Origin: Debaryomyces hansenii CBS767
Taxonomy: Eukaryota; Ascomycota; Pichiomycetes; Serinales; Debaryomycetaceae
Assembly (NCBI RefSeq): GCF_000006445.2
Contig: NC_006046.2
Coordinates: 806,001 to 870,000, forward strand
Direction of reading: 5' to 3'
Length of the DNA: 64,000 nt
Shown: positions 1-64,000 of the stretch, piece after piece
How the letters are laid out: each line of letters begins with the position of its first letter
How positions within the stretch are numbered: position 1 is the stretch's first letter
Translations under genes and position numbers: made by a program
The notes under the pieces: model-generated
Database searches by the model: none
The model's input: the letters and a program-made list of their open reading frames with translations, nothing else
What the model was told of the DNA's origin: nothing

Positions 1-311
1 ATATCTGTTTCTGGTTCAGCCAATAATCCGCTCGCGTGAGATAGGACATCGCCAACGAATGATGCATTCGATCTAGACATGGTCATCATCTCTTCATTAC
101 CTCTCTCTAAATGGTGCTTTGTTCCGCCCTGGGTTAAAATCAAGCTACTTGGGATCTTATCAGTTCCACATGAGGCAATAGAAGCTCTTCTCTTCTGAAT
201 ATACGTGATGACCTCAGATTCATCTAAATCCTCATTTCTTGTTGCATCATACAGAAATCCGCTGTTTGCTAATGGTGAAAATTCATTATTGGATTCTCCC
301 CTGTAGGACAT
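1..311 (-). CDS. Unidentified protein, N-terminal part only
   Basis: An open frame reads leftward from an ATG at 311 to the window edge with no stop, giving 103 N-terminal residues. The visible part is polar and Ser/Thr-rich, begins MSYRGESNNEF and contains a basic KRRASIA patch that could be a phosphorylation site. There is no signal peptide and no membrane segment. It could be the cytosolic tail of a membrane protein or a regulatory region; I do not recognise the family. An 886-bp AT-rich spacer lies upstream. The frame is well supported as coding by its length and lack of stops, but function is open. Confidence 0.6.
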   Translation of the reverse strand, partial: MSYRGESNNEFSPLANSGFLYDATRNEDLDESEVITYIQKRRASIASCGTDKIPSSLILTQGGTKHHLERGNEEMMTMSRSNASFVGDVLSHASGLLAEPETD

Positions 312-1197
312 AGTTTTTTGGAATCAAAGATGAACTGAATTGTATGATTATTTGAAGATTATTTAGTAAATCATATCATTGAAACGCACTAATCAATTTA
401 GATTAAGCCACGCGCATAAATTCAATATCGTGGTTTTATTGTATAATAAACGAAACGTATTTCCTTTGTAAATTCTAACATAATGTTATTTTACGGTTGA
501 TGTATATATGATCAGCTTCTGTTACTTCTACTTAATATAACTGTAAAATAGTTTGTTCTCCTTCTCCCGTTTTATTTGTATGAATAATGGCTGCAAATTT
601 ACTATAATTCTCATATATAGCAAAAATCTAACAAAATTTAAAAAACTATTCCACAGTTCTTTTTTAGTAAAGATAGATAACAATATATCTACCTTAATAC
701 ATAGAAGTAATAAAATTTAGAGAATAAAAGGTTAACTATTCTTGTGTATATACAAAACACTATTGGATAGGTTAGGGAAGCGCATTGAAGTACTATATAG
801 CTCAAATAACATTCATCTATATTAATATAATGATAAACTCCCTGAAATACTCACCTTAATTTGAAAATATTCACGAGTCGTAGAAATAACTATGATCACC
901 TTCATAATGCACGGATGTAAGTATATTAGTAGTAAAAACACTAATGTATATCTCAGATAAAGAAATAAAGAGTGCAGCGATGAAGGCTTTTTTATATAAT
1001 TACTGACAAGGAGGCCATCGACTATGTCAGTTCCATCCAACAATAATAGGAACGATACAAAAATTGACATTATTTTACAGTCTGTATTTATTCTAATAAT
1101 TACAATCTCTATAAATGATATCACAAAACATCTTTTATAATCGGGTGGTTCGATATAAAATCAGTTTCTAGGAAAAACCTAATACTGATTGACAAAT
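312..1197. other. AT-rich intergenic spacer
   Basis: This 886-bp spacer contains the upstream region of the partial gene ending at 311 and the 3' flank of ERG2. It is very AT-rich with many short A/T runs. A 100-codon minus-strand frame (822-1124) is hydrophobic and low in complexity and looks like chance. I see no tRNA, LTR or clear regulatory motif. Confidence 0.5.
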
Positions 1198-1851
1198 CTA
1201 AAACTTTCCTCTTAACAAGTTTCTGACCATATCTAAACCAGTGAAGTAAACAGTCCTACCGAAGGCATGGAAGTCCAATGTGGAGGATAATGTATCTAAG
1301 AAACCGAATGGCAACATAGCTGGAATCCAACCCTGTGCCAATTCCAATGCAAATGCACCACCTGGCATAGAATATTGCTTAGAATGTCCCTTAGCTAAAT
1401 GATGAACGTCACCTGGTAAGTAGACTTCCGGTGTCAAAGCACCTGGGTAAGCAGCCCTTTCTTCTCCAGTCAAAATTGTAAAGTAATCATCAGCAAAATG
1501 AATACCAGTATGACCTTCTGTACCGATAGCAGTTCCGAAAAAGATCAAGTATTCACTGATAGATGCATGTAAGATAAACATGGTTCCCATGGCACCACCA
1601 GCATTATTATAAACCCAGTTGTCGAAGTTGAAGTCATTGATAATATCACCATATTCGGCCTTAATCTTTGGTGCTAATTCAAGCATAATAGCAGTAGCAT
1701 TTCCATCTGGATGGTTAGCAATAACTTCTCTTGATAAGCTGGCAAGTTTTTCTTTATCAAATCTATAATTTCTTGGTAACCAAGAGTAGAACAAGTGATT
1801 AAAAACGTAAAAAATAGCTAATGGGATAGCTGTGAAGTAAAATAATTTCAT
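1198..1851 (-). CDS. ERG2: C-8 sterol isomerase
   Basis: The 217-residue protein matches the ERG2/sigma-1 receptor family in length and throughout. This ER enzyme moves the fecosterol double bond from C8 to C7 to give episterol in late ergosterol synthesis. An N-terminal hydrophobic segment (about residues 1-22) would anchor it in the ER. The conserved core [20 protein letters not shown] (about 95-115) and the Asp/His-containing segment [14 protein letters not shown] are present. The ATG at 1851 starts the hydrophobic anchor. It diverges from CSN4 across a 202-bp spacer with two TCGTATA-type sterol elements, suggesting control by an Upc2/Ecm22-like factor. Confidence 0.95.
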
Positions 1852-1951
1852 TGTATAAAAAAATTATCGTCTACCTATAAGTGGTGATATAGTCTCGTAA
1901 TGGTAAGCTTTTATACCCTTTTATATTGCATCTTAAACCTTTTGGAAAATT

Positions 1952-1976
1952 TATACGACTCGTTTATAGTCGTATA
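1952..1976. promoter_or_regulatory. Pair of sterol-response-like elements upstream of ERG2
   Basis: TATACGA (1952-1958) and TCGTATA (1970-1976) are the same 7-mer in opposite orientations, about 100-125 nt upstream of the ERG2 ATG. TCGTATA is the known core of the yeast sterol regulatory element bound by Upc2/Ecm22-type factors at ERG genes. Inverted pairing in an ERG2 promoter makes chance unlikely. A third, one-mismatch copy lies near 2020. Confidence 0.65.
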
Positions 1977-2053
1977 AAAAATTATTTTGTGTTACTTGAA
2001 TTTTCAGGACTTAATAAGATACGATACATGTATACCAAGAATAATAGTCGAAT

Positions 2054-3109
2054 ATGTCGTCAATAATGTTATCTAATGAGGTTACAGAAACCTTAAATAA
2101 CCGTTCAATACCCAACATAGACAAATATTTGTATTTGAGACAAATTATATATAAGAATACCGAGTCAGAGGCTAATCAATTGGTAGATAACTTACCCCTA
2201 GATAGCGAAGATGATGAGTTGGCTGCATTGATGATCTTATTGAAGATAGAGTTTATCCTAGAATTCAGAGAATTAGATATCTATGAGGTAGACTCTCTTA
2301 ATAAAATGGTTCTGCTTTCGAGTGCTTTCCCAAAAGGGCCTTTTAACGTACAGAATAATCCAACTAGACAATATATACGAGTGAAATATAATGATTTATA
2401 CAACGATTTCCAATATCTATTCAATCCAACTGTTACAATCTTCAGGTTTATGGAGCTCGTCAATAAAAAATTAACCACATTGAGTAACATACCTGATACG
2501 GAGGATGATAATGTTATAGATTTGGCAGTGGACTTATACTTGAAAGTAGTTGATTATTGTTTCTTGGCAGGGAGTGACTTCAGGAAGAAAAACATATTGA
2601 AGTTTCTTGACGAAACATTAGGGATTTCACAAGCAACAAGCGTAGATTCCACAATTGCAAACAGATTTAACAAGAAAGTCGATGATTCGATAAGAGGTAT
2701 ATTCACATTACTTAACGAGGAGAAATTTATCCTGTTCACACAATACGAAACATTTTTGACTAATTCGAAAGCACCAATAGTGAAGAAAATTGCAAAGACC
2801 AATTCATCATTATTGGTATCAAATTTCCTTGAAAATAATATTTCGTTGCTTCCTAAATACTATATGAATATTCACTTGGATAAGATAACCCAATTGTTCA
2901 TAATACCGACAGATTTGGATATTGAGGGCCTTGTTTCGCAAATGATAATCAATGGAAAATTACCACCAGGTACTTGCATAGATCAAATGGAACAGACTAT
3001 AATATTTGGCGAATTTCAGCCTGAATACAACAATTTTGATACGCATGTACAAGAGGTTTCTGAAATGGTAGACGAAATAGCAAATTTAATTCATAATACA
3101 AATATATAA
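2054..3109 (+). CDS. CSN4: COP9 signalosome subunit 4-like PCI protein
   Basis: The 351-residue all-helical protein has the shape of a PCI-domain subunit. Its C-terminus carries the CSN4 tail signature: an MI..G..P.G.IDQ....I.F pattern followed by a terminal helix (about residues 295-350). The COP9 signalosome removes Nedd8/Rub1 from cullins. Typical CSN4 proteins are about 400 residues, so this one is somewhat short at the N-terminus. It starts at an ATG 203 bp from the ERG2 ATG on the opposite strand. Rpn5 of the proteasome lid is the closest alternative family, but the C-terminal IDQ segment fits CSN4 better. Confidence 0.7.
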   Translation: MSSIMLSNEVTETLNNRSIPNIDKYLYLRQIIYKNTESEANQLVDNLPLDSEDDELAALMILLKIEFILEFRELDIYEVDSLNKMVLLSSAFPKGPFNVQNNPTRQYIRVKYNDLYNDFQYLFNPTVTIFRFMELVNKKLTTLSNIPDTEDDNVIDLAVDLYLKVVDYCFLAGSDFRKKNILKFLDETLGISQATSVDSTIANRFNKKVDDSIRGIFTLLNEEKFILFTQYETFLTNSKAPIVKKIAKTNSSLLVSNFLENNISLLPKYYMNIHLDKITQLFIIPTDLDIEGLVSQMIINGKLPPGTCIDQMEQTIIFGEFQPEYNNFDTHVQEVSEMVDEIANLIHNTNI

Positions 3110-3145
3110 TCTATGTGAATATATATATATATAATCTAATCTGAT

Positions 3146-4060
3146 CTAATCATACTTGGAATATTCTTTAGTCCAGTATTGTCTTAATGTCTTCTGTTCA
3201 CCGAGCTTGTTGATTTCGCTGACCTCATCCTTAGTTAATTCAAAATCAAAAATTTCCAAACTGGCCTTGATTCTCTCCTTCTTGCTAGACGTTGTGATTG
3301 GTAAAATACCGTTTTGCAAAACACTTCTAAGCAAAATTTGACTATCAGTCTTGTCATACTTTGAAGCCAATTTGTTAACGTAGTCATCGATAGGACCTGG
3401 CTTACCTTTCAAAAGTGGGCCCAATGGTGAATAAGCTGTAACCAAGATATCATTAGACTTAGAAAATTCCACAATACCTGGTGTTTGATTCTGCAAGTAT
3501 GCATTGTACTCAATCTGGTTAATCACCGGTTTGTACTTAGGTTTACTATTCAAAATAACCTCAAGGTCTTCCTTAGCGAAGTTAGATACTCCGATATTTT
3601 TAGCATATCCATCATCCACTAATTTTTCAAGGTATTGCCATGCCTCAGCTAAATCGAAGCCATGTGTCTCCTTCTTAACGAAAGGAGCATGAATTAAATA
3701 CAAATCAACATAATCAACGTTCAAATCCTTTAAATCTGCCTTCAATGCTTCATAAGGGTTGGCATTTGTTGATCTTGCTTGGTAACTCCCATCGCCAGCG
3801 AAATACTTGTCTGTAACAAATACATCTTCTCTCTTTACACCACTATTGGTCAATGATTGACCAATCTCTTTGTTTGTATTGTACACTTCGGCACCATCAA
3901 TATGTGGTGCTCCAGTTTCGATTGCGAGTTGTACTGCATTGACTACGTTATCGTCAATTTCATTTCTTCCAAATTTGAACCATTTAGTTCCAACACCATA
4001 TCCAACAGCTGGGATTGTGTTTCCGTTTGAGAGCTTAAAGTTCTTTCCTTGTAAAGACAT
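3146..4060 (-). CDS. Aldo/keto reductase (YDL124W-like)
   Basis: The 304-residue protein is a NADPH-dependent aldo/keto reductase of TIM-barrel type. The catalytic tetrad is visible: Asp and Tyr in HIDGAEVYNTNKEIG, Lys in VTDKYF, and His in LYLIHAPF. GVSNFAKEDL and VINQIEYNAYLQNQ are standard family signatures. The GYGVGTKWFK opening and overall pattern resemble S. cerevisiae YDL124W, an alpha-keto amide/carbonyl reductase, more than Gre3 or Gcy1. Likely cytosolic, reducing aldehydes and ketones. Both strand neighbours are minus-strand genes; the stop is only 36 bp from the CSN4 stop (convergent). Confidence 0.9.
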   Translation of the reverse strand: MSLQGKNFKLSNGNTIPAVGYGVGTKWFKFGRNEIDDNVVNAVQLAIETGAPHIDGAEVYNTNKEIGQSLTNSGVKREDVFVTDKYFAGDGSYQARSTNANPYEALKADLKDLNVDYVDLYLIHAPFVKKETHGFDLAEAWQYLEKLVDDGYAKNIGVSNFAKEDLEVILNSKPKYKPVINQIEYNAYLQNQTPGIVEFSKSNDILVTAYSPLGPLLKGKPGPIDDYVNKLASKYDKTDSQILLRSVLQNGILPITTSSKKERIKASLEIFDFELTKDEVSEINKLGEQKTLRQYWTKEYSKYD

Positions 4061-4502
4061 TGTACTTATCCTGATATATTTCGATTTATTCTAATACCTA
4101 ATCAATTGAGCTTTTAAATATGATTCTTTGAACCCACTTTTATACCCCATAATAGTTTTCGGACTTATTGCGATTTTTGTAGCCACATTTAGTCAATATT
4201 AATAAGCATCAAAATGTATCTAAATAATATTGCTAAGCATTTATCCGACGACTAAAGTAAGCAATGTCAATATGGAGACGTAATAATTTATTAAATGTAT
4301 ATTATGACTAAAAAGAATAATTTTGAAACATAAAAATTTTATAATACATGTAAAGATGACAACATAAACTTCATATCTAAAAGTGCATAGAACCAGGAAA
4401 ATTAGTGGCAGACAATGACTCTAGGGGTAACAAAAAAAAAAAAGCGACTGTACGTTTGCTTCTATCGGACGGTAAATATACAAAATGACAACTGTATGAT
4501 AA
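4061..4502. other. Intergenic spacer (reductase promoter, NRM1 3' flank)
   Basis: 442 bp with no supported gene. It carries the reductase upstream region and the 3' flank of the WHI5/NRM1-type gene, with a 14-base A run near 4433. I see no tRNA or transposon end. Confidence 0.5.
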
Positions 4503-5813
4503 TTAACTGTAGAAACCAGAACCTAATTGTAACAAAGATTTCGCAACACTGAACGAATTTGGAGTTCCAAAGGTATTTTGGGAATTTCTAATAGGAGATG
4601 AGCTTAAAATATTATTGTTATCTTTTTTGGATACTTTAATTGAGTTACATGTCGATTCTCTCAATGGCCCATCATCATCTTCATCGATGGTTTCGTCAGT
4701 GTTGAGAATGGTTTGATTAACATCTTCTTGCTTAGTATTGGTCAGGGTTCGTGGTTGATTTCTGTTCTGGTTTTGTAAGTAGCCATTTACTAAATTTCTA
4801 GTGGATGATGATTTCTTCATAGGTGTCTTCAATATTTTATTAATTGGAGGCAATGACATTGATTTTAAGGTCACAGGGTTTGTCAGGGATCTCAAGTTAG
4901 AACTCTCCATATTAACCTTGCACATAAGAGGTTTTGGTAACCTGATCATTGATCCATCGGAAGTGACCGTCGTACGTGGTATGATTTCTGAATTTGCTCT
5001 TACTGCGTGTGTTTTGTTTGACTTAGTAACGTCACTTGGAATCAAAGGCACCTTTGATACATCGTGATAATACTGGGAACCCCTTTTGACGGAGAACAAC
5101 CGTAAATTCTGAGTGTTCTTGAAGTTACTGACGTTCTTGTCGTATGCAATGGCAGAAAGAGAAGGCTTCTTTGTGTATTTGTAAGAAGATATCTTTGCAT
5201 GATTGGAAGGATTTTGAACAATCTTTGTTTTGGTTTGCAAGTTCATGTTTGCAGAAGACGAATAGCCGGTCAGCTTAGGGGGCGTAGGTAAATGTGACTT
5301 TCTGTCAACAGGAGGAATAGTGGATTTGGTCAATAAATCAGAAGAGTCGAATGACGTGTTGGTTTGGGTTTGACTTTTGGTAGCGTCTATGTATTCATTA
5401 CCAGACTTGTTATTGTTATTAATGCTGTTTGATTTATGTTGGAGTTTATAGAATGCTAATTGTAGTTTGAGTTTCAACTTGGTGGCTGCAAGACCTGCGG
5501 TGGCATTTGTGCTGCTAGTCACTAATGGTTTGCTTGTTAAACTGGTAGACTTTGGCGGAGTGGACCCAAATCTAAAGTCAGAAAAGCTGACACTCTTGGT
5601 GGCCCGTAATGTCTGTGACTGAACCGGCAACACCTTCTGTCTCTTCAACGAGTCAGAAGGTGTCGAAGGCCCCACAACGTCAACCAATGAAGATGTATAT
5701 GACCGCTTATTTTTCAGACTCAACGGAGAATTGATGTTTAGACGTGAATCTCTAATTGGTGCTAATGCAATTCTGTTGGAGCTTTGGGAAGATGACGCAG
5801 TGAGTGACGACAT
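4503..5813 (-). CDS. NRM1: Whi5/Nrm1-type G1/S transcription repressor
   Basis: This 436-residue, Ser/Asn/Lys-rich, mostly disordered protein contains one short conserved block, KLKLKLQLAFYKLQHKS (about residues 112-128). This is the GTB motif that binds SBF/MBF in Whi5, Nrm1 and Srl3. Several S/T-P sites (for example GPSTPSD, SSSPIRN, FGTPNSF) fit control by cyclin-dependent kinase. In CTG-clade yeasts a single Nrm1/Whi5 protein usually serves this role. The N-terminal RIALAPIRDSRLNIN is also family-like. The ATG at 5813 is the first in frame. Symbol choice between WHI5 and NRM1 is uncertain. Confidence 0.75.
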   Translation of the reverse strand: MSSLTASSSQSSNRIALAPIRDSRLNINSPLSLKNKRSYTSSLVDVVGPSTPSDSLKRQKVLPVQSQTLRATKSVSFSDFRFGSTPPKSTSLTSKPLVTSSTNATAGLAATKLKLKLQLAFYKLQHKSNSINNNNKSGNEYIDATKSQTQTNTSFDSSDLLTKSTIPPVDRKSHLPTPPKLTGYSSSANMNLQTKTKIVQNPSNHAKISSYKYTKKPSLSAIAYDKNVSNFKNTQNLRLFSVKRGSQYYHDVSKVPLIPSDVTKSNKTHAVRANSEIIPRTTVTSDGSMIRLPKPLMCKVNMESSNLRSLTNPVTLKSMSLPPINKILKTPMKKSSSTRNLVNGYLQNQNRNQPRTLTNTKQEDVNQTILNTDETIDEDDDGPLRESTCNSIKVSKKDNNNILSSSPIRNSQNTFGTPNSFSVAKSLLQLGSGFYS

Positions 5814-6866
5814 GTTAGCAGTGTGATAGTAGATCTTAACGTCACTAATGGGTTGAGTCGCTGAAGAAGGTTTGTTTCTGACGAAAGATAAAATGTACCG
5901 AGTTATACCTGAAAATCCTAAACTTGATGTAAAGTATCAAATACTCAGTTCGATCAAAATACAAATACTCGATCGCGTTAACTAAAACTAAACTGTATTT
6001 TTCCAAATACCAAAATACTGCCAAAAAAATATCGCTAGTGGCGTTCGGGTTAGGAAGTTTACTTCTGACGATGTACGTTTTGGGAACCGTTTTGTTAGCA
6101 AATTGGCTGTAATTGTCAATTGGTCTTCTTTTGTGTTTGTGCCCTCCAACCACTTTGCAGGTAATGTTTACAATTTCATGCACACCTAAAAAACAATAAC
6201 ACCAAATATACTATTAATATTCGCATGGCTCGCACCGTTCTCGCAATGCGTCCTGGACTCCTAACGAGACGTGTCGTTTTATTTATGAATTTCTTGTTAT
6301 TACCGTTATATTTACGTCCCGAAACAGTTTGGTAGTAGTATTTATTTGCAAATTGCCTAATTGGGACGAGGTTCCAATGTTTAGTACCGCGACTTATGTA
6401 TAATGAGAACGCGATGAGGAATTCACGCAAGTGGTGGAGCAGCCGATTCGGAAGGGCTGCCACAGACAGGACTTGTCAGGACATGTAAGGAAATGGTATG
6501 GAAGGTACGATAACATAGGAGGTGTAGGGATACGACGAGAATGGGGTAGAGAATGTAAGTGCTTAGAATGTCAGAACGCAGGGAAGGGCAGTGTAGAATG
6601 TAGAATATGACGAAGGTAACGTGGGGAGTAAGAATGAAGAGATGATAGCTGATGCGCCTAGTTATACCGTTCGCCAGAAACAAATAAGGTATAGGGTGAT
6701 AAGCGATCGGTTCGTACATTATATGTTTTAGTGCATCCGATAGGTCACGACCGTGAGAGCGGTGGATGGCACGCTTGGACCGCCGGTGGCGGGAAGAAAT
6801 ATATACAGGATATGATTTGAAAAAACGGTTTTTGTTTTTATGTGATACATTTTTATATATCATAAA
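5814..6866. other. Anomalous intergenic DNA, left part of accessory island
   Basis: This 1,053-bp stretch holds no gene I can support. Three minus-strand frames (5845-6183, 6176-6463, 6423-6863) overlap end to end; they have no recognisable domain, and two share a weak QFANK-centred resemblance. From about 6420 to 6790 the plus strand is purine-rich and clearly richer in G than ordinary spacers nearby. Its origin may be subtelomeric or inserted DNA, now decayed. The TATA-like TTTATATATCAT run just before 6867 would serve the toxin-like frame. Confidence 0.45.
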
Positions 6867-7939
6867 ATGAACTTCAGTCGTTGTACGGTTTTATTTTTGT
6901 TAACTAGTAGTATTACTGCTGAGATATCTGATCACTTAGTAGCCACCACTGATAATGCTATAGTTAAGAGGGATTTCCCATTCTATGATCAGATAGCTAC
7001 AGTCGCTAGTAACGCCAATAAATGGAGATCGACTATTTTCTGGGGGGCCATAACACATACCTGTATCGGGGTAGCTGGATCAGGCGCTCGGGCAGTTATC
7101 TGGTGTGCATGCAATGATGCAAAGGGGCCAGGCGCCAGATCAAGTTGTATTAAAGCTATGGCATCGGCAGCTAAACGGGCAACCTTAGCTGTAGCTATTA
7201 CTTCGGAGGCCACTAACTTGTCAGGGTCAAGCGCTAAGCGTGAGGACGTTGATACTGCTATGGCTGAAATCCTAGTAATAGCAGGCCTATCCATAACTAT
7301 GATTTTAGAGTTATTAACAAGCCAGCAGTTATTAGTGCTCGTTCTGTTGAAGAAGATGGTACAGATGATTATATTTTACAAGATATGTCAGCTAATAATA
7401 CTTACGTCCGAGTCGTTAACAGGAACGGTACTTATGGCTGTTACGTGTTTAATGACTTAGAATCACATATGACGAAGAGAGCTGAAACTTGCGATCAAGA
7501 GCTAAGATGTCAAACTAGTGAAACGCAATTCTTCGGGGCCGTACTCTATTATGGTAGATATGTGTAAAGATTTAAATTTTGATGTTTTAGACGGAGGGGG
7601 TACCTGTTAGACAAAATGGCAGAGTATATGAGTAGCAGTGACGGTTCGAGTTATTTTAAGTTATATACTGGACTAGGTTAGTGGGATATGAGCTGGAGGG
7701 TATACTCTAGAGATATACTTACTGGTGGACAGCATGTGACACAGGTAATTAAGCTATTAACTGGTAAGAAATTATCTGTTTCATATTTTTTTGATGATAT
7801 AATAGATTATGTGAAAATAAATACTGAAAGAGATATTAAGAATGATTTTGATGATAACTATTTTAATGAAATATACGTAATTTTAGAAGATAAAATAAGA
7901 TTAAATAGCTTTACTGAACCACTTGTTGAATATACATAG
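6867..7939 (+). pseudogene. Broken K1-like killer preprotoxin gene
   Basis: An ATG at 6867 opens a frame with a hydrophobic signal peptide (about 18 residues), then a Kex2-type Lys-Arg at residues 34-35, a segment with three Cys and two hydrophobic stretches, and a second Lys-Arg at 124-125. This order, and short matches such as PFYDQI and a following W..TI.WG pattern, resemble the alpha region of the K1-type killer preprotoxin family encoded by totivirus satellite RNAs. The similarity then moves to another frame (open 7268-7564), which has Asn-X-Thr sites, a Lys-Arg at 7475-7480 and new Cys residues. There is one frame change between about 7268 and 7340. After the TAA at 7565, similar sequence flips frames again through 7610, hits a TAG at 7679 and continues to 7939. 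At least two or three frame breaks and one stop make it nonfunctional as a whole. Family call rests on architecture and short matches by eye. Confidence 0.6.
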
Positions 7940-8074
7940 AAATAAACCAATTATCTTTAGGTCTAACTGTTAATTTTTACAACTAGTTAGAGTTCAAGGT
8001 TTGATTTATTTAATGTTATATTAAATGCTTGTATATAGATTTGCAGCTTTTGCTGCTTACCGATATCTTGTCTT

Positions 8075-8123
8075 CTACTCCTAGCTATCGTAAACGATTT
8101 TTCATATATTCGTTTAGGAGTAG
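8075..8123. repeat. Imperfect inverted repeat
   Basis: CTACTCCTA (8075-8083) pairs with TAGGAGTAG (8115-8123). The inner flanks also match partly (AACGA against TCGTT). It lies about 135 bp after the toxin-like pseudogene. It may be a transcription-end hairpin or the trace of an insertion end; no target-site duplication was recognised. Confidence 0.5.
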
Positions 8124-8419
8124 GACACGAAATTTTTGGGGACTCTGCTTGCACCATACCGGTTAGTTCCATTTAGATCTCGCGAACATGCATTTTTCTT
8201 GGGTTTCCAGTGGTCGTACCGATGTCTTGGCTTGCGGCCTGGTTATAGTAAATGCAATTTTTCCCTCATGAAATGTAGAGACCGACGGCTAATTGATACC
8301 ATATATCTCATTCGAAACATTATGTGTAATTAGGGTCTTGTTTGATTGGTTATTCCAAGTTAAGATTATGGCTTGCAGCCTTGCAGCCTTGCACCAGAAC
8401 CCTCCTCTTCAATGTGTAT

Positions 8420-8453
8420 ACACAAGGGACGAATCTACACAAGGGACGAATCT
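8420..8453 (+). repeat. 17-bp perfect tandem duplication
   Basis: ACACAAGGGACGAATCT occurs twice without a gap (8420-8436 and 8437-8453). It lies in noncoding DNA between the toxin-like pseudogene and ATG3. Confidence 0.9.
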
Positions 8454-8698
8454 GCACCTTCCGAAATCGATCCCAAATCGTTGTCTCTAGCAGCACGAGC
8501 AACAGCTTTCGAGTTCAAGCAGGTCCCAGATCTTCTGTAGACGTAGGACTTGGGTCAGAAATTTGGAACCATTCGCCACACCTGTTTTGAACATCGCCAC
8601 GACTTCCCGATAACGGCTATTTAAGGAGAATGGGCCTGATAAGGACGGATAAGCAGGTGCTTCTAGCGTCTTTTACAATAATATTTTATTGAATAATT

Positions 8699-9673
8699 AT
8701 GTTAAGATCCAAGCTATCATCTTTGAGGGAGTACTTGACTCCCATAAGACATACATCTGATTTCACCACCACAGGCGAAATATCGCCCGAAGAGTTTGTA
8801 GAAGCTGGGGACTACTTGGTGTACAAATTCCCGACCTGGCAATGGAGCTCAGCACCCGATAAGTTGAAGAAGGACTTCTTACCTCCAGACAAACAATATC
8901 TTATTACCAAGCATGTATCTTCATACCAGAGGGCTGTTACGTATTTGGGGATCAAAAGCGACTTAGATGAGGATGAAGAAGAGTTGGAGGATGGATGGGT
9001 TAAATCACATAAAATCAACAACGATCCATCCCGGTTGAAGACTGATGCACTGGGAGAGAATTCAGGCGGTAATACGAATGATAACGATGATACTAATGAA
9101 ATTAATGATATTGATGAATTAATCGATGAGAATGCGGAGGAACAGAGCTCGGAAGATGAGAACGATTTTGAAGAATTGGTTGAAACCAATGCAAACAGCA
9201 ATTTGCGGAAGTACGATTTGTATATCACGTACTCCACTTCTTACAGGGTTCCCAAGATGTATCTTGTGGGATTCAATTCTAACGGGATCCCATTGCTCCC
9301 TAAACAGATGTTCGAAGACATTTCGGGCGATTATAGAGACAAGACTGCAACAATAGAGACCTTGCCTGTCTCTTATAACACTATGTCGGTATCGATCCAT
9401 CCATGTAAGCATTCGTCTGTCATGAAAGTTTTGATGGCTCACGCAGCGGCATCGAAGAAGAGGGAAAATCCAGCAGATTTAACAGACCTAGCAGAACAAA
9501 CAGGATCGTTAAATTTAAAAGATAAAGTCCCTGGTAGAGATTTTGGCGAGGACGTCGACATCGAAGAAAATGTTCCTGGTATAAGAGTTGATCAATATTT
9601 AATCATTTTCTTGAAATTTATTGCAAGTGTCACTCCCGGTATCGAATATGACTACACTATGGATGCGTTATGA
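8699..9673 (+). CDS. ATG3: Autophagy E2-like enzyme Atg3
   Basis: The 324-residue protein is the E2-like enzyme that transfers Atg8 to phosphatidylethanolamine during autophagosome growth. The N-terminal helix (MLRSKLSSLREYL) fits the membrane-curvature helix. An acidic Asp/Glu/Asn-rich flexible region (about 95-165) follows, then the E2 fold. The catalytic Cys is residue 236 in the HPCKHS motif; the yeast protein has Cys234. The handle region carries a likely Atg8-interacting segment. The end VDQYLIIFLKFIASVTPGIEYDYTM is diagnostic. It is cytosolic and works with Atg7 and Atg12-Atg5. Confidence 0.95.
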   Translation: MLRSKLSSLREYLTPIRHTSDFTTTGEISPEEFVEAGDYLVYKFPTWQWSSAPDKLKKDFLPPDKQYLITKHVSSYQRAVTYLGIKSDLDEDEEELEDGWVKSHKINNDPSRLKTDALGENSGGNTNDNDDTNEINDIDELIDENAEEQSSEDENDFEELVETNANSNLRKYDLYITYSTSYRVPKMYLVGFNSNGIPLLPKQMFEDISGDYRDKTATIETLPVSYNTMSVSIHPCKHSSVMKVLMAHAAASKKRENPADLTDLAEQTGSLNLKDKVPGRDFGEDVDIEENVPGIRVDQYLIIFLKFIASVTPGIEYDYTMDAL

Positions 9674-9854
9674 TTATATATTACTACTATTACTACTTAT
9701 ACTAATATATTTATCCTTATTTTACAATGTATTCTATGTAGCTATAATTCACATGGAACAGGAGTCAATCACGTGAGGCATCAATTTATCTGAAATTTAT
9801 ATCATTGCTAGTGTTTAGTTTCATTTTATAGACTCTTACCTGTTGTTAGGTAAC

Positions 9855-11876
9855 ATGACTAAGCCAACTAAGAGAAGAGATAAGAATTCGAAACATGAAG
9901 ATGAATATGTGGCTGAAACAACAAGTAGGACAAGTGCATTAGATTCAAGTGACACCGTTTTGACTGAAACGCATAGTGTTAAGAGAAGAAGATCATTATC
10001 ACATAAGCAGCCCCATTCACACGAAGGTGATAAGAAGGAGGATACTAAGAAGGAGGATACTAAGAATGAGAAGGTTAAGAAGAAGATGTTTGAATCTAGA
10101 AGAGTGATTTTTATTATGGGAACAGTTATTGGGTTGATTGTAGCCGGCTTTTTTGGGGCGACATCGAATCCAAGTATGAAGGCGGAACTTGACAGGTTGG
10201 TAAGTTTTGATTCTGTTAGTGGATTGTTAGATGATTGGAAAGAAGCTTTGCCTTCAGGATTGCAATCTATCTTGAGTGATATTGATAGTTCTGGAAATGA
10301 AGATCCTTTGTATGGTTCGGCAGAATCTTTTTCAGTCGGTAGAAGAATGGCTTCCAACCATAACTTAACAAGTAAACATAGCGTTGTTATGGTCCCAGGG
10401 GTCATCTCCACTGGAATTGAATCTTGGAGTTTAGAACAACCTGCTGATTGTCCTTCTGTGAATCATTTCCGTAAAAGATTATGGGGATCGTTTTATATGT
10501 TAAGAACTATGATCTTGGATAAAGCATGTTGGTTAAAATATATAATGCTCGATCCTGAAACAGGTTTAGATCCTCCCAAGATTAAATTAAGGGCAGCCCA
10601 AGGGTTTGAGGCGGCAGATTTCTTTGTAGCAGGATACTGGATTTGGAACAAGATATTACAAAACCTTGCCGTTATCGGATATAACCCAAATAATATGATC
10701 AGTGCTTCATACGATTGGAGATTGGCATATTTAGATTTGGAAAAAAGAGATGCTTATTTTTCTAAATTAAAAGCACAAATTGAGATGACTAAAGGTGTAA
10801 GTGGCGAAAAGTCAGTTTTAGTTGGTCATTCAATGGGATCCCAAGTTATTTATTACTTTTTAAAATGGGCAGAAGCATCTGGTGAATATTATGGTAATGG
10901 TGGCTCAAAATGGTGTAATGATAATATCGCTGCAGTTGTGGATATTTCTGGTAGTACCTTGGGTGCCCCTAAGACTATTCCAGCATTAATCTCAGGTGAA
11001 ATGAGAGATACAGTGCAATTGAATGCGTTGGCAGTCTATGGATTAGAAAAATTCTTCAGTCGTAAGGAAAGAGTTGATATGTTAAGAACATTCGGCGGTG
11101 TTCCAAGTATGTTACCAAAAGGGGGTGAAGTTATCTGGGGTAATTCTACACATGCTCCAGATGATCCTTCCAACACGTTGATGACACCATTGAGCTCTAA
11201 TGAAACTCTCCCTGAAGGTCCTAAGGGAGAAACATTTGGTACATTTATCAGACTTGACGGAACTTCGAAAAAGAACTTAACCATGGATGAAAGTATTGAT
11301 TATTTACTCGAAAGATCCCCAGACTGGTTTAGTAATAGAGTAAAAGAGCAATATTCTTTCGGTATTGCTAGAACTAAGAAGGAGTTAAAACGTAATAACC
11401 AGGACCATCTGAAATGGTCTAACCCATTAGAGGCAGCTTTGCCAAATGCTCCTGATATGAAAATGTTTTGTTTCTACGGTATCGGAAAGCCAACTGAAAG
11501 AGCATATTACTATCACGATGCTGATCCAACTGTTAAACTAGACCATACTATAAATTCTGAAGTCGAAAATCCAGTCTTACTAGGCGATGGTGATGGTACC
11601 GTATCTTTATTGACTCATACAATGTGCCACGAATGGCAAAAAGGAAGCAAATCAAGATATAACCCAGGTAATATGTCTGTAACTATCGTTGAAATTAAAC
11701 ATGAACCCGATAGATTTGATATTAGAGGTGGTGCTAAAACCGCTGATCATGTTGACATCTTGGGTTCGGCTGAGCTTAATGAATTAGTTTTAAAAGTTGC
11801 AGCTGGAAAGGGCGATGTAATTGAAAGCAGATATGTTAGTAGATTACGTGAAATAGTTGCTGAGATGGATATTTAG
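9855..11876 (+). CDS. LRO1: Phospholipid:diacylglycerol acyltransferase
   Basis: The protein makes triacylglycerol by moving an acyl chain from a phospholipid to diacylglycerol in the ER. The first ATG in the frame is 9855, giving 673 residues; the frame upstream begins at a TTG. A Lys-rich cytosolic N-terminus precedes one transmembrane helix (about 82-102), and the lumenal LCAT-like domain follows. The nucleophile is Ser326 in GHSMGSQ; S. cerevisiae has Ser324. VVMVPGVISTGIESW and RLWGSFYMLR are the oxyanion and lid motifs, and the GDGDGTVSLLTH and KTADHVDILGS segments hold the catalytic Asp and His. It heads a plus-strand run with ATG3 upstream. Confidence 0.95.
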   Translation: MTKPTKRRDKNSKHEDEYVAETTSRTSALDSSDTVLTETHSVKRRRSLSHKQPHSHEGDKKEDTKKEDTKNEKVKKKMFESRRVIFIMGTVIGLIVAGFFGATSNPSMKAELDRLVSFDSVSGLLDDWKEALPSGLQSILSDIDSSGNEDPLYGSAESFSVGRRMASNHNLTSKHSVVMVPGVISTGIESWSLEQPADCPSVNHFRKRLWGSFYMLRTMILDKACWLKYIMLDPETGLDPPKIKLRAAQGFEAADFFVAGYWIWNKILQNLAVIGYNPNNMISASYDWRLAYLDLEKRDAYFSKLKAQIEMTKGVSGEKSVLVGHSMGSQVIYYFLKWAEASGEYYGNGGSKWCNDNIAAVVDISGSTLGAPKTIPALISGEMRDTVQLNALAVYGLEKFFSRKERVDMLRTFGGVPSMLPKGGEVIWGNSTHAPDDPSNTLMTPLSSNETLPEGPKGETFGTFIRLDGTSKKNLTMDESIDYLLERSPDWFSNRVKEQYSFGIARTKKELKRNNQDHLKWSNPLEAALPNAPDMKMFCFYGIGKPTERAYYYHDADPTVKLDHTINSEVENPVLLGDGDGTVSLLTHTMCHEWQKGSKSRYNPGNMSVTIVEIKHEPDRFDIRGGAKTADHVDILGSAELNELVLKVAAGKGDVIESRYVSRLREIVAEMDI

Positions 11877-12001
11877 TCATATATAGTTTATAATAGATAA
11901 ATGAAAGATAGACTTACGTCGTGACACAAAATCTCAATACGTTTTTGAAGAACTCAGATAGAAAGGCCTATTGATAAGGAATGTACAAATGATCAATTAT
12001 A

Positions 12002-13186
12002 ATGAATGAAAATGCTAGAAATAACAACGAATATACAAGTAATGAAAATGAAGTACAATTCTTTAATATTGACCATGAAAGTGCTGACCAAAATGATGTT
12101 ATGAATCTATCCGTGGATCTATCATCATTAGAAAATCACACCGCTCATGTAGGAGAAAACCCATACAATGGAAATAATAATGATCTAAATACTCCAGGAA
12201 ATGAAGACTTGCATCAGCAAATACGACATAACTTTGTAAACAAAGAGGAGGAATATCAGGCAATACAGGCGGTAGCAAGAGTTCAGCGTGATGGACAGTT
12301 GCCTAACACAGACAGTATAAATAAGGATGATGCAACCCTTAAAAATGTTACTATAAGTGACGATCGTCTTACAAGGCAGTTGGACCCTAAAAGATACTGC
12401 AGATTTTGTAAAAAACACTTTTCACATCAAGGATCTTATGGAAGACACTTAGATTTGAAAAAGGGCGATGAACTACACCCGGTGGAAGAAATCGCCAAGA
12501 TAAGGAGCAAAGTCATTCGTAGGAATGGCTTCTTGGATAATGAGAGAATAGAAGCTCGAAAATCAAAGAAAAAAGTGGCCTCTAGAATATATAACAAACG
12601 TGAAAATGTCAAGGAGAAGAATAAAATTAGGAGGAAACTAAGAGACAGAGAAATCAAGGCCAAATTATTGACTAATGAATGGTATTTGAACCAATTGGGT
12701 AACGGCTCTGCAAAACATGGATTGCCCACTTTTGCTAAGATAGTGTGTTTGTATTTACCAGTGAGAAGCTGGCCCGCTGGTTCTCCTCCAGCCGAGGAGG
12801 CATTTGATGATCTAATTTCAATATCCGCAAATCATAGCAGTATGTTATTGGAGGAAGTAAAGGATTCTTACACAATATGGCAGAGTTATTCAGTCGAAAA
12901 GAGGCGTGATCTTTGGTTTGCTGAACAAAAAAAGACGTTAGAAGAGTCCCTAGGAAACCTCTCTCTAATAGACTTACAGCAAAGGAACCAAATAATGGAT
13001 AAACAGAAGAAAGACACCTTCGAGGACTTATGCAAACTGGATAATTTAATAACCTCAAATACACGAAGTTACCAAGAAGATGTTAATTTTATCGATTCGA
13101 ACGAGAGTGAAGATAATGATACAGATAATCCCATTGCACACGCTTCTTTCCAACCTGACGGTACTAATTATTTTGAAAATCATTAG
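12002..13186 (+). CDS. C2H2-type zinc-finger protein of unknown function
   Basis: This 394-residue protein has one zinc-finger-like block, CRFCKKHFSHQGSYGRHLDL (about residues 131-150). Here two Cys are two residues apart, followed by F, L and His at classical spacing; the second His is less regular (ELHP further on). A strongly basic region (about 165-220; many K/R) follows and may bind nucleic acid or act as a nuclear signal. The N-terminus is Asn-rich and acidic and the C-terminus is acidic. I do not recognise a named homologue. It lies 125 bp after LRO1 on the same strand. Confidence 0.75.
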   Translation: MNENARNNNEYTSNENEVQFFNIDHESADQNDVMNLSVDLSSLENHTAHVGENPYNGNNNDLNTPGNEDLHQQIRHNFVNKEEEYQAIQAVARVQRDGQLPNTDSINKDDATLKNVTISDDRLTRQLDPKRYCRFCKKHFSHQGSYGRHLDLKKGDELHPVEEIAKIRSKVIRRNGFLDNERIEARKSKKKVASRIYNKRENVKEKNKIRRKLRDREIKAKLLTNEWYLNQLGNGSAKHGLPTFAKIVCLYLPVRSWPAGSPPAEEAFDDLISISANHSSMLLEEVKDSYTIWQSYSVEKRRDLWFAEQKKTLEESLGNLSLIDLQQRNQIMDKQKKDTFEDLCKLDNLITSNTRSYQEDVNFIDSNESEDNDTDNPIAHASFQPDGTNYFENH

Positions 13187-13398
13187 TTGAATTAGTTTAT
13201 ACATAGTATACAATAGGATTTTTTGCGGAGTCGGAAAGCGCGATTTTAGTTTTCAAATTTCATCGACAATCAGGAAGTAGAGATAGTAGCTTGAAGTTAA
13301 TACAATAAAAATTAATAATTATAAGAGTTGACTTCATTCATCGACGAAATATTAAAAACACGTTTAGAAATACTCATTACAAGAAGAATTGAAATAAA

Positions 13399-15478
13399 AT
13401 GAGGTATGTATGTGCATTAATTTAATTATGGAAATGTAATATTAATACGTTGTTATAGTGGAAAGTTTGTTAGGGCATCTAAATATCGTCACGTATTTGG
13501 ACAGGCAACTAAAAAAGAGTTATGTTACGAAAACTTGAAGATTACAAAGAATGCCTGGGATTCCAATATTATTGATTCGAATGGGAAATACTTATCCGTT
13601 AACTGGGATTCTTCAGGAGGTGGTGCGTTTGCTGTTATTCCTTTGAGCGAAGTCGGAAAGGCACCAGATACCGTTCCATTATTTAGAGGCCACAAAGGAC
13701 CAGTATTAGATACACAGTTCAATCCATTCAACCAACAACAAATTGTCAGTTGTTCAGATGATGGTAAGATTTGTTTGTGGGAAATCCCCGAAGATTATTC
13801 ATTCCACAAGTACTTAGATGAATCTGATAATATTAAGGATATCACTGAGCCAATCAAGGTTCTTTCGGGCCATACTAGAAAGGTGGGACATGTCGAGTTC
13901 CATCCGTGTGCTGAAAATGTTTTAGCATCTTGCTCTATGGATTATACCGTTAAAATTTGGAATTTAGAAACCGGTAAGGATGAAATTACATTACAACATA
14001 AAGACTTGGTTACTTCGTTAGCATTCAACTATAATGGTTCTTTATTGGCTACTACCTCGAGAGATAAAAAAATAAGAATCTGGGATATTAGATCAGGGAA
14101 GATCTTATCTGAAGGACCAGGTCACACAGGTGCTAAGCCTTCAAGAGTTGTCTGGTTAGGTAATACTGATAGAATTATCACTACCGGTTTTTCCAGATTA
14201 TCTGATCGTCAAGTTGGTATTTGGGATGTGAATAACATTGAAGCAGGTCTGATTGACGGGTTTCTTGTTATTGATGCATCTTCGGGAGTATTGATTCCTG
14301 TTTTCGATGAATCAAATAATATTTTATACTTAGCTGGTAAAGGTGATGGTAATATTCGTTATTATGAATATGACAATGATATTTTACATGAATTATCGCA
14401 ATTCTCGTCTACTGACCCTCAAAGGGGGTTTGCCATTTCACCAAAATTTTCAGTTAATGTAAAGGAGAATGAAGTCCTTAAATCCTTTAAGACTGTTAAT
14501 GACAATTCTATTGAACCGATATCATTTATTGTTCCTAGAAGATCAGAATTGTTTCAACTGGATATTTATCCAGACTGTCCTTCTCAAGACCCAGCTTTAA
14601 CTGCACAAGAATTTTTCGATGGTAAGGAATGTAATGGACCGTTATTAATGAGTATGGAATCATTGTATGAGGGCACTAAACCATCCATCAGAGAATCAGG
14701 CGCTTCGATAAGTGTCTCTTCAGTTAAAGAAGAAGCAGCTGTAGCCAAGAAAGAGGAGAAACAAGCAAAGGAAAAAGAATTAAAAGCGAAGAAGGAATCA
14801 ACAGAAGAGGTTAAACCGGCGGAAAAGACCAAAGATAATAAGGAATTTACTCCTGAATCATCTCAAACCCCAAAGAATGTTGATGAGTTGTTGAAATCAT
14901 CAGATGATGTTAATAATTTGATCAATAAGGTAAATGATGAATCGGATGATGAAGGAAAACAAAAAGGAGAAGAGAAAGATGATGACTGGGAAGAAGTGAA
15001 GAAGCCAGAATCGCCTTTGTCTAAATCTACTGTTGACCTCAAGAAGGAAGAAGCCAAGAAGGAAAATGCCAAGAAGGAAGAAGCTAAGAAGGAAGAAGCT
15101 AAGAAGGAACAAGCTAAGAAGGAAGAAGCTAAGAAGGAAGAAGCTAAGAAGGAAGAAGCTAAGAAGGAACAAGCTAAGAAGGAAGAAGCTAAGAAGGAAG
15201 AAGCTAAGAAGGAAGAAGCTAAGAAGGAAGAAGCTAAGAAGGAAGAAGCCAAGAAGGAAGAAGCCAAGAAGGAAGAATCTACTCCGTCTACTTCCACAGC
15301 AAACACTTCTAAGACTACTACTAGCGGTGGCCCTACATTAAAAGGAACAGTTGAAAAACTTGCTACATTAGTAGAAAAGTTAGAAGCTCAAGTCGTTAAA
15401 TTAACCGACGCAGGTTTAGAAAAAGATGCAAAATTGTCTTCTCTAGAAGAAAAGATTAACGAGTTACTTAAGAAATAG
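13399..15478 (+). CDS. CRN1: Coronin, with a 5' intron
   Basis: Exon 1 is only ATGAG (13399-13403) and exon 2 is 13459-15478, giving 674 residues. The joined start, MSGKFVRASKYRHVFGQ, is the canonical coronin N-terminus. A seven-bladed WD40 propeller fills about residues 1-400. GHKGPVLDTQFNPF, GHTRKVGHVEFHP and FQ.DIYPD are coronin hallmarks. A long charged linker follows, including 16 units of KKEEA type, then a C-terminal coiled coil (about 635-674) for oligomerisation and Arp2/3 binding. Coronin acts at cortical actin patches. Reading only the longest ATG/NTG frame misses the first 27 residues. Confidence 0.93.
13404..13458 (+). other. CRN1: Intron of CRN1
   Basis: A 55-nt intron has donor GTATGT, a weak branch site (TATTAAT) near 13438-13444, and acceptor TTATAG. 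Its removal makes an AGT Ser codon across the junction and restores the conserved coronin start. Confidence 0.88.
15041..15280 (+). repeat. 16-unit 15-bp coding tandem repeat in CRN1
   Basis: Sixteen consecutive units encode KKEEA or close variants (KKENA at unit 2, KKEQA at units 5 and 9, KKEES last). The KKEQA units are four apart, so a 60-bp higher-order copy is visible. The DNA is nearly identical between units, implying recent slippage or unequal exchange. The repeat number is likely polymorphic. Confidence 0.95.
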
Positions 15479-15541
15479 TTCAGTTTTATATATTTATTTT
15501 TCTATTATGTATTAGAGTTGTAATAAAAATAATTAAAATTA

Positions 15542-18500
15542 TTAGTCTCTTCTAAGATCATAAAATTTTCTGAAAATGAAACCAGTTAAATTATGCGTAT
15601 CGAATATTACCATGCCATCAAATAATTCGAATTTCTCTTTATTTTCATACTGGAGATTCAATAATTGATCAATAGTAACTGAATTGTAAGCGCCCGGAAT
15701 ATTTACAGAACCTGTAGCAGCTTCAATTGTAAACTTTCCTACTTCATGACAACTGAACATGAAATCTAATTTTGATGATGATGAATAACGTTGGCTCATG
15801 AGACCGCCAAAATCAATCAATATTTCTTGATCTATTAACTTCTTAGCGGAATACTTGTAAGAACCAAATTTCGGAAGTCTGTTTGATTTCTTTAATTCTC
15901 TGTGGTAAAAGTATTGTTTACTAAAGACTGGAATAATATTAAATAGCTTTTTATCCTTTGACTTCAGTTGCAATTCTGATAAAACATTGTCAATATGCTG
16001 ATTGTAATCAAATAGTTGTTTTGTTAGAAATTTTTCTTTATCTAGTAACTTCTTTTGTGTCTTGCTAGCAATTTCTAATTGAGCTTTACGATTAACCCTT
16101 TGAGAATGCTTTGTCTTAATATCTATGGCTATCTGATTAAGAATCTCTTGGAAGGCATTCTTTCTTGTTAGGACCCCCATAGATTCTAATTTCAAGATGA
16201 TTTCCAATGCCATTTTCTTTAGTTCATGATATGTCAATGAAGATAAATTACCTAATGACGTCTTATAGTATGGTCTCTTTTTGACGTTGGTACTGGCCTC
16301 CTCTATCTCCTTTCTTTCAACGCTGACAATTTCCTTAAATTTCGCTTCATGTTGAGGTTTGATACCAGAAATAAGCAACTCCAACAAGCCACTTCCTTCT
16401 TGAATTCTAATAATATATAATATGCACCTTTTTGCTTGTGAAATCAATGATAATACCTTGGAATCTGCTAATGAATCTTCCTTCGTAGTTGGGTTTAAAT
16501 TCAAAGTTACGATACCCAATTCTGTTAAAGTCACAAAATCATCAGCAGAATTTATGACATCTTCTAATTTAGAGGTTATATCACATAATTGGTCATCAGA
16601 ACTCGGTGCCATCACGTCAACATTTTGACTTACTATTTTTTCAATCATAATCATATCACTTACCTTCATACTTAATTTAGGTCTTTCATGAGTTACGATA
16701 TCATCGTAGTCGTTCAATTCATATTCATCTTCAATGCTTTTAACATCTATCAATCTAGACACCATTTTCTTAATCATACCATTCATTGAAATAACATAAT
16801 CATTTAAGGGTTTCAAATAATTATCACTAAATGGCTTCATAGAAAATACTTGTAACATTACTCTGCTCAAGTGCTTGAGGTTGTCCTTAGCTTTAGCATT
16901 ATACAATGATGCATTAAATGGACTTTTAGCCAAGTAGCCAAAATTTTCTGGATATTGTAATATAGCAGATATATAATGTTTTATGAATACAACCCCTGCA
17001 ACTGCTAAATGCTGTTGCTCTGATTTCTCGGGGAAATGTACCTGAGATAAGCGATATGCATTATTTGAAAGTAACCTGATATGAATTGGGATTCTTTCAA
17101 TAGATTTTTCCAACACATTGAAAACTTCAGTGGAAAATTCTCTTAAATGCATCAAGTTTTTCACAAACCTATCCGAGACATCAGTATTTTTAATGGCAAC
17201 CTGAGAAGTGACATGTTCTGGTTTATCAGATGAACCATTTATTTTGATTTCTCTTTTAATAACATCAGAATAAATCTCAGAAGGATCAGATTCAAAGTCA
17301 AGTTCATCATTATCTATAATGTGAGAGATAGACTTTCCCATTATACCCTTTAAATGAAGCCTTTGGTAGGTATGATTGTTAAACTGTAATAGATAATCTA
17401 TCCAAAAACACTCCTGACATTTTGTAATATCGCTTATAGTTCTGCAATTATATTCCATATCATTATTCATCATACTCGAAATGAATTTAACCAAGAAGAA
17501 TTCTTCTCTCGAATGATGATTAATAGATGAATCCTTTATGGGGAACATCAGGGTAATGTAATATTGAAGATCTTTGTTAAATTTGGAATCCTTGGAGGCA
17601 ATTGGCATACTGTTGTACAACCTAATAAAATATACCGGCTTCGTTTGAAGGAAATAAAACATTGTTTGATAAAGATCAATTCTTTCTCTAGATGACTTAT
17701 TAAGCTTTGCCAAATTTTGAAGGTTGACAGCATTGTTAGCGGCAGGCTTATATGTTTTATATTTATTCTTATGTTTAATAAATTCTTCCACAGTGATTTT
17801 ATTTTTATCTAATAAGCTCAACTTAATGTCGGAGTTTTCAATTTGTAGTTCCAAATCTTCATTGTTTTTCGATTTTCCAATAATCTTATCTTTCATGTCG
17901 GACAATTCCATTTCCTCTTGATAATCCATATCATTGTCAGTCAACAAATATGCAAATCTTTGTATAACTGCCAATGGAGGGTTCTTCATATTGATAAGGG
18001 ATTTATAAGCTCTCTGAGTGAAATTACTCTTAATTATCGCTTGAGCTCTGATTACTTTATCTGAATTGATATGGTAGTACGTTTCAATAGAAGTAATCTC
18101 GTTTCTAATAGCCTTTCCTCTTATAATGGACTGCAAGTCAATTATATTGTCGATGTCAAAGTATAAGTCTTCTAACCTTATCTCCCGTTGGAATCTGCAT
18201 AAAATTCCTCTAAATATAGATTGAATTGGTAATATAGTTCTGCTTTCGTTTTCTTTCAAAATATCTTTCTTTCTCTGTATTTCCTTCCTGGCGTTATTCC
18301 CCCTTACTCTCGCATACAACGTATTTAAGACCGAATCTTCGTAAATCAAAGTAATCAACACATTATTACACAACCTTGTCCTAGAAATCCCACCTCTTGC
18401 GATACTTTGAAGATCACACAAATTAGACAATGATCTGGAAATAATATTACGTTTCCTATGTATATCATTTCTAATTACTTGACCCCGGATCAAGGATTGT

Positions 18501-20380
18501 AGCTTAACCATACCTCCACCATTGGATAAACTTTGAATACGACTGCTCTTAGAATATCTTTTGAATAAACATCCACGGCAAATCGCTTGAAATCCTAGGA
18601 TAGATGGTTCAATCGAATCTTTATGTTTCATGAGCACAGTAGCTTTTGGACGAATTAATTTAGCTTTCATGACCGATTGTAAATCAATGACAGAGCTGGT
18701 ACTTCCCAGCACGGCAGATTTTACAGTGTTGAATCTTTTTCTTTCCAAGTAACCACGGATTGTAGATTGCAAATTTATCGATGAATTTCCGCAACCACTA
18801 AAATCATAGTTATTCGAAGATTTAGAAAGTCTCCCTCTGATGATAGACTGTAATTTAACAAGTTCATACTTGTACATTAATAATTCATCACGGTGCTTAT
18901 GTACGGTCTTGTTACGAGACATATTTCCTCTCATAATTGAAACAAAATAAGTCAATTCATCACCAAATGACTTAAGCATTATACGATCAACAAACATTCT
19001 GTAACGGAAATTGGCTCCTCGAGCTAAAGCTTGTAGCTTTTTGACATTTTCAATATGCTCTTCTACCTCAGGGGTATAATATTTGCTGCTTTTATAATCA
19101 ATATCATAAGACAACGTTGAGGAATGAAAATTTAATGTTGAAGGTCTACTAGAATTGTAATGTTCAACGTTTTTCTTGAGCGGTGAATAACTCGAGTTAG
19201 TAGGTTTGACTAGATGATCATCATTAGCCACTGATCTCTCCATGAACGGATTTTCATTATCAATTTTCTTTTCAGCCTTAAAACCTTTTAAAGGTTGAAG
19301 TTTATTTGAAGACGCCAAAGCACGATTCATGTAACTGCTCTGGCCGGCTTTTAACGGTGACGAATCACTTGTGTCAGCACTTGAAAAGTTAGGCAAGCCA
19401 GCACCAACCAAGGCTCGATTGGCAGTTCTGATTTCTTCCCCTGAGAAATCCACTCTGTGAACCAAATTCTCAACCTGTGGGTAGGAAGGTTCCATCTTAT
19501 TGAGCATGTAACTCATTGCATGCAAACAAAACCAGACCTTTGGAACATTCTTCGCATCATATAAATCTGTCAACTCAAACCTAAATAGATCAGGAACATT
19601 TAAATAATCCAACAATTGAAAAAATCGGTTTATATTCTCAGTATGTCTAAATTGTAATTTAGAGTCGTTGGTGAATACAGTCTTCTGAGAATTCAAAATA
19701 ACGTTTGCTAACTTAGCTAAGTGAATACCATTTCTAATATAAGAAATCAACTCAGCCGGTTTCTGTGTTATTGATTCTTGCAATACTGTCTCAAGCCAAT
19801 TCTTTAATGCCATTATGCGACACAAGTACTCGTTTCCTGGTGAATCTTTAGAGGTATTATTGCTTGGAGAAGACAAAAATGGTGTATGACTTGGAGATGG
19901 GGTATTAATTTGCTGTTTTAATGGAGATAACTTGTTGTTATCTTTAAACGACAGAGGTGTTTCCAAATGTCCTTTAGTTGAGCTCAGGTCAAATGCATCT
20001 TTCCTGAAAGCACTAGCAATTGTCTTACCTTCATCTCCATCTAATGGAGTTCTTCTAACAGGAGAGCCACTACGGCTACTCGTGGCCGATGTATTGGATT
20101 TACTCAGGGGACTCTTGAATGAAGAAACAGTAACAGAAGGTGATTCAAATCTACTTCTGAGCAAAGCTGTCTTCGATGGACTAGTAGTTGGGTTGATATT
20201 CAATTGCTTTGCTAATTTGTCTAAGTCTTGTTCATCGGTCTGATCCTTTTTAGTTCTTGAAGGTGTCAAATTGTACTTCAAAGTCGGCTGTAATGGTAAT
20301 CTATTTGGAGTGTCAACACCTGAATCATTGATCGACGCCAAGTACCGTAAAGCGACATTACTCTTTATAGGCGACGTCAT
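15542..20380 (-). CDS. IQG1: IQGAP-family cytokinesis scaffold
   Basis: The 1,612-residue protein matches yeast Iqg1/Cyk1. A long Ser/Pro-rich N-terminus with many S/T-P sites comes first. A calponin-homology domain (about 185-300, NWLETVLQESI...NGIHLAKLANVI) follows. A run of IQ-like repeats comes next (about 450-850, with repeated LQS..RG patterns) for calmodulin and myosin light chain. A RasGAP-related domain (about 990-1,300) and a RasGAP C-terminal domain end the protein. It recruits actin to the contractile ring at the bud neck. The ATG at 20380 is clear. Two forkhead-like motifs lie 150-180 bp upstream, fitting mitotic expression. Confidence 0.95.
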   Translation of the reverse strand: MTSPIKSNVALRYLASINDSGVDTPNRLPLQPTLKYNLTPSRTKKDQTDEQDLDKLAKQLNINPTTSPSKTALLRSRFESPSVTVSSFKSPLSKSNTSATSSRSGSPVRRTPLDGDEGKTIASAFRKDAFDLSSTKGHLETPLSFKDNNKLSPLKQQINTPSPSHTPFLSSPSNNTSKDSPGNEYLCRIMALKNWLETVLQESITQKPAELISYIRNGIHLAKLANVILNSQKTVFTNDSKLQFRHTENINRFFQLLDYLNVPDLFRFELTDLYDAKNVPKVWFCLHAMSYMLNKMEPSYPQVENLVHRVDFSGEEIRTANRALVGAGLPNFSSADTSDSSPLKAGQSSYMNRALASSNKLQPLKGFKAEKKIDNENPFMERSVANDDHLVKPTNSSYSPLKKNVEHYNSSRPSTLNFHSSTLSYDIDYKSSKYYTPEVEEHIENVKKLQALARGANFRYRMFVDRIMLKSFGDELTYFVSIMRGNMSRNKTVHKHRDELLMYKYELVKLQSIIRGRLSKSSNNYDFSGCGNSSINLQSTIRGYLERKRFNTVKSAVLGSTSSVIDLQSVMKAKLIRPKATVLMKHKDSIEPSILGFQAICRGCLFKRYSKSSRIQSLSNGGGMVKLQSLIRGQVIRNDIHRKRNIISRSLSNLCDLQSIARGGISRTRLCNNVLITLIYEDSVLNTLYARVRGNNARKEIQRKKDILKENESRTILPIQSIFRGILCRFQREIRLEDLYFDIDNIIDLQSIIRGKAIRNEITSIETYYHINSDKVIRAQAIIKSNFTQRAYKSLINMKNPPLAVIQRFAYLLTDNDMDYQEEMELSDMKDKIIGKSKNNEDLELQIENSDIKLSLLDKNKITVEEFIKHKNKYKTYKPAANNAVNLQNLAKLNKSSRERIDLYQTMFYFLQTKPVYFIRLYNSMPIASKDSKFNKDLQYYITLMFPIKDSSINHHSREEFFLVKFISSMMNNDMEYNCRTISDITKCQECFWIDYLLQFNNHTYQRLHLKGIMGKSISHIIDNDELDFESDPSEIYSDVIKREIKINGSSDKPEHVTSQVAIKNTDVSDRFVKNLMHLREFSTEVFNVLEKSIERIPIHIRLLSNNAYRLSQVHFPEKSEQQHLAVAGVVFIKHYISAILQYPENFGYLAKSPFNASLYNAKAKDNLKHLSRVMLQVFSMKPFSDNYLKPLNDYVISMNGMIKKMVSRLIDVKSIEDEYELNDYDDIVTHERPKLSMKVSDMIMIEKIVSQNVDVMAPSSDDQLCDITSKLEDVINSADDFVTLTELGIVTLNLNPTTKEDSLADSKVLSLISQAKRCILYIIRIQEGSGLLELLISGIKPQHEAKFKEIVSVERKEIEEASTNVKKRPYYKTSLGNLSSLTYHELKKMALEIILKLESMGVLTRKNAFQEILNQIAIDIKTKHSQRVNRKAQLEIASKTQKKLLDKEKFLTKQLFDYNQHIDNVLSELQLKSKDKKLFNIIPVFSKQYFYHRELKKSNRLPKFGSYKYSAKKLIDQEILIDFGGLMSQRYSSSSKLDFMFSCHEVGKFTIEAATGSVNIPGAYNSVTIDQLLNLQYENKEKFELFDGMVIFDTHNLTGFIFRKFYDLRRD

Positions 20381-20758
20381 ATCTTCTAATCAGGAAAAAT
20401 AATCGATATGCTACTTGGATATGCTATTGAGTATATATAAACAGAACATTGGCCTGTGTATTCCATCAAGATGATGATTTAAACACAATTAAATGCACTT
20501 ATTCATATAACCGCATTGAGTCGAAAAGTAAACAAAATATTTCAGTCAAAATAAACATCTCGAAATTCTGAACAACATATTTCAGAAACAAAGGATACAA
20601 TAAGACTAAGGAAAGCATTCTGGGATACTTATATATGTGTATTATTATACAACTCGTTATTCGGAGTCTTTGCAAAATTATATAGGGTATTGTACAATGC
20701 GTGAATTCATAAATTTTCTATGATATATGTGGAAAGGAATGGGAACAATATTTACAGT
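20381..20758. other. IQG1 promoter region
   Basis: 378 bp between IQG1 and the NSL1 stop. GTAAACAA (20528-20535) and ATAAACA (20551-20557) match the forkhead core RTAAACA, which in yeasts drives G2/M genes. No gene is seen. Confidence 0.45.
20528..20557 (+). promoter_or_regulatory. Two forkhead-like sites upstream of IQG1
   Basis: GTAAACAA and ATAAACA occur 15 bp apart, 148-177 nt upstream of the IQG1 ATG on the opposite strand. Fkh-family factors bind RTAAACA. The motif is short and AT-rich, so chance occurrence is possible. Confidence 0.3.
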
Positions 20759-21454
20759 TCATAAACCAGATTCACTTTGTTGCCGCCTGTAGGCTGTCTC
20801 CAAGAGCTGTATCGTTTCGTCTAGTTTATCTAGCTCAGACTTTTGCTCTGGTATCTTCCTCTTGAGATTATTTAGTATTAAGAATGCTTGTTGGTAATCC
20901 TCCACGATCGAATCAATTCTCGGCATCAGCGACAAATCATCTTTACCTGTTTCATCATCATCGTCGTTATGTAGTTCTTGTTGTAATTCAGAGTCCAATT
21001 CTGCTAGTATTGTAGAAACATCTTTATCCGTGTTAGAAATCAAATTATCATATGTCTCCCTTGCCCGAGAAGGCAATTCCCTTCTAAGCTTACTCACCTG
21101 TATTGTTTCCTGTTCGACATGCTCCAATACATCCCGTAATTGTGCATTCAACTCGAAGTCAAACGGCTCTATTTTCTCTTTCGATTTTAAAGATAACAAC
21201 TCAGATATAGGCTTTGGGTTCTTCCTACCCGACATATCGTATCCATCTATCATTATAGACTGTTTGGCCATCTCAAATGCATCTATTATAAAGTCGTCCA
21301 ATAAATTTGCAACTTTCGTTTTCAAAGGGTCATTATTCGATGTGGGTAAATGAAGGTCAAGTTTTGACGTTGTATTATTGAGTATTTGGCCATATAAATA
21401 CCTCAAATCTTGTTTAGAGAGTTGCAACTTCTCATAGTCATTATTTCCACTCAT
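20759..21454 (-). CDS. NSL1: Kinetochore MIND-complex subunit Nsl1/Mis14
   Basis: The frame extends to 21484, but its first codon is TTG; the first ATG is 21454, giving 231 residues. LRYLYGQI....DLHLP near the N-terminus and EPFDFELN.QLRDVLEHVEQETIQVSKLRRELP in the middle are the Nsl1/Mis14 signatures. The rest is coiled coil, including an acidic patch (DDDDETGKDD) and a C-terminal helix (KRKIPEQKSELDKLDETI). The MIND/Mis12 complex links Ndc80 to the inner kinetochore. It diverges from VMA11 across a 221-bp shared promoter. Confidence 0.88.
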   Translation of the reverse strand: MSGNNDYEKLQLSKQDLRYLYGQILNNTTSKLDLHLPTSNNDPLKTKVANLLDDFIIDAFEMAKQSIMIDGYDMSGRKNPKPISELLSLKSKEKIEPFDFELNAQLRDVLEHVEQETIQVSKLRRELPSRARETYDNLISNTDKDVSTILAELDSELQQELHNDDDDETGKDDLSLMPRIDSIVEDYQQAFLILNNLKRKIPEQKSELDKLDETIQLLETAYRRQQSESGL

Positions 21455-21675
21455 TCTACCGTATATAAAACATCTGTTTATCAACTTATACAGCGTTAGA
21501 CAGTATAAACAAATGTTATTGTTTTTGATTGTGGATGAAAAATGTCACGGTCACCAAAAATAATGTCGCACGAATTTTTAGGGGTGTTCGACTTTTTTTG
21601 TTAACTTCAACTAGTTCATAGTATAAAGATAGGTTATTAGGAGATATCAACCTAATTGTCATCAATAAAAACATA

Positions 21676-22167
21676 ATGTCGGATAGTTTAGGTGACGAGT
21701 ACGCACCAGCATTTGCTCCATTCCTTGGATTTGCTGGATGTGCCGCAGCCATGATATTATCTTGCGCTGGAGCAGCTATTGGTACCGCCAAGTCAGGTAT
21801 TGGTATTTCAGGTATTGGTACATTTAAACCAGAATTAATTATGAAATCGTTAATCCCAGTCGTTATGTCGGGTATTTTGTCTGTGTATGGGTTGGTTGTG
21901 TCTGTTTTGATAGCAGGAGGATTGTCACCAACAGAGAACTATTCACTTTTTAATGGATTTATGCATTTAGCATGCGGATTGTCCGTTGGATTTGCATGTT
22001 TGGCGTCGGGATATTCGATTGGGATTGTAGGTGATGAAGGGGTTAGACAATTTATGCATCAGCCAAGACTCTTTGTCGGTATTGTCTTGATTTTAATTTT
22101 TGCTGAAGTTTTGGGATTATACGGTATGATTATTGCCTTGATTTTGAACACTAAGGGTAGTGGTTAA
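21676..22167 (+). CDS. VMA11: V-ATPase proteolipid subunit c'
   Basis: The 163-residue protein has four transmembrane helices and belongs to the V0 ring of the vacuolar H+-ATPase. The proton-carrying Glu is residue 144 in [11 protein letters not shown]. cerevisiae Vma11 has Glu145. Paralogue choice is clear: [26 protein letters not shown] and [15 protein letters not shown] segments match Vma11 (c') and not Vma3 (c). The c' subunit is fungus-specific and needed for ring assembly. The ATG at 21676 gives the expected length. Confidence 0.95.
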
Positions 22168-22425
22168 CCCGACTAGCATACACATAAGAATTATACTAGT
22201 TGGAGCTGTGTGTCATTTGCGTTAGATCAATTTTCGATTTTTATTTCTCGTGGATATTGAACCACCATACATAAAATCTATTGCTTACATGGTTGTCGCC
22301 CAACGCGGTTTTCATATTTGCTTTTATTTATAACATCATATTAAATGACTTTAAATTACATATACGTTGTACGAGGTTTTCTTTAATTAATACAAACAAT
22401 CTATCGTAGTATAACAATGATTTAG

Positions 22426-23935
<1,510 letters not shown>

Positions 23936-24168
23936 AACGACTTCCGCTGTTTAATTACGTCTATTTCCAAAGTACGATAGATTGAATATATCTATCAACT
24001 TTTCATGGTTTATTTGAAATCGTAAGTCTTCGTCAATGTCGTACACACAATTGCGACATTTGGAAATAATTCAAAACGCGACATTATTAAATTCTACTCT
24101 ACTAAGCATTTGATAAACTTGTTATAATCCATTTTATTTAAGTCTAAACACGAATATGAATAAAGTAA

Positions 24169-26427
24169 TCATAACTTAGGCCCTTTAACCAATGACCCCT
24201 CGTCGTACATAACATCAATCTGCGGCTTGAAAAATTTGAAAGCTACAGGTCTTTTAAGTTTTTGGGTTGCAGTAACCACATCCCTGTCCAATCTCAATGG
24301 CTCAAATTCCACGTAGATATTGTGAAGTTTTTCAAATCCTGATAATTGATTACTGATTCTTGAGTTAATATATGCAACCAATAATTCTCTGTTTTCCTTC
24401 TTGTTGATTTCATTTAAAATCTGCTCTGAAGAAGACAATTGACTTTTTGATACCTTACATTTTTCAACCAAAAAGTTAACAGCACCTTCAGGATCAATAC
24501 CAACGATACCTACCAAGAAATGTCTCAAAGAATCACCGTGGACGTATAATTGGTTAAGAATTGAGGACGAAGAGAGGTATTTGTTTTCAACCTTTTCTGG
24601 GGTGACGTATTCACCTTGTGATAATTTGAAGAAATTCTTTACTCTGTCGATAATAAATAATCTGCCGTTATTTTTTGAGAATCTAGCTACATCACCAGTA
24701 TGAAACCAGCCTTCATCGTCGAAAGACTTTTTGGTTTCTTCTTCATTATGGAAATACTGCTTGAAAATTTGTGGTCCTCGTAATAATAATTCACCTCTGG
24801 GGCCTTCTGGATCGTCCAAATTATATCCCATTGCTGGTAATTCTCTTAATTTCATTTCTACGGTAACACCAACGGAACCACAGGAACCTGGTTCGGCTTC
24901 ATAAGGAATACCAATGGCAAACCCTGCAAATGATTCAGTGGAACCATAACCTTGTGGCATACCGACACAAAGAGTGGCCTTCAAGAACTTGACAGTAGAA
25001 GGAGAAATTGGTGCTGATCCTGTTACAATAAATTCCATATTATCAAATCCAAAAGCCTTACGTATACTGCTCAAGAATAAACGGTCATAGACGAGATGAG
25101 ATCCATCTGCCCCGTCATATTTTTCTTGGGCTTGAATTTTGGTACTGATAACTTTATCGAAAATACCTCTCTTGAAAGTTGAAGTAGGATGATCCACCGT
25201 GGCACTCTTGATGGCAGCCTCGTATTTCGTAAATACTCTAGGTACATTACACATGTAGTTTGGCTTGAAAAGCTTCAAGTCTTCTATCAAAGTTAAAGGA
25301 GTTCCACCATTTTGAGGGAACCCAATGCAATTACCACATGATAAACCAAAAGCGCAAACTTGTCTCTCAAAAATATGAGCCAACGGCAAAAATGAAAACG
25401 ATCTGGCATCGGGAATACGTGGAAGTTGAGTAAGAACAAATGTAACACCAGCTGTACATATCTTTTGGGAAAGCAAGACACCCTTTGGGTGTGCACCGGT
25501 AGTACCAGAAGTAAAACTAATAGTATACAAAGTTTCTGGGCTTGGGGGTAATTCAGGGGTTGGAAATATTTCACCTACCTTCATGACCTGGTTGATATCT
25601 ACCAATGTTATTCTATGAGACTTACATGCTGTGACCAAAGCTTGATCTTCAGCACTCAAAGACGTCTCGTTCTTCAAATCCAATGGATCTAAACAAACGA
25701 TAGAAATGACATGTTCCAACTTTTCGGGGTACTTTTCTTTCAAATTGACAATGTCCATGACGTGCTCCTTAGTCGCGATAACAACAGGCGATTGTGTGGT
25801 TTGTAAGATGTACTCTGACGTGTCAGCCCCCAAAGTATCGTACAAAGCAGTATTAGTGATCGAATATGAAGAGCACATAAGATCACTCAATACCCATTCC
25901 ATTCTATTGGCCGAATAGATAGTGGCCACGAAAGACATGTCAGAAATGTCAAAGTTCTTGTAGTCCTTCACATGGTTGTCAATCTTTCTGTGACTCTCGA
26001 ATTTTTCACTATTTTTGAACGGATTGTTTTGCAACAAGTAAAGAAACCCTGACCCATACCTCTGCTTCATTTCATCGACTTCACGGTATGTCAAAAAGCT
26101 GTAATCATCGGCACTTTTCTTGTTCACGTAGTCATATTTTCGGTACGCCAAACACAGTTTATCCCCGAACGTGAGAACTGAATTCTTGAAAAGTCTATAG
26201 TAAGTATCCAATTCTGGGGTAAGTGCCTCCTTTAGGCGTCCTGGAAACATCTTATTTCTGTAAATAGCACTGTATCCTTCCTTTTCGGTCCCTGGCAACG
26301 ATACCGAATCCTTGAACATTTTTTCAGGCAATGGCAAATGATCTCTGATCAACTGAGAAGCCGGAGTCTTGCTAGGCTTGAAAACGTATGGTGAATCGCC
26401 GTGGTCATAAACGTCTGACGAAGTCAT
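24169..26427 (-). CDS. FAA1/FAA4: Long-chain acyl-CoA synthetase, copy 1
   Basis: The first ATG of the frame is at 26427 (MTSSDVYDHGDSPYVF), giving 752 residues; the 27 codons upstream start with GTG. It activates fatty acids to acyl-CoA with ATP. The AMP-binding P-loop is SFTSGTTGAHPKG, the GYGSTESFAG motif binds AMP, and the fatty-acyl signature is around GWFHTGDVARFSKNNGRLFIIDRVKNFFKLSQGEYV. No PTS1 ends the protein, so cytosol, ER or lipid droplet is likely, as for Faa1/Faa4. A paralogue with the same orientation lies 984 bp upstream. Confidence 0.92.
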   Translation of the reverse strand: MTSSDVYDHGDSPYVFKPSKTPASQLIRDHLPLPEKMFKDSVSLPGTEKEGYSAIYRNKMFPGRLKEALTPELDTYYRLFKNSVLTFGDKLCLAYRKYDYVNKKSADDYSFLTYREVDEMKQRYGSGFLYLLQNNPFKNSEKFESHRKIDNHVKDYKNFDISDMSFVATIYSANRMEWVLSDLMCSSYSITNTALYDTLGADTSEYILQTTQSPVVIATKEHVMDIVNLKEKYPEKLEHVISIVCLDPLDLKNETSLSAEDQALVTACKSHRITLVDINQVMKVGEIFPTPELPPSPETLYTISFTSGTTGAHPKGVLLSQKICTAGVTFVLTQLPRIPDARSFSFLPLAHIFERQVCAFGLSCGNCIGFPQNGGTPLTLIEDLKLFKPNYMCNVPRVFTKYEAAIKSATVDHPTSTFKRGIFDKVISTKIQAQEKYDGADGSHLVYDRLFLSSIRKAFGFDNMEFIVTGSAPISPSTVKFLKATLCVGMPQGYGSTESFAGFAIGIPYEAEPGSCGSVGVTVEMKLRELPAMGYNLDDPEGPRGELLLRGPQIFKQYFHNEEETKKSFDDEGWFHTGDVARFSKNNGRLFIIDRVKNFFKLSQGEYVTPEKVENKYLSSSSILNQLYVHGDSLRHFLVGIVGIDPEGAVNFLVEKCKVSKSQLSSSEQILNEINKKENRELLVAYINSRISNQLSGFEKLHNIYVEFEPLRLDRDVVTATQKLKRPVAFKFFKPQIDVMYDEGSLVKGPKL

Positions 26428-27411
26428 GATGTTAATATATTTTGTAATTCTACGAATACTTGATTGAATTACAACTCGAATGAGCGATTTGGAAGTATTT
26501 ATATCCACTGAGTTATTGTGGGGAAGTGCGACTAACTTTCGGTTATTTCAAATTATTTGAGGTGAGATTTGATGCCGAAATGGGGTTGAAGTGATGAATA
26601 AAGAGAAGTTCATTGCGATTACTGCGGGATTGCGCGACCAATAAGAGCTCACCATATTATGAGAGAATCTTTTGTAAATATAGACGATCTCGCTGCAAAA
26701 ACTTGTGATAGTTCCATATGTCCGACGTATTAACTTGATGGAGAGTTACTAGTGCAGAAAACGTTGGTCAAAAGAAAGTGATAAACAATGGGTCGGTACA
26801 GTAGGTGGCAATTGCCGAAATGGTATATGGTGAATTGTGGTATAATGTGTATTGTTATAGTAATGACTTGTAGAACCCGGTAGATAATCTAATCGATATC
26901 AAATCGTATTTCAGTAATGTCGAAGGACATTCGGTGAAACTGACAAAGTTTAGCACAGCGTTGGTAGCAGGTGATCGTTAGCTAATTATCTTGAAAGCGG
27001 ACAGCATATTGGGAAATGTGGAACCGACGGCATAAATTAATGCCGGGCGATGACCTTCGCATTTTGAGATCGGCTGCGAAATGTTTGAACTCTGTATGTT
27101 ATTTGTCAATAGTATTGGTAGTTTTGCCGTCATCCAACCTTGGAATCATCTGAATTATCGTACACCAGCTCTTCAGCATCAATATGTTACTATTGTGTAA
27201 CTCAGTTTGCGAGAGTTAGGAGATAAAGGGTTGTAAATAGTTCCATAATACGACGTACCGACTAGCGATATGTTGCTGCAGAGACCACCATTGGTCCTAT
27301 TGTAACATACACACAAAGGCTCTAATGAAACAATATGAAGATAAGATCTTCAAATCTAAATCAGGTCTTCAAAGTAAAAATAAAATGTAACATTACTGCA
27401 TATAGTAATAA
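26428..27411. other. Spacer between the two FAA genes
   Basis: 984 bp hold the promoter of FAA copy 1 and the 3' flank of copy 2. One perfect palindrome, CGGCAT-N6-ATGCCG (27028-27045), is a candidate zinc-cluster factor site. No open frame of note, tRNA or transposon end is seen. Confidence 0.5.
27028..27045. promoter_or_regulatory. CGG-N12-CCG palindrome
   Basis: CGGCAT and ATGCCG arms flank a 6-nt AAATTA core, about 600 nt upstream of the FAA copy 1 ATG. Inverted CGG/CCG triplets are typical of Zn2Cys6 dimers. Fatty-acid factors of the Oaf1/Pip2 type use longer spacers (N15-18), so the factor is unknown. Confidence 0.35.
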
Positions 27412-29694
27412 TTATAATCTAATAGGCCTAATCAAAGACCCTTCGCTATACATATCATCAATATTCTTGGAGAAAAACTTAAAAGCAGAAGGTCTCTTAA
27501 GTTTCTGGGTTGCAGTCACAACATCTCTATCTAATCTCAAAGGCTCAAATTCAATATAAATGTTATGAAGTCTTTCAAATCCTTGTAATTGGTCTCTGCA
27601 ATTAGCGTTCATGAATGTAAGCAATAATGTTCTGTTTCCTTTTTTATTGAGTTCATTTAAAATCAGCTCAGACGTAGTCAACAAGCTTCTTCTGGTATCA
27701 CACTTATCTACTAAGAATTGGATTGCTCCTTCAGAGTCAATACCAACAACTCCAACTAAGAAGTTTCTCGATGGGTCACCATGAATATATAATTGGTTAA
27801 GGATAGATGATGAAGAAAGGTATTTGTTTTCAATTTTCTCTGGGGTGATGTATTCACCTTGCGATAATTTAAAGAAGTTTTTCACTCTATCAACAATGAA
27901 TATTCTACCATGGTCTTTTGAGAATCTGGCAATATCACCAGTTAAATACCAGCCGTCTTTATCAATAGTCTTAGCAGTCTCTTCTTCATTTTTGAAATAC
28001 TTCTCAAAAACTTGTGGTCCCCTTAATAATAATTCTCCTCTAGGGCCTTCTGGATCATCCAATCTATAACCCATATCAGGTAACTCGCGTAACCTCATTT
28101 CTGTTGTAATAGAAATTGATCCACAGGTGCCAGGTTCTGCTTCATAGGGGAAACTGTAAGCAATACCACCAAATGTCTCAGTGATACCATAACCTTGTAA
28201 CATAGCAATATTAAGCGATGCCTTCAAAAACTTGACCGTAGAAGGTGCAATTGGGGCTGATCCGGTGAGGACAAACTTCATTTCATCAAAACCGAACTCC
28301 TTACGAATGTTTTCAAGAAAGAAGTTATCATAGAGCGCATGGTGGCCGTCTGCGCCATCATATGCTTCTTGTAATTTTATCTTCTTGTCGAAAACCTTTT
28401 TATAAACTGCCCTAGTGACTGATGATGTAGTATGATCTATAGTTTGAGCTTTAATAGCAGCTTCATATTTAGTAAAAATTCTTGGAACATTACTCATATT
28501 ATTAGGCTTGAAAATCTTTAAGTCTTCCACTAATGTTAATGGCGTACCACCAATCTGCGGGAAACCCATACATACACCCTGTGATACTCCATGAGCACAA
28601 TTTAACCTCTCAAAGATATGAGCTAAAGGCAAGAAAGCAAAAGTTCTTTTATTATCCACTCTAGGGAGACCCATAAAATTGGATGTGATACCAGCAGCTG
28701 CAGTTCTATGAGTAAGCATAACACCCTTTGGTTTAGAACCAGTGGTTCCAGAGGTAAAACTGATGGTGAATAAACTATTTGGAGTTGGTGGTAATTCTGG
28801 GATTGGAAATGAAGCACCTAAATTGATGGTATAATCCAAGTCGCATAATTCTATATTACGTTCTTGACACATACGAACCAAGTTTTGATCTTCAGCACTT
28901 AATGGTGTTTCATTCTTTAAATCTAACGGATCTAAACTGATAATTTGAATTACATGTTCCAATTCCTTAGGATAAGTTTTCTTCAACTCGACGATAGTCT
29001 TGATATGATTTTTGGTTGTAATAATAGCCGGGGATTGGGTATTAGATAAAATAAACTTCGAAGTGTCCGGACCTAAAGTGTCATACAAGGCTGTATTGGT
29101 GATCGAGTACGAAGAGCACATAAGATCACTCAAGACCCACTCCGGTCTATTGGCTGAATAGACACAAACCAAAAAGGAATGGTTATTTACATCATAATTC
29201 TTGTAGTCTCTTACGTGATTATCGATTTTTTTGTGACTCTCAAATTTTTCACTATTCTTGAATTGATTTCTTTGTAGCAAATAAAGAAGACCCGAACCAT
29301 AGTTTGATTTCAACTCGTCTACTTCCTTGTAAGTTTTCGAGCTATATGTGTCTGCACTCTTCTTAGAATTATAGTCATATTTTCTACCTGCTAAACACGG
29401 GTTATCTTCATATAAGCTAACTGCGTTCTTGAAAAACTCATGATATGTTGTTAAATATGGAGTAAGAGTTTTCTTCAATCCGTTGGAGAAAGCTTTGTTT
29501 CTATACACGCCACTGTATCCAGGTTCTTCAGTTCCTGGGATCGGTACACAGTCGTGCTGATTTTCCATCAGCAAAGGTAAATGTTCGCTTATCAACTCTG
29601 CGATTGGCTTATTGTATGGCTTGAAAAGATATGGTGAATCACCATAATCGTAGACATCTGCTGAAGAAGTTGTGTTCACATCCATTGAAGTCAT
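27412..29694 (-). CDS. FAA1/FAA4: Long-chain acyl-CoA synthetase, copy 2
   Basis: The first ATG is at 29694 (MTSMDVNTTSSADVYDYG), giving 760 residues; the upstream 15 codons start with GTG. It has the same layout as copy 1: SFTSGTTGSKPKG, GYGITETFGG and GWYLTGDIARFSKDHGRIFIVDRVKNFFKLSQGEYI-type motifs. Long stretches are identical to copy 1, so the two arose by tandem duplication, but the N-terminal segment differs and many third positions do too, so the event is not recent. No PTS1 is seen at the end (RPIRL). Confidence 0.92.
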   Translation of the reverse strand: MTSMDVNTTSSADVYDYGDSPYLFKPYNKPIAELISEHLPLLMENQHDCVPIPGTEEPGYSGVYRNKAFSNGLKKTLTPYLTTYHEFFKNAVSLYEDNPCLAGRKYDYNSKKSADTYSSKTYKEVDELKSNYGSGLLYLLQRNQFKNSEKFESHKKIDNHVRDYKNYDVNNHSFLVCVYSANRPEWVLSDLMCSSYSITNTALYDTLGPDTSKFILSNTQSPAIITTKNHIKTIVELKKTYPKELEHVIQIISLDPLDLKNETPLSAEDQNLVRMCQERNIELCDLDYTINLGASFPIPELPPTPNSLFTISFTSGTTGSKPKGVMLTHRTAAAGITSNFMGLPRVDNKRTFAFLPLAHIFERLNCAHGVSQGVCMGFPQIGGTPLTLVEDLKIFKPNNMSNVPRIFTKYEAAIKAQTIDHTTSSVTRAVYKKVFDKKIKLQEAYDGADGHHALYDNFFLENIRKEFGFDEMKFVLTGSAPIAPSTVKFLKASLNIAMLQGYGITETFGGIAYSFPYEAEPGTCGSISITTEMRLRELPDMGYRLDDPEGPRGELLLRGPQVFEKYFKNEEETAKTIDKDGWYLTGDIARFSKDHGRIFIVDRVKNFFKLSQGEYITPEKIENKYLSSSSILNQLYIHGDPSRNFLVGVVGIDSEGAIQFLVDKCDTRRSLLTTSELILNELNKKGNRTLLLTFMNANCRDQLQGFERLHNIYIEFEPLRLDRDVVTATQKLKRPSAFKFFSKNIDDMYSEGSLIRPIRL

Positions 29695-30063
29695 AGTTAG
29701 CTGTGTATAATATTTGAAGCCAACTAAGCGATCATTCACAACTAAGGATCCACCTCATATATATACATATTGGAAAACCGTACCGAACTGCTTTCGGAAC
29801 TAGGGTTTTGTGGGGTACGGATCACAAATCCGAAACATCTCAATAATATGGGATCTGCTAAAAGATTATCAACCCGGGAAGTCAAACCGATATAGCGCCT
29901 CCGCAATCTCGTCAAATAAATTCAAACCCGTGTTTTAATGGGCCGAATATATGGGCCCTTTGAGAGTGGCTAATATTTTTAACCTAGTAAACAAAAACAG
30001 ATTTTATGATATTATTGATTATATTTAGCTTACTATAGTACAGTATAAATTTGATATCACTAT
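29695..30063. other. Promoter region of FAA copy 2
   Basis: 369 bp with a TATA run (about 29757-29768) close to the start of FAA copy 2. The palindrome CGGAT-N5-ATCCG (29818-29832) and an everted CCG-N9-CGG (29783-29797) lie 90-140 bp upstream of the ATG. The region also contains the ARO10 3' flank. Confidence 0.5.
29783..29832. promoter_or_regulatory. Clustered CGG/CCG palindromes upstream of FAA copy 2
   Basis: An everted CCG-N9-CGG (29783-29797) and an inverted CGG-N9-CCG (29818-29832) sit within 50 bp. Together they suggest binding by Zn2Cys6 dimers, possibly fatty-acid-responsive. The factor is not known. Confidence 0.35.
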
Positions 30064-31974
30064 TCAGTGAAGGGGAACTGATGGAATAGGTTGTTTGTGA
30101 CCAGATATATAAGAGAATCTTTCTGGTGCATCCAACTTACCCATAATAAGTTCAATAAACTCGATTTTATTATTATTCAGAAGAGATCTGAAGTTATCGA
30201 GTTCGGCCGCATTTTTTATGGTGGCAGTTACATGTCGTGCGCCATGTTCATCTCCAAAGATCTTAAGTAATTCGGTCCATTTCCAACATCCTTGAATATC
30301 ATTATATGATCTGGTAGGACCCTTAATGATTCTTTCTACAGTGTAGCCTTCGTTGTTGATCAAAAAGATCTTGGGATTGACTAAGTCGTGTCTCAAGAAG
30401 GTTGATAATTCTTGGATGGTCATTTGCGCCGAGCCATCACCCTGTACAAGGATAATTCTCCTATTTGAACCCAAGTCTTTTTCGGCCAATGAAACACCCA
30501 ATGTGGCGGGAATTGCGTATCCAATGGATCCGTAGAAGGACTGCGATAAAAATGTAACTCCAGGAGGAAATTTCAAATCCGGAACTGCAAATAGAAACGT
30601 GCAAGTCTCAACCATCAATATATCGTTTGGCTGCAAGTAATTGTTGAAGAAATCGATTAATTTCGATTGAGGTACAACGCATTGATTGACAGTGGTGTCA
30701 TCTGTATGCCATTTATATGGTGTGAATTTATATGTGATATTGTTGACCAGTTTATTGTTGTGAATGAAACGGGTAGAGTCGATCTTATCATTTAACGATT
30801 GAATCAAATCACCCATTGAAAATCTACGCTTATCCGTGGCAAAATCTTTCACAGCAACATATTCATTATCCATCAACACATAGTCAGGGTGAATCTCAAT
30901 ATAATCCTTAATGTTGCTATAATCTCTAGTGTAGCCGGCGGTATTAGTTTCAGCATTGTAATACCCAAAATCGATTAACAAGTCGGATTCCTGTTCGAGA
31001 TTGTTCTGTAATTCCTTTGTTGGTGACACTTTCCCAAAATATGTACCCACAAAATTAGGTAATGTTTCATCGATATTTCTTGCCATATTCGCAGTGAATA
31101 ACTTGACAAAATTGGATGGAAGTTTGCTGATGAATTTCGTGAATACTTCATCCTGATGGAACCTAGAAACTAGCGCATCTCCAATAACCGATGGTTTTTG
31201 GGATTGGTAAAGTTTATTCAAAATTCTATCGGCGATATTTTCCATCAACTGCTTGGATTCGGCATCATCCTCCGCTAATTCTTGGATGCTAATTTCCTCG
31301 GCCAATCTGGCTCTAGAAACCGTAATATCTGGGATATCACATGGCACGAAAAGGTACCCCGGCCTATTTTCCTGGCAGATCTTTATCAAGACCCTGTCAA
31401 TTTTTTTGAGGTTTTCCTCGTTATCAAACCCGTCCATGGTTAAACTTTCCTGTATCACAGAGAAAGGTTCCACGAGTGGCTTGTAAACATCGTGATCAGG
31501 TGCAATTAGTGGATTCTTATTTTGCACTAAGTGATGGAAATTTTGAATTCCCTGGACGCCACATGTCCTTGCATAAGCAGCTCGTTTAGTTGAAGTGGTC
31601 CCAACAATGTGCAAAACTGGTGCGTATTCTGCGAACGCTCCCGCAATCCCATTGAGAGCTGATAACTCACCAACGCCAAAAGTAGTGATCAATACTGATA
31701 ACCCTTGGATAATCTTCGAGTAACCGTCTGCAGTATAACTGGCATTCAACTCGTTACAGAGTCCGACAAATTTGACGCCCTTTCCGTTCACCAACGAATC
31801 CGCATACAAGTGTTCCAACAAGTTCAAGTTGAAGTCACCTGGAATTCCAAACACTGATTTTAACCTGGGGTTGATCTGACACACCCGCAAAAATAAATAC
31901 TCTCCTAATGGTATCTGCTCGTCATATTCCTCAATGCTGGTGTAGCTCTGAAGTCTAGTAATAACTGGGGCCAT
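30064..31974 (-). CDS. ARO10: Phenylpyruvate decarboxylase
   Basis: The 636-residue thiamine-diphosphate enzyme matches Aro10, which decarboxylates phenylpyruvate and other aromatic or branched 2-oxo acids in the Ehrlich pathway to fusel aldehydes. GIPGDFNLNLLEHLY and GLCNELNASYTADGYS (with the cofactor-activating Glu) open the protein. FHHLV gives the paired His found in pyruvate-decarboxylase relatives. The ThDP/Mg motif GDGSAQMTIQELS to NNEGYTVE is near residues 510-545. The length equals the S. cerevisiae enzyme (635) and exceeds pyruvate decarboxylases (about 563). A CGG-N7-CGG site is 120 bp upstream. Confidence 0.92.
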   Translation of the reverse strand: MAPVITRLQSYTSIEEYDEQIPLGEYLFLRVCQINPRLKSVFGIPGDFNLNLLEHLYADSLVNGKGVKFVGLCNELNASYTADGYSKIIQGLSVLITTFGVGELSALNGIAGAFAEYAPVLHIVGTTSTKRAAYARTCGVQGIQNFHHLVQNKNPLIAPDHDVYKPLVEPFSVIQESLTMDGFDNEENLKKIDRVLIKICQENRPGYLFVPCDIPDITVSRARLAEEISIQELAEDDAESKQLMENIADRILNKLYQSQKPSVIGDALVSRFHQDEVFTKFISKLPSNFVKLFTANMARNIDETLPNFVGTYFGKVSPTKELQNNLEQESDLLIDFGYYNAETNTAGYTRDYSNIKDYIEIHPDYVLMDNEYVAVKDFATDKRRFSMGDLIQSLNDKIDSTRFIHNNKLVNNITYKFTPYKWHTDDTTVNQCVVPQSKLIDFFNNYLQPNDILMVETCTFLFAVPDLKFPPGVTFLSQSFYGSIGYAIPATLGVSLAEKDLGSNRRIILVQGDGSAQMTIQELSTFLRHDLVNPKIFLINNEGYTVERIIKGPTRSYNDIQGCWKWTELLKIFGDEHGARHVTATIKNAAELDNFRSLLNNNKIEFIELIMGKLDAPERFSYISGHKQPIPSVPLH

Positions 31975-32093
31975 AGTTACTTATTATAATTTTGTAAAAC
32001 ACTTTCAATTGTGTAGATGTAATAATTATATTCATGGCATGATGGCTGCAACCACCGTTTATATACCTATTTGTTTTAGACTATAAGGTTATG

Positions 32094-32106
32094 CGGTTAT
32101 CGACGG
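32094..32106 (-). promoter_or_regulatory. Candidate Aro80-type site in the ARO10 promoter
   Basis: On the minus strand this reads CCG-N7-CCG, spacing that Aro80 uses in repeated CCG arrays at ARO9/ARO10 promoters in S. cerevisiae. Only two triplets are seen here, not four, and the N7 matches the consensus only partly. It lies about 120-132 nt upstream of the ARO10 ATG. Confidence 0.4.
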
Positions 32107-32156
32107 ACCCTAACAAAAAAATAATCTCTGCCTACCCGAACGCCGAGTAGACGCGC

Positions 32157-32192
32157 TTTGTACCGCTTGTATGCGCTTATGGGCGGTACAAA
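32157..32192. repeat. Perfect 10-bp inverted repeat
   Basis: TTTGTACCGC (32157-32166) and GCGGTACAAA (32183-32192) pair perfectly around a 16-nt loop. The spacer belongs to the ARO10 upstream region and the CIN2 3' flank. It may be a hairpin or a CCG-N18-CGG factor site. Confidence 0.85.
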
Positions 32193-32257
32193 TTACACTA
32201 TCCTATGTCTTAATCATACACTCGGCATTAGAGGGGATCGATCAAGAATCACGGTAC

Positions 32258-33147
32258 TTATGGTAATAATTGCTGCACTTGTGACTGTAAGGCTCCATCA
32301 TCCACATCTTGTATCCATGCATAATCGGCATGACTATCTATATTCGAATAGTTGGCATTTTGGGGTGAAGCTGTAGGCTGGTTGAAATCATCTACTTGTA
32401 TTGGACGACATGTAGCCACATCTAGATGCGGATGATTTCCAATACTCAAGTTAGAGCAATTTTCGATTATTATTGTATCGTTAGCAACGTCTACAAGTAT
32501 AGTAGAGTTGACGATATTATGCAATCGCAATTGATGACATTGTAAGATTAGAACCGTGTTCTCTAAGTCGTGTAGAAATATTGGACCCGTACAATTCAAT
32601 TGCAAAATGGAATGGGACCCATTGTGGATATTTATTGACGAAGGCGTGGATCCGGTAATGACTATTGACTGCGAGATATCCGTTATCAATACGTGGCTGC
32701 TTTTCGAGCAGGCGGTATATTTGACCCCTTTGATACCCGATATTAATGGAGTGGCCAATGGATTATTCGGTTGGGTAAGTTGAGAATTCGGCTGTTGGTG
32801 GTGTTTGTGGACTATGTGTGGGGATGGGTTCGGGACGGGTTCATTTCTGAAGGTGAATTTTTTCACATCCACAGAGTTCAATTTCAGATCGACTACTTTG
32901 TGCAAATTGGCTATGTGGTCCTTTATTCTCCGTTTCTCGTAGGATGTAGTGTCTATATCTAAGGCGCCCTGGTCTATTTGGATCACTTTCTGTTTTATAG
33001 CATTCAATTCTTGTTTATTGGTGCTTTCGATAATCTGAAAGTTCAATTCTACATCGTTAGTATTATACGAACGTGGAAAATGGCTCGGAACTAGGATTTT
33101 AATATCTATGTATACATACCATTAATTGAACTTAATATATCGTTCAT
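32258..33147 (-). CDS. CIN2: Tubulin-folding cofactor C, with an intron
   Basis: The open frame begins with TTG (33046) and lacks an ATG. A 71-nt intron (33049-33119) joins exon 1 (33147-33120; MNDILSSIN plus one base) to exon 2 (33048-32258), giving 272 residues. The middle and C-terminal half (about 100-230) is a TBCC beta-helix, shown by LQCHQLRLHNI.NSTILVD..NDTIIIENC, and includes the conserved QLRLH motif. The N-terminal half is helical. Cofactor C acts with cofactors D and E to release folded tubulin. S. cerevisiae CIN2 also has an intron. Confidence 0.82.
33049..33119 (-). other. CIN2: Intron of CIN2
   Basis: The donor is GTATGT, the branch site is TACTAAC (about 33054-33060), and the acceptor is TGTAG. 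Removal yields a Glu codon across the junction and an ATG-started protein. The length is 71 nt. Confidence 0.88.
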
Positions 33148-33482
33148 GTTTATCGAAAATAGAAACATAATAGACCTTTTTTCTCTTCTGTTTTTTTATA
33201 TCGCGACTACGAACAGATTTGAATTGTTTCACTACTTTTATCAGAAATGTTATATAGACAAATTTTTATTAGAAAATGTTTTGAAGAATGCATTAGAAAA
33301 TACATTGTAAGATTTATCCATATTCAGTTAGTGATACCGTTTATGTGCATACGAAATATATATAAAAATATGTAAATTTGTGTATGTCTTCTTTTCAGGT
33401 ATTAAGAGAGATTTGCAGCCAATCATTCTGGGAACTGCAATATGCATTTGATGGGATAAGGTTGCTTAGAAGAAAAATAATC
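33148..33482. other. Spacer between CIN2 and the permease
   Basis: 335 bp of AT-rich DNA upstream of CIN2 and after the permease stop. I see nothing beyond T-rich runs that may serve in promoter function. Confidence 0.5.
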
Positions 33483-35324
33483 TCAACACCAAACATTGTA
33501 CGTCTTGATATACCAGGGCTTTTGATTCATAATAATCCGTTCTTGTTGAAACTTTTCTCTAAATTCCTGTCTGATTTGATCATTGGCGAATCGTCCAAAT
33601 TTCATATCAACAGTTTTCAAATCAACTAATAACTGGAACTCTCCATATCTTGCGTACAAGTAGATCTTGTGAACAAAGTAAAATATTGATATAACTAATA
33701 ATCCCAAGACTTTTTGAAAGAAATCGGCAATAGCAAAGTGGCCATTAACTGGTGTGATTGCAATATATATCTGAGAGATGGCTATCACAATGCTTACTAC
33801 CAATCCATACCACGAGCCTGTGAGTCCTATCTGAGAACAGAAAGGCAATTCTTCTTTATAGGAGATATCATTAAGTCTCAATGCTTTCCTGAATCTTATA
33901 TGGCAGAGTGTAATGGTTCCATACGTACATAATACTGATATTCCAGATATGGACATTAGCCAAAGAAACATTATTTCTGACCCCGTTGGAGAAAGTACCG
34001 ATATATAGGCTAAAGAACCAAAACTGATGGATATTGCAATTGCAATTAAAGGCCGTTTCTTCTTATCAATGTAGTTTAATAGACTAGGTGCTTGCTTATT
34101 TTCGGAGAGTGCAATTAAGGTTCTCGAAGATGCATAGATGGAACTGTTCCCCACAGATAGGATGGATATTAATATCACGACATTCATTATATTCGCAAAT
34201 GCATTATTCTTTGTATTTGTCAAAGCCAATACAAATGGGGATGCATTGACATCCGATTTATGATCTCCAACTAAATTTGGATGAGTAAATGGTACCAATA
34301 GCCCTACTATGAATAACGAAAACAAATAAAATCCACATATTCTCCAGAAAACTTGCTTAATGGCTTTTGGAACTTCCTTATCTGGGTTTCTTGATTCAGA
34401 TGCTGTTATGCCAACCAATTCACTTCCAGAGAAACTGAATGCAGCAGTAACGACAACCCCAATGAATCCATTGAATCCATTTCCAGAGAAAATACCAGGA
34501 TCTTTCCAATATTTAAATCCAATTCTCTCGTCCCCGATTACACCAATGTCTATAAATAACCCAACAATTAGAAATATTACAATAGCAACAACTTTTAATA
34601 ATGAAAATATAACTTCAAACAACCCATAATACTTTACACTAAGTAAATTCATACAAATGATCATCGCATAAAATATGGTAATAACCATATAATCTGGTAA
34701 GTAGTCTGCAATAACTGGCCAAAATTTAATTGTCATTGAAGCTGCAACTAATTCCATTGGTAATAAAATTAGCCACTGTAAGCAATAATTCCAACCCATT
34801 GCAAATCCCCAACTTTTGTCTATCAACATAACTGAGTATTTGGTAAAAGATCCAGTCACTGGCATAGCTACCGAGAGCTCGCCTAATGCTTGACACATAC
34901 AATATATAAATGTTGCTACTAGTATGTATCCAAGCAACAAGGGTACAGCCCCACCTTCACTCAAGGATTTACCACTACCTAAGAGTAACCCTGTACCAAT
35001 TGACCCCCCAATAGCTATCATTTGCAACGAAAACCCATTTAGCTCAGATTTCAATTTTGTCTCACCAGTCTCAAGATCAACATCTTCTGTTCGCTTGAAA
35101 GAATGTATGATTTTAACTATTGGATTCTTCGATCTCTTATTGATTGTAACATTATTCTTGATTCTGTGTTTTTCAGTTTCTGAATTTTTATTTCGAATAC
35201 TAGATGCATTCGAAGTTGGTAATGAAAGACTGTGAGAGCGAATTTTAGGATCTATTTGAAGATCTGACAGAGAGGTATTATTACAACTATTCGATCTATT
35301 TCTGGTAAACTTAGACTTTTGCAT
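33483..35324 (-). CDS. Amino-acid permease (YAT/GAP family)
   Basis: The 613-residue protein has a long polar N-terminus (about 95 residues, rich in Ser and Asn) and 12 predicted membrane helices. The family opening LQMIAIGGSIGTGLLLGSG starts helix 1. FSFSGSELVGITASESRNP and the conserved E/P residues that follow are typical of fungal amino-acid transporters, and are shared by Gap1 and Can1. The substrate cannot be told from sequence by eye; general or basic amino acids are the most likely. It is a plasma-membrane H+ symporter. Confidence 0.85.
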   Translation of the reverse strand: MQKSKFTRNRSNSCNNTSLSDLQIDPKIRSHSLSLPTSNASSIRNKNSETEKHRIKNNVTINKRSKNPIVKIIHSFKRTEDVDLETGETKLKSELNGFSLQMIAIGGSIGTGLLLGSGKSLSEGGAVPLLLGYILVATFIYCMCQALGELSVAMPVTGSFTKYSVMLIDKSWGFAMGWNYCLQWLILLPMELVAASMTIKFWPVIADYLPDYMVITIFYAMIICMNLLSVKYYGLFEVIFSLLKVVAIVIFLIVGLFIDIGVIGDERIGFKYWKDPGIFSGNGFNGFIGVVVTAAFSFSGSELVGITASESRNPDKEVPKAIKQVFWRICGFYLFSLFIVGLLVPFTHPNLVGDHKSDVNASPFVLALTNTKNNAFANIMNVVILISILSVGNSSIYASSRTLIALSENKQAPSLLNYIDKKKRPLIAIAISISFGSLAYISVLSPTGSEIMFLWLMSISGISVLCTYGTITLCHIRFRKALRLNDISYKEELPFCSQIGLTGSWYGLVVSIVIAISQIYIAITPVNGHFAIADFFQKVLGLLVISIFYFVHKIYLYARYGEFQLLVDLKTVDMKFGRFANDQIRQEFREKFQQERIIMNQKPWYIKTYNVWC

Positions 35325-35496
35325 CTTCGTATGTTTAAACTAATAGCAAATAAATATATAAATGTAGTATAGGAAGTATAGTAAATTTGTACTCTTGGAA
35401 CCAAATTGCCGCAAACAAGATGGGTCGCATTCTCGTAAATTTTTGTAAAAGTGTAATTATGAATAAATTTCAGCTTCATGAAGTAGTAGACAGAAT

Positions 35497-38340
35497 TTAT
35501 TTTTGTATGCGAGTTCTACCTACTAACTGGTCAGCAATATCTCTTACTTCGTTCCAAGAAATTTTCTTAGGCATTCTCTTATTAAGTTCCGTTTCAAAAT
35601 CGTAAAGCTTTCTAATGGATCTAAATTTCAAGTGAGAAGATTCAACTCCCAATACAGCAGCCGTAGCTTGCACCTTCTTATTATCAGTTGGAAAGTTCAT
35701 TTCATATCTATATGGGCGGATATCATCAAAGGTGTCTTCGATGTATTGTACTGCTTTGATGGCAAATCTAGCACCTCTGGTTCTGTCAATTGGAGAAGGT
35801 AAGCCACCTTGTTGAACATGACCCGGAATAGCAGTCTTAGCATCAAATTCTCCATTAGCCTCCTGGTTAATGACATTTGCAAGAACTTGAGTAGTTAATA
35901 CTTTTGAAGCATTAGTACTTTTCAAGAGTAATTTACCCGCCTTAGAAATACCTCTTTCAATTGAAAATGCCTCCTTTAACGAACTGATATCCATTTCCAA
36001 TTGTCCTAATGCTATGCCTTCTTCTGGAACATAAGAAGCTTGTGCACCTGAAACTAAAGACGCAAATGTAGCAATATAGCCCGAATTGCCACCCTGAACC
36101 TCAATAATAAATACACGTCCTCTTGTAGCGGATGCTGAAAGTTTAACCACGTCACAGTATTCCATTAAGGCATTCAAACATGTGTCTGAACCTAACGAAT
36201 ATTCAGTTCCTGGTACATTGTTTGAAATAGTCGCGGGAATTAAAACCATTGGAATTCTAAATGCGGGATACATCGATCTTGCCTTTTCCAACTGGTCCAA
36301 CGAAACGAAAGCTTCAAAACCTCCTACTAGTATTAATCCATCAAATTGATATTTTTCAAAATAGTATGCAATCATTCCTATGTCAGTCTCATCTGGAGTT
36401 GCTCTATTGGTACCAATTTCTGATCCACCAACTGATGTCCATCCTTCAATATCCAACCAATCCATCAGTCTCACAGATTCATGTCTTGATAATCCTGTAA
36501 ACCCATTGTAAATAGCATATGGAATATGTCCTCTTGACATACAATACGTCGCCATGGAATAGACTGCACTGTTCATCCCTCCAGCAGGTGCACCTATATT
36601 TATTATAGCAATCTTCTTTCTTTTTTCAATAGGTAAGGTTGGCTCGTTGTGGTTTGCACTATTCATGGACATGAAATTATTCAAGTGTTCGACAAACTCT
36701 GTTTCCCTTAATGACATAGCCTTCTCAAAATCACGTTCTTCAATGGCTGTAGCGACAGACTTAGTAATCTCCACCGCTTCCACTAATGATTTTCTTACAA
36801 CCTTATTTTCTGTGATGGCAATCAATGGAGATGGTGTTTGCGGTGTACAGTCAAGGACCGCTTTGACAGCCTCGACACCTTGTAAGGTACCAATAATACG
36901 ATCATATGCAACAGCAGTACCACCTCTTTGAACGTGACCCAAAACGGTTACTCTGGTATCCAATCCTAATCTGTTAACAAGAATATCTTTCACATCATTT
37001 GATGAAATAGGCTTCAAGTCCAATGTGATTGCACCTTCAGCGATGATAACAATCGTCTTTCTCTTACCTTTAGCTCTGTGCTTTTGAACAATTTCACACA
37101 TTTGCTCTTGCCAATCCTTCGAAGACGCAGGCTTTTCTGGAATCAAGATATAATCGGCGCTTGTGGCTATACCCGCCATTAAAGCTAACCAACCACAATG
37201 CCTACCCATGACTTCAACAACAAAAGCTCTAGAGTGAGAATTAGCAGTGGCGTCAATGTAATCAATCGCTTGACAGATTCTAGCCAACGATGAATAAGCA
37301 CCAACAGTAGCATCAGTTGTTGCCATATCGTTATCAATAGAACCAACGACACCACATATATTAAGATGCTTATAGGTTTCGTATTTTTCTTCGTTTATAG
37401 CGTTAGTATCCTTCAATTCTTTAATCAACGATGGCCATTCCTTTCTAAATAAATCAGCACCAGTTAACGAACCGTCACCACCACATACAATCAAGGCGTC
37501 GATACCACTTTCAATTAAATGTTTACAAGCAGTCAATCTACCTTGTCTTTCTTTAAAGGCCATACATCTAGCAGTACCAATATTGGTACCACCTTCTGAA
37601 AGATAACTTCTAACATCTTGCCAATGCATCTCCTTAATGTATTCGGAACCACCCCTGATCAAACCTTCATATCCTTCCATAACACAGAAGGCCTTGGATC
37701 CTCTAAAAATCGCGGCTCTAACAACGGCGAACACCACTGCATTCATACCTGGAGCATCACCACCTGAAGTCATCACAGCAATGTTTCTTCTTTTCTTGGA
37801 TGAACCGCCATTTTCGCCAATTTTGGAGAATTCAGAGGTCGAAGCTGACATGGTGTCTTGTTCTGGGTTCCATGGCGCCAACTTCTTGACAGGAGGATTC
37901 ACCGTTAACGGATTGAAACACACCGTAAATCCAACTACGTTCCCAAGCGGATCAACAGTGTACACTTCATCCGGATACAATTCATTAGGAGATATTTGTA
38001 CCGGATAATTGTTCTCCTCCAACGCAACCACCAACTGGTTCAAATCCTTCACCATCAAAGTAATGCACGACTCAATTGATCTCCAGTCATTCACACCCAA
38101 CAGGGATACCAAGCCCTCGGTGAACTGCTTGACCTCGCTACCAGAAAGAGCTTCGTCCGATTCCTCCAACTTGATAACCACCTTCGAGTTGTTGGATCTC
38201 AAATACACCGACCCCGACTCCTCGGAATCTTTGGTCAACCCAACCACATTGGTGTAAAAATTAATCGCCTGTAATATTAAGTCCCTATTCTTTCCGTACA
38301 ATGATAGACACGAACTACCATTTACCACTGGAACAGTCAT
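35497..38340 (-). CDS. PFK2: 6-phosphofructokinase beta subunit
   Basis: The 947-residue protein has an N-terminal glyoxalase-like domain (about 1-180, with DPLGNVVGFTV) followed by two phosphofructokinase repeats, the usual layout of yeast hetero-octameric PFK. VMTSGGDAPGMNAV (about 195), CGGDGSLTGAD, GSIDNDM and GHVQRGG belong to the catalytic half; the second half has the diverged regulatory site (GAPAGGMNSAVY, VGGFEAF). The N-terminal MTVP.VNG and overall pattern match Pfk2 (959) more than Pfk1. It catalyses the committing step of glycolysis and shares a promoter with TOM40. Confidence 0.95.
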   Translation of the reverse strand: MTVPVVNGSSCLSLYGKNRDLILQAINFYTNVVGLTKDSEESGSVYLRSNNSKVVIKLEESDEALSGSEVKQFTEGLVSLLGVNDWRSIESCITLMVKDLNQLVVALEENNYPVQISPNELYPDEVYTVDPLGNVVGFTVCFNPLTVNPPVKKLAPWNPEQDTMSASTSEFSKIGENGGSSKKRRNIAVMTSGGDAPGMNAVVFAVVRAAIFRGSKAFCVMEGYEGLIRGGSEYIKEMHWQDVRSYLSEGGTNIGTARCMAFKERQGRLTACKHLIESGIDALIVCGGDGSLTGADLFRKEWPSLIKELKDTNAINEEKYETYKHLNICGVVGSIDNDMATTDATVGAYSSLARICQAIDYIDATANSHSRAFVVEVMGRHCGWLALMAGIATSADYILIPEKPASSKDWQEQMCEIVQKHRAKGKRKTIVIIAEGAITLDLKPISSNDVKDILVNRLGLDTRVTVLGHVQRGGTAVAYDRIIGTLQGVEAVKAVLDCTPQTPSPLIAITENKVVRKSLVEAVEITKSVATAIEERDFEKAMSLRETEFVEHLNNFMSMNSANHNEPTLPIEKRKKIAIINIGAPAGGMNSAVYSMATYCMSRGHIPYAIYNGFTGLSRHESVRLMDWLDIEGWTSVGGSEIGTNRATPDETDIGMIAYYFEKYQFDGLILVGGFEAFVSLDQLEKARSMYPAFRIPMVLIPATISNNVPGTEYSLGSDTCLNALMEYCDVVKLSASATRGRVFIIEVQGGNSGYIATFASLVSGAQASYVPEEGIALGQLEMDISSLKEAFSIERGISKAGKLLLKSTNASKVLTTQVLANVINQEANGEFDAKTAIPGHVQQGGLPSPIDRTRGARFAIKAVQYIEDTFDDIRPYRYEMNFPTDNKKVQATAAVLGVESSHLKFRSIRKLYDFETELNKRMPKKISWNEVRDIADQLVGRTRIQK

Positions 38341-38951
38341 CTTGTTTGTTTATCTGTTGCTAAGTGACTATCTACACTAAGAATTGCCGCTGTTAATAGA
38401 ATTACTACTCCTTCACCGGCTCCTTTATTCCATATAAGACGATGAAGAAGCTCATTCAATGGTAAATTCTTGTTAAACGTCATATCGTCACATGACCTCG
38501 GTCTCGGACGGCAGACGTGCGATTTGTCCCTAGTCTCATCGTCTGTGGGGTCAATTTCCTACATTTTTACATGGTCTAATGCCTCTGATACACCTCCATA
38601 TACCCCCATTGGAACGGTCTCATTTACTCTCTTCAGTCGCTCCCAACTGGTGTATTATTCTTTCTGGTGCTACTATTCGGACTTTTAGGCCTTAATGATC
38701 GCTTGTCGCTCGGTGGCTCAAGCCAATATACAGGTCCATCACATCATACCCAGGTATACTGAGGGTGGTTGGCCCTTAAATATGGGGCTACATACTTAAG
38801 CCCGTAGTTAAGGTGATACTGGGTACTAATTGTAAATTTTTCAAAAAATGAACCGGATTTGCTGCTCGACGATTTGTAAAGAAAGAGCCAGGTTTGAAAT
38901 ATAACGAAAAGTGATACTTATAGTAATATATCAGTATAATTAAGTAATAGA
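38341..38951. other. Divergent promoter of PFK2 and TOM40
   Basis: 611 bp between two ATGs. It contains an E-box-like TCACATGA (38488-38495), the sort of site bHLH factors such as Tye7 use at glycolytic genes in CTG-clade yeasts; this is a suggestion only. Several C-rich stretches occur. No gene or RNA is recognised. Confidence 0.45.
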
Positions 38952-40130
38952 ATGTCACAACAACAAGGACCTTCTTCCACACCAGTCCCATTAGGAGACT
39001 TATCTAGATTGAACATACCAACATTGCCAGGTGTGACCCCTCAACCACCTAAAGCTAATGGATTCTGGTCGTCGAACCCAGTTTTTTCGTATTTGAACGA
39101 TGTTTACATTACCATCGGGGAACACCGTAAGTCTTTAGGATTGACCAACCCTGGTACTATTGAAAACTTGAACAAAGAGGTCAGTCGTGATGTTTTTTTG
39201 ACGCAATACTTTTTCACCGGGTTGAGGGCAGATTTGAATAAGGCTTTCTCCATGGCACCAGCATTCCAAACATCGCACACTTTATCGATCGGTTCGAACG
39301 TGTTACCACCATATGCATTTTCTGCGTTGTATGCTGCTGAAGACTACTTTGTGCAAGGTAACATCGACAACGATCTTTCGTTCAGTGGTAGAATCAACTA
39401 CGGGTGGGACAAACATAATATTTCCAAGGTCACCTTGCAATTAGCCAACGGTCAGCCATCTATGTGTCAATTAGAACAAGACTACCAAGCGTCTGATTTT
39501 TCGATCAACTTGAAGACTTTGAACCCATCTTTCTTGAACGGTGGTTTCAGTGGGGTTGCAGTCGGTTCTTTATTACAATCTTTGACTTCTAAGTTCGCCG
39601 TTGGTTTAGAGGCTATGTATTCCAAGCAAGCTGGTTCTGTTCCACCTGACAGTGCTGTTTCTTATGTTGCTCGTTATAATGCTGGTAACTGGATTGCTTC
39701 TGCTCAATTACAAGCCCAAGGTGCTTTGATTGCCTCATTCTGGAGAAGAGTAACTGACAAGGTCGAAGCTGGTTTAGAAACACAAATCGCTGCCACCATG
39801 AGACCTGTCACCGACAGTTTAATGGGAACTCCAATTGGTTTCGAACCAGTTGTTGAAGGTCAAACCACCATGGGTGCTAAGTACGAATACCGTCAATCCG
39901 TTTTCAGAGGTCAAGTAGACTCCACTGGTAAGGTTGGTGTCTTCATGGAAAAGAGAGTCTTGCCAACTGTTTCTATCTTATTCTCCGGTGAAATTGATCA
40001 TTCCAAGAATGCCTCTAAATTAGGTTTAGGTTTACAATTCGAATCTGCTGGTAATGAACAATTAATGATGATGCAACAAGGTTTAGTTGATGCTAACGGT
40101 AACCCAGTCCCAGGTGCTGCTCAATTATAA
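38952..40130 (+). CDS. TOM40: Mitochondrial outer-membrane translocase pore Tom40
   Basis: The 392-residue protein is the 19-strand beta-barrel pore of the TOM complex, through which nearly all mitochondrial precursors pass. A short Pro-rich N-terminus (about 45 residues) precedes FWSSNPVFSYLNDVY, a conserved helix. Alternating polar/hydrophobic strands fill the remainder, including SYVARYNAGNWIASAQLQAQG and the near-terminal IDHSKNASKLGLGLQFE, which resembles the beta-signal. Length matches S. cerevisiae (387). Confidence 0.96.
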   Translation: MSQQQGPSSTPVPLGDLSRLNIPTLPGVTPQPPKANGFWSSNPVFSYLNDVYITIGEHRKSLGLTNPGTIENLNKEVSRDVFLTQYFFTGLRADLNKAFSMAPAFQTSHTLSIGSNVLPPYAFSALYAAEDYFVQGNIDNDLSFSGRINYGWDKHNISKVTLQLANGQPSMCQLEQDYQASDFSINLKTLNPSFLNGGFSGVAVGSLLQSLTSKFAVGLEAMYSKQAGSVPPDSAVSYVARYNAGNWIASAQLQAQGALIASFWRRVTDKVEAGLETQIAATMRPVTDSLMGTPIGFEPVVEGQTTMGAKYEYRQSVFRGQVDSTGKVGVFMEKRVLPTVSILFSGEIDHSKNASKLGLGLQFESAGNEQLMMMQQGLVDANGNPVPGAAQL

Positions 40131-40417
40131 TCGACTGATTAAATAAAAGGATGATGCAATAAAGAAAACGTTTTAAAATATGTGTGGTTCCGTATGTATA
40201 GATGTGATGAAATAGCACCTTCGCAATAACTGCTTCGTTTTTGCTCGTATTTTTACATTGATTTCAGCTGAATTCATATTGTATATGACAATTTGTAAAT
40301 ATTATTTTTGTTAATCCTTTTTATCCCTCAATATATTTTTTACATCTAATAAACGAATGTGCTTTACATAGTAGAATTACAAATATAAATAATGTTATTC
40401 TAATCAATAATATCAAA

Positions 40418-43000
40418 TTACCAACCAAACAACCTCGATGCAAATCCCCCAGTTGCCTGAGCTTTTTCCTTCGTCTCATGCGATTTGATATCTCGAGATC
40501 CCGTCACGATTCCATTCAAATTCTTATTTGATCGACTCTCACTAATCATCTTATATACTTCTGACGAATTCAATTTAACCTTATAATTTCCCAGTTTATG
40601 CTGGTCCAAATCACGACGAGTTGATTTGCTATGCGGAATCGGCAATTCGTTAACACCGCTATATCTAGAAATTGAATCATAACCAGTACGTCCACTTATT
40701 ACACTGTTGGCATAACTTCCCTTACGATGTAGACTTCCCATAACTGGAGACCGAATTTTTACGGGGTTGAAAGTAGGTTGAACTTTTCTAGCTTGCGACT
40801 TTACAGACTTTGAATCTGCATTGCTATTCAAGTCGCTAGTGTACTGAGAGAGGTTCCTCTGGGTGAATGACCTGTAAATTTGCTTCACATCTGCATTCAT
40901 AGGACGACCGTGATCATGTATACTATTCCTCGATTTCATTGTTCTGTTCTGTCCACTTTCAATTGCTGTAGTGCTCGGTTCCATCCAATTACTCTCAGAA
41001 GTATATAGCTCACTACGTGAAGATCTACGAGATTTCACAAAGCCACTATTATTACCACCATTTCTAGTCTTATTATATTCAGATAATGAAGTAGTGGGGA
41101 ATATTTGGTCCTCAAAGGTTTCATTATACTGAGAATTTGCTGCATCATCTGCATCTCTTTCGATAGGCCCATGGAAATATGAGCCTCTTGTGTAGTTAAT
41201 CTGTGGACGTGAAAAGGATGACGCTACTGATATGGGTCTTGAAGGGGGTCTGGAATTAAACGTTATGGATTTAGTAGTATGAATATTGTCTTCATATTCA
41301 TCTAATAACGAGTCCATAGACGAATCTGATTTATTATCTTGTGATTTGTGAGCCTTGTTTTGAAATTGGGTAGAATTGTGATTTGGTAAATGTGTAGATC
41401 TCTTCGGTTTCGGTTGATGTACTTCAGGGTTTTGGTTTAACGTCAAAGGTGCGTTCATTTTATCAGAGCCAAAAATACCTTTTGAATTCGTCAGTCTATC
41501 ATGAGTACCTTCTAGAATGGACTCTTTATTTACATCTAAGCTTGCCATTGCACTATTTATCGACTTGTCCGATTGTTTCTTTCTTAGCGACCACCCGGGA
41601 AGTAGTTGTGGATTTTTTGTTGGTGTTACAAGATTCACATTCGTGATATTTTCATTATGGGGTGATAATGGTGCAGATGGAGGTGACTCGGGTATTTCGT
41701 TGAAAATTATAGGAAATTGATAATTCATTGGATTTTCTGTGACTGGAATTTCATGCTTTTCGGAGCCAGAACTGGAATTCAATATGGTCCCTGAAACAGG
41801 GAGTTGCTTAGTTTCTTTACCGTTTGCAACATTCTTGGGTATTTCCATATCTTCACAGACATCTATAGAGCTCAATTGATTTATCCCAAAAAATAAATTT
41901 CTATACTTGACATTTCTTTCAAGCGTCCTTTCTAACAGATGGATAAGATTCTTATCATCCGAGTTTATAGAGATTTTCCAATATCTTTCAGGATTCACCA
42001 AAGGCAATATAAATTGGTTGAAATTGATTCTTAATATCTTCAACTTTGGCAATAATGGGTACACAAACGATGGTCCACAGGAAAGGTATGTTACATCACC
42101 ATTATGCAATTGAAAAATTTCAAATTCACCGTGTCCTAATAATCTACCTGACGACAGTTTTTCCATATCAGTCTTGTTATCATTCAATTGCTCGTCAAAT
42201 ACTAATATTCGTGAAGATTTATACTTAAATAGTGTCACTTTTTTATCCATATCCAAGCCAGTTTGCGGAGAAACCATCGATTCTTCAATTTTGCTACATT
42301 GAGATTCTGGAGTTTTGGACATTTTCTTCTTAGTCTTCAAGTTGTCTTTAGCTTCGTTTATAAGTGACCTCTCATTTATCCTATCATCGCTTTTCTTATA
42401 TCGTAGTATACTCTGTTTTCGAGGACTTAAATTCGATACCTGCAATTGATCATTGCTAATAGGAGAATTTATTTTGAGATTCATATCAAGTACGGGTGGT
42501 TTTTGTTTTGTATCTCGGTTATCTGTTTGTTCGTCGTCATTCCCATCATACGTCAACACAGGTGTCCTTATGGCGGCTGCTTGGGTGTCTATCTTAGGAA
42601 CATTCAGCGCATTCAATTTTTGGTCGGTATGACTCTTTGACTTCTGTTCGTTATCTCCTAGTCCATTCTCGTTACTATTTGTTTTCGTCTTAAAGTTATT
42701 TTTCGACTTGGTCTTATTTCGACGCTTCTTCTTCTTATTATTATTATTGTTAGGTGTATGCGATATTATTGGTTTGCTATTATTGCCGTTATGTTCATTA
42801 TTATCATTGCAATTGCGTATATCTGTACCCTCTTTCTTTCTAGAACTATCTCTTTCCGAATCAATGGCTGTATTTATGTTATGGTTCACTATCCGCTCTT
42901 GTTGATACTCTTGTAGATTTTTAGAAATGGAGCTCCTTTCACTTATTATCTTCTCTTGCGGTGATTTAGCAGGTGAACTTGAACTTTCATGCTTCCCCAT
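40418..43000 (-). CDS. INP1: Peroxisome-inheritance protein Inp1-like
   Basis: The first ATG is at 43000 (MGKHESSSS), giving 860 residues; the frame extends to a TTG at 43015. A conserved globular block (about 245-375) reads VTLFKYKSSRILVFDEQ, then LLGHGEFEIFQLHNGDVTYLSCG and LRINFNQFILPLVNPERYWKI. This is the Inp1 core domain. Inp1 tethers peroxisomes at the mother cell cortex through Pex3. The remainder is Asn/Ser/Lys-rich disorder, and the protein is about twice the S. cerevisiae length (420). The end is a short conserved GGFASRLFGW. The N-terminal region contains a poly-Asn/Lys stretch. Confidence 0.65.
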   Translation of the reverse strand: MGKHESSSSPAKSPQEKIISERSSISKNLQEYQQERIVNHNINTAIDSERDSSRKKEGTDIRNCNDNNEHNGNNSKPIISHTPNNNNNKKKKRRNKTKSKNNFKTKTNSNENGLGDNEQKSKSHTDQKLNALNVPKIDTQAAAIRTPVLTYDGNDDEQTDNRDTKQKPPVLDMNLKINSPISNDQLQVSNLSPRKQSILRYKKSDDRINERSLINEAKDNLKTKKKMSKTPESQCSKIEESMVSPQTGLDMDKKVTLFKYKSSRILVFDEQLNDNKTDMEKLSSGRLLGHGEFEIFQLHNGDVTYLSCGPSFVYPLLPKLKILRINFNQFILPLVNPERYWKISINSDDKNLIHLLERTLERNVKYRNLFFGINQLSSIDVCEDMEIPKNVANGKETKQLPVSGTILNSSSGSEKHEIPVTENPMNYQFPIIFNEIPESPPSAPLSPHNENITNVNLVTPTKNPQLLPGWSLRKKQSDKSINSAMASLDVNKESILEGTHDRLTNSKGIFGSDKMNAPLTLNQNPEVHQPKPKRSTHLPNHNSTQFQNKAHKSQDNKSDSSMDSLLDEYEDNIHTTKSITFNSRPPSRPISVASSFSRPQINYTRGSYFHGPIERDADDAANSQYNETFEDQIFPTTSLSEYNKTRNGGNNSGFVKSRRSSRSELYTSESNWMEPSTTAIESGQNRTMKSRNSIHDHGRPMNADVKQIYRSFTQRNLSQYTSDLNSNADSKSVKSQARKVQPTFNPVKIRSPVMGSLHRKGSYANSVISGRTGYDSISRYSGVNELPIPHSKSTRRDLDQHKLGNYKVKLNSSEVYKMISESRSNKNLNGIVTGSRDIKSHETKEKAQATGGFASRLFGW

Positions 43001-43223
43001 GCTAACCTGAAACAATGTATTCTTATATATAAACAGGTAATCTTTGCAGTGTGATTGAGTATTGTTTATGTAAAAATTGTGAGCTCTATTGAACCCTCGG
43101 CTACACTTTTGTTGTGGGGTTTCCTCACTGTATATAAAACAGATAAAAAGATCTCTATATATTGCACAATTAAATTAATATATGACTAACAAGTCAATCG
43201 AACTATACAAGAATCTATACCCG

Positions 43224-44084
43224 TTAAGTTGCTCCTAACACTTGGCCTTCTCCTGCAAAAGAATTGGTTCTTGCTCCTGTGGTAACAGGAATATCGTTGA
43301 GAGCAGACTCAGGATCACTACTCAAGAGAGGGTTATAGCTAACACCCCTTTGTTCGATAGCCTCTTCTTCTTTGTAATACACCACTAAAGAGCGCAACGC
43401 ATTGATTGGAGTTTGTAATTTTCTTTCGATGAATAATATAGCTTTCAGTGGTGGGTATAAAAATTTGATATATCCTAATGCCAACAAATAGCCAGAAGAA
43501 ATTCCAGCCAAATGTCCCCAAAACGACGATCCTGGAATCAAAACCATACAGACTATCAAGAAGATAAATGGTGAGTACAACGTAGGAATTGATACTTCCG
43601 ACCCTTGGTATTTGAACGTGTAGATCACTGGAGTAGTGTGATGCTCCTTATATGCCATGAAACTCATAAACAGGAAGACCACTCCAGATAACCCAATAAC
43701 TTGGGTGTTAGGATATAAGAGCTTTCCGACAATACAGAATTGTAAACCTGCGGTAACAGCTAACACGTTAAGGGTAACGCCTGTGAAAACCGTACCGTTA
43801 GTTCTTTCAAATATAGCCAATGGGGAGAATAATCCAACGACGTTTAATAACCAGTGGGTAAAGCCACGATGGAACAACAAGTAGAACGAAAGACGATTTA
43901 AATCGAATTCGAATGGAGCATTTGGATATAATGAGAACTTTTGACTCAACGCTTGATTTGAACAAAGATCGATAACTAGCAACAAAAACGTGAAAACTGA
44001 CAAACCAACAGTCAAGGCAGGATACTGGGTAATTGTGGCAAGGTTAGGCAATGCTAACTTATTGATAAACAGAGGTGACAGCAT
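43224..44084 (-). CDS. RBD2: Rhomboid protease Rbd2
   Basis: The 286-residue membrane protein has about six hydrophobic helices. The rhomboid catalytic pair is visible: Ser in GLSGVVFLF (the GxSG motif) and His in WGHLAGISSGYLL. FHRGFTHWLLNVVGL in helix 2 carries the conserved HxxxN-like motif. It probably resides in the Golgi/ER. The C-terminal tail is polar. Mitochondrial Pcp1 is a less likely alternative because no transit peptide is seen. Confidence 0.85.
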   Translation of the reverse strand: MLSPLFINKLALPNLATITQYPALTVGLSVFTFLLLVIDLCSNQALSQKFSLYPNAPFEFDLNRLSFYLLFHRGFTHWLLNVVGLFSPLAIFERTNGTVFTGVTLNVLAVTAGLQFCIVGKLLYPNTQVIGLSGVVFLFMSFMAYKEHHTTPVIYTFKYQGSEVSIPTLYSPFIFLIVCMVLIPGSSFWGHLAGISSGYLLALGYIKFLYPPLKAILFIERKLQTPINALRSLVVYYKEEEAIEQRGVSYNPLLSSDPESALNDIPVTTGARTNSFAGEGQVLGAT

Positions 44085-44436
44085 TGAATATTTAATGGTA
44101 CAGCCTTCTTTTAGAGTAAAACAACTGTCATCATTATTTTGATCTCAAATGAAAAAAATCTCGCGACTGTTCCAAAACTCAACTACGATATTTGACATTA
44201 AATCATAAGATATTTATCTATAAATGTAATTTTATAGCCCTAAGTCTGAGAAAGAGCTCTAGAATAATAATACTATTCGATTGGGTTCGTAGTTTTGCAA
44301 GCCAATCGTCACATTTGCTGTGGCTCGGTATTATTAAGCGTATATCACATATATTCTCTGTTTATTTTGGTCAAATCAGCCACAAATAGTCTGTATTGAA
44401 GCATGCTATCTTGTTCATCTTTCATCTACTTCAGAT
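44085..44436. other. Spacer between RBD2 and MED9
   Basis: 352 bp with no supported gene. It contains the RBD2 upstream region and the MED9 3' flank. No tRNA or motif was recognised. Confidence 0.5.
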
Positions 44437-44925
44437 TCAACTTTCTCCTAATTCGGATTCTACTCTTTGCTTGAACTTATTTAAAAAATGGGCTTTTTTC
44501 TCGTTGCTGAGCTTCAAGTTCTGAATCCTCGTCTCTCTAAACTTCACGGATTCACTAATCCCTGGAATATCTTGCAAGTTTTGTTTCATTTTCGATAGTT
44601 TCAACCGTATACTTCCGGCATTATTGTCAAAATCTTTGGCCAGTATATGTCCATTCTGTAAATCATTTAATAGGTTGTATAAATCGGGTAATAATTCTGT
44701 CGTTTGTAATTTTTGCAACGGATCTCTGTGGTCTTCATTGTTATTCTCCTCGCTATCAATGTCCATAGCATCTTTTGGGGCGGTTTCTGGGGATGCTGAC
44801 CTGGCCGCCGATGTCTCCATATTCGGTTTATTGGATGAACTGGTTTTCTTCATTCGATCTTCAGCCAAAGGGCTCAGTTCTCTTGGCGTCTTAGCTTTTG
44901 GTGACAGTGCTTTTGGCGAACTCAT
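44437..44925 (-). CDS. CSE2: Mediator subunit 9
   Basis: The 162-residue protein has a low-complexity N-terminus with repeated S-P-K motifs, and a helical C-terminal half (about 75-155). The block ELLPDLYNLLNDLQNGHI, followed by KDFDNNAGSIRLKLSKMKQNL, fits the Med9/Cse2 domain of the Mediator middle module. Length agrees with S. cerevisiae Cse2 (149). The assignment rests on the pattern of that block. It sits opposite ENV7 across a 156-bp divergent promoter. Confidence 0.75.
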   Translation of the reverse strand: MSSPKALSPKAKTPRELSPLAEDRMKKTSSSNKPNMETSAARSASPETAPKDAMDIDSEENNNEDHRDPLQKLQTTELLPDLYNLLNDLQNGHILAKDFDNNAGSIRLKLSKMKQNLQDIPGISESVKFRETRIQNLKLSNEKKAHFLNKFKQRVESELGES

Positions 44926-45081
44926 CTTATCTTAATGTTCTATTGGATTCAAGTTAATTATCGAGTTGATGTACTAATTGGTTTCTTCTATCATCAAAAA
45001 GTCGCACGCAGATTGACAAAATACTAATAAAGACATGATAATTTTTATCAATATCAAGCTATTTATTCATAACAATTGACC

Positions 45082-46161
45082 ATGGAGACGTTATTGACTG
45101 TATTCAGTAAGTGTTTACCATGCTTTCCAGATTTATCAACTCCTTATGTGTCAATAAACAACGCAAAATATAAAATTATTCGCTTATTGGGAGAGGGGGG
45201 ATTCTCGTACGTCTATTTGGTATCTCATAAGTCAAATAACAATTCACAGTATGCACTTAAGAAAATAAGATGTCCCTTCGGCTCAGACGATGAAACCTTC
45301 AAGAATGCCATGAAAGAAATTAAGAACTACCATCGCTTCTCAAACTCCAAAACGCCCTATATTATCCAATCTATAGACGAGACCATTATCAATGAGAATG
45401 ACGGATCAAAGACTATCTATATTCTTTTGCCATATTTTGAGAATTCATTACAAGACATTATCACTTACAATGTGTTGAACGATCTAACAATGGATGAAGA
45501 TGAAATATTGAAAATATTCATTGGCGTATGTAGAGGACTACAAGCTATGCACAAATTCAAGAGAACCGGACGAACACATAGCACAGCGAACGACGAGGAG
45601 GAGGAGGACTTGCTTTTACCTGCAGCAAGTGACGACGAAGACGGTGTAAGTGCATCCAACGGCACCGAATTGCAAGAACTTACACCTTTCGCTCATAGGG
45701 ATATCAAGCCAGCTAATGTTATGTTGTCAGCTGAAGGATTGCCGGTGTTGGTCGACTTAGGATCTTGCTCCAAAGCTAACTTTTCAATAAAGAACCGTCA
45801 ACAGGCCTTGACTTTAACAGACTTTGCTCAAGAGCATTGCACACTTCCATACAGAGCTCCAGAGTTACTCGATGTAGCCACTAATACAGAGATTACTGAA
45901 AAGACAGACATATGGTCCTTAGGGTGTTTGTTATATGCATGCTGCTTCGGTTTTTCACCCTTCGAGAAATTGGAAATAGAACAGGGTGCAAACTTAAACT
46001 TGGCTATTTCTCAAGGTAACTACTCCATACCACAAAATAACAAGGGCTACTCGGATGAATTGATTTCGTTGATCAAAGATTGCTTGGTCTTAGACAGTCT
46101 GAAGAGACCTTCTGTAGATGAATTGTTGGATAAAGCCTTGGAGTTGACAAGACGTCAATAG
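45082..46161 (+). CDS. ENV7: Env7-like vacuolar protein kinase
   Basis: The first ATG is 45082, giving 359 residues. The Cys pair in SKCLPCF (residues 11 and 14) could be palmitoylated, as in Env7, which sits at the vacuole membrane and limits fusion. Kinase motifs: glycine loop GEGGFSYVYLV, ATP Lys in ALKKI, catalytic HRDIKPANVM, metal-binding DLGS (replacing DFG, as in NAK-family kinases), and PYRAPELLD. An acidic insertion (about 165-205, DEEEEDLLL and DDEDG) lies just before the HRD loop. This is a STK16-like kinase, and the NAK family is secure. Confidence 0.85.
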   Translation: METLLTVFSKCLPCFPDLSTPYVSINNAKYKIIRLLGEGGFSYVYLVSHKSNNNSQYALKKIRCPFGSDDETFKNAMKEIKNYHRFSNSKTPYIIQSIDETIINENDGSKTIYILLPYFENSLQDIITYNVLNDLTMDEDEILKIFIGVCRGLQAMHKFKRTGRTHSTANDEEEEDLLLPAASDDEDGVSASNGTELQELTPFAHRDIKPANVMLSAEGLPVLVDLGSCSKANFSIKNRQQALTLTDFAQEHCTLPYRAPELLDVATNTEITEKTDIWSLGCLLYACCFGFSPFEKLEIEQGANLNLAISQGNYSIPQNNKGYSDELISLIKDCLVLDSLKRPSVDELLDKALELTRRQ

Positions 46162-46363
46162 TAGATCAGTAATCACGTGAAAATATAGAACACGTCTAAC
46201 AATGAATAATAGTTACTTGTTCATCACCAAATAATTAACATGAATGATAACATACAATAGTATTAATAGTTTATATTGGTCGTTACAATAGTATACAGAT
46301 GGTTTATTAGCTTTAATTTTTTCATACCTTAATTATTTTACTTTAATTTTACCAAAAAAAAAA

Positions 46364-46993
46364 ATGACTTTAACGAAATATCAACGAGGTGAATCTATTG
46401 AGGGTTGGAATGATTGCCCTGTTTATATCCCTAGTAGTAGCTCTACATCGAGTCTTAATTCTGGTTCCAGTAGAACGTCTAGAAAAAGACCTCCGAGGAG
46501 ATTAGGTCACAACATAGATGGAACACCAATATCAAGTCGATCTGCAACCCCCGTCAGCATACCTACCCCTACACCACCAATACCCACCAGGAACCTGAGT
46601 TCTTCTACAAACTTGGAGAGAGATCTTAAACTAATTAATAATTCCTCGGGTAAAAAAGATCAAGTTGATACGAAAGTTGATACTGATATTAACGATACAA
46701 CTATTAATACTATGTTGGATGACTTATTGCGACATCCTACCACGCTACAAGTGAATGAAATCAAACATTACCAGAGTAAGCTTGAGGATGTTGTTAGCAC
46801 GTTGAACGACAAGGATAAGTTATTCTTAAACGATATTCTCGTTAAAGTGCTCAAGGTTCCATCTAACGGAGACGGCAGATCAATTGCGAATATCAAGCAG
46901 GAAATCTTGATGTACATGATGGCTAACCAGGGGGTAAGTACATGGTGTGCTCCATTAAAAAAGACTATTGAAGGTTTGAAAATAAATACTTAA
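46364..46993 (+). CDS. SRA1-domain protein
   Basis: The 209-residue protein has the GWNDCPVYIP motif near the N-terminus, then a Ser/Thr/Pro-rich linker and a C-terminal helical region (about 115-205) ending VSTWCAPLKKTIEGL. This matches the pattern of SRA1/Sec31-like domain proteins, where GWNDPP opens and VxxWMxxxKxxI closes the fold. Its role in yeasts is unclear. Eleven consecutive A bases precede the ATG at 46364. It converges on SUI3 with only 88 bp between stops. Confidence 0.5.
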   Translation: MTLTKYQRGESIEGWNDCPVYIPSSSSTSSLNSGSSRTSRKRPPRRLGHNIDGTPISSRSATPVSIPTPTPPIPTRNLSSSTNLERDLKLINNSSGKKDQVDTKVDTDINDTTINTMLDDLLRHPTTLQVNEIKHYQSKLEDVVSTLNDKDKLFLNDILVKVLKVPSNGDGRSIANIKQEILMYMMANQGVSTWCAPLKKTIEGLKINT

Positions 46994-47081
46994 ATAAGAT
47001 GGTTTATTATTATTATACATAGAGACAATAAAAAAAGCTATATACCTATTGCAGATGAATATATGTGTAAACCCTAACTCC

Positions 47082-47936
47082 TCATACTCTCTTTCTTCTA
47101 CCAATTTGGGCTTGGAAACCGGTCTTAATAGAAGAGACTGATCTGGTGGATCCACATGCATTACAACTCAAGAAGTGCAATCTATTAGCAGATTCTCTCT
47201 TCAATTCAGTATTCATAGACTTACAAGTCTTACAAGTAACGTATTCTATGATATATCTTCTCAAAACAGATTCCATTTGCTTTGGTTGGAACTTACCCTT
47301 TAGCACCAATCTCTTTTCACCATCAATAGACCCAGATGTACCCAATTCTGCGAACAAAAATTGTATCAAGTGTTCTGGGTTTCTTTGTAAAACGGTAGCA
47401 ATTTCTTGAACATTTGCAAATAAGGTCTTCTTGGAACCTTCTCTTTGGCAAACTGGTGGTGGAATACGGAACTTTGGACCACTCTTGTCTCCAGCCAATT
47501 CGGGGTTGTTCTTCTTTAAGATCGAAAAGAAACGAGATAACAAATCTTCGTATTGTAATCCCCCAACAGCTTCGGTGGCGGAAGTAGTGCTTTCAGTCTT
47601 GGATGAAGTTGGTGCTATATCTTCAAGCCCTGCTTGTTCTAATTGTTGTTCGAAATCAGCGGCATCCAGACTTTTGACAGCCTTCTTCTTCTTCTTTTTC
47701 AATGTAAGGTCACCTAATGATGCACTCAAGTCATCTGGAACTGGCGAATCGGTCTTTTCGTTAGCTTCCGATTCATCAGCCGCCTTCTTAGACTTCTTCT
47801 TCTTCTTCAAGCCTGCAAACATGTCGTCGACGTCACTTGAAGGTGCTGGAGATTCTGTGGCGGTTACCGAAGAATCTTCAGGCTTCTTCGTCTTCTTCTT
47901 CTTCTTCAAACTAGGATCGAACCCTAAATCACTCAT
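47082..47936 (-). CDS. SUI3: Translation initiation factor eIF2 beta
   Basis: The ATG at 47936 gives 284 residues; the S. cerevisiae protein has 285. The frame's extra upstream codons begin with TTG. Three Lys blocks ([16 protein letters not shown] and KKKKKK) in the N-terminal third bind eIF5 and eIF2B-epsilon. The core domain follows, and the C4 zinc finger (CKTC to CNAC, about 236-265) binds RNA. It is part of the ternary complex that carries Met-tRNAi to the 40S ribosome. Confidence 0.96.
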
Positions 47937-48175
47937 ATTATTCGTAGTTATAGATGATAAATGCAATATAAGCCTATACTTAGTTGTAATATGTAATACA
48001 AACTGAACACTACTTATTTAACAAGAGTGAAAAAATTTCAAGTGAGTCGTTCGAGTACTCGCACGACTTTTTTACTACTAGTATAGGGCCAAACTCCAGA
48101 CCTAAATATTGCAAAATATTATACTTTACTATATTATTTCTATATTAATATACACGGTAATGCCATTGGAGACAA

Positions 48176-48781
48176 TTAATTAATGCTCAAGTCACTGGCC
48201 TTTTTTTCTATTTCGTCGGTGGTCGTGGAGGCTGCTGCTTTTGCTCTATCATCTGCTTCCTTACTCTCAGTACCAGGCTTGTATGTGATCTTGGTTTCGT
48301 CATCATTTTCATCAACCGTGAAGTTGTCCTCGACAGCATACTTCTTCAATAACCAGTTCTCGATTTCTTCTTGGCCGTTATTTTCAGCTTCATACATTAC
48401 GTCATGGCCAGAACTATTCTTGACAAATACATCCACATTGTATTCATTACATAAAAGCTGCACAATCGATAAGTGGCCATTGTAGGCAGCCCAGTGTAAT
48501 GGAGTGTTACCACTTTCATTTTGTTGTGAAGCCAAGTTCTCTGCATCTTTCTGAGGAATAATGGATAATAAATATTTTATGACTTCAAAATGCCCGTTAG
48601 CGGCTGCCATGTGTATTGGGGTGCTTAATGTTATATCATCCTTGATGGTTAATAAGAGGCTCTTTGGAATCTCTTCGAAGACTTCCTTCAAGGTTTCTAA
48701 ATCTCCTTCTCTGGCATCGTAGATGATGCAGTCCATTTCTTCTTGACTTAATGATGTAATTTTTTCAGCTTCAGTTGACAT
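48176..48781 (-). CDS. YAR1: Ankyrin-repeat ribosome-assembly chaperone Yar1
   Basis: The ATG at 48781 gives 201 residues, equal to S. cerevisiae Yar1 (200). Two ankyrin repeats are clear (STPIHMAAANGHFEVIKYLL and GNTPLHWAAYNGHLSIVQLL), flanked by weaker ones. Acidic and polar segments follow. Yar1 protects Rps3 and carries it into 40S assembly. ATG choice is supported by the Yar1 length. Confidence 0.85.
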   Translation of the reverse strand: MSTEAEKITSLSQEEMDCIIYDAREGDLETLKEVFEEIPKSLLLTIKDDITLSTPIHMAAANGHFEVIKYLLSIIPQKDAENLASQQNESGNTPLHWAAYNGHLSIVQLLCNEYNVDVFVKNSSGHDVMYEAENNGQEEIENWLLKKYAVEDNFTVDENDDETKITYKPGTESKEADDRAKAAASTTTDEIEKKASDLSIN

Positions 48782-49023
48782 CTTGGTTATTCTGTACCTA
48801 TGTGTGTTTCCCACCTTGAAACTTTACTCTAAAGATAACCTTTGGTATAATTTATTCTATAATTATGTCCATCTTATCGTCCTCTAATGCGATGCAAAAA
48901 AAAATTTGAAAAATTACACTGCATATACCATACTCCAATATGAATTTGATTTAAACGTAGATTATAACGGCAAATTGGATCAAGAACTTCTTATAAGCTA
49001 ACGAAGCGTATTGATGCTATATA

Positions 49024-52000
49024 ATGGCACCAAAGATTGAGGAGATCCCTTCAATAAAAGAAGAGACTAAGCCAAAAAAGAATCCGTTTGCACCAAAGAC
49101 AAAGAAGACCACTATTCGAAGAGAAGCAAAGGATGTCTATGGAGCAAACGAACCACGTAAAGGTTTACATACACCCCAATATCAAAGCAAATCGCCAATT
49201 GATATTTTGTTCGCCGAAATTGAAGAAAAGTTGAGGGGATCCGTAGAGGATATAACTATAGATATTCTTTACGAAAGAATCATTGGAGATGAAATAACAG
49301 AAAGTGGAAATAAAGAGTTTTTAAGAAGATACAAGGTTATCGAGAGGATGCTCAATTATTTGATTCAGATACAAGAATTGTCAGAAGCGAATAGTCGAAT
49401 TCTGGACGATAAGAACTTGATAAAAATCTCGTTGCACGATATCAAGACGTTCAGTAAGTTGGTCAATTTGATACTTGAACATGGTATTTATCCAGCATTG
49501 AATTTGTTCAGAATAGGGGTTCCGTTTGAAAAACGATTACTAAATGACTTTTCGAAGAATAAGAAACCTCGAATAATCCATAAACTCCCTGTTAACCCAG
49601 ATCAGACAAGTACATCCAAGAAATATGAATATAATGAAATTCTTTTAACTCTTGTATATAGTAAATTTATGGAGGTATTTTCAGTGGATTCAGATGTCAA
49701 GAACTTATTAATTAAAGGGACAGGGTTTTCGGATTTTCTCACGGTCGCCATATCGCTAATAACTGTTCCCTACTTTAACGAAGAAAAAAAAAAGATGTAC
49801 TTAACTGAATATGATACAACTATATCGACCATGCCTGAAACTTACGAATTATTTCAAACCTACACATTACTTTTAACTACTCCTTCCCCTTCGTTCTTTA
49901 AGCAGTTCGTTATGTCTAAATTGCAAACGCTACACTATGATGCTCCGAGAAAAGATGGTTTATTGACTCTAGTGGAATTCGTTCTTGGTTTGAGAGAAAA
50001 TGATGAAGTGAACGTAGAAAAATTTGATCATGTTGCTAACGTGGTGTTGACAAAACCTAAATCTATTAGTACTGTCGAATATTTTACTAATATAGGTTCA
50101 CAATGTTATGACTTATTGGTTTTGATAAACAGGCCAGTAGTAACTAGTTGTATTGGATATGTGTTGGAGAAGCTATGGGATAAGAACAAATTGGTTGTTC
50201 GTGATTTTATATTGAAGAAAATATGGCAAAACTTTAATCCTGATAATAATCTGGATTCAGAAGTATTAGTTAGTGAAGCACAGTTGAATAATAACGTAAA
50301 TGTTTTGATTTCATTAACAAAAAAGGGCTTGTCTTCAGATTTATTGTCAGCATTATTCAATCCTATATTACTTCCTATTTGGTCATACTATGTGTTTCTT
50401 AGAAAGCAATCAAAATCAGCAGATGTCATAATGAGTGTTCTTGTTGGTTATTTCACGGTGATGAAAGATTTGTCAGACCTTGATGATGGGGTTTTTGGTC
50501 TCGATTCAATCGCAAAAAACATTCTTTTTGACGAAGGGGAATCTTGGAAATATGAAATGGGCAAGAATGATTTAGTTGAAATTGTCAGAAAGAAGCAAGA
50601 ATTTGTCTCCGATGCTGACTCAAAGGATAATAAAATAAACAAATTTTTGAGCAATTTAGACTCAAGTTGTGAATATTTCACGGATTTGTTGAGCGATATC
50701 GATGATGATTTAATTCTGAAGTTATTTATAAATATTTTGAAAAGGTGGTTTAGAATCAATAGTCTGAGCTCAATTTTAGGTAATGATTCCAGCGAAAATC
50801 CTTTTTTTATGCTAGTTGATTTACGTTTGCTAGAAAGTATCGGTAGCAAATTCAAAGAATCACTAGCAAAGACTCCATTTGAAATGCTTGAAATTGTAAA
50901 AAATATTCTTATGCTTCAGGAAAAAGGAAATCAGAATGATACAGCGGAAAAATTAGACTTGGTAGTAGGTACAATAGATTCTGCCGACGAAGACTCTGAT
51001 GACGAAGAAGATTTTGACAACGATAACGAATTATTGCTGCAATCATTTCCTGTAGTCTTAGAGCTTTTATCGGCCATTTTATCTGAATCTTCTTCTACAA
51101 ACTTGGATGAAGCATGTCATAAATTGCTCAAGGAAATTGCCAAGTTATTAGAAAACGTGAAAAATAATCCTTCTAATTTATCTTTGTCTGTAATTAATGG
51201 ATCCAAGTCATTACATGATAGAATTAAATTGCTCTTAGAAGGGGAAAAACCGCCAATTTCAACAAAAGATTTACATTCAAAAACCCTTGCCAGAGCGGTA
51301 ACAAGTTTGAACGATCCCCTAGTACCAATACGAGCGCACGGTCTATTCTTATTGAGACAGTTGGTAGAATCAAGAAGTGAGGTAATTTCGTTGGATTTCG
51401 TAATTAATTTGCATCTAATTCAGTTGAAAGATCCAGAACCATTTATTTATTTAAATGTTATTAAAGGCCTCCAGTGTTTGATTGAGTGGGATGAAACAGA
51501 AGTTCTAAGAATATTAACTAGCATTTACGTCAATGAGAAAAATGATACTGACATAGATGAAAGATTAAAAATTGGTGAAGTATTATTGCGGTATATTGAA
51601 AGCTCTAACGAACTATTTTCAGGAGAATCTGCCAGAATTATAGCTGATTCAACGCTTCATTTGATTAGAAGACCTTTTAGTGATTCTGACAAGGAAGATG
51701 ATAGATTACGTATGTCGGCTATGTCTTTATTAGGAACATGTTGTAAAGTCAATCCTATTGGTATAATCGACTCTTTGGAGGATGCGTTAAGTTGTGCTAT
51801 AGGTATTTTGCAGTTAGAAACCAATAAGGATAGTGCAATAATGAGAAGGACTGCAGTTGTTTTAATTCACGATTTAATTTTAGGCACTTCAAATTCCGAA
51901 AGAGTAGAATTTCCTAATGAATATAGAGAGAAGGTTGTGAATACATTGAAATATGTTTTAGAAACAGATAATGATTTACTTGTGAGAGAGCAAGCGCAGA

Positions 52001-52089
52001 TAGTATTAGATACAATCGATGAACTAGTCCAACTAGCAATGAGTTTATTGGAGACTGATGATAACTACAAGCATCTTAAAATTACATAG
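49024..52089 (+). CDS. RTP1: RNA polymerase II nuclear-import protein Rtp1
   Basis: The 1,021-residue helical repeat protein resembles Rtp1 (981 residues in S. cerevisiae), which helps RNA polymerase II import. A basic N-terminus precedes HEAT-like helices. The C-terminal half has the diagnostic AVTSLNDPLVPIRAHGLFLL and KDPEPFIYLNVIKGLQCL pattern also found in animal TANGO6. An acidic patch lies near 660-685. The start ATG (49024) follows a 242-bp promoter shared with YAR1. Confidence 0.8.
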   Translation: MAPKIEEIPSIKEETKPKKNPFAPKTKKTTIRREAKDVYGANEPRKGLHTPQYQSKSPIDILFAEIEEKLRGSVEDITIDILYERIIGDEITESGNKEFLRRYKVIERMLNYLIQIQELSEANSRILDDKNLIKISLHDIKTFSKLVNLILEHGIYPALNLFRIGVPFEKRLLNDFSKNKKPRIIHKLPVNPDQTSTSKKYEYNEILLTLVYSKFMEVFSVDSDVKNLLIKGTGFSDFLTVAISLITVPYFNEEKKKMYLTEYDTTISTMPETYELFQTYTLLLTTPSPSFFKQFVMSKLQTLHYDAPRKDGLLTLVEFVLGLRENDEVNVEKFDHVANVVLTKPKSISTVEYFTNIGSQCYDLLVLINRPVVTSCIGYVLEKLWDKNKLVVRDFILKKIWQNFNPDNNLDSEVLVSEAQLNNNVNVLISLTKKGLSSDLLSALFNPILLPIWSYYVFLRKQSKSADVIMSVLVGYFTVMKDLSDLDDGVFGLDSIAKNILFDEGESWKYEMGKNDLVEIVRKKQEFVSDADSKDNKINKFLSNLDSSCEYFTDLLSDIDDDLILKLFINILKRWFRINSLSSILGNDSSENPFFMLVDLRLLESIGSKFKESLAKTPFEMLEIVKNILMLQEKGNQNDTAEKLDLVVGTIDSADEDSDDEEDFDNDNELLLQSFPVVLELLSAILSESSSTNLDEACHKLLKEIAKLLENVKNNPSNLSLSVINGSKSLHDRIKLLLEGEKPPISTKDLHSKTLARAVTSLNDPLVPIRAHGLFLLRQLVESRSEVISLDFVINLHLIQLKDPEPFIYLNVIKGLQCLIEWDETEVLRILTSIYVNEKNDTDIDERLKIGEVLLRYIESSNELFSGESARIIADSTLHLIRRPFSDSDKEDDRLRMSAMSLLGTCCKVNPIGIIDSLEDALSCAIGILQLETNKDSAIMRRTAVVLIHDLILGTSNSERVEFPNEYREKVVNTLKYVLETDNDLLVREQAQIVLDTIDELVQLAMSLLETDDNYKHLKIT

Positions 52090-52281
52090 TCAATGTGTAT
52101 AATGAATATTAATATATCCTACATTTAATGAATTCAAACTCCATAACATCAATTTTTAAACAAATACTCCCAGTTTAATTATAAGGGACTATATTGTACG
52201 TATAAACAAGCCGAAATTATATAAAATAACATAAATAGCCAAATCGAATAAAAATATATTAAAATATTACCTTAACCCCAT

Positions 52282-54399
52282 TTAATCAACTTCTTCCATA
52301 GCAGATTCAACAGCAGGTTCATCAGTGGTAGTACCAGTAGAAGTACCGACTTCTTCAACTTCTTCTTCTTCATCAATGTTTAAACCTAAAGAGATCAATC
52401 TGTTAATTCTACCAGCGAAAGAGCTTGGTTCTTCTAAGGAGAAACCAGATGTCAACAAAGCGGTTTCGTACAATAAGGTAGTCAAGTCCTTGACAGTCTT
52501 ATCTTCGGCACCGTCAGCTTCAACCTTCTTTCTTAATTCCTTAATAATAGAAGATCTTGGAGAGATTTCGAAAGTCTTCTTAGAGGACATGTAAGAAGAC
52601 ATGGTAGTGTCTCTTAAAGCTTGAGCCTTCATAATTCTTTCCATATTAGCAGACCAACCGAATTGACCAGTTCTGATAGCAGCAGGAGCATCAACTAATT
52701 TGTGAGAAAGAACGACCTTTTCAACTTGGTCACCTAAGATTTCCTTTAAGGCCTTAGTCAATGGTTCGTATTCTTCGATTTCCTTTTCTCTTTGTTTCTT
52801 TTCTTCTTCACTTTCTTCTAAGTCGAAGTCCTTAGTGATATCAACTAACTTCTTGTCTTCGAATTCCTTCAATTGAGTCATAGCGTATTCATCAATTGGG
52901 TCAACTAAGAATAAAACTTCGAAGTTCTTGGCCTTCAAAGCATCTAAGAATGGAGACTTTTCAACAGCTTTGATAGATTCACCAGTGATGTAGTAAATGT
53001 TCTTTTGGTGTTCTGGCATACGGGTGACATAGTCAGATAAAGAAGTTAATTCTTCACCAGTCTTGGTAGAGTTGTATCTCAATAACTTAGATAATGCGGT
53101 TCTGTTTTGTTGATCTTCGTGGATACCTAACTTAATGTTCTTGGAGAAGGCGCTGTAGAACTTTTCGAATTGTTCTTGGTCTTCAGCAATATCATTAAAG
53201 GTTTCAATCAACTTCTTAACGATGTTCTTCTTGATGACCTTTAAGATCTTGTTTTGTTGTAACATTTCTCTGGACAAGTTCAATGGCAAATCTTCGGAGT
53301 CAACAACACCTCTAACGAAACTTAACCATTCTGGGATTAATTCTTCAGCTTCGTCAGTGATGAAAACACGACGGACGTATAACTTAATGTTGTTCTTCTT
53401 CTTCTTAGATTCAAAAGCATCGAATGGAGCTCTCTTTGGAACGAATAAGATGGCTCTGAATTCTAATTGACCTTCAACAGAGAAGTGCTTGACAGCCAAT
53501 GGGTCTTCCCAGTCGTTGGAAATGGACTTGTAGAACGCATTGTATTCATCTTGAGTGACATCAGATGGGTTTCTGGTCCATAATGGCTTGGTCTTATTCA
53601 ATTCTTCCGTTTCAGTGACTTGTTCAGTAATCTTCTTGGTTTCCTTCTTCTTTTCTTCACCTTCTTCATCGACTTCTTCGACCTTTGCCTTCTTGTCATC
53701 ACCTTCCTTGACTTCTTCTTCGTCTTCCTTTTCTTCAGGAGCATCCTTTTCGACTTCCTTGGTGACGACTAATTGGACTGGGTAAGAAACGAATTCAGAG
53801 TGTCTCTTGACAACTTCCTTAATTCTCTTTTCTTCCAAGTATTCCAATTGATCTTCCTTCAAGAATAATCTCAAGACGGTACCACGGCCAATCTTTGGGT
53901 TAACTTCATCCAAAGCAACAGTGAACTTACCACCAGCGTTGGATTCCCAAATGTATTGTTCGTCGTCATTGTGCTTGGTGATAACTTGAACGTGGTCAGC
54001 AACCAAGAATAAAGAGTAGAAACCAACACCGAATTGACCAATCATGGAAACATCTGCACCAGCAGATAAAGCTTCCATGAAAGCCTTGGTACCAGACTTA
54101 GCGATAGTACCTAAGTTATTGACTAAGTCAGCCTTGGTCATACCGATACCAGTATCTCTGATTTCCAAAACTTTTTCTTCAGGTCTTGGGGTAAGTCTGA
54201 TGAATAATTCTGGTTCGGTTTCCAATTTGCTTGGATCAGCTAATGCTTCGTATCTGATCTTATCCAAAGCATCAGAAGCATTAGAAATCAATTCTCTCAA
54301 GAAAATTTCCTTGTTGGAGTAAACGGTGTTAATGATCAAAGACATCAACTGAGAAATCTCAGCGGTGAATTCATGAGTTTCAACTTTAGCGTCAGACAT
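52282..54399 (-). CDS. HSP82: Hsp90 chaperone
   Basis: The 705-residue protein is cytosolic Hsp90. The GHKL ATPase domain (about 1-215) has [21 protein letters not shown] with the catalytic Glu, and the [24 protein letters not shown] lid. A charged linker of Asp/Glu/Lys (about 210-265) follows, then middle and dimerisation domains, and the terminal MEEVD that binds TPR cochaperones. Codon use is strongly biased, in line with high expression. Only one gene is visible in the window, so HSP82/HSC82 identity is not distinguishable. A heat-shock element lies 145 bp upstream. Confidence 0.97.
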
Positions 54400-54895
54400 T
54401 TTCGTGTATCTATTTAACTGGAGCCTGTGAAAGTGTAAGCTTAATTACTTGCTCTAAAAGAAAGTATGAAATTTTTGAAATGGAATTCTCTTTATTAAAT
54501 AGCCTCAATGCTGCAAATCGGTCGTCGAACAAAAATCAATGTGGAAGCTTCTACGAGCTTCCATTAATTAGTGGTTTGCGCGCGACCAAATTTCAAGATG
54601 CTGCAATCACTAATAGAATGGTTGTATTGTTCTAAAGATTCGATCCGGAGGGTTTGGAAGGCCAGCGGGGGACCCGGCGTACAATGCTTTGCGATGTATA
54701 TTAGAAAAAAAGAGTGCATTAAAGTAGATTATGGAAAAGACATAGAATTTATATATACACATAAGTCGTTAGCCAGGATGGATGCAAAAAAGGTCTGGCG
54801 TACAATTGAAGGTATGCTTATGTAGGATGAAATAAAGATGTTATGGACTCTTGGTGAATATCAAATGTTAAAGTATCCAGTGGCAGGCGACGGTC
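54400..54895. other. HSP90 promoter region
   Basis: 496 bp between Hsp90 and RAD14. It holds the heat-shock element at 54544-54561 and a possible weaker GAA/TTC cluster near 54467-54492. A short plus-strand frame (54571-54825) has no homology I can see and is probably spurious. Confidence 0.5.
54544..54561. promoter_or_regulatory. Heat-shock element upstream of HSP90
   Basis: GAAGCTTC and GAGCTTC appear as a palindromic array of inverted GAA/TTC units (GAAnnTTC then GAnnTTC) spaced by 3 nt. This matches the binding pattern of Hsf1 trimers, about 145-162 nt upstream of the Hsp90 ATG. Confidence 0.6.
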
Positions 54896-56171
54896 TCACA
54901 TTATAATTTCTTCGGTCTCGAGGCCACAGTCTATACACCGTCTTTTAACGGTATGGAGATCTCCAGGTACCGCCAAAGGAGCTGACCAGTCATGGACATG
55001 ACGTTCGCCCAATGCCTCTCCGTTACGAAGCTTTCTTGTGTACTCTTCGGCTCTGGTCTTCTTCCGCATTTCGGTGATTTTCTCGTTGTACTTCTTATCC
55101 CGTCTCTGGATACGCATGGCCTCTCTCCTCTCCCACTCTTTATCCAACCCTTCCGTGGAACCCCATTTTTTCCAGGCAAACTCCTCCACCTGGAAACGGA
55201 GGAAAAGCTGCATGCGAGAAAACCCATGCGGATTGGGCTTCTCGATCCGAGGGAGAATCGATGTGTCCTTAAGTTCTGGGTCTGTAAGCAAGTAGTCTTC
55301 GCGACATTCGGTTTTCGTTAAAAGCGAATATTTTTCTGGCATCTTTTTCTGGCATGGCCGGCAGGCCCTTACCTGGTTGAAATTCAGGTAGAGGTTAGGA
55401 TCGATTTCTAGTGATGAGCATTCATAGCATTTGGGAGCTTGCGATATATCTAGCGGTGGTGCCAAGTCTCGCACCACATGTTGCTGCTTCTGTTTTTCTT
55501 TCCATTCCTCTAGGGTCTTGCTATCGGTGTTGGCTGAAAGAGGGTTGGGTGCATCCTCAAGAGATATAAATCCACCCCGGGTATCTTTCATGGTTGCAAA
55601 ATCATACTCGATGTAATCTGTCTTTTTTATAGATGCTTTAATACTTCCCTCGTTCGCTTTAGCAACTTTCTCTTTATTGAGTCTCACGTTATTTGAAACC
55701 GGTACTGGGTCCTGATATGTCTTAGTTGCTTCACGATTATTCTTATGTTTCTCTTTCTGTATGTCTAGGGCTCGCTTTCTATTTTCGTCTATGCGTCGCC
55801 TCTGTTCAGGCGTTAATTCTATTCTTGGTCGTTTTGGAGTCTGCTCACCCTGGTTAGATGCGCCACCTGATATCGAATCCATATTAGTATTCCTGATCTG
55901 GTCAAACGATCTAACCAAGCCATCATTCGATGCGCCTTTCCTTCCCTTATCATTAGTGGATGTGATATTTGCAGTTGCAGTGGGTGGATTTGCCTGCGAT
56001 GAAGCTGTCACAGCCGATGGCTTCTTCTTTCCTAGTCTCTCTAGTGCCCTCTGTCTATTTGCTTCCTAATTTTGTTAGTATATCATCACCTAGAATTTCA
56101 ATATTAGCTTAAACGATACATACTATACGTGCTCTCTGTTCATCACTGAGTCTTCCCTGGACGAAGGACAT
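54896..56171 (-). CDS. RAD14: Nucleotide-excision repair protein Rad14 (XPA), with an intron
   Basis: The longest frame starts at a GTG (56011). Splicing a 58-nt intron (56066-56123) links exon 1 (56171-56124; 16 codons, MSFVQGRLSDEQRARI) to exon 2 (56065-54896), giving 405 residues (S. cerevisiae 371). The C4 zinc finger uses Cys at about 229, 232, 251 and 254. The DNA-binding block LLTKTECREDYLLTDPEL and the C-terminal CIDCGLETEE are diagnostic. Rad14 finds damaged DNA with RPA. The N-terminal motif L.(D/P)EQR.RI..NR.RAL occurs twice, at about 8-27 and 100-119, which I do not expect in the family. Confidence 0.93.
56066..56123 (-). other. RAD14: Intron of RAD14
   Basis: A 58-nt intron with donor GTATGT, branch TACTAAC (about 56075-56081) and acceptor TTAG. 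It falls after codon 16 in phase 0. Both flanking sequences code for the family N-terminal helix. Confidence 0.92.
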
Positions 56172-56740
56172 TGGTATAATAGCAATATACTACTATTACT
56201 TACTAATATTAAGCGTTTTTTCTAATTATCATATTGGATCACATGATGAGATTGGCCACAGCTTGATGCTAATTGAAACTTTCAAAATCTATTGTAGAAG
56301 AGTATTCATGGGCTTGTTTCTCTATTGATATTTCTAGTATGATATCAAGTTTAACGAGAATTAAATAAACAAGATGTTTTTTTAAAATAATTTCTTCTTT
56401 ACAAATTTTGGTTCTCTAAAGTTCCTTTAACAGTGTCTTTTACTACAACCGATGCAATAATGATCCGATGTTTCTCTCTGGGTCCCAATCTTATCTAATG
56501 AGCTATGTAGTCGGCGTCGTCTGATACCAATAGGAAAATAAACTTATTGAACAGTATAAGCGAAAATGTTCATAAAAATGTGGTTGCGAAAATGCTATTA
56601 TTGTCGCATGGGCCACAATGCCACTGTTATTCCTTTGGAACCCCTGGTTTGCATCCACCTAACCAATTTTAGTATAAGAGATATATCATGAATATTTCTT
56701 ATTAGAAGTTTCTAGTGGAACGAATAGTTCTATTTTGAAT
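56172..56740. other. Spacer between RAD14 and the transporter
   Basis: 569 bp, divergent promoter. No gene, tRNA or transposon end is seen. The DNA is AT-rich with T runs. Confidence 0.5.
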
Positions 56741-58381
56741 ATGTTTGGTCAGAAAAATGCTTATAATATTTCATACGAAACTGTTAGCGAGTTGTCTCTT
56801 GACCTCGCATATGGTTCAACAGATCAAAATGATATTCTCCCGAGGCAAGGAAATCCATTTGCAGATCCAAAAGTTGCTGAATACTATAAAGAGATCTATG
56901 AAAGAGCAGGGTACGAATGCAGAAGTGCCTATGATCCCTTGTTTGAGTGGAGTAATGTGGAAGAAGAGGATATAGTACGTAAGCTTGATTATCGGGTTGC
57001 ATTAACTGCCTGTATCCTATTTGCAGGGTTACAGATTGATAGAGGTAACCTTGGACAAGCCATATCTGATAACATGTTAGACGATTTGAATCTAGATACA
57101 AATAACTACAATACAGGTAATACTATCTTTTTGGTCTGCTTCTTGTTGGCCGAATTACCGTCACAATTAATTTCGAAGGCACTAGGTCCCGATGTATTTA
57201 TTCCGATTCAAATTATTATGTGGAGCATTATTGCCATGTCACAGGGACTATTAAATGGAAAGATTTCATTCTATATAACCAGAGGATTAATTGGGGTGCT
57301 AGAGGGTGGGTTTATTGCAGATATTGTTCTTTGGCTCACTTATTTCTATAAGGCTAATGAATTACCAATCAGACTTTCCTGGTTCTGGACTACTCTATCT
57401 TGTGTACAAATTTTTACATCTATTCTAGCCTTTGGGATATTGAGGATGCGAGGTGTATTCAACTTGGAAGGATGGCGCTGGTTGTTTATATTGGAGGGAC
57501 TATGTACCTTCTGCATAGGTTTGTTCTCCTTCTATTTGATGGTGCCATCTGCGACCCAAACCAAAAATAGATTCCATCCAAAAGGCTGGTTCTCTGAAAG
57601 AGAGGTTAAAATTGTCGTGAATCGTGTTTTGCGTGATGATCCCTCTAAAGGTGATATGCATAATAGACAAGGTTTGGATTTTAGGGCTGTTTTAGACACA
57701 TTATGTGATTATGATTTATGGCCAATATACGTTATTGGTCTCCTTGCCTACATTCCCACGGGAGCAGTATCCCCTTACTTAACTTTAACTTTAAAGCAGT
57801 TGGGATTTTCAACATTTAATGTGAATTTATTGACCATTCCATATAATATTTTGCATATTATCATGCTTTTGCTGATTACATGGATTTCTGAAGCTATAAA
57901 CGAAAGAACGTTGATTTGCTTGGTTTTACCTATATGGTCTGTTCCATTGCTTGCTCTTCTTAGGTGGTGGAGTGGAAGCATGGTTAATGTATGGGGGACA
58001 TGGTTACTTTGTACACTATTTTTAGGTGGTCCCTATATTCATGCAATATGTGTGTCTTGGGTGTCAAGAAATTCAAACAGTATTAGGACAAGGACAATTG
58101 CATCTGCCCTTTATAACATGTCTGTTCAAATGGGTAGCATTATTTCATATAATATCTACAGGAAAGATGATGCTCCGTTCTACCATAGAGGTAACCAAAT
58201 GTTATTTAAATTTGCCGTTTCGATGTTTCCAATATTACTATTGGTCAAGCTTTATTATGTTTATAGAAACAAGTCTAGGGATATTATTTGGAATGCCATG
58301 TCTCTTGAACAGCAAGAGGATTATATTAGCAATACGAAAGATATTGGTAATAAACGATTAGATTTTAGGTTTGATCATTAA
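56741..58381 (+). CDS. Anion:cation symporter of the allantoate-permease family
   Basis: The ATG at 56741 gives 546 residues with about 12 membrane helices after a ~75-residue polar N-terminus. It is a major-facilitator protein of the Dal5 (ACS) family. Family marks are LFAGLQIDRGNLGQAISDNM before helix 2, the loop GLIGVLEGGFIADIVLWLTYFY and the WRWLFILEGL block near the middle. The overall pattern recalls S. cerevisiae YIL166C/Soa1 (sulfonate/sulfate uptake), but nicotinate, allantoate or vitamin transporters also belong here, so the substrate is not assigned. Confidence 0.8.
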   Translation: MFGQKNAYNISYETVSELSLDLAYGSTDQNDILPRQGNPFADPKVAEYYKEIYERAGYECRSAYDPLFEWSNVEEEDIVRKLDYRVALTACILFAGLQIDRGNLGQAISDNMLDDLNLDTNNYNTGNTIFLVCFLLAELPSQLISKALGPDVFIPIQIIMWSIIAMSQGLLNGKISFYITRGLIGVLEGGFIADIVLWLTYFYKANELPIRLSWFWTTLSCVQIFTSILAFGILRMRGVFNLEGWRWLFILEGLCTFCIGLFSFYLMVPSATQTKNRFHPKGWFSEREVKIVVNRVLRDDPSKGDMHNRQGLDFRAVLDTLCDYDLWPIYVIGLLAYIPTGAVSPYLTLTLKQLGFSTFNVNLLTIPYNILHIIMLLLITWISEAINERTLICLVLPIWSVPLLALLRWWSGSMVNVWGTWLLCTLFLGGPYIHAICVSWVSRNSNSIRTRTIASALYNMSVQMGSIISYNIYRKDDAPFYHRGNQMLFKFAVSMFPILLLVKLYYVYRNKSRDIIWNAMSLEQQEDYISNTKDIGNKRLDFRFDH

Positions 58382-58608
58382 TTTTGAAGCAAAATTTGAC
58401 ATTAATTAAAACGTGAAAAAGCCTGTTTATGTCATATAACGGAAATTCCAAATTTAACGAATTATCTACATTCTACATTAGGGTTGAACAATAGCTATTT
58501 TGCATTGATTGGGATAATCCCAAATAATGTCTATAAAAAATAAACCATTCTTACTTTAACTTAGTCAATCATTTCATCATTAAATAATTTTTAGTCAAAC
58601 CGAGAATG

Positions 58609-59502
58609 TCAATTTTGCTTGTTCAATTTTTCATCAGCCCATGTAGGCAAAACGAAACAAGCTTCATGGATCTTTTTGTTATAGTATTTCAAATTCTTTC
58701 TAACGAATTCATCGTCCCAGTCGAATCTGAGTGGCTTAGTAACGTTAGCATTTGGATCCTTAGAACAAACCATGAAACCAATTGAACCAGAAGGATAAGT
58801 TGGGATCATTGTGTAACCATATTCAGCAACTGGGAAGATTTCCTTACAATCTTTCTTCAATCTTGAAATAATTTCCATATGTAAGAAGATGTTTTCAGCT
58901 TGAGTGGTGATAACACCCTTTTCAGTTAAGGCATCCTTCAACAATCTGAAATATGGCTTTTGGAACAACGATTCAGCTGGACCTTCTGGATCAGAAGAGT
59001 CAGTGATAATGACATCGAATTGGTTCTTGTACTCAGCTAAGAATTTGAAACCATCTCCAATATGAACCTTGGTTCTTGGGTTCTTGTAAGATTGAGACAT
59101 TTCTGGCAAGTATTTCTTTGAAACTTCAATAACTGTTTCATCAATGTCACATAACCAAGCTTCTTCAATGGATTCGTGCTTCAAGATTTCTCTCAAAACA
59201 CCACCGTCCCCACCACCAATAACCAAAGCCTTCTTTGGGTTAGGGTGGGAGTTAAGAGCCAAGTGAGCGATCATTTCTTGATAAGAAAATTCATCCCTTT
59301 CAGTACATTGGATGCAGTCATCCAATACTAAAACGTTACCGTAGTCAGTAGATTTGAAAACTAACACATCTTGGTACTTGGATTTCTCAACATGTAATAC
59401 TTTTTCAACTTTCAACGACATAGCTTGTCCAGGCCACATTGTGTCTGAAATTTCGGCGAACCATCCATCTTTGATGGAAGGGTGAGTTAATTCTTGAGCC
59501 AT
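58609..59502 (-). CDS. SPE3: Spermidine synthase
   Basis: The 297-residue protein transfers aminopropyl from decarboxylated AdoMet to putrescine. [14 protein letters not shown] binds the methionine moiety, [16 protein letters not shown] binds the adenosine, and [14 protein letters not shown] carries the catalytic Asp. The start at 59502 gives the standard length (S. cerevisiae 293). Spermine synthase is a related alternative, but its sequence pattern and length differ. Confidence 0.96.
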
Positions 59503-59672
59503 TGTTACTTTGACTGCTCTTGTTGTAGAATAAGCGAATAATCAATATACTTGAGTAGAAAAATTTTATTGCTACCGCAATAGTTGAACAAGCGAAAATT
59601 GAATATTCATATATCATGAGATATTGAGTAAACATTTCTTAAAGGCTATCATTGAATTTTATTTCTAAATTA

Positions 59673-59754
59673 GGCACAATGGCCGAGCGGTTAAGGCGAA
59701 AGACTTGAAATCTTTTGGGATTTTCCCGCGCAGGTTCGAGTCCTGCTTGTGTCG
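59673..59754 (+). tRNA. tRNA-Ser (UGA)
   Basis: The 82-nt sequence folds as a class II tRNA. Acceptor arms GGCACAA and TTGTGTC pair with a G-T wobble, and G is the discriminator base. The A-box (TGGCCGAGCGG) and B-box (GGTTCGAGTCC) are intact, the anticodon loop CTTGAAA gives TGA, and a long variable arm is present. A T run directly after is the Pol III terminator. No intron is seen. Confidence 0.95.
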
Positions 59755-59765
59755 TTATTTTTTTT
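59755..59765 (+). terminator. Pol III terminator of tRNA-Ser
   Basis: A run of nine T residues follows TTA just after the tRNA 3' end, the standard Pol III stop signal. Confidence 0.85.
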
Positions 59766-59845
59766 CCTGATATCTACCCTTCAGCGAACAGTTAAGCTTC
59801 TCTACTGAAGGTAATCATTTCTTTTTTTTTTGACTAACATTGGTT

Positions 59846-61264
59846 ATGGAGGAGTTTCAATTCATCAAATACAAAGGTTTTGACCATGTTTTCAAATACT
59901 CTGGACCATGGTTATGGTGGTTGGTAGGATTTTATCTTTGTCTTCCAATATTGGCTTACACCTTATTACCATATTTAACAATGAATGGAACTATTTCAGG
60001 TAAAAGAAAAACTGTATCTATATTTGTGTTGGGTGACTTGGGTCACTCTCCAAGGATGTGCTATCATGCAAAGTCGTTCTCCAAGCTCGATTACTATGTT
60101 AACTTGTGTGGATACTTAGAAGAACAGCCGCCATTTGACATTATAGATGACATCAATATTGATATATATCCTATTACTGTTACGAAAAACACGTCAAATT
60201 TACCGTTTATTTTGTTTGCAGCAAAGAAAATGGTAGTTCAATTCTTCCAGTTATTGAAGCTATTGCTGGATTTCCGTGGTACAGACTACGTTTTGATTCA
60301 AAATCCACCGTCAATTCCAATTCTTCTAATTGTATTGGCATACATAAAAGTATTTAGTAGGAAAACGAAATTAATTATTGATTGGCACAATTTGAATTAC
60401 ACTATATTGAATTTAAAGTTTCAGAATTTGAAGCATCCGTTGGTTAGAATTTTGAAGACGTATGAAAGGGTTTTAGGACAATTTGCTGACTATAATATTA
60501 CCGTCACTAGACAAATGAAAGAATTCTTGATAAAAGAGTTCAATTTCAATAAGAAAAAGATAATCACTCTACATGATAGACCAGGAGAACAATTTAAGCC
60601 TTTAGAATCATTGGGTGTTACAAAGCAAGAAATCCTAGAATCTCATGATATTTTTAGAGACATTCAAAATATTTCTAAGTACAAGATTTTGGTCAGTTCA
60701 ACGTCCTTCACCCCGGATGAAGACTTTAATTTATTATTAAGTGCATTGAATCAATATGATAACTCTTTAGCCGAAAGAGGATTGCCTCCAATTTTAATTA
60801 TAATTACCGGGAAGGGTCCTTTAAAGAGTCAATTCTTACAAAAAGTAAAACAATTGAACTTTCTGGATAATGTCATTATTAAAAATGCTTGGCTTTCATC
60901 GGAAGATTACCCGTTGATTTTATCTGTGGCTGATTTAAGCATTTCTTTACATACATCTTCTAGTGGTATCGACTTGCCAATGAAAATTGTTGATTTTTTT
61001 GGCTGTGGCATTCCTGTTATAACATTACGTTTTCCTGCCATAGGAGAATTAGTCACGCATGGAACAAACGGATTAATTACTAAATCAGACAAGGATTCAA
61101 GTGTAAATGAATCTCAGGAAATTTATAGGTTATTGACCGAAGCATTCAAGAACGATGAATTATTAGATAAGATTAAGCAAGGGGCATTAAAAGAAAGCAA
61201 CCTCAGGTGGGAAGAAAATTGGAATAATAAAATGGGAAAGCGCTTTGAATACTCTACTGATTGA
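59846..61264 (+). CDS. ALG1: Beta-1,4-mannosyltransferase Alg1
   Basis: The ATG at 59846 gives 472 residues; the frame's first two codons (TTG, GTT) are upstream. An N-terminal membrane helix (about 20-45) precedes the glycosyltransferase-33 fold. VLGDLGHSPRMCYHA and IDWHNLNYTILNL are the family motifs. Near the end, SLHTSSSGIDLPMKIVDFFGCGIPV is the nucleotide-sugar site. It adds the first mannose to GlcNAc2-PP-dolichol on the cytosolic ER face. Its stop is 16 bp from the HOS1 stop. Confidence 0.96.
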   Translation: MEEFQFIKYKGFDHVFKYSGPWLWWLVGFYLCLPILAYTLLPYLTMNGTISGKRKTVSIFVLGDLGHSPRMCYHAKSFSKLDYYVNLCGYLEEQPPFDIIDDINIDIYPITVTKNTSNLPFILFAAKKMVVQFFQLLKLLLDFRGTDYVLIQNPPSIPILLIVLAYIKVFSRKTKLIIDWHNLNYTILNLKFQNLKHPLVRILKTYERVLGQFADYNITVTRQMKEFLIKEFNFNKKKIITLHDRPGEQFKPLESLGVTKQEILESHDIFRDIQNISKYKILVSSTSFTPDEDFNLLLSALNQYDNSLAERGLPPILIIITGKGPLKSQFLQKVKQLNFLDNVIIKNAWLSSEDYPLILSVADLSISLHTSSSGIDLPMKIVDFFGCGIPVITLRFPAIGELVTHGTNGLITKSDKDSSVNESQEIYRLLTEAFKNDELLDKIKQGALKESNLRWEENWNNKMGKRFEYSTD

Positions 61265-61280
61265 ATGTTAGCATGCTACT

Positions 61281-62690
61281 CTATATACATTTATCTAGAA
61301 TATAACCTTTAATTTGTTCGATATAATCCTGATCATTTTCATCTTTCATCAATTTCGTATAACTTGAATTTTCATTTGTCCAAAATCGAAAGCCACAATC
61401 CTGATAAGCGTCAAGATATTTATGATCAGGAATCAAATCCCATTCTTCACAGTCTTCTTCACCAAGGGCAATACTAGTAAGATAAGTCCAACACTTCGCA
61501 GTTTCGGTGTGGTTGTAACCCCCTCCACCCAATATCATGACGGAAGTAGTACCAACAGCATTCAATAGAAAACTTAACACCTTTCCATAACCTTTTATTG
61601 TCATATTCCACTCCTTATGTTCGTCCGTTGATAGACCATCACATCCAGCTTGAATCACTAATACATCAGGCAGAAAGTTCTTGATAAGGGGAAGGACTAT
61701 CTCTCGTACAATTCGTAACATATTGCTATCACCCAACCCCCTCATAACAGGTATATTAACCTTTGTTTTCTGTGTGGTTGACAAGGACCCCGTCCCGGGA
61801 TAAAAACCGATATCATACCTATGTATGGAGCAAGTCATAACATTTTTAGAAAATTCAAATGCAGATTCAACTCCATCTCCATGATGCAAATCTAAATCAA
61901 GATAAAATATTCTTCGATAATTACGACGTAAGACATTAATGGATAGCACAATATCATTTATATAGCAGAAGCCCGCTGCTTTGTTTTTCTTGCAGTGATG
62001 TCTACCGCCATACCAATTTATCACTATATTCTGTGCCCTGTTATCTTTCCTTTCTTTGGTTAGCCTAGTCGCTGCTTGAATACTTGATGCGGCAACCAAA
62101 TTCACATATTCTGACATAAACGGAAATATATAGCAATCGTGTAGTAAACCGTAGGTTTCAAGCTCTGCATTATCTTCTTCTTGAGTTTCTGCATCTTCAA
62201 ACGGTGTTATTTCATCAAAGGAGTCACTCAATTCCAGCCCGCTATCATTCGAATCACTCTCCTGTTTTCTATTATACTTCTCTCCAAGTTCGTTCCCCAA
62301 TTTAACTATATCAATATTTTCCTCGGGTGCTAGCGCCGGAACTTTTGGTGTATCTTTGAACTCTCCAATTTGTAAAGCCTCCTGTATCCTTTTTAAGCCT
62401 GGTGAATTAACATCAATATATGATCTTTTTTTTAGTAATACAAATAGGAATTGTTTCCCGTGAAAAGACTCTAAATCCTGTCTTTTAATTCGTGTCACCC
62501 CAATTATATCTTGACATTTACGGTCTAATTCATAAGCTTTGATTAAAGAAGTTACTAACGACAGTCTACCCTTATTTGCTGGAAGTAGATCTACTATTTC
62601 AGATAAGGGTTCGGATGAAGTAATCCATACTTTCCTGGCTATTGTTACATCTGTTGGCTCCTTCGAATTGACATTATTTTCGAATAACAT
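61281..62690 (-). CDS. HOS1: Class I histone deacetylase Hos1
   Basis: The 469-residue protein matches Hos1 in length (470). Active-site motifs are WYGGRHHCKKNKAAGFCYIND (catalytic His pair), DLDLHHGDGVE (zinc Asp and His), and QAGCDGLSTDEH (second zinc Asp). GGGGYNH is also a class I HDAC mark. Hos1 removes acetyl from histones and from cohesin subunit Smc3. A charged insert lies at about 120-180. It is convergent with ALG1. Confidence 0.93.
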   Translation of the reverse strand: MLFENNVNSKEPTDVTIARKVWITSSEPLSEIVDLLPANKGRLSLVTSLIKAYELDRKCQDIIGVTRIKRQDLESFHGKQFLFVLLKKRSYIDVNSPGLKRIQEALQIGEFKDTPKVPALAPEENIDIVKLGNELGEKYNRKQESDSNDSGLELSDSFDEITPFEDAETQEEDNAELETYGLLHDCYIFPFMSEYVNLVAASSIQAATRLTKERKDNRAQNIVINWYGGRHHCKKNKAAGFCYINDIVLSINVLRRNYRRIFYLDLDLHHGDGVESAFEFSKNVMTCSIHRYDIGFYPGTGSLSTTQKTKVNIPVMRGLGDSNMLRIVREIVLPLIKNFLPDVLVIQAGCDGLSTDEHKEWNMTIKGYGKVLSFLLNAVGTTSVMILGGGGYNHTETAKCWTYLTSIALGEEDCEEWDLIPDHKYLDAYQDCGFRFWTNENSSYTKLMKDENDQDYIEQIKGYILDKCI

Positions 62691-62734
62691 TAGTTAAAAT
62701 CTGTATTTTGATATTATATAAAATTTCGCGTCCA

Positions 62735-64000
62735 TTAAATAATCGTATCTATATAATTATGAGTACAGTACTCATTTATTACTGGAACAATGTATTTAGT
62801 TATTACAGTATTCCAGTCATTGATTGCCAATTTTACAAGCAGATCGTCCTTCTGGCTGCTTCGCTTTACTTTTTGTATAGAATTTTGATATTCTAGATTG
62901 CAACGCAAGCATTTGACCAAATTCAAGCATCTACTCAAATTGTCTTGTTTTAGTAGCTCTCTTAGATAATCTGTAAATATCTGTACGTCATCTAAATGTG
63001 GACCACCCTGATTTAATGACATAAAAACCCATCCATCTATAGATTTGCTAATTTCAAAAAATGAGCCCCCTTGGTTTAAAAATAGTGGGGCATTAATCAA
63101 CTTTGGTTGCATCGAAATCCATTGTTGAGTAATTTTGAATTGACCAACACTATTCTTTTTCTTGTATTTCCTATCCATCTTCTCTCTCATTGGAGTTAAA
63201 TCAAAGTTCTTAATTTTGTTTTTATACTCTAAGTCCTTCAAAACTGCTGTTTTAATAGACGACGGTAATTCGTTCAAAACTGAATCATCATATGACCCGG
63301 AATCGTTGTAAACATTTGACGTTTGTTTTTTAACAGGAGATGGTGATGTCGAAACCTTCTTTCTCTTTCTGGGTGATTTTGACGGTGATCTAGTTGGCGA
63401 TTCTATAACTCGAACATATTTGGGAGGTCCCTTTAATTGAGAAGGTATCAATTGTTGCAAATATGCTTTAGGCTTTTTGAGGTCAGGCACAATACATATT
63501 TCCTCCTTTTTTGGACTTTTTCTTGGTTCTATAAATTGAGCATCCTTCTTCGAAATACCACGCCGAGAAAGCTCAGATTGTAGCTCGTTTTTTATTTCCT
63601 CGGGTAATTCATTAAATACTTCCCAATCAATATTCTCGTTTTCCAACCGATCATGATACTTCTTCACAGCAGATGGTTTGGCGGGCGTATCCTTTTCATG
63701 GAAGTTATTCCTTTTTACTTGATTAAAAGGTAATCTCATCTGCCTTATTTTTTTTAAATTCTCAACATCTTCGAGCTTATTCATGGTGATAGCGATACCA
63801 CGTAGCTCTTTAACAGGAACATTAACCATTCTAAATAAAGCCTTTATTTCAGATCCCATAATACCCCAGTCATTAGTCGGAACACCCAATTTGGAAGATT
63901 TACTAACAAAATCACATAAGCCCATACCTAAATATTTTGGGGGGTCAATAGGTGCATCATGAGCCCTCTTGGCTAATCTTAATGTAATACTCGAACCACA
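62735..64000 (-). CDS. REV1: Translesion polymerase Rev1, C-terminal part
   Basis: The frame runs off the right edge with no stop, and 421 C-terminal residues are visible. The edge part has the polymerase/DNA-binding pattern TLRLAKRAHDAP..PPKYLGMG.CD. Two ubiquitin-binding motifs, WEVFNELPEEIKNEL and SVLNELPSSIKTAVL, follow. A Lys/Ser/Pro-rich linker lies between the two motifs. The C-terminal ~100 residues form the Rev1 C-terminal helical bundle that contacts Rev7 and other polymerases. Rev1 inserts dCMP opposite lesions. The catalytic domain lies outside the window. Confidence 0.92.
   Translation of the reverse strand, partial: CGSSITLRLAKRAHDAPIDPPKYLGMGLCDFVSKSSKLGVPTNDWGIMGSEIKALFRMVNVPVKELRGIAITMNKLEDVENLKKIRQMRLPFNQVKRNNFHEKDTPAKPSAVKKYHDRLENENIDWEVFNELPEEIKNELQSELSRRGISKKDAQFIEPRKSPKKEEICIVPDLKKPKAYLQQLIPSQLKGPPKYVRVIESPTRSPSKSPRKRKKVSTSPSPVKKQTSNVYNDSGSYDDSVLNELPSSIKTAVLKDLEYKNKIKNFDLTPMREKMDRKYKKKNSVGQFKITQQWISMQPKLINAPLFLNQGGSFFEISKSIDGWVFMSLNQGGPHLDDVQIFTDYLRELLKQDNLSRCLNLVKCLRCNLEYQNSIQKVKRSSQKDDLLVKLAINDWNTVITKYIVPVINEYCTHNYIDTII

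What the first reader, a model, noticed from the sequence alone, without database searches (positions are those of the whole stretch)
6867..7939. Decayed K1-like killer preprotoxin gene in a yeast chromosome
A signal peptide, three Lys-Arg processing sites spread over two reading frames, glycosylation sites and Cys-rich segments follow the architecture of K1-type toxins, whose relatives are usually carried by totivirus satellite RNAs. Short alpha-like and beta-like matches lie in order, but the frame changes around 7268-7340 and again near 7565-7610, and a TAG interrupts at 7679. This suggests a once-secreted toxin captured in the nuclear genome and now dying. Family identification is by eye.
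Basis: partly seen in the sequence, partly recalled or inferred. Interest (0 to 1): 0.9.

Follow-up and report, generated by a model that had tools for sequence, protein, structure and literature searches.

The report
Dead yeast killer-toxin gene with plasmid tail
A salt-tolerant yeast appears to carry, in the middle of a chromosome, the broken remains of what looks like a K1-type killer-toxin gene, and its last part turns out to be a scrap of what is probably a cytoplasmic DNA plasmid rather than toxin.

Summary
The window is most likely chromosome D of Debaryomyces hansenii CBS767 (inferred). A secreted-precursor-like frame opens at 6867; coding signal moves from frame 0 to frame 2 near 7260-7310 and fades by about 7500; TAG stands at 7679; no consensus intron donor exists. 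It is probably a pseudogene. Basic sites and cysteines fall near published K1 positions: Kex-site intervals 90/34/46 residues against 105/39/45. The dibasic-plus-cysteine pattern appears in 7 of 200,000 shuffles (post hoc). No search returned a killer toxin and no K1 reference was at hand, so K1-type identity rests on layout. None of three relatives seen is an intact precursor. New: 7757-7936 is not toxin. It is 54-62% identical to standalone 120-128-aa proteins, has 20.6% GC, and has decayed copies on contigs 5 and 6 and a distant relative beside a GH18 fragment. It is most likely a nuclear scrap of a cytoplasmic linear plasmid (NUPAV). Both kinds of capture are known; I saw no report of this K1-type locus or fusion.

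The parts
6819..6824 (+). GAAAAA motif 48 nt before the ATG, like the 5' end of satellite dsRNAs
   Evidence: present here, in 0 of 27 comparison genes within 60 nt upstream; motif described in PMC7888664; suggestive only
6867..6920 (+). signal-peptide-like N-terminus (about residues 1-18)
   Evidence: read by eye from the translation; no predictor was run
6867..7460 (+). frame-0 ORF, 197 aa: delta/alpha-like part and start of gamma; residues after about 132-148 are out of the coding frame
6966..6971 (+). Lys-Arg, delta/alpha Kex-type site (residues 34-35)
7104..7148 (+). Cys triad C80-x-C82-x11-C94 of the alpha-like part
   Evidence: K1 has C92, C95, C107
7236..7241 (+). Lys-Arg, alpha/gamma Kex-type site (residues 124-125)
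7260..7310 (+). first frame change (coding signal moves from frame 0 to frame 2)
   Evidence: relative P0003 is continuous across this point
7268..7567 (+). frame-2 piece, 99 aa: gamma-like part with two N-glycosylation motifs (7394, 7424), Lys-Arg at 7475-7480, then Cys at 7490 and 7508 (beta-like start)
7500..7681 (+). scrambled stretch, beta-like by position and by eye only; fragments in frame 0 (7506-7610) and frame 2 (7583-7681), the latter ended by TAG 7679-7681
7682..7735 (+). last residues before the plasmid-type segment; assigned to the toxin remnant by position and composition only
   Evidence: GC falls over about 7740-7800
7757..7936 (+). fragment of a linear-plasmid-type 120-aa gene (NUPAV), in one open frame with the end of the toxin remnant; stop TAG at 7937
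   Evidence: 54-62% identity over 76 columns; E 1e-17 to 4e-22 against this stretch and one fetched locus; GC 20.6%
7731..8041 (.). AT-rich island that contains the plasmid-type fragment

Best explanation
Two molecular fossils lie head to tail. The first (6867 to about 7735) is the remnant of a gene for a secreted K1-superfamily killer precursor: signal peptide, delta, alpha, glycosylated gamma, and beta, cut by Kex2/Kex1 at basic sites. By analogy with K1 its mature alpha/beta product would have bound the yeast cell wall and made the plasma membrane leak ions, with the uncut precursor giving immunity. It is now broken by at least two frame disruptions and a stop codon, so no full precursor can be made. 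The second (7757-7936) is a piece of a small gene of unknown function from a cytoplasmic linear DNA plasmid, captured by the nucleus; it abuts and perhaps replaces the 3' end of the toxin gene. Shown: reading frames, disruptions, layout, homology and composition of the tail, and other copies in the genome. Inferred: species, K1-type identity, past secretion and killing, origin from a dsRNA satellite or another yeast's chromosome, plasmid origin of the tail, and the order of the two captures.
For: Frame tracking by codon usage. Layout against published K1 positions: Kex intervals 90/34/46 versus 105/39/45, alpha cysteines 45/47/59 versus 48/51/63 residues after the first Kex site, beta cysteines +4/+10 versus +6/+15 (K1 positions from PMC13211469 and PMC6739482). 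Pattern rare in shuffles and other ORFs. No GTRNGT donor in 6867-7760, where about one is expected by chance. Relatives: P0001 has the same shifted tail, P0002 lacks the window's N-terminus and C82, P0003 mixes stretches of all three frames. Tail: 4 of 16 candidates at E 5e-12 to 2e-7, standalone proteins of 120-128 aa. GC 20.6% and GC3 10% against GC3 36 +/- 5% in 27 genes. More copies on contigs 5 and 6, distant ones on 1 and 2, the contig-2 one beside a GH18 fragment at E 3e-16. Published D. hansenii plasmids carry 120- and 122-aa paralogous ORFs and GH18 genes at 73-76% A+T (PMC8472843).
Against: No search returned a killer toxin: Pfam, PDB sequences (none, only chance matches at E 0.08 or worse), 5.8 billion proteins, IMG/VR. 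The AlphaFold model of the alpha part is unusable (pLDDT 34) and its BFVD search gave 0 of 81 matches at E <= 0.001 (50 of the 81 were shown, none named a killer toxin). Alpha is shorter than in K1, has an extra cysteine (C66) and an internal Lys-Arg; the third Kex-type site is monobasic; the K1 C-terminal cysteine has no counterpart before the junction. The locus is mid-chromosome (about 813 kb of 1.61 Mb), unlike most KKT genes. The cysteine and Kex tests were designed after seeing the sequence. That the tail family is a plasmid gene rests on lengths, AT content and the GH18 neighbour, not on a direct match to a plasmid record; the four proteins score weakly on the PCI domain (best E 0.002, below cut-off), taken as chance. 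The two distant relatives on contigs 1 and 2 score E 7.5e-5 and 8.3e-6 with P0007 but only 0.1 and 0.35 with P0008.
Confidence: 0.7

Rival explanations
1. The 197-aa frame is itself a living gene: a truncated secreted or ER-retained protein (alpha plus the first residues of gamma plus a shifted tail), not a pseudogene.
For: The frame is open over 197 codons, is 99% identical in P0001 (5 member sequences), and P0002 is open to the matching end.
Against: P0002 differs about as much in the presumed coding part (114 of 133 identical) as in the shifted tail (40 of 49), and lacks C82 and the window's N-terminus. Codon usage turns unfavourable in frame 0 where frame 2 turns favourable. P0003 holds only disordered pieces.
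Confidence: 0.12
2. It is a decayed secreted precursor of some other kind (another K1-superfamily branch such as K2, K45 or K74, an SMKT-like toxin, or a non-toxin secreted Kex-processed protein).
For: The layout delta/alpha/gamma/beta is shared across the K1 superfamily; no sequence-level hit singles out K1.
Against: The C-x-C-x11-C triad and the beta cysteines just after the gamma/beta site fit K1 closely; the other branches were not measured in the same way. Pfam gave no hit, and PMC13211469 lists Pfam families for SMKT-type proteins; I did not check that this Pfam copy holds them.
Confidence: 0.2
3. A spliced gene whose introns explain the frame changes.
For: Frame changes alone could be introns; one CTAAC lies at 7213.
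Against: No GTRNGT and no GTATG in 6867-7760; TAG at 7679 and overlapping open frames at the change point. Non-consensus donors were not scanned.
Confidence: 0.03
4. Toxin part and tail were captured together because the toxin gene rode on the linear plasmid.
For: They are adjacent and share one open frame from 7682 to 7936.
Against: The toxin part has 41% GC (6867-7720) and GC3 30-37%, like nuclear genes, whereas D. hansenii plasmids are 73-76% A+T and the tail is 79% A+T.
Confidence: 0.07

Closest known systems
KKT genes and pseudogenes (K1-like killer toxins; PMC7888664)
   Same: Chromosomal K1-like precursors, 14 additional pseudogenes among them, sporadic across yeasts, six of the K. africana ones with GAAAAA near the start codon.
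   Different: The named KKT species are Saccharomycetaceae and Pichiaceae; this one lies in a presumed CUG-Ser yeast, is mid-chromosomal, and is joined to plasmid-type DNA. Sequence membership was not tested against KKT profiles.
K1 killer toxin of the M1 satellite dsRNA
   Same: Order and spacing of Kex-type sites, alpha cysteine triad, glycosylation motifs in gamma, cysteines at the start of beta (gamma glycosylation from PMC6739482).
   Different: Shorter alpha, one extra alpha cysteine, no C-terminal beta cysteine found, broken frames, DNA copy.
NUPAVs of Debaryomyces linear plasmids (pDH/pDHL virus-like elements; PMC8472843, PMC4431711)
   Same: AT-rich, degenerate, repeated nuclear pieces of a plasmid-type small gene; a distant relative lies beside a GH18 fragment.
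   Different: Here the piece shares an open frame with an unrelated toxin remnant.
Endogenous totivirus-like genes of D. hansenii (PMC2805616)
   Same: L-A-like virus genes are reported in this genome; one coat-like gene was found here.
   Different: Capsid gene in an open frame on contig 2, no link to this locus.

Membership tests
K1 family / KKT | Order delta-alpha-gamma-beta marked by Kex sites at K1-like spacing | tested here: met
   intervals 90/34/46 against 105/39/45; the sites lie in two frames, the third is monobasic, and one extra Lys-Arg lies inside alpha
K1 family / KKT | Three alpha cysteines at the K1 spacing | tested here: met
   first spacing is 2 instead of 3, and one extra cysteine (C66) is present
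K1 family / KKT | Three beta cysteines including one near the C-terminus | tested here: inconclusive
   two near the gamma/beta site (+4, +10); none at the C-terminal place, where the gene is scrambled and runs into plasmid-type DNA
K1 family / KKT | Signal peptide | tested here: inconclusive
   visible hydrophobic N-terminus; no predictor available
K1 family / KKT | Sequence homology to K1/K1L by profile search | not tested
K1 family / KKT | K1 fold | tested here: inconclusive
   model of the alpha piece has pLDDT 34; BFVD search uninformative
K1 family / KKT | Antifungal activity and immunity | not testable with these tools
   bench assay needed; the gene is broken here
NUPAV (nuclear piece of a linear plasmid) | Homology to a gene carried by linear plasmids | tested here: inconclusive
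   clear homology to 4 standalone 120-128-aa proteins; their plasmid origin is inferred from 120/122-aa plasmid ORFs in print and a GH18 neighbour of a distant copy
NUPAV (nuclear piece of a linear plasmid) | Extreme A+T content unlike its surroundings | tested here: met
   GC 20.6%; 0.06% of 6,382 overlapping 180-nt windows are as low
NUPAV (nuclear piece of a linear plasmid) | Degenerate, often repeated in the genome | tested here: met
   missing residues and a stop inside the family's length; further pieces on contigs 5 and 6

The most novel reading that the evidence does not exclude
The surviving 197-aa frame, signal peptide through alpha plus at most about 23 in-frame residues of gamma, is kept as an immunity remnant. 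K1 alpha extended by at least 31 residues of gamma is reported to be enough for immunity (PMC6739482, passage seen), so this frame falls somewhat short of that, and P0002 has lost C82, which lies where K1 has C95, a residue needed for immunity. If true, the yeast lost a toxin but kept its antidote, at a locus that also captured a plasmid gene piece.
Probability: 0.05. Interest if true: 0.8.

Novelty: new member of a known kind. Interest (0 to 1): 0.45.

Why it matters
If the K1-type identity holds, the K1 toxin family reaches the CUG-Ser yeasts, outside the two families named for KKT genes in PMC7888664; the species of the 21 K1-family homologues counted in PMC13211469 were not visible to me. 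That would widen the range over which these toxins must have moved. The fusion suggests that one chromosomal site can collect debris of two different kinds of cytoplasmic element, and warns that an open frame across such a join can be mistaken for a toxin's own C-terminus.

Tried and rejected
Splicing: no consensus donor and a stop in the frame-2 stretch. Second toxin copy in the genome: searches with the whole stretch and with the alpha and gamma pieces found only this locus for alpha and gamma; the extra hits belong to the tail gene. Intact relatives: none; 2 of 240 candidates of 138-437 aa passed E <= 10, P0001 and P0002. Viral contigs: 0 of 21, 0 of 243 and 0 of 44 pattern matches confirmed. 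AlphaFold of the alpha piece and of the 120-aa protein: pLDDT 34 and 37, useless. Totivirus polymerase family PF02123: nothing in this genome or in any of 14 controls, so uninformative. Repeats of 14 nt or more: no direct repeat flanks the insert; shorter target-site repeats were not sought. A bacterial promoter/terminator scan does not apply to yeast and is not used.

Full report
Where it is. The window is 806001-870000 of contig 4 (1,606,296 bases) of a genome of 12,181,948 bases in 8 contigs. D. hansenii CBS767 is described as 12.18 Mb in seven chromosomes (PMC9902641, passages seen). CTG is rare in the window's genes (3.2 per thousand codons). The genome carries an L-A coat-like gene; two are reported for this species (PMC2805616, passages). 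The feature lies mid-chromosome in a 2.9-kb gap between a 436-aa ORF without a Pfam hit (4503-5813, minus) and an Atg3-type gene (PF03987, 8699-9673, plus).

What is in the sequence. Frame 0 is open from the ATG at 6867 to 7460 (197 codons). Frame 2 is open over 7268-7567, 7583-7681 and 7682-7939; frame 0 has a short piece at 7506-7610. A codon-usage score trained on 27 genes of the window favours frame 0 over about 6900-7260, though it dips slightly below zero over 6990-7139. It favours frame 2 for windows starting 7260-7350, is near zero in frame 2 to about 7559, favours no frame convincingly over 7500-7680, and favours frame 2 again from about 7710. The frame-2 codons 7310-7457 score 0.17 bits each, like real genes (mean 0.19, s.d. 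0.155); the whole frame-0 piece 6867-7307 scores only 0.04. No GTRNGT donor exists in 6867-7760, where about one would be expected by chance. This is the pattern of a broken coding sequence.

Does it look like K1? Published K1 positions are Kex sites after R44, R149, R188 and R233, and cysteines C92, C95, C107, C239, C248 and C312 (PMC13211469, sections and passages; PMC6739482, passages). Counted in residue equivalents from 6867, the window has basic sites at 35, 125, about 159 (Ala-Arg, monobasic) and about 205, and cysteines at 80, 82 and 94, then at about 209 and 215. Intervals are 90/34/46 against 105/39/45. The alpha triad sits 45, 47 and 59 residues after the first site against 48, 51 and 63. 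Two N-glycosylation motifs fall in the gamma-like part. The pattern of a dibasic site at residue 28-50 plus the triad appears in 7 of 200,000 shuffles of the first 148 residues, and in 1 of 97 ORFs of at least 100 aa, this one. Both tests were designed after seeing the sequence. Against it: residue 104 ends a further Lys-Arg, cysteine 66 is extra, alpha is shorter, and no C-terminal beta cysteine is found. The label beta for the scrambled part rests on order and on by-eye likeness. No search returned a killer toxin: Pfam, NCBIfam, PDB, the large protein set (3 of 366 candidates, 2 of 240, all unnamed relatives), and IMG/VR (0 of 21 and 0 of 44 pattern matches). The alpha model is unusable. K1-type identity is therefore probable, not shown.

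Relatives. P0001 is 99% identical and has the same shifted tail. P0002 is 84-85% identical, lacks the window's N-terminus and one triad cysteine, and differs about as much before the frame change (114 of 133 identical) as after it (40 of 49). P0003, on a 199-kb contig, is made of stretches matching all three window frames but is continuous across the first frame change. None is an intact precursor. Their DNA was not seen and they carry no organism names.

The tail is something else. A search with the 85-aa piece 7682-7936 (X-padded, so that proteins of about 113-358 aa counted; shorter ones could not appear) found 4 of 16 candidates with E 5e-12 to 2e-7, standalone proteins of 120-128 aa. They align over 7757-7936 with 54-62% identity. 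That stretch has 20.6% GC; 0.06% of 6,382 overlapping windows of its size are as low. Its third-position GC is 10% against 36 +/- 5% in the 27 genes. The same gene occurs decayed on contig 6 (703155-703453) and as scraps on contig 5 (505824-505909, and L008 4138-4206) about 1.3 kb from copia-type reverse transcriptase sequence, the latter named by eye. Distant relatives with open frames of 118 and 120 codons and 23% and 18% GC lie on contigs 1 and 2; they score E 7.5e-5 and 8.3e-6 with P0007 but only 0.1 and 0.35 with P0008. The contig-2 one is next to a GH18 fragment (E 3e-16). In print, D. hansenii non-autonomous linear plasmids carry GH18 genes or fragments and paralogous 120-aa and 122-aa ORFs, with 73-76% A+T; another 119-aa plasmid protein is said to be homologous to unknown CBS767 proteins (PMC8472843, section 2.2 read). 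P0008 has 120 aa and P0007 122 aa. I conclude that 7757-7936 is most likely a nuclear scrap of such a plasmid (a NUPAV). Nuclear capture of D. hansenii plasmid genes is known (PMC4431711, passages, citing papers I did not see).

How it most likely worked and ended. By analogy with K1, the precursor would have been secreted, glycosylated in gamma, cut by Kex2/Kex1, and released as an alpha/beta toxin that makes membranes leak. Here the gene suffered frame disruptions and a stop, and a plasmid-type piece stands where its 3' end might be expected. Which came first cannot be told. For a satellite-dsRNA origin there is little beyond a GAAAAA 48 nt upstream of the ATG (0 of 27 genes show it).

Novelty. 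KKT genes and 14 KKT pseudogenes are known from six species of other families (PMC7888664, sections read), and NUPAVs are known. Searches of the open paper library (listings, not all papers opened) showed no listing that reports a K1-like gene in Debaryomyces. Frank and Wolfe 2009 was not held, and supplementary tables, including Table S2 of PMC13211469, were not open to me, so prior notice cannot be excluded.

Noticed in passing
G000 contig 6, 703155-703453 (L024, minus strand): A nearly full-length but broken copy of the 120-aa linear-plasmid-type gene, 61-68% identical over its first half.
   Followed up: partly
L025 3331-3693 (-) and 3773-4246 (+), contig 2: A distant relative of the plasmid-type gene in an open frame of 120 codons (18% GC), divergently beside a GH18 chitinase fragment.
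   Followed up: partly
L026 3814-4170 (-), contig 1: A distant relative in an open frame of 118 codons (23% GC) in the nuclear genome.
   Followed up: partly
L008 3825-4206 and 5505-7982, contig 5: Two scraps of the plasmid-type gene in opposite orientation, followed by copia-type reverse transcriptase sequence recognised by eye.
   Followed up: partly
G000 contig 2, 1030329-1031636 (L007): An L-A virus coat-like gene (PF09220, E 1e-270) in an open frame of 682 codons; the polymerase family search rang nowhere, controls included.
   Followed up: no
window 13937-15478: WD40 protein (coronin-like, name recalled) with a long Lys/Glu/Ala repeat tract toward its C-terminus.
   Followed up: no
window 8419-8452: Perfect tandem duplication of a 17-nt unit upstream of the Atg3-type gene.
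   Followed up: no
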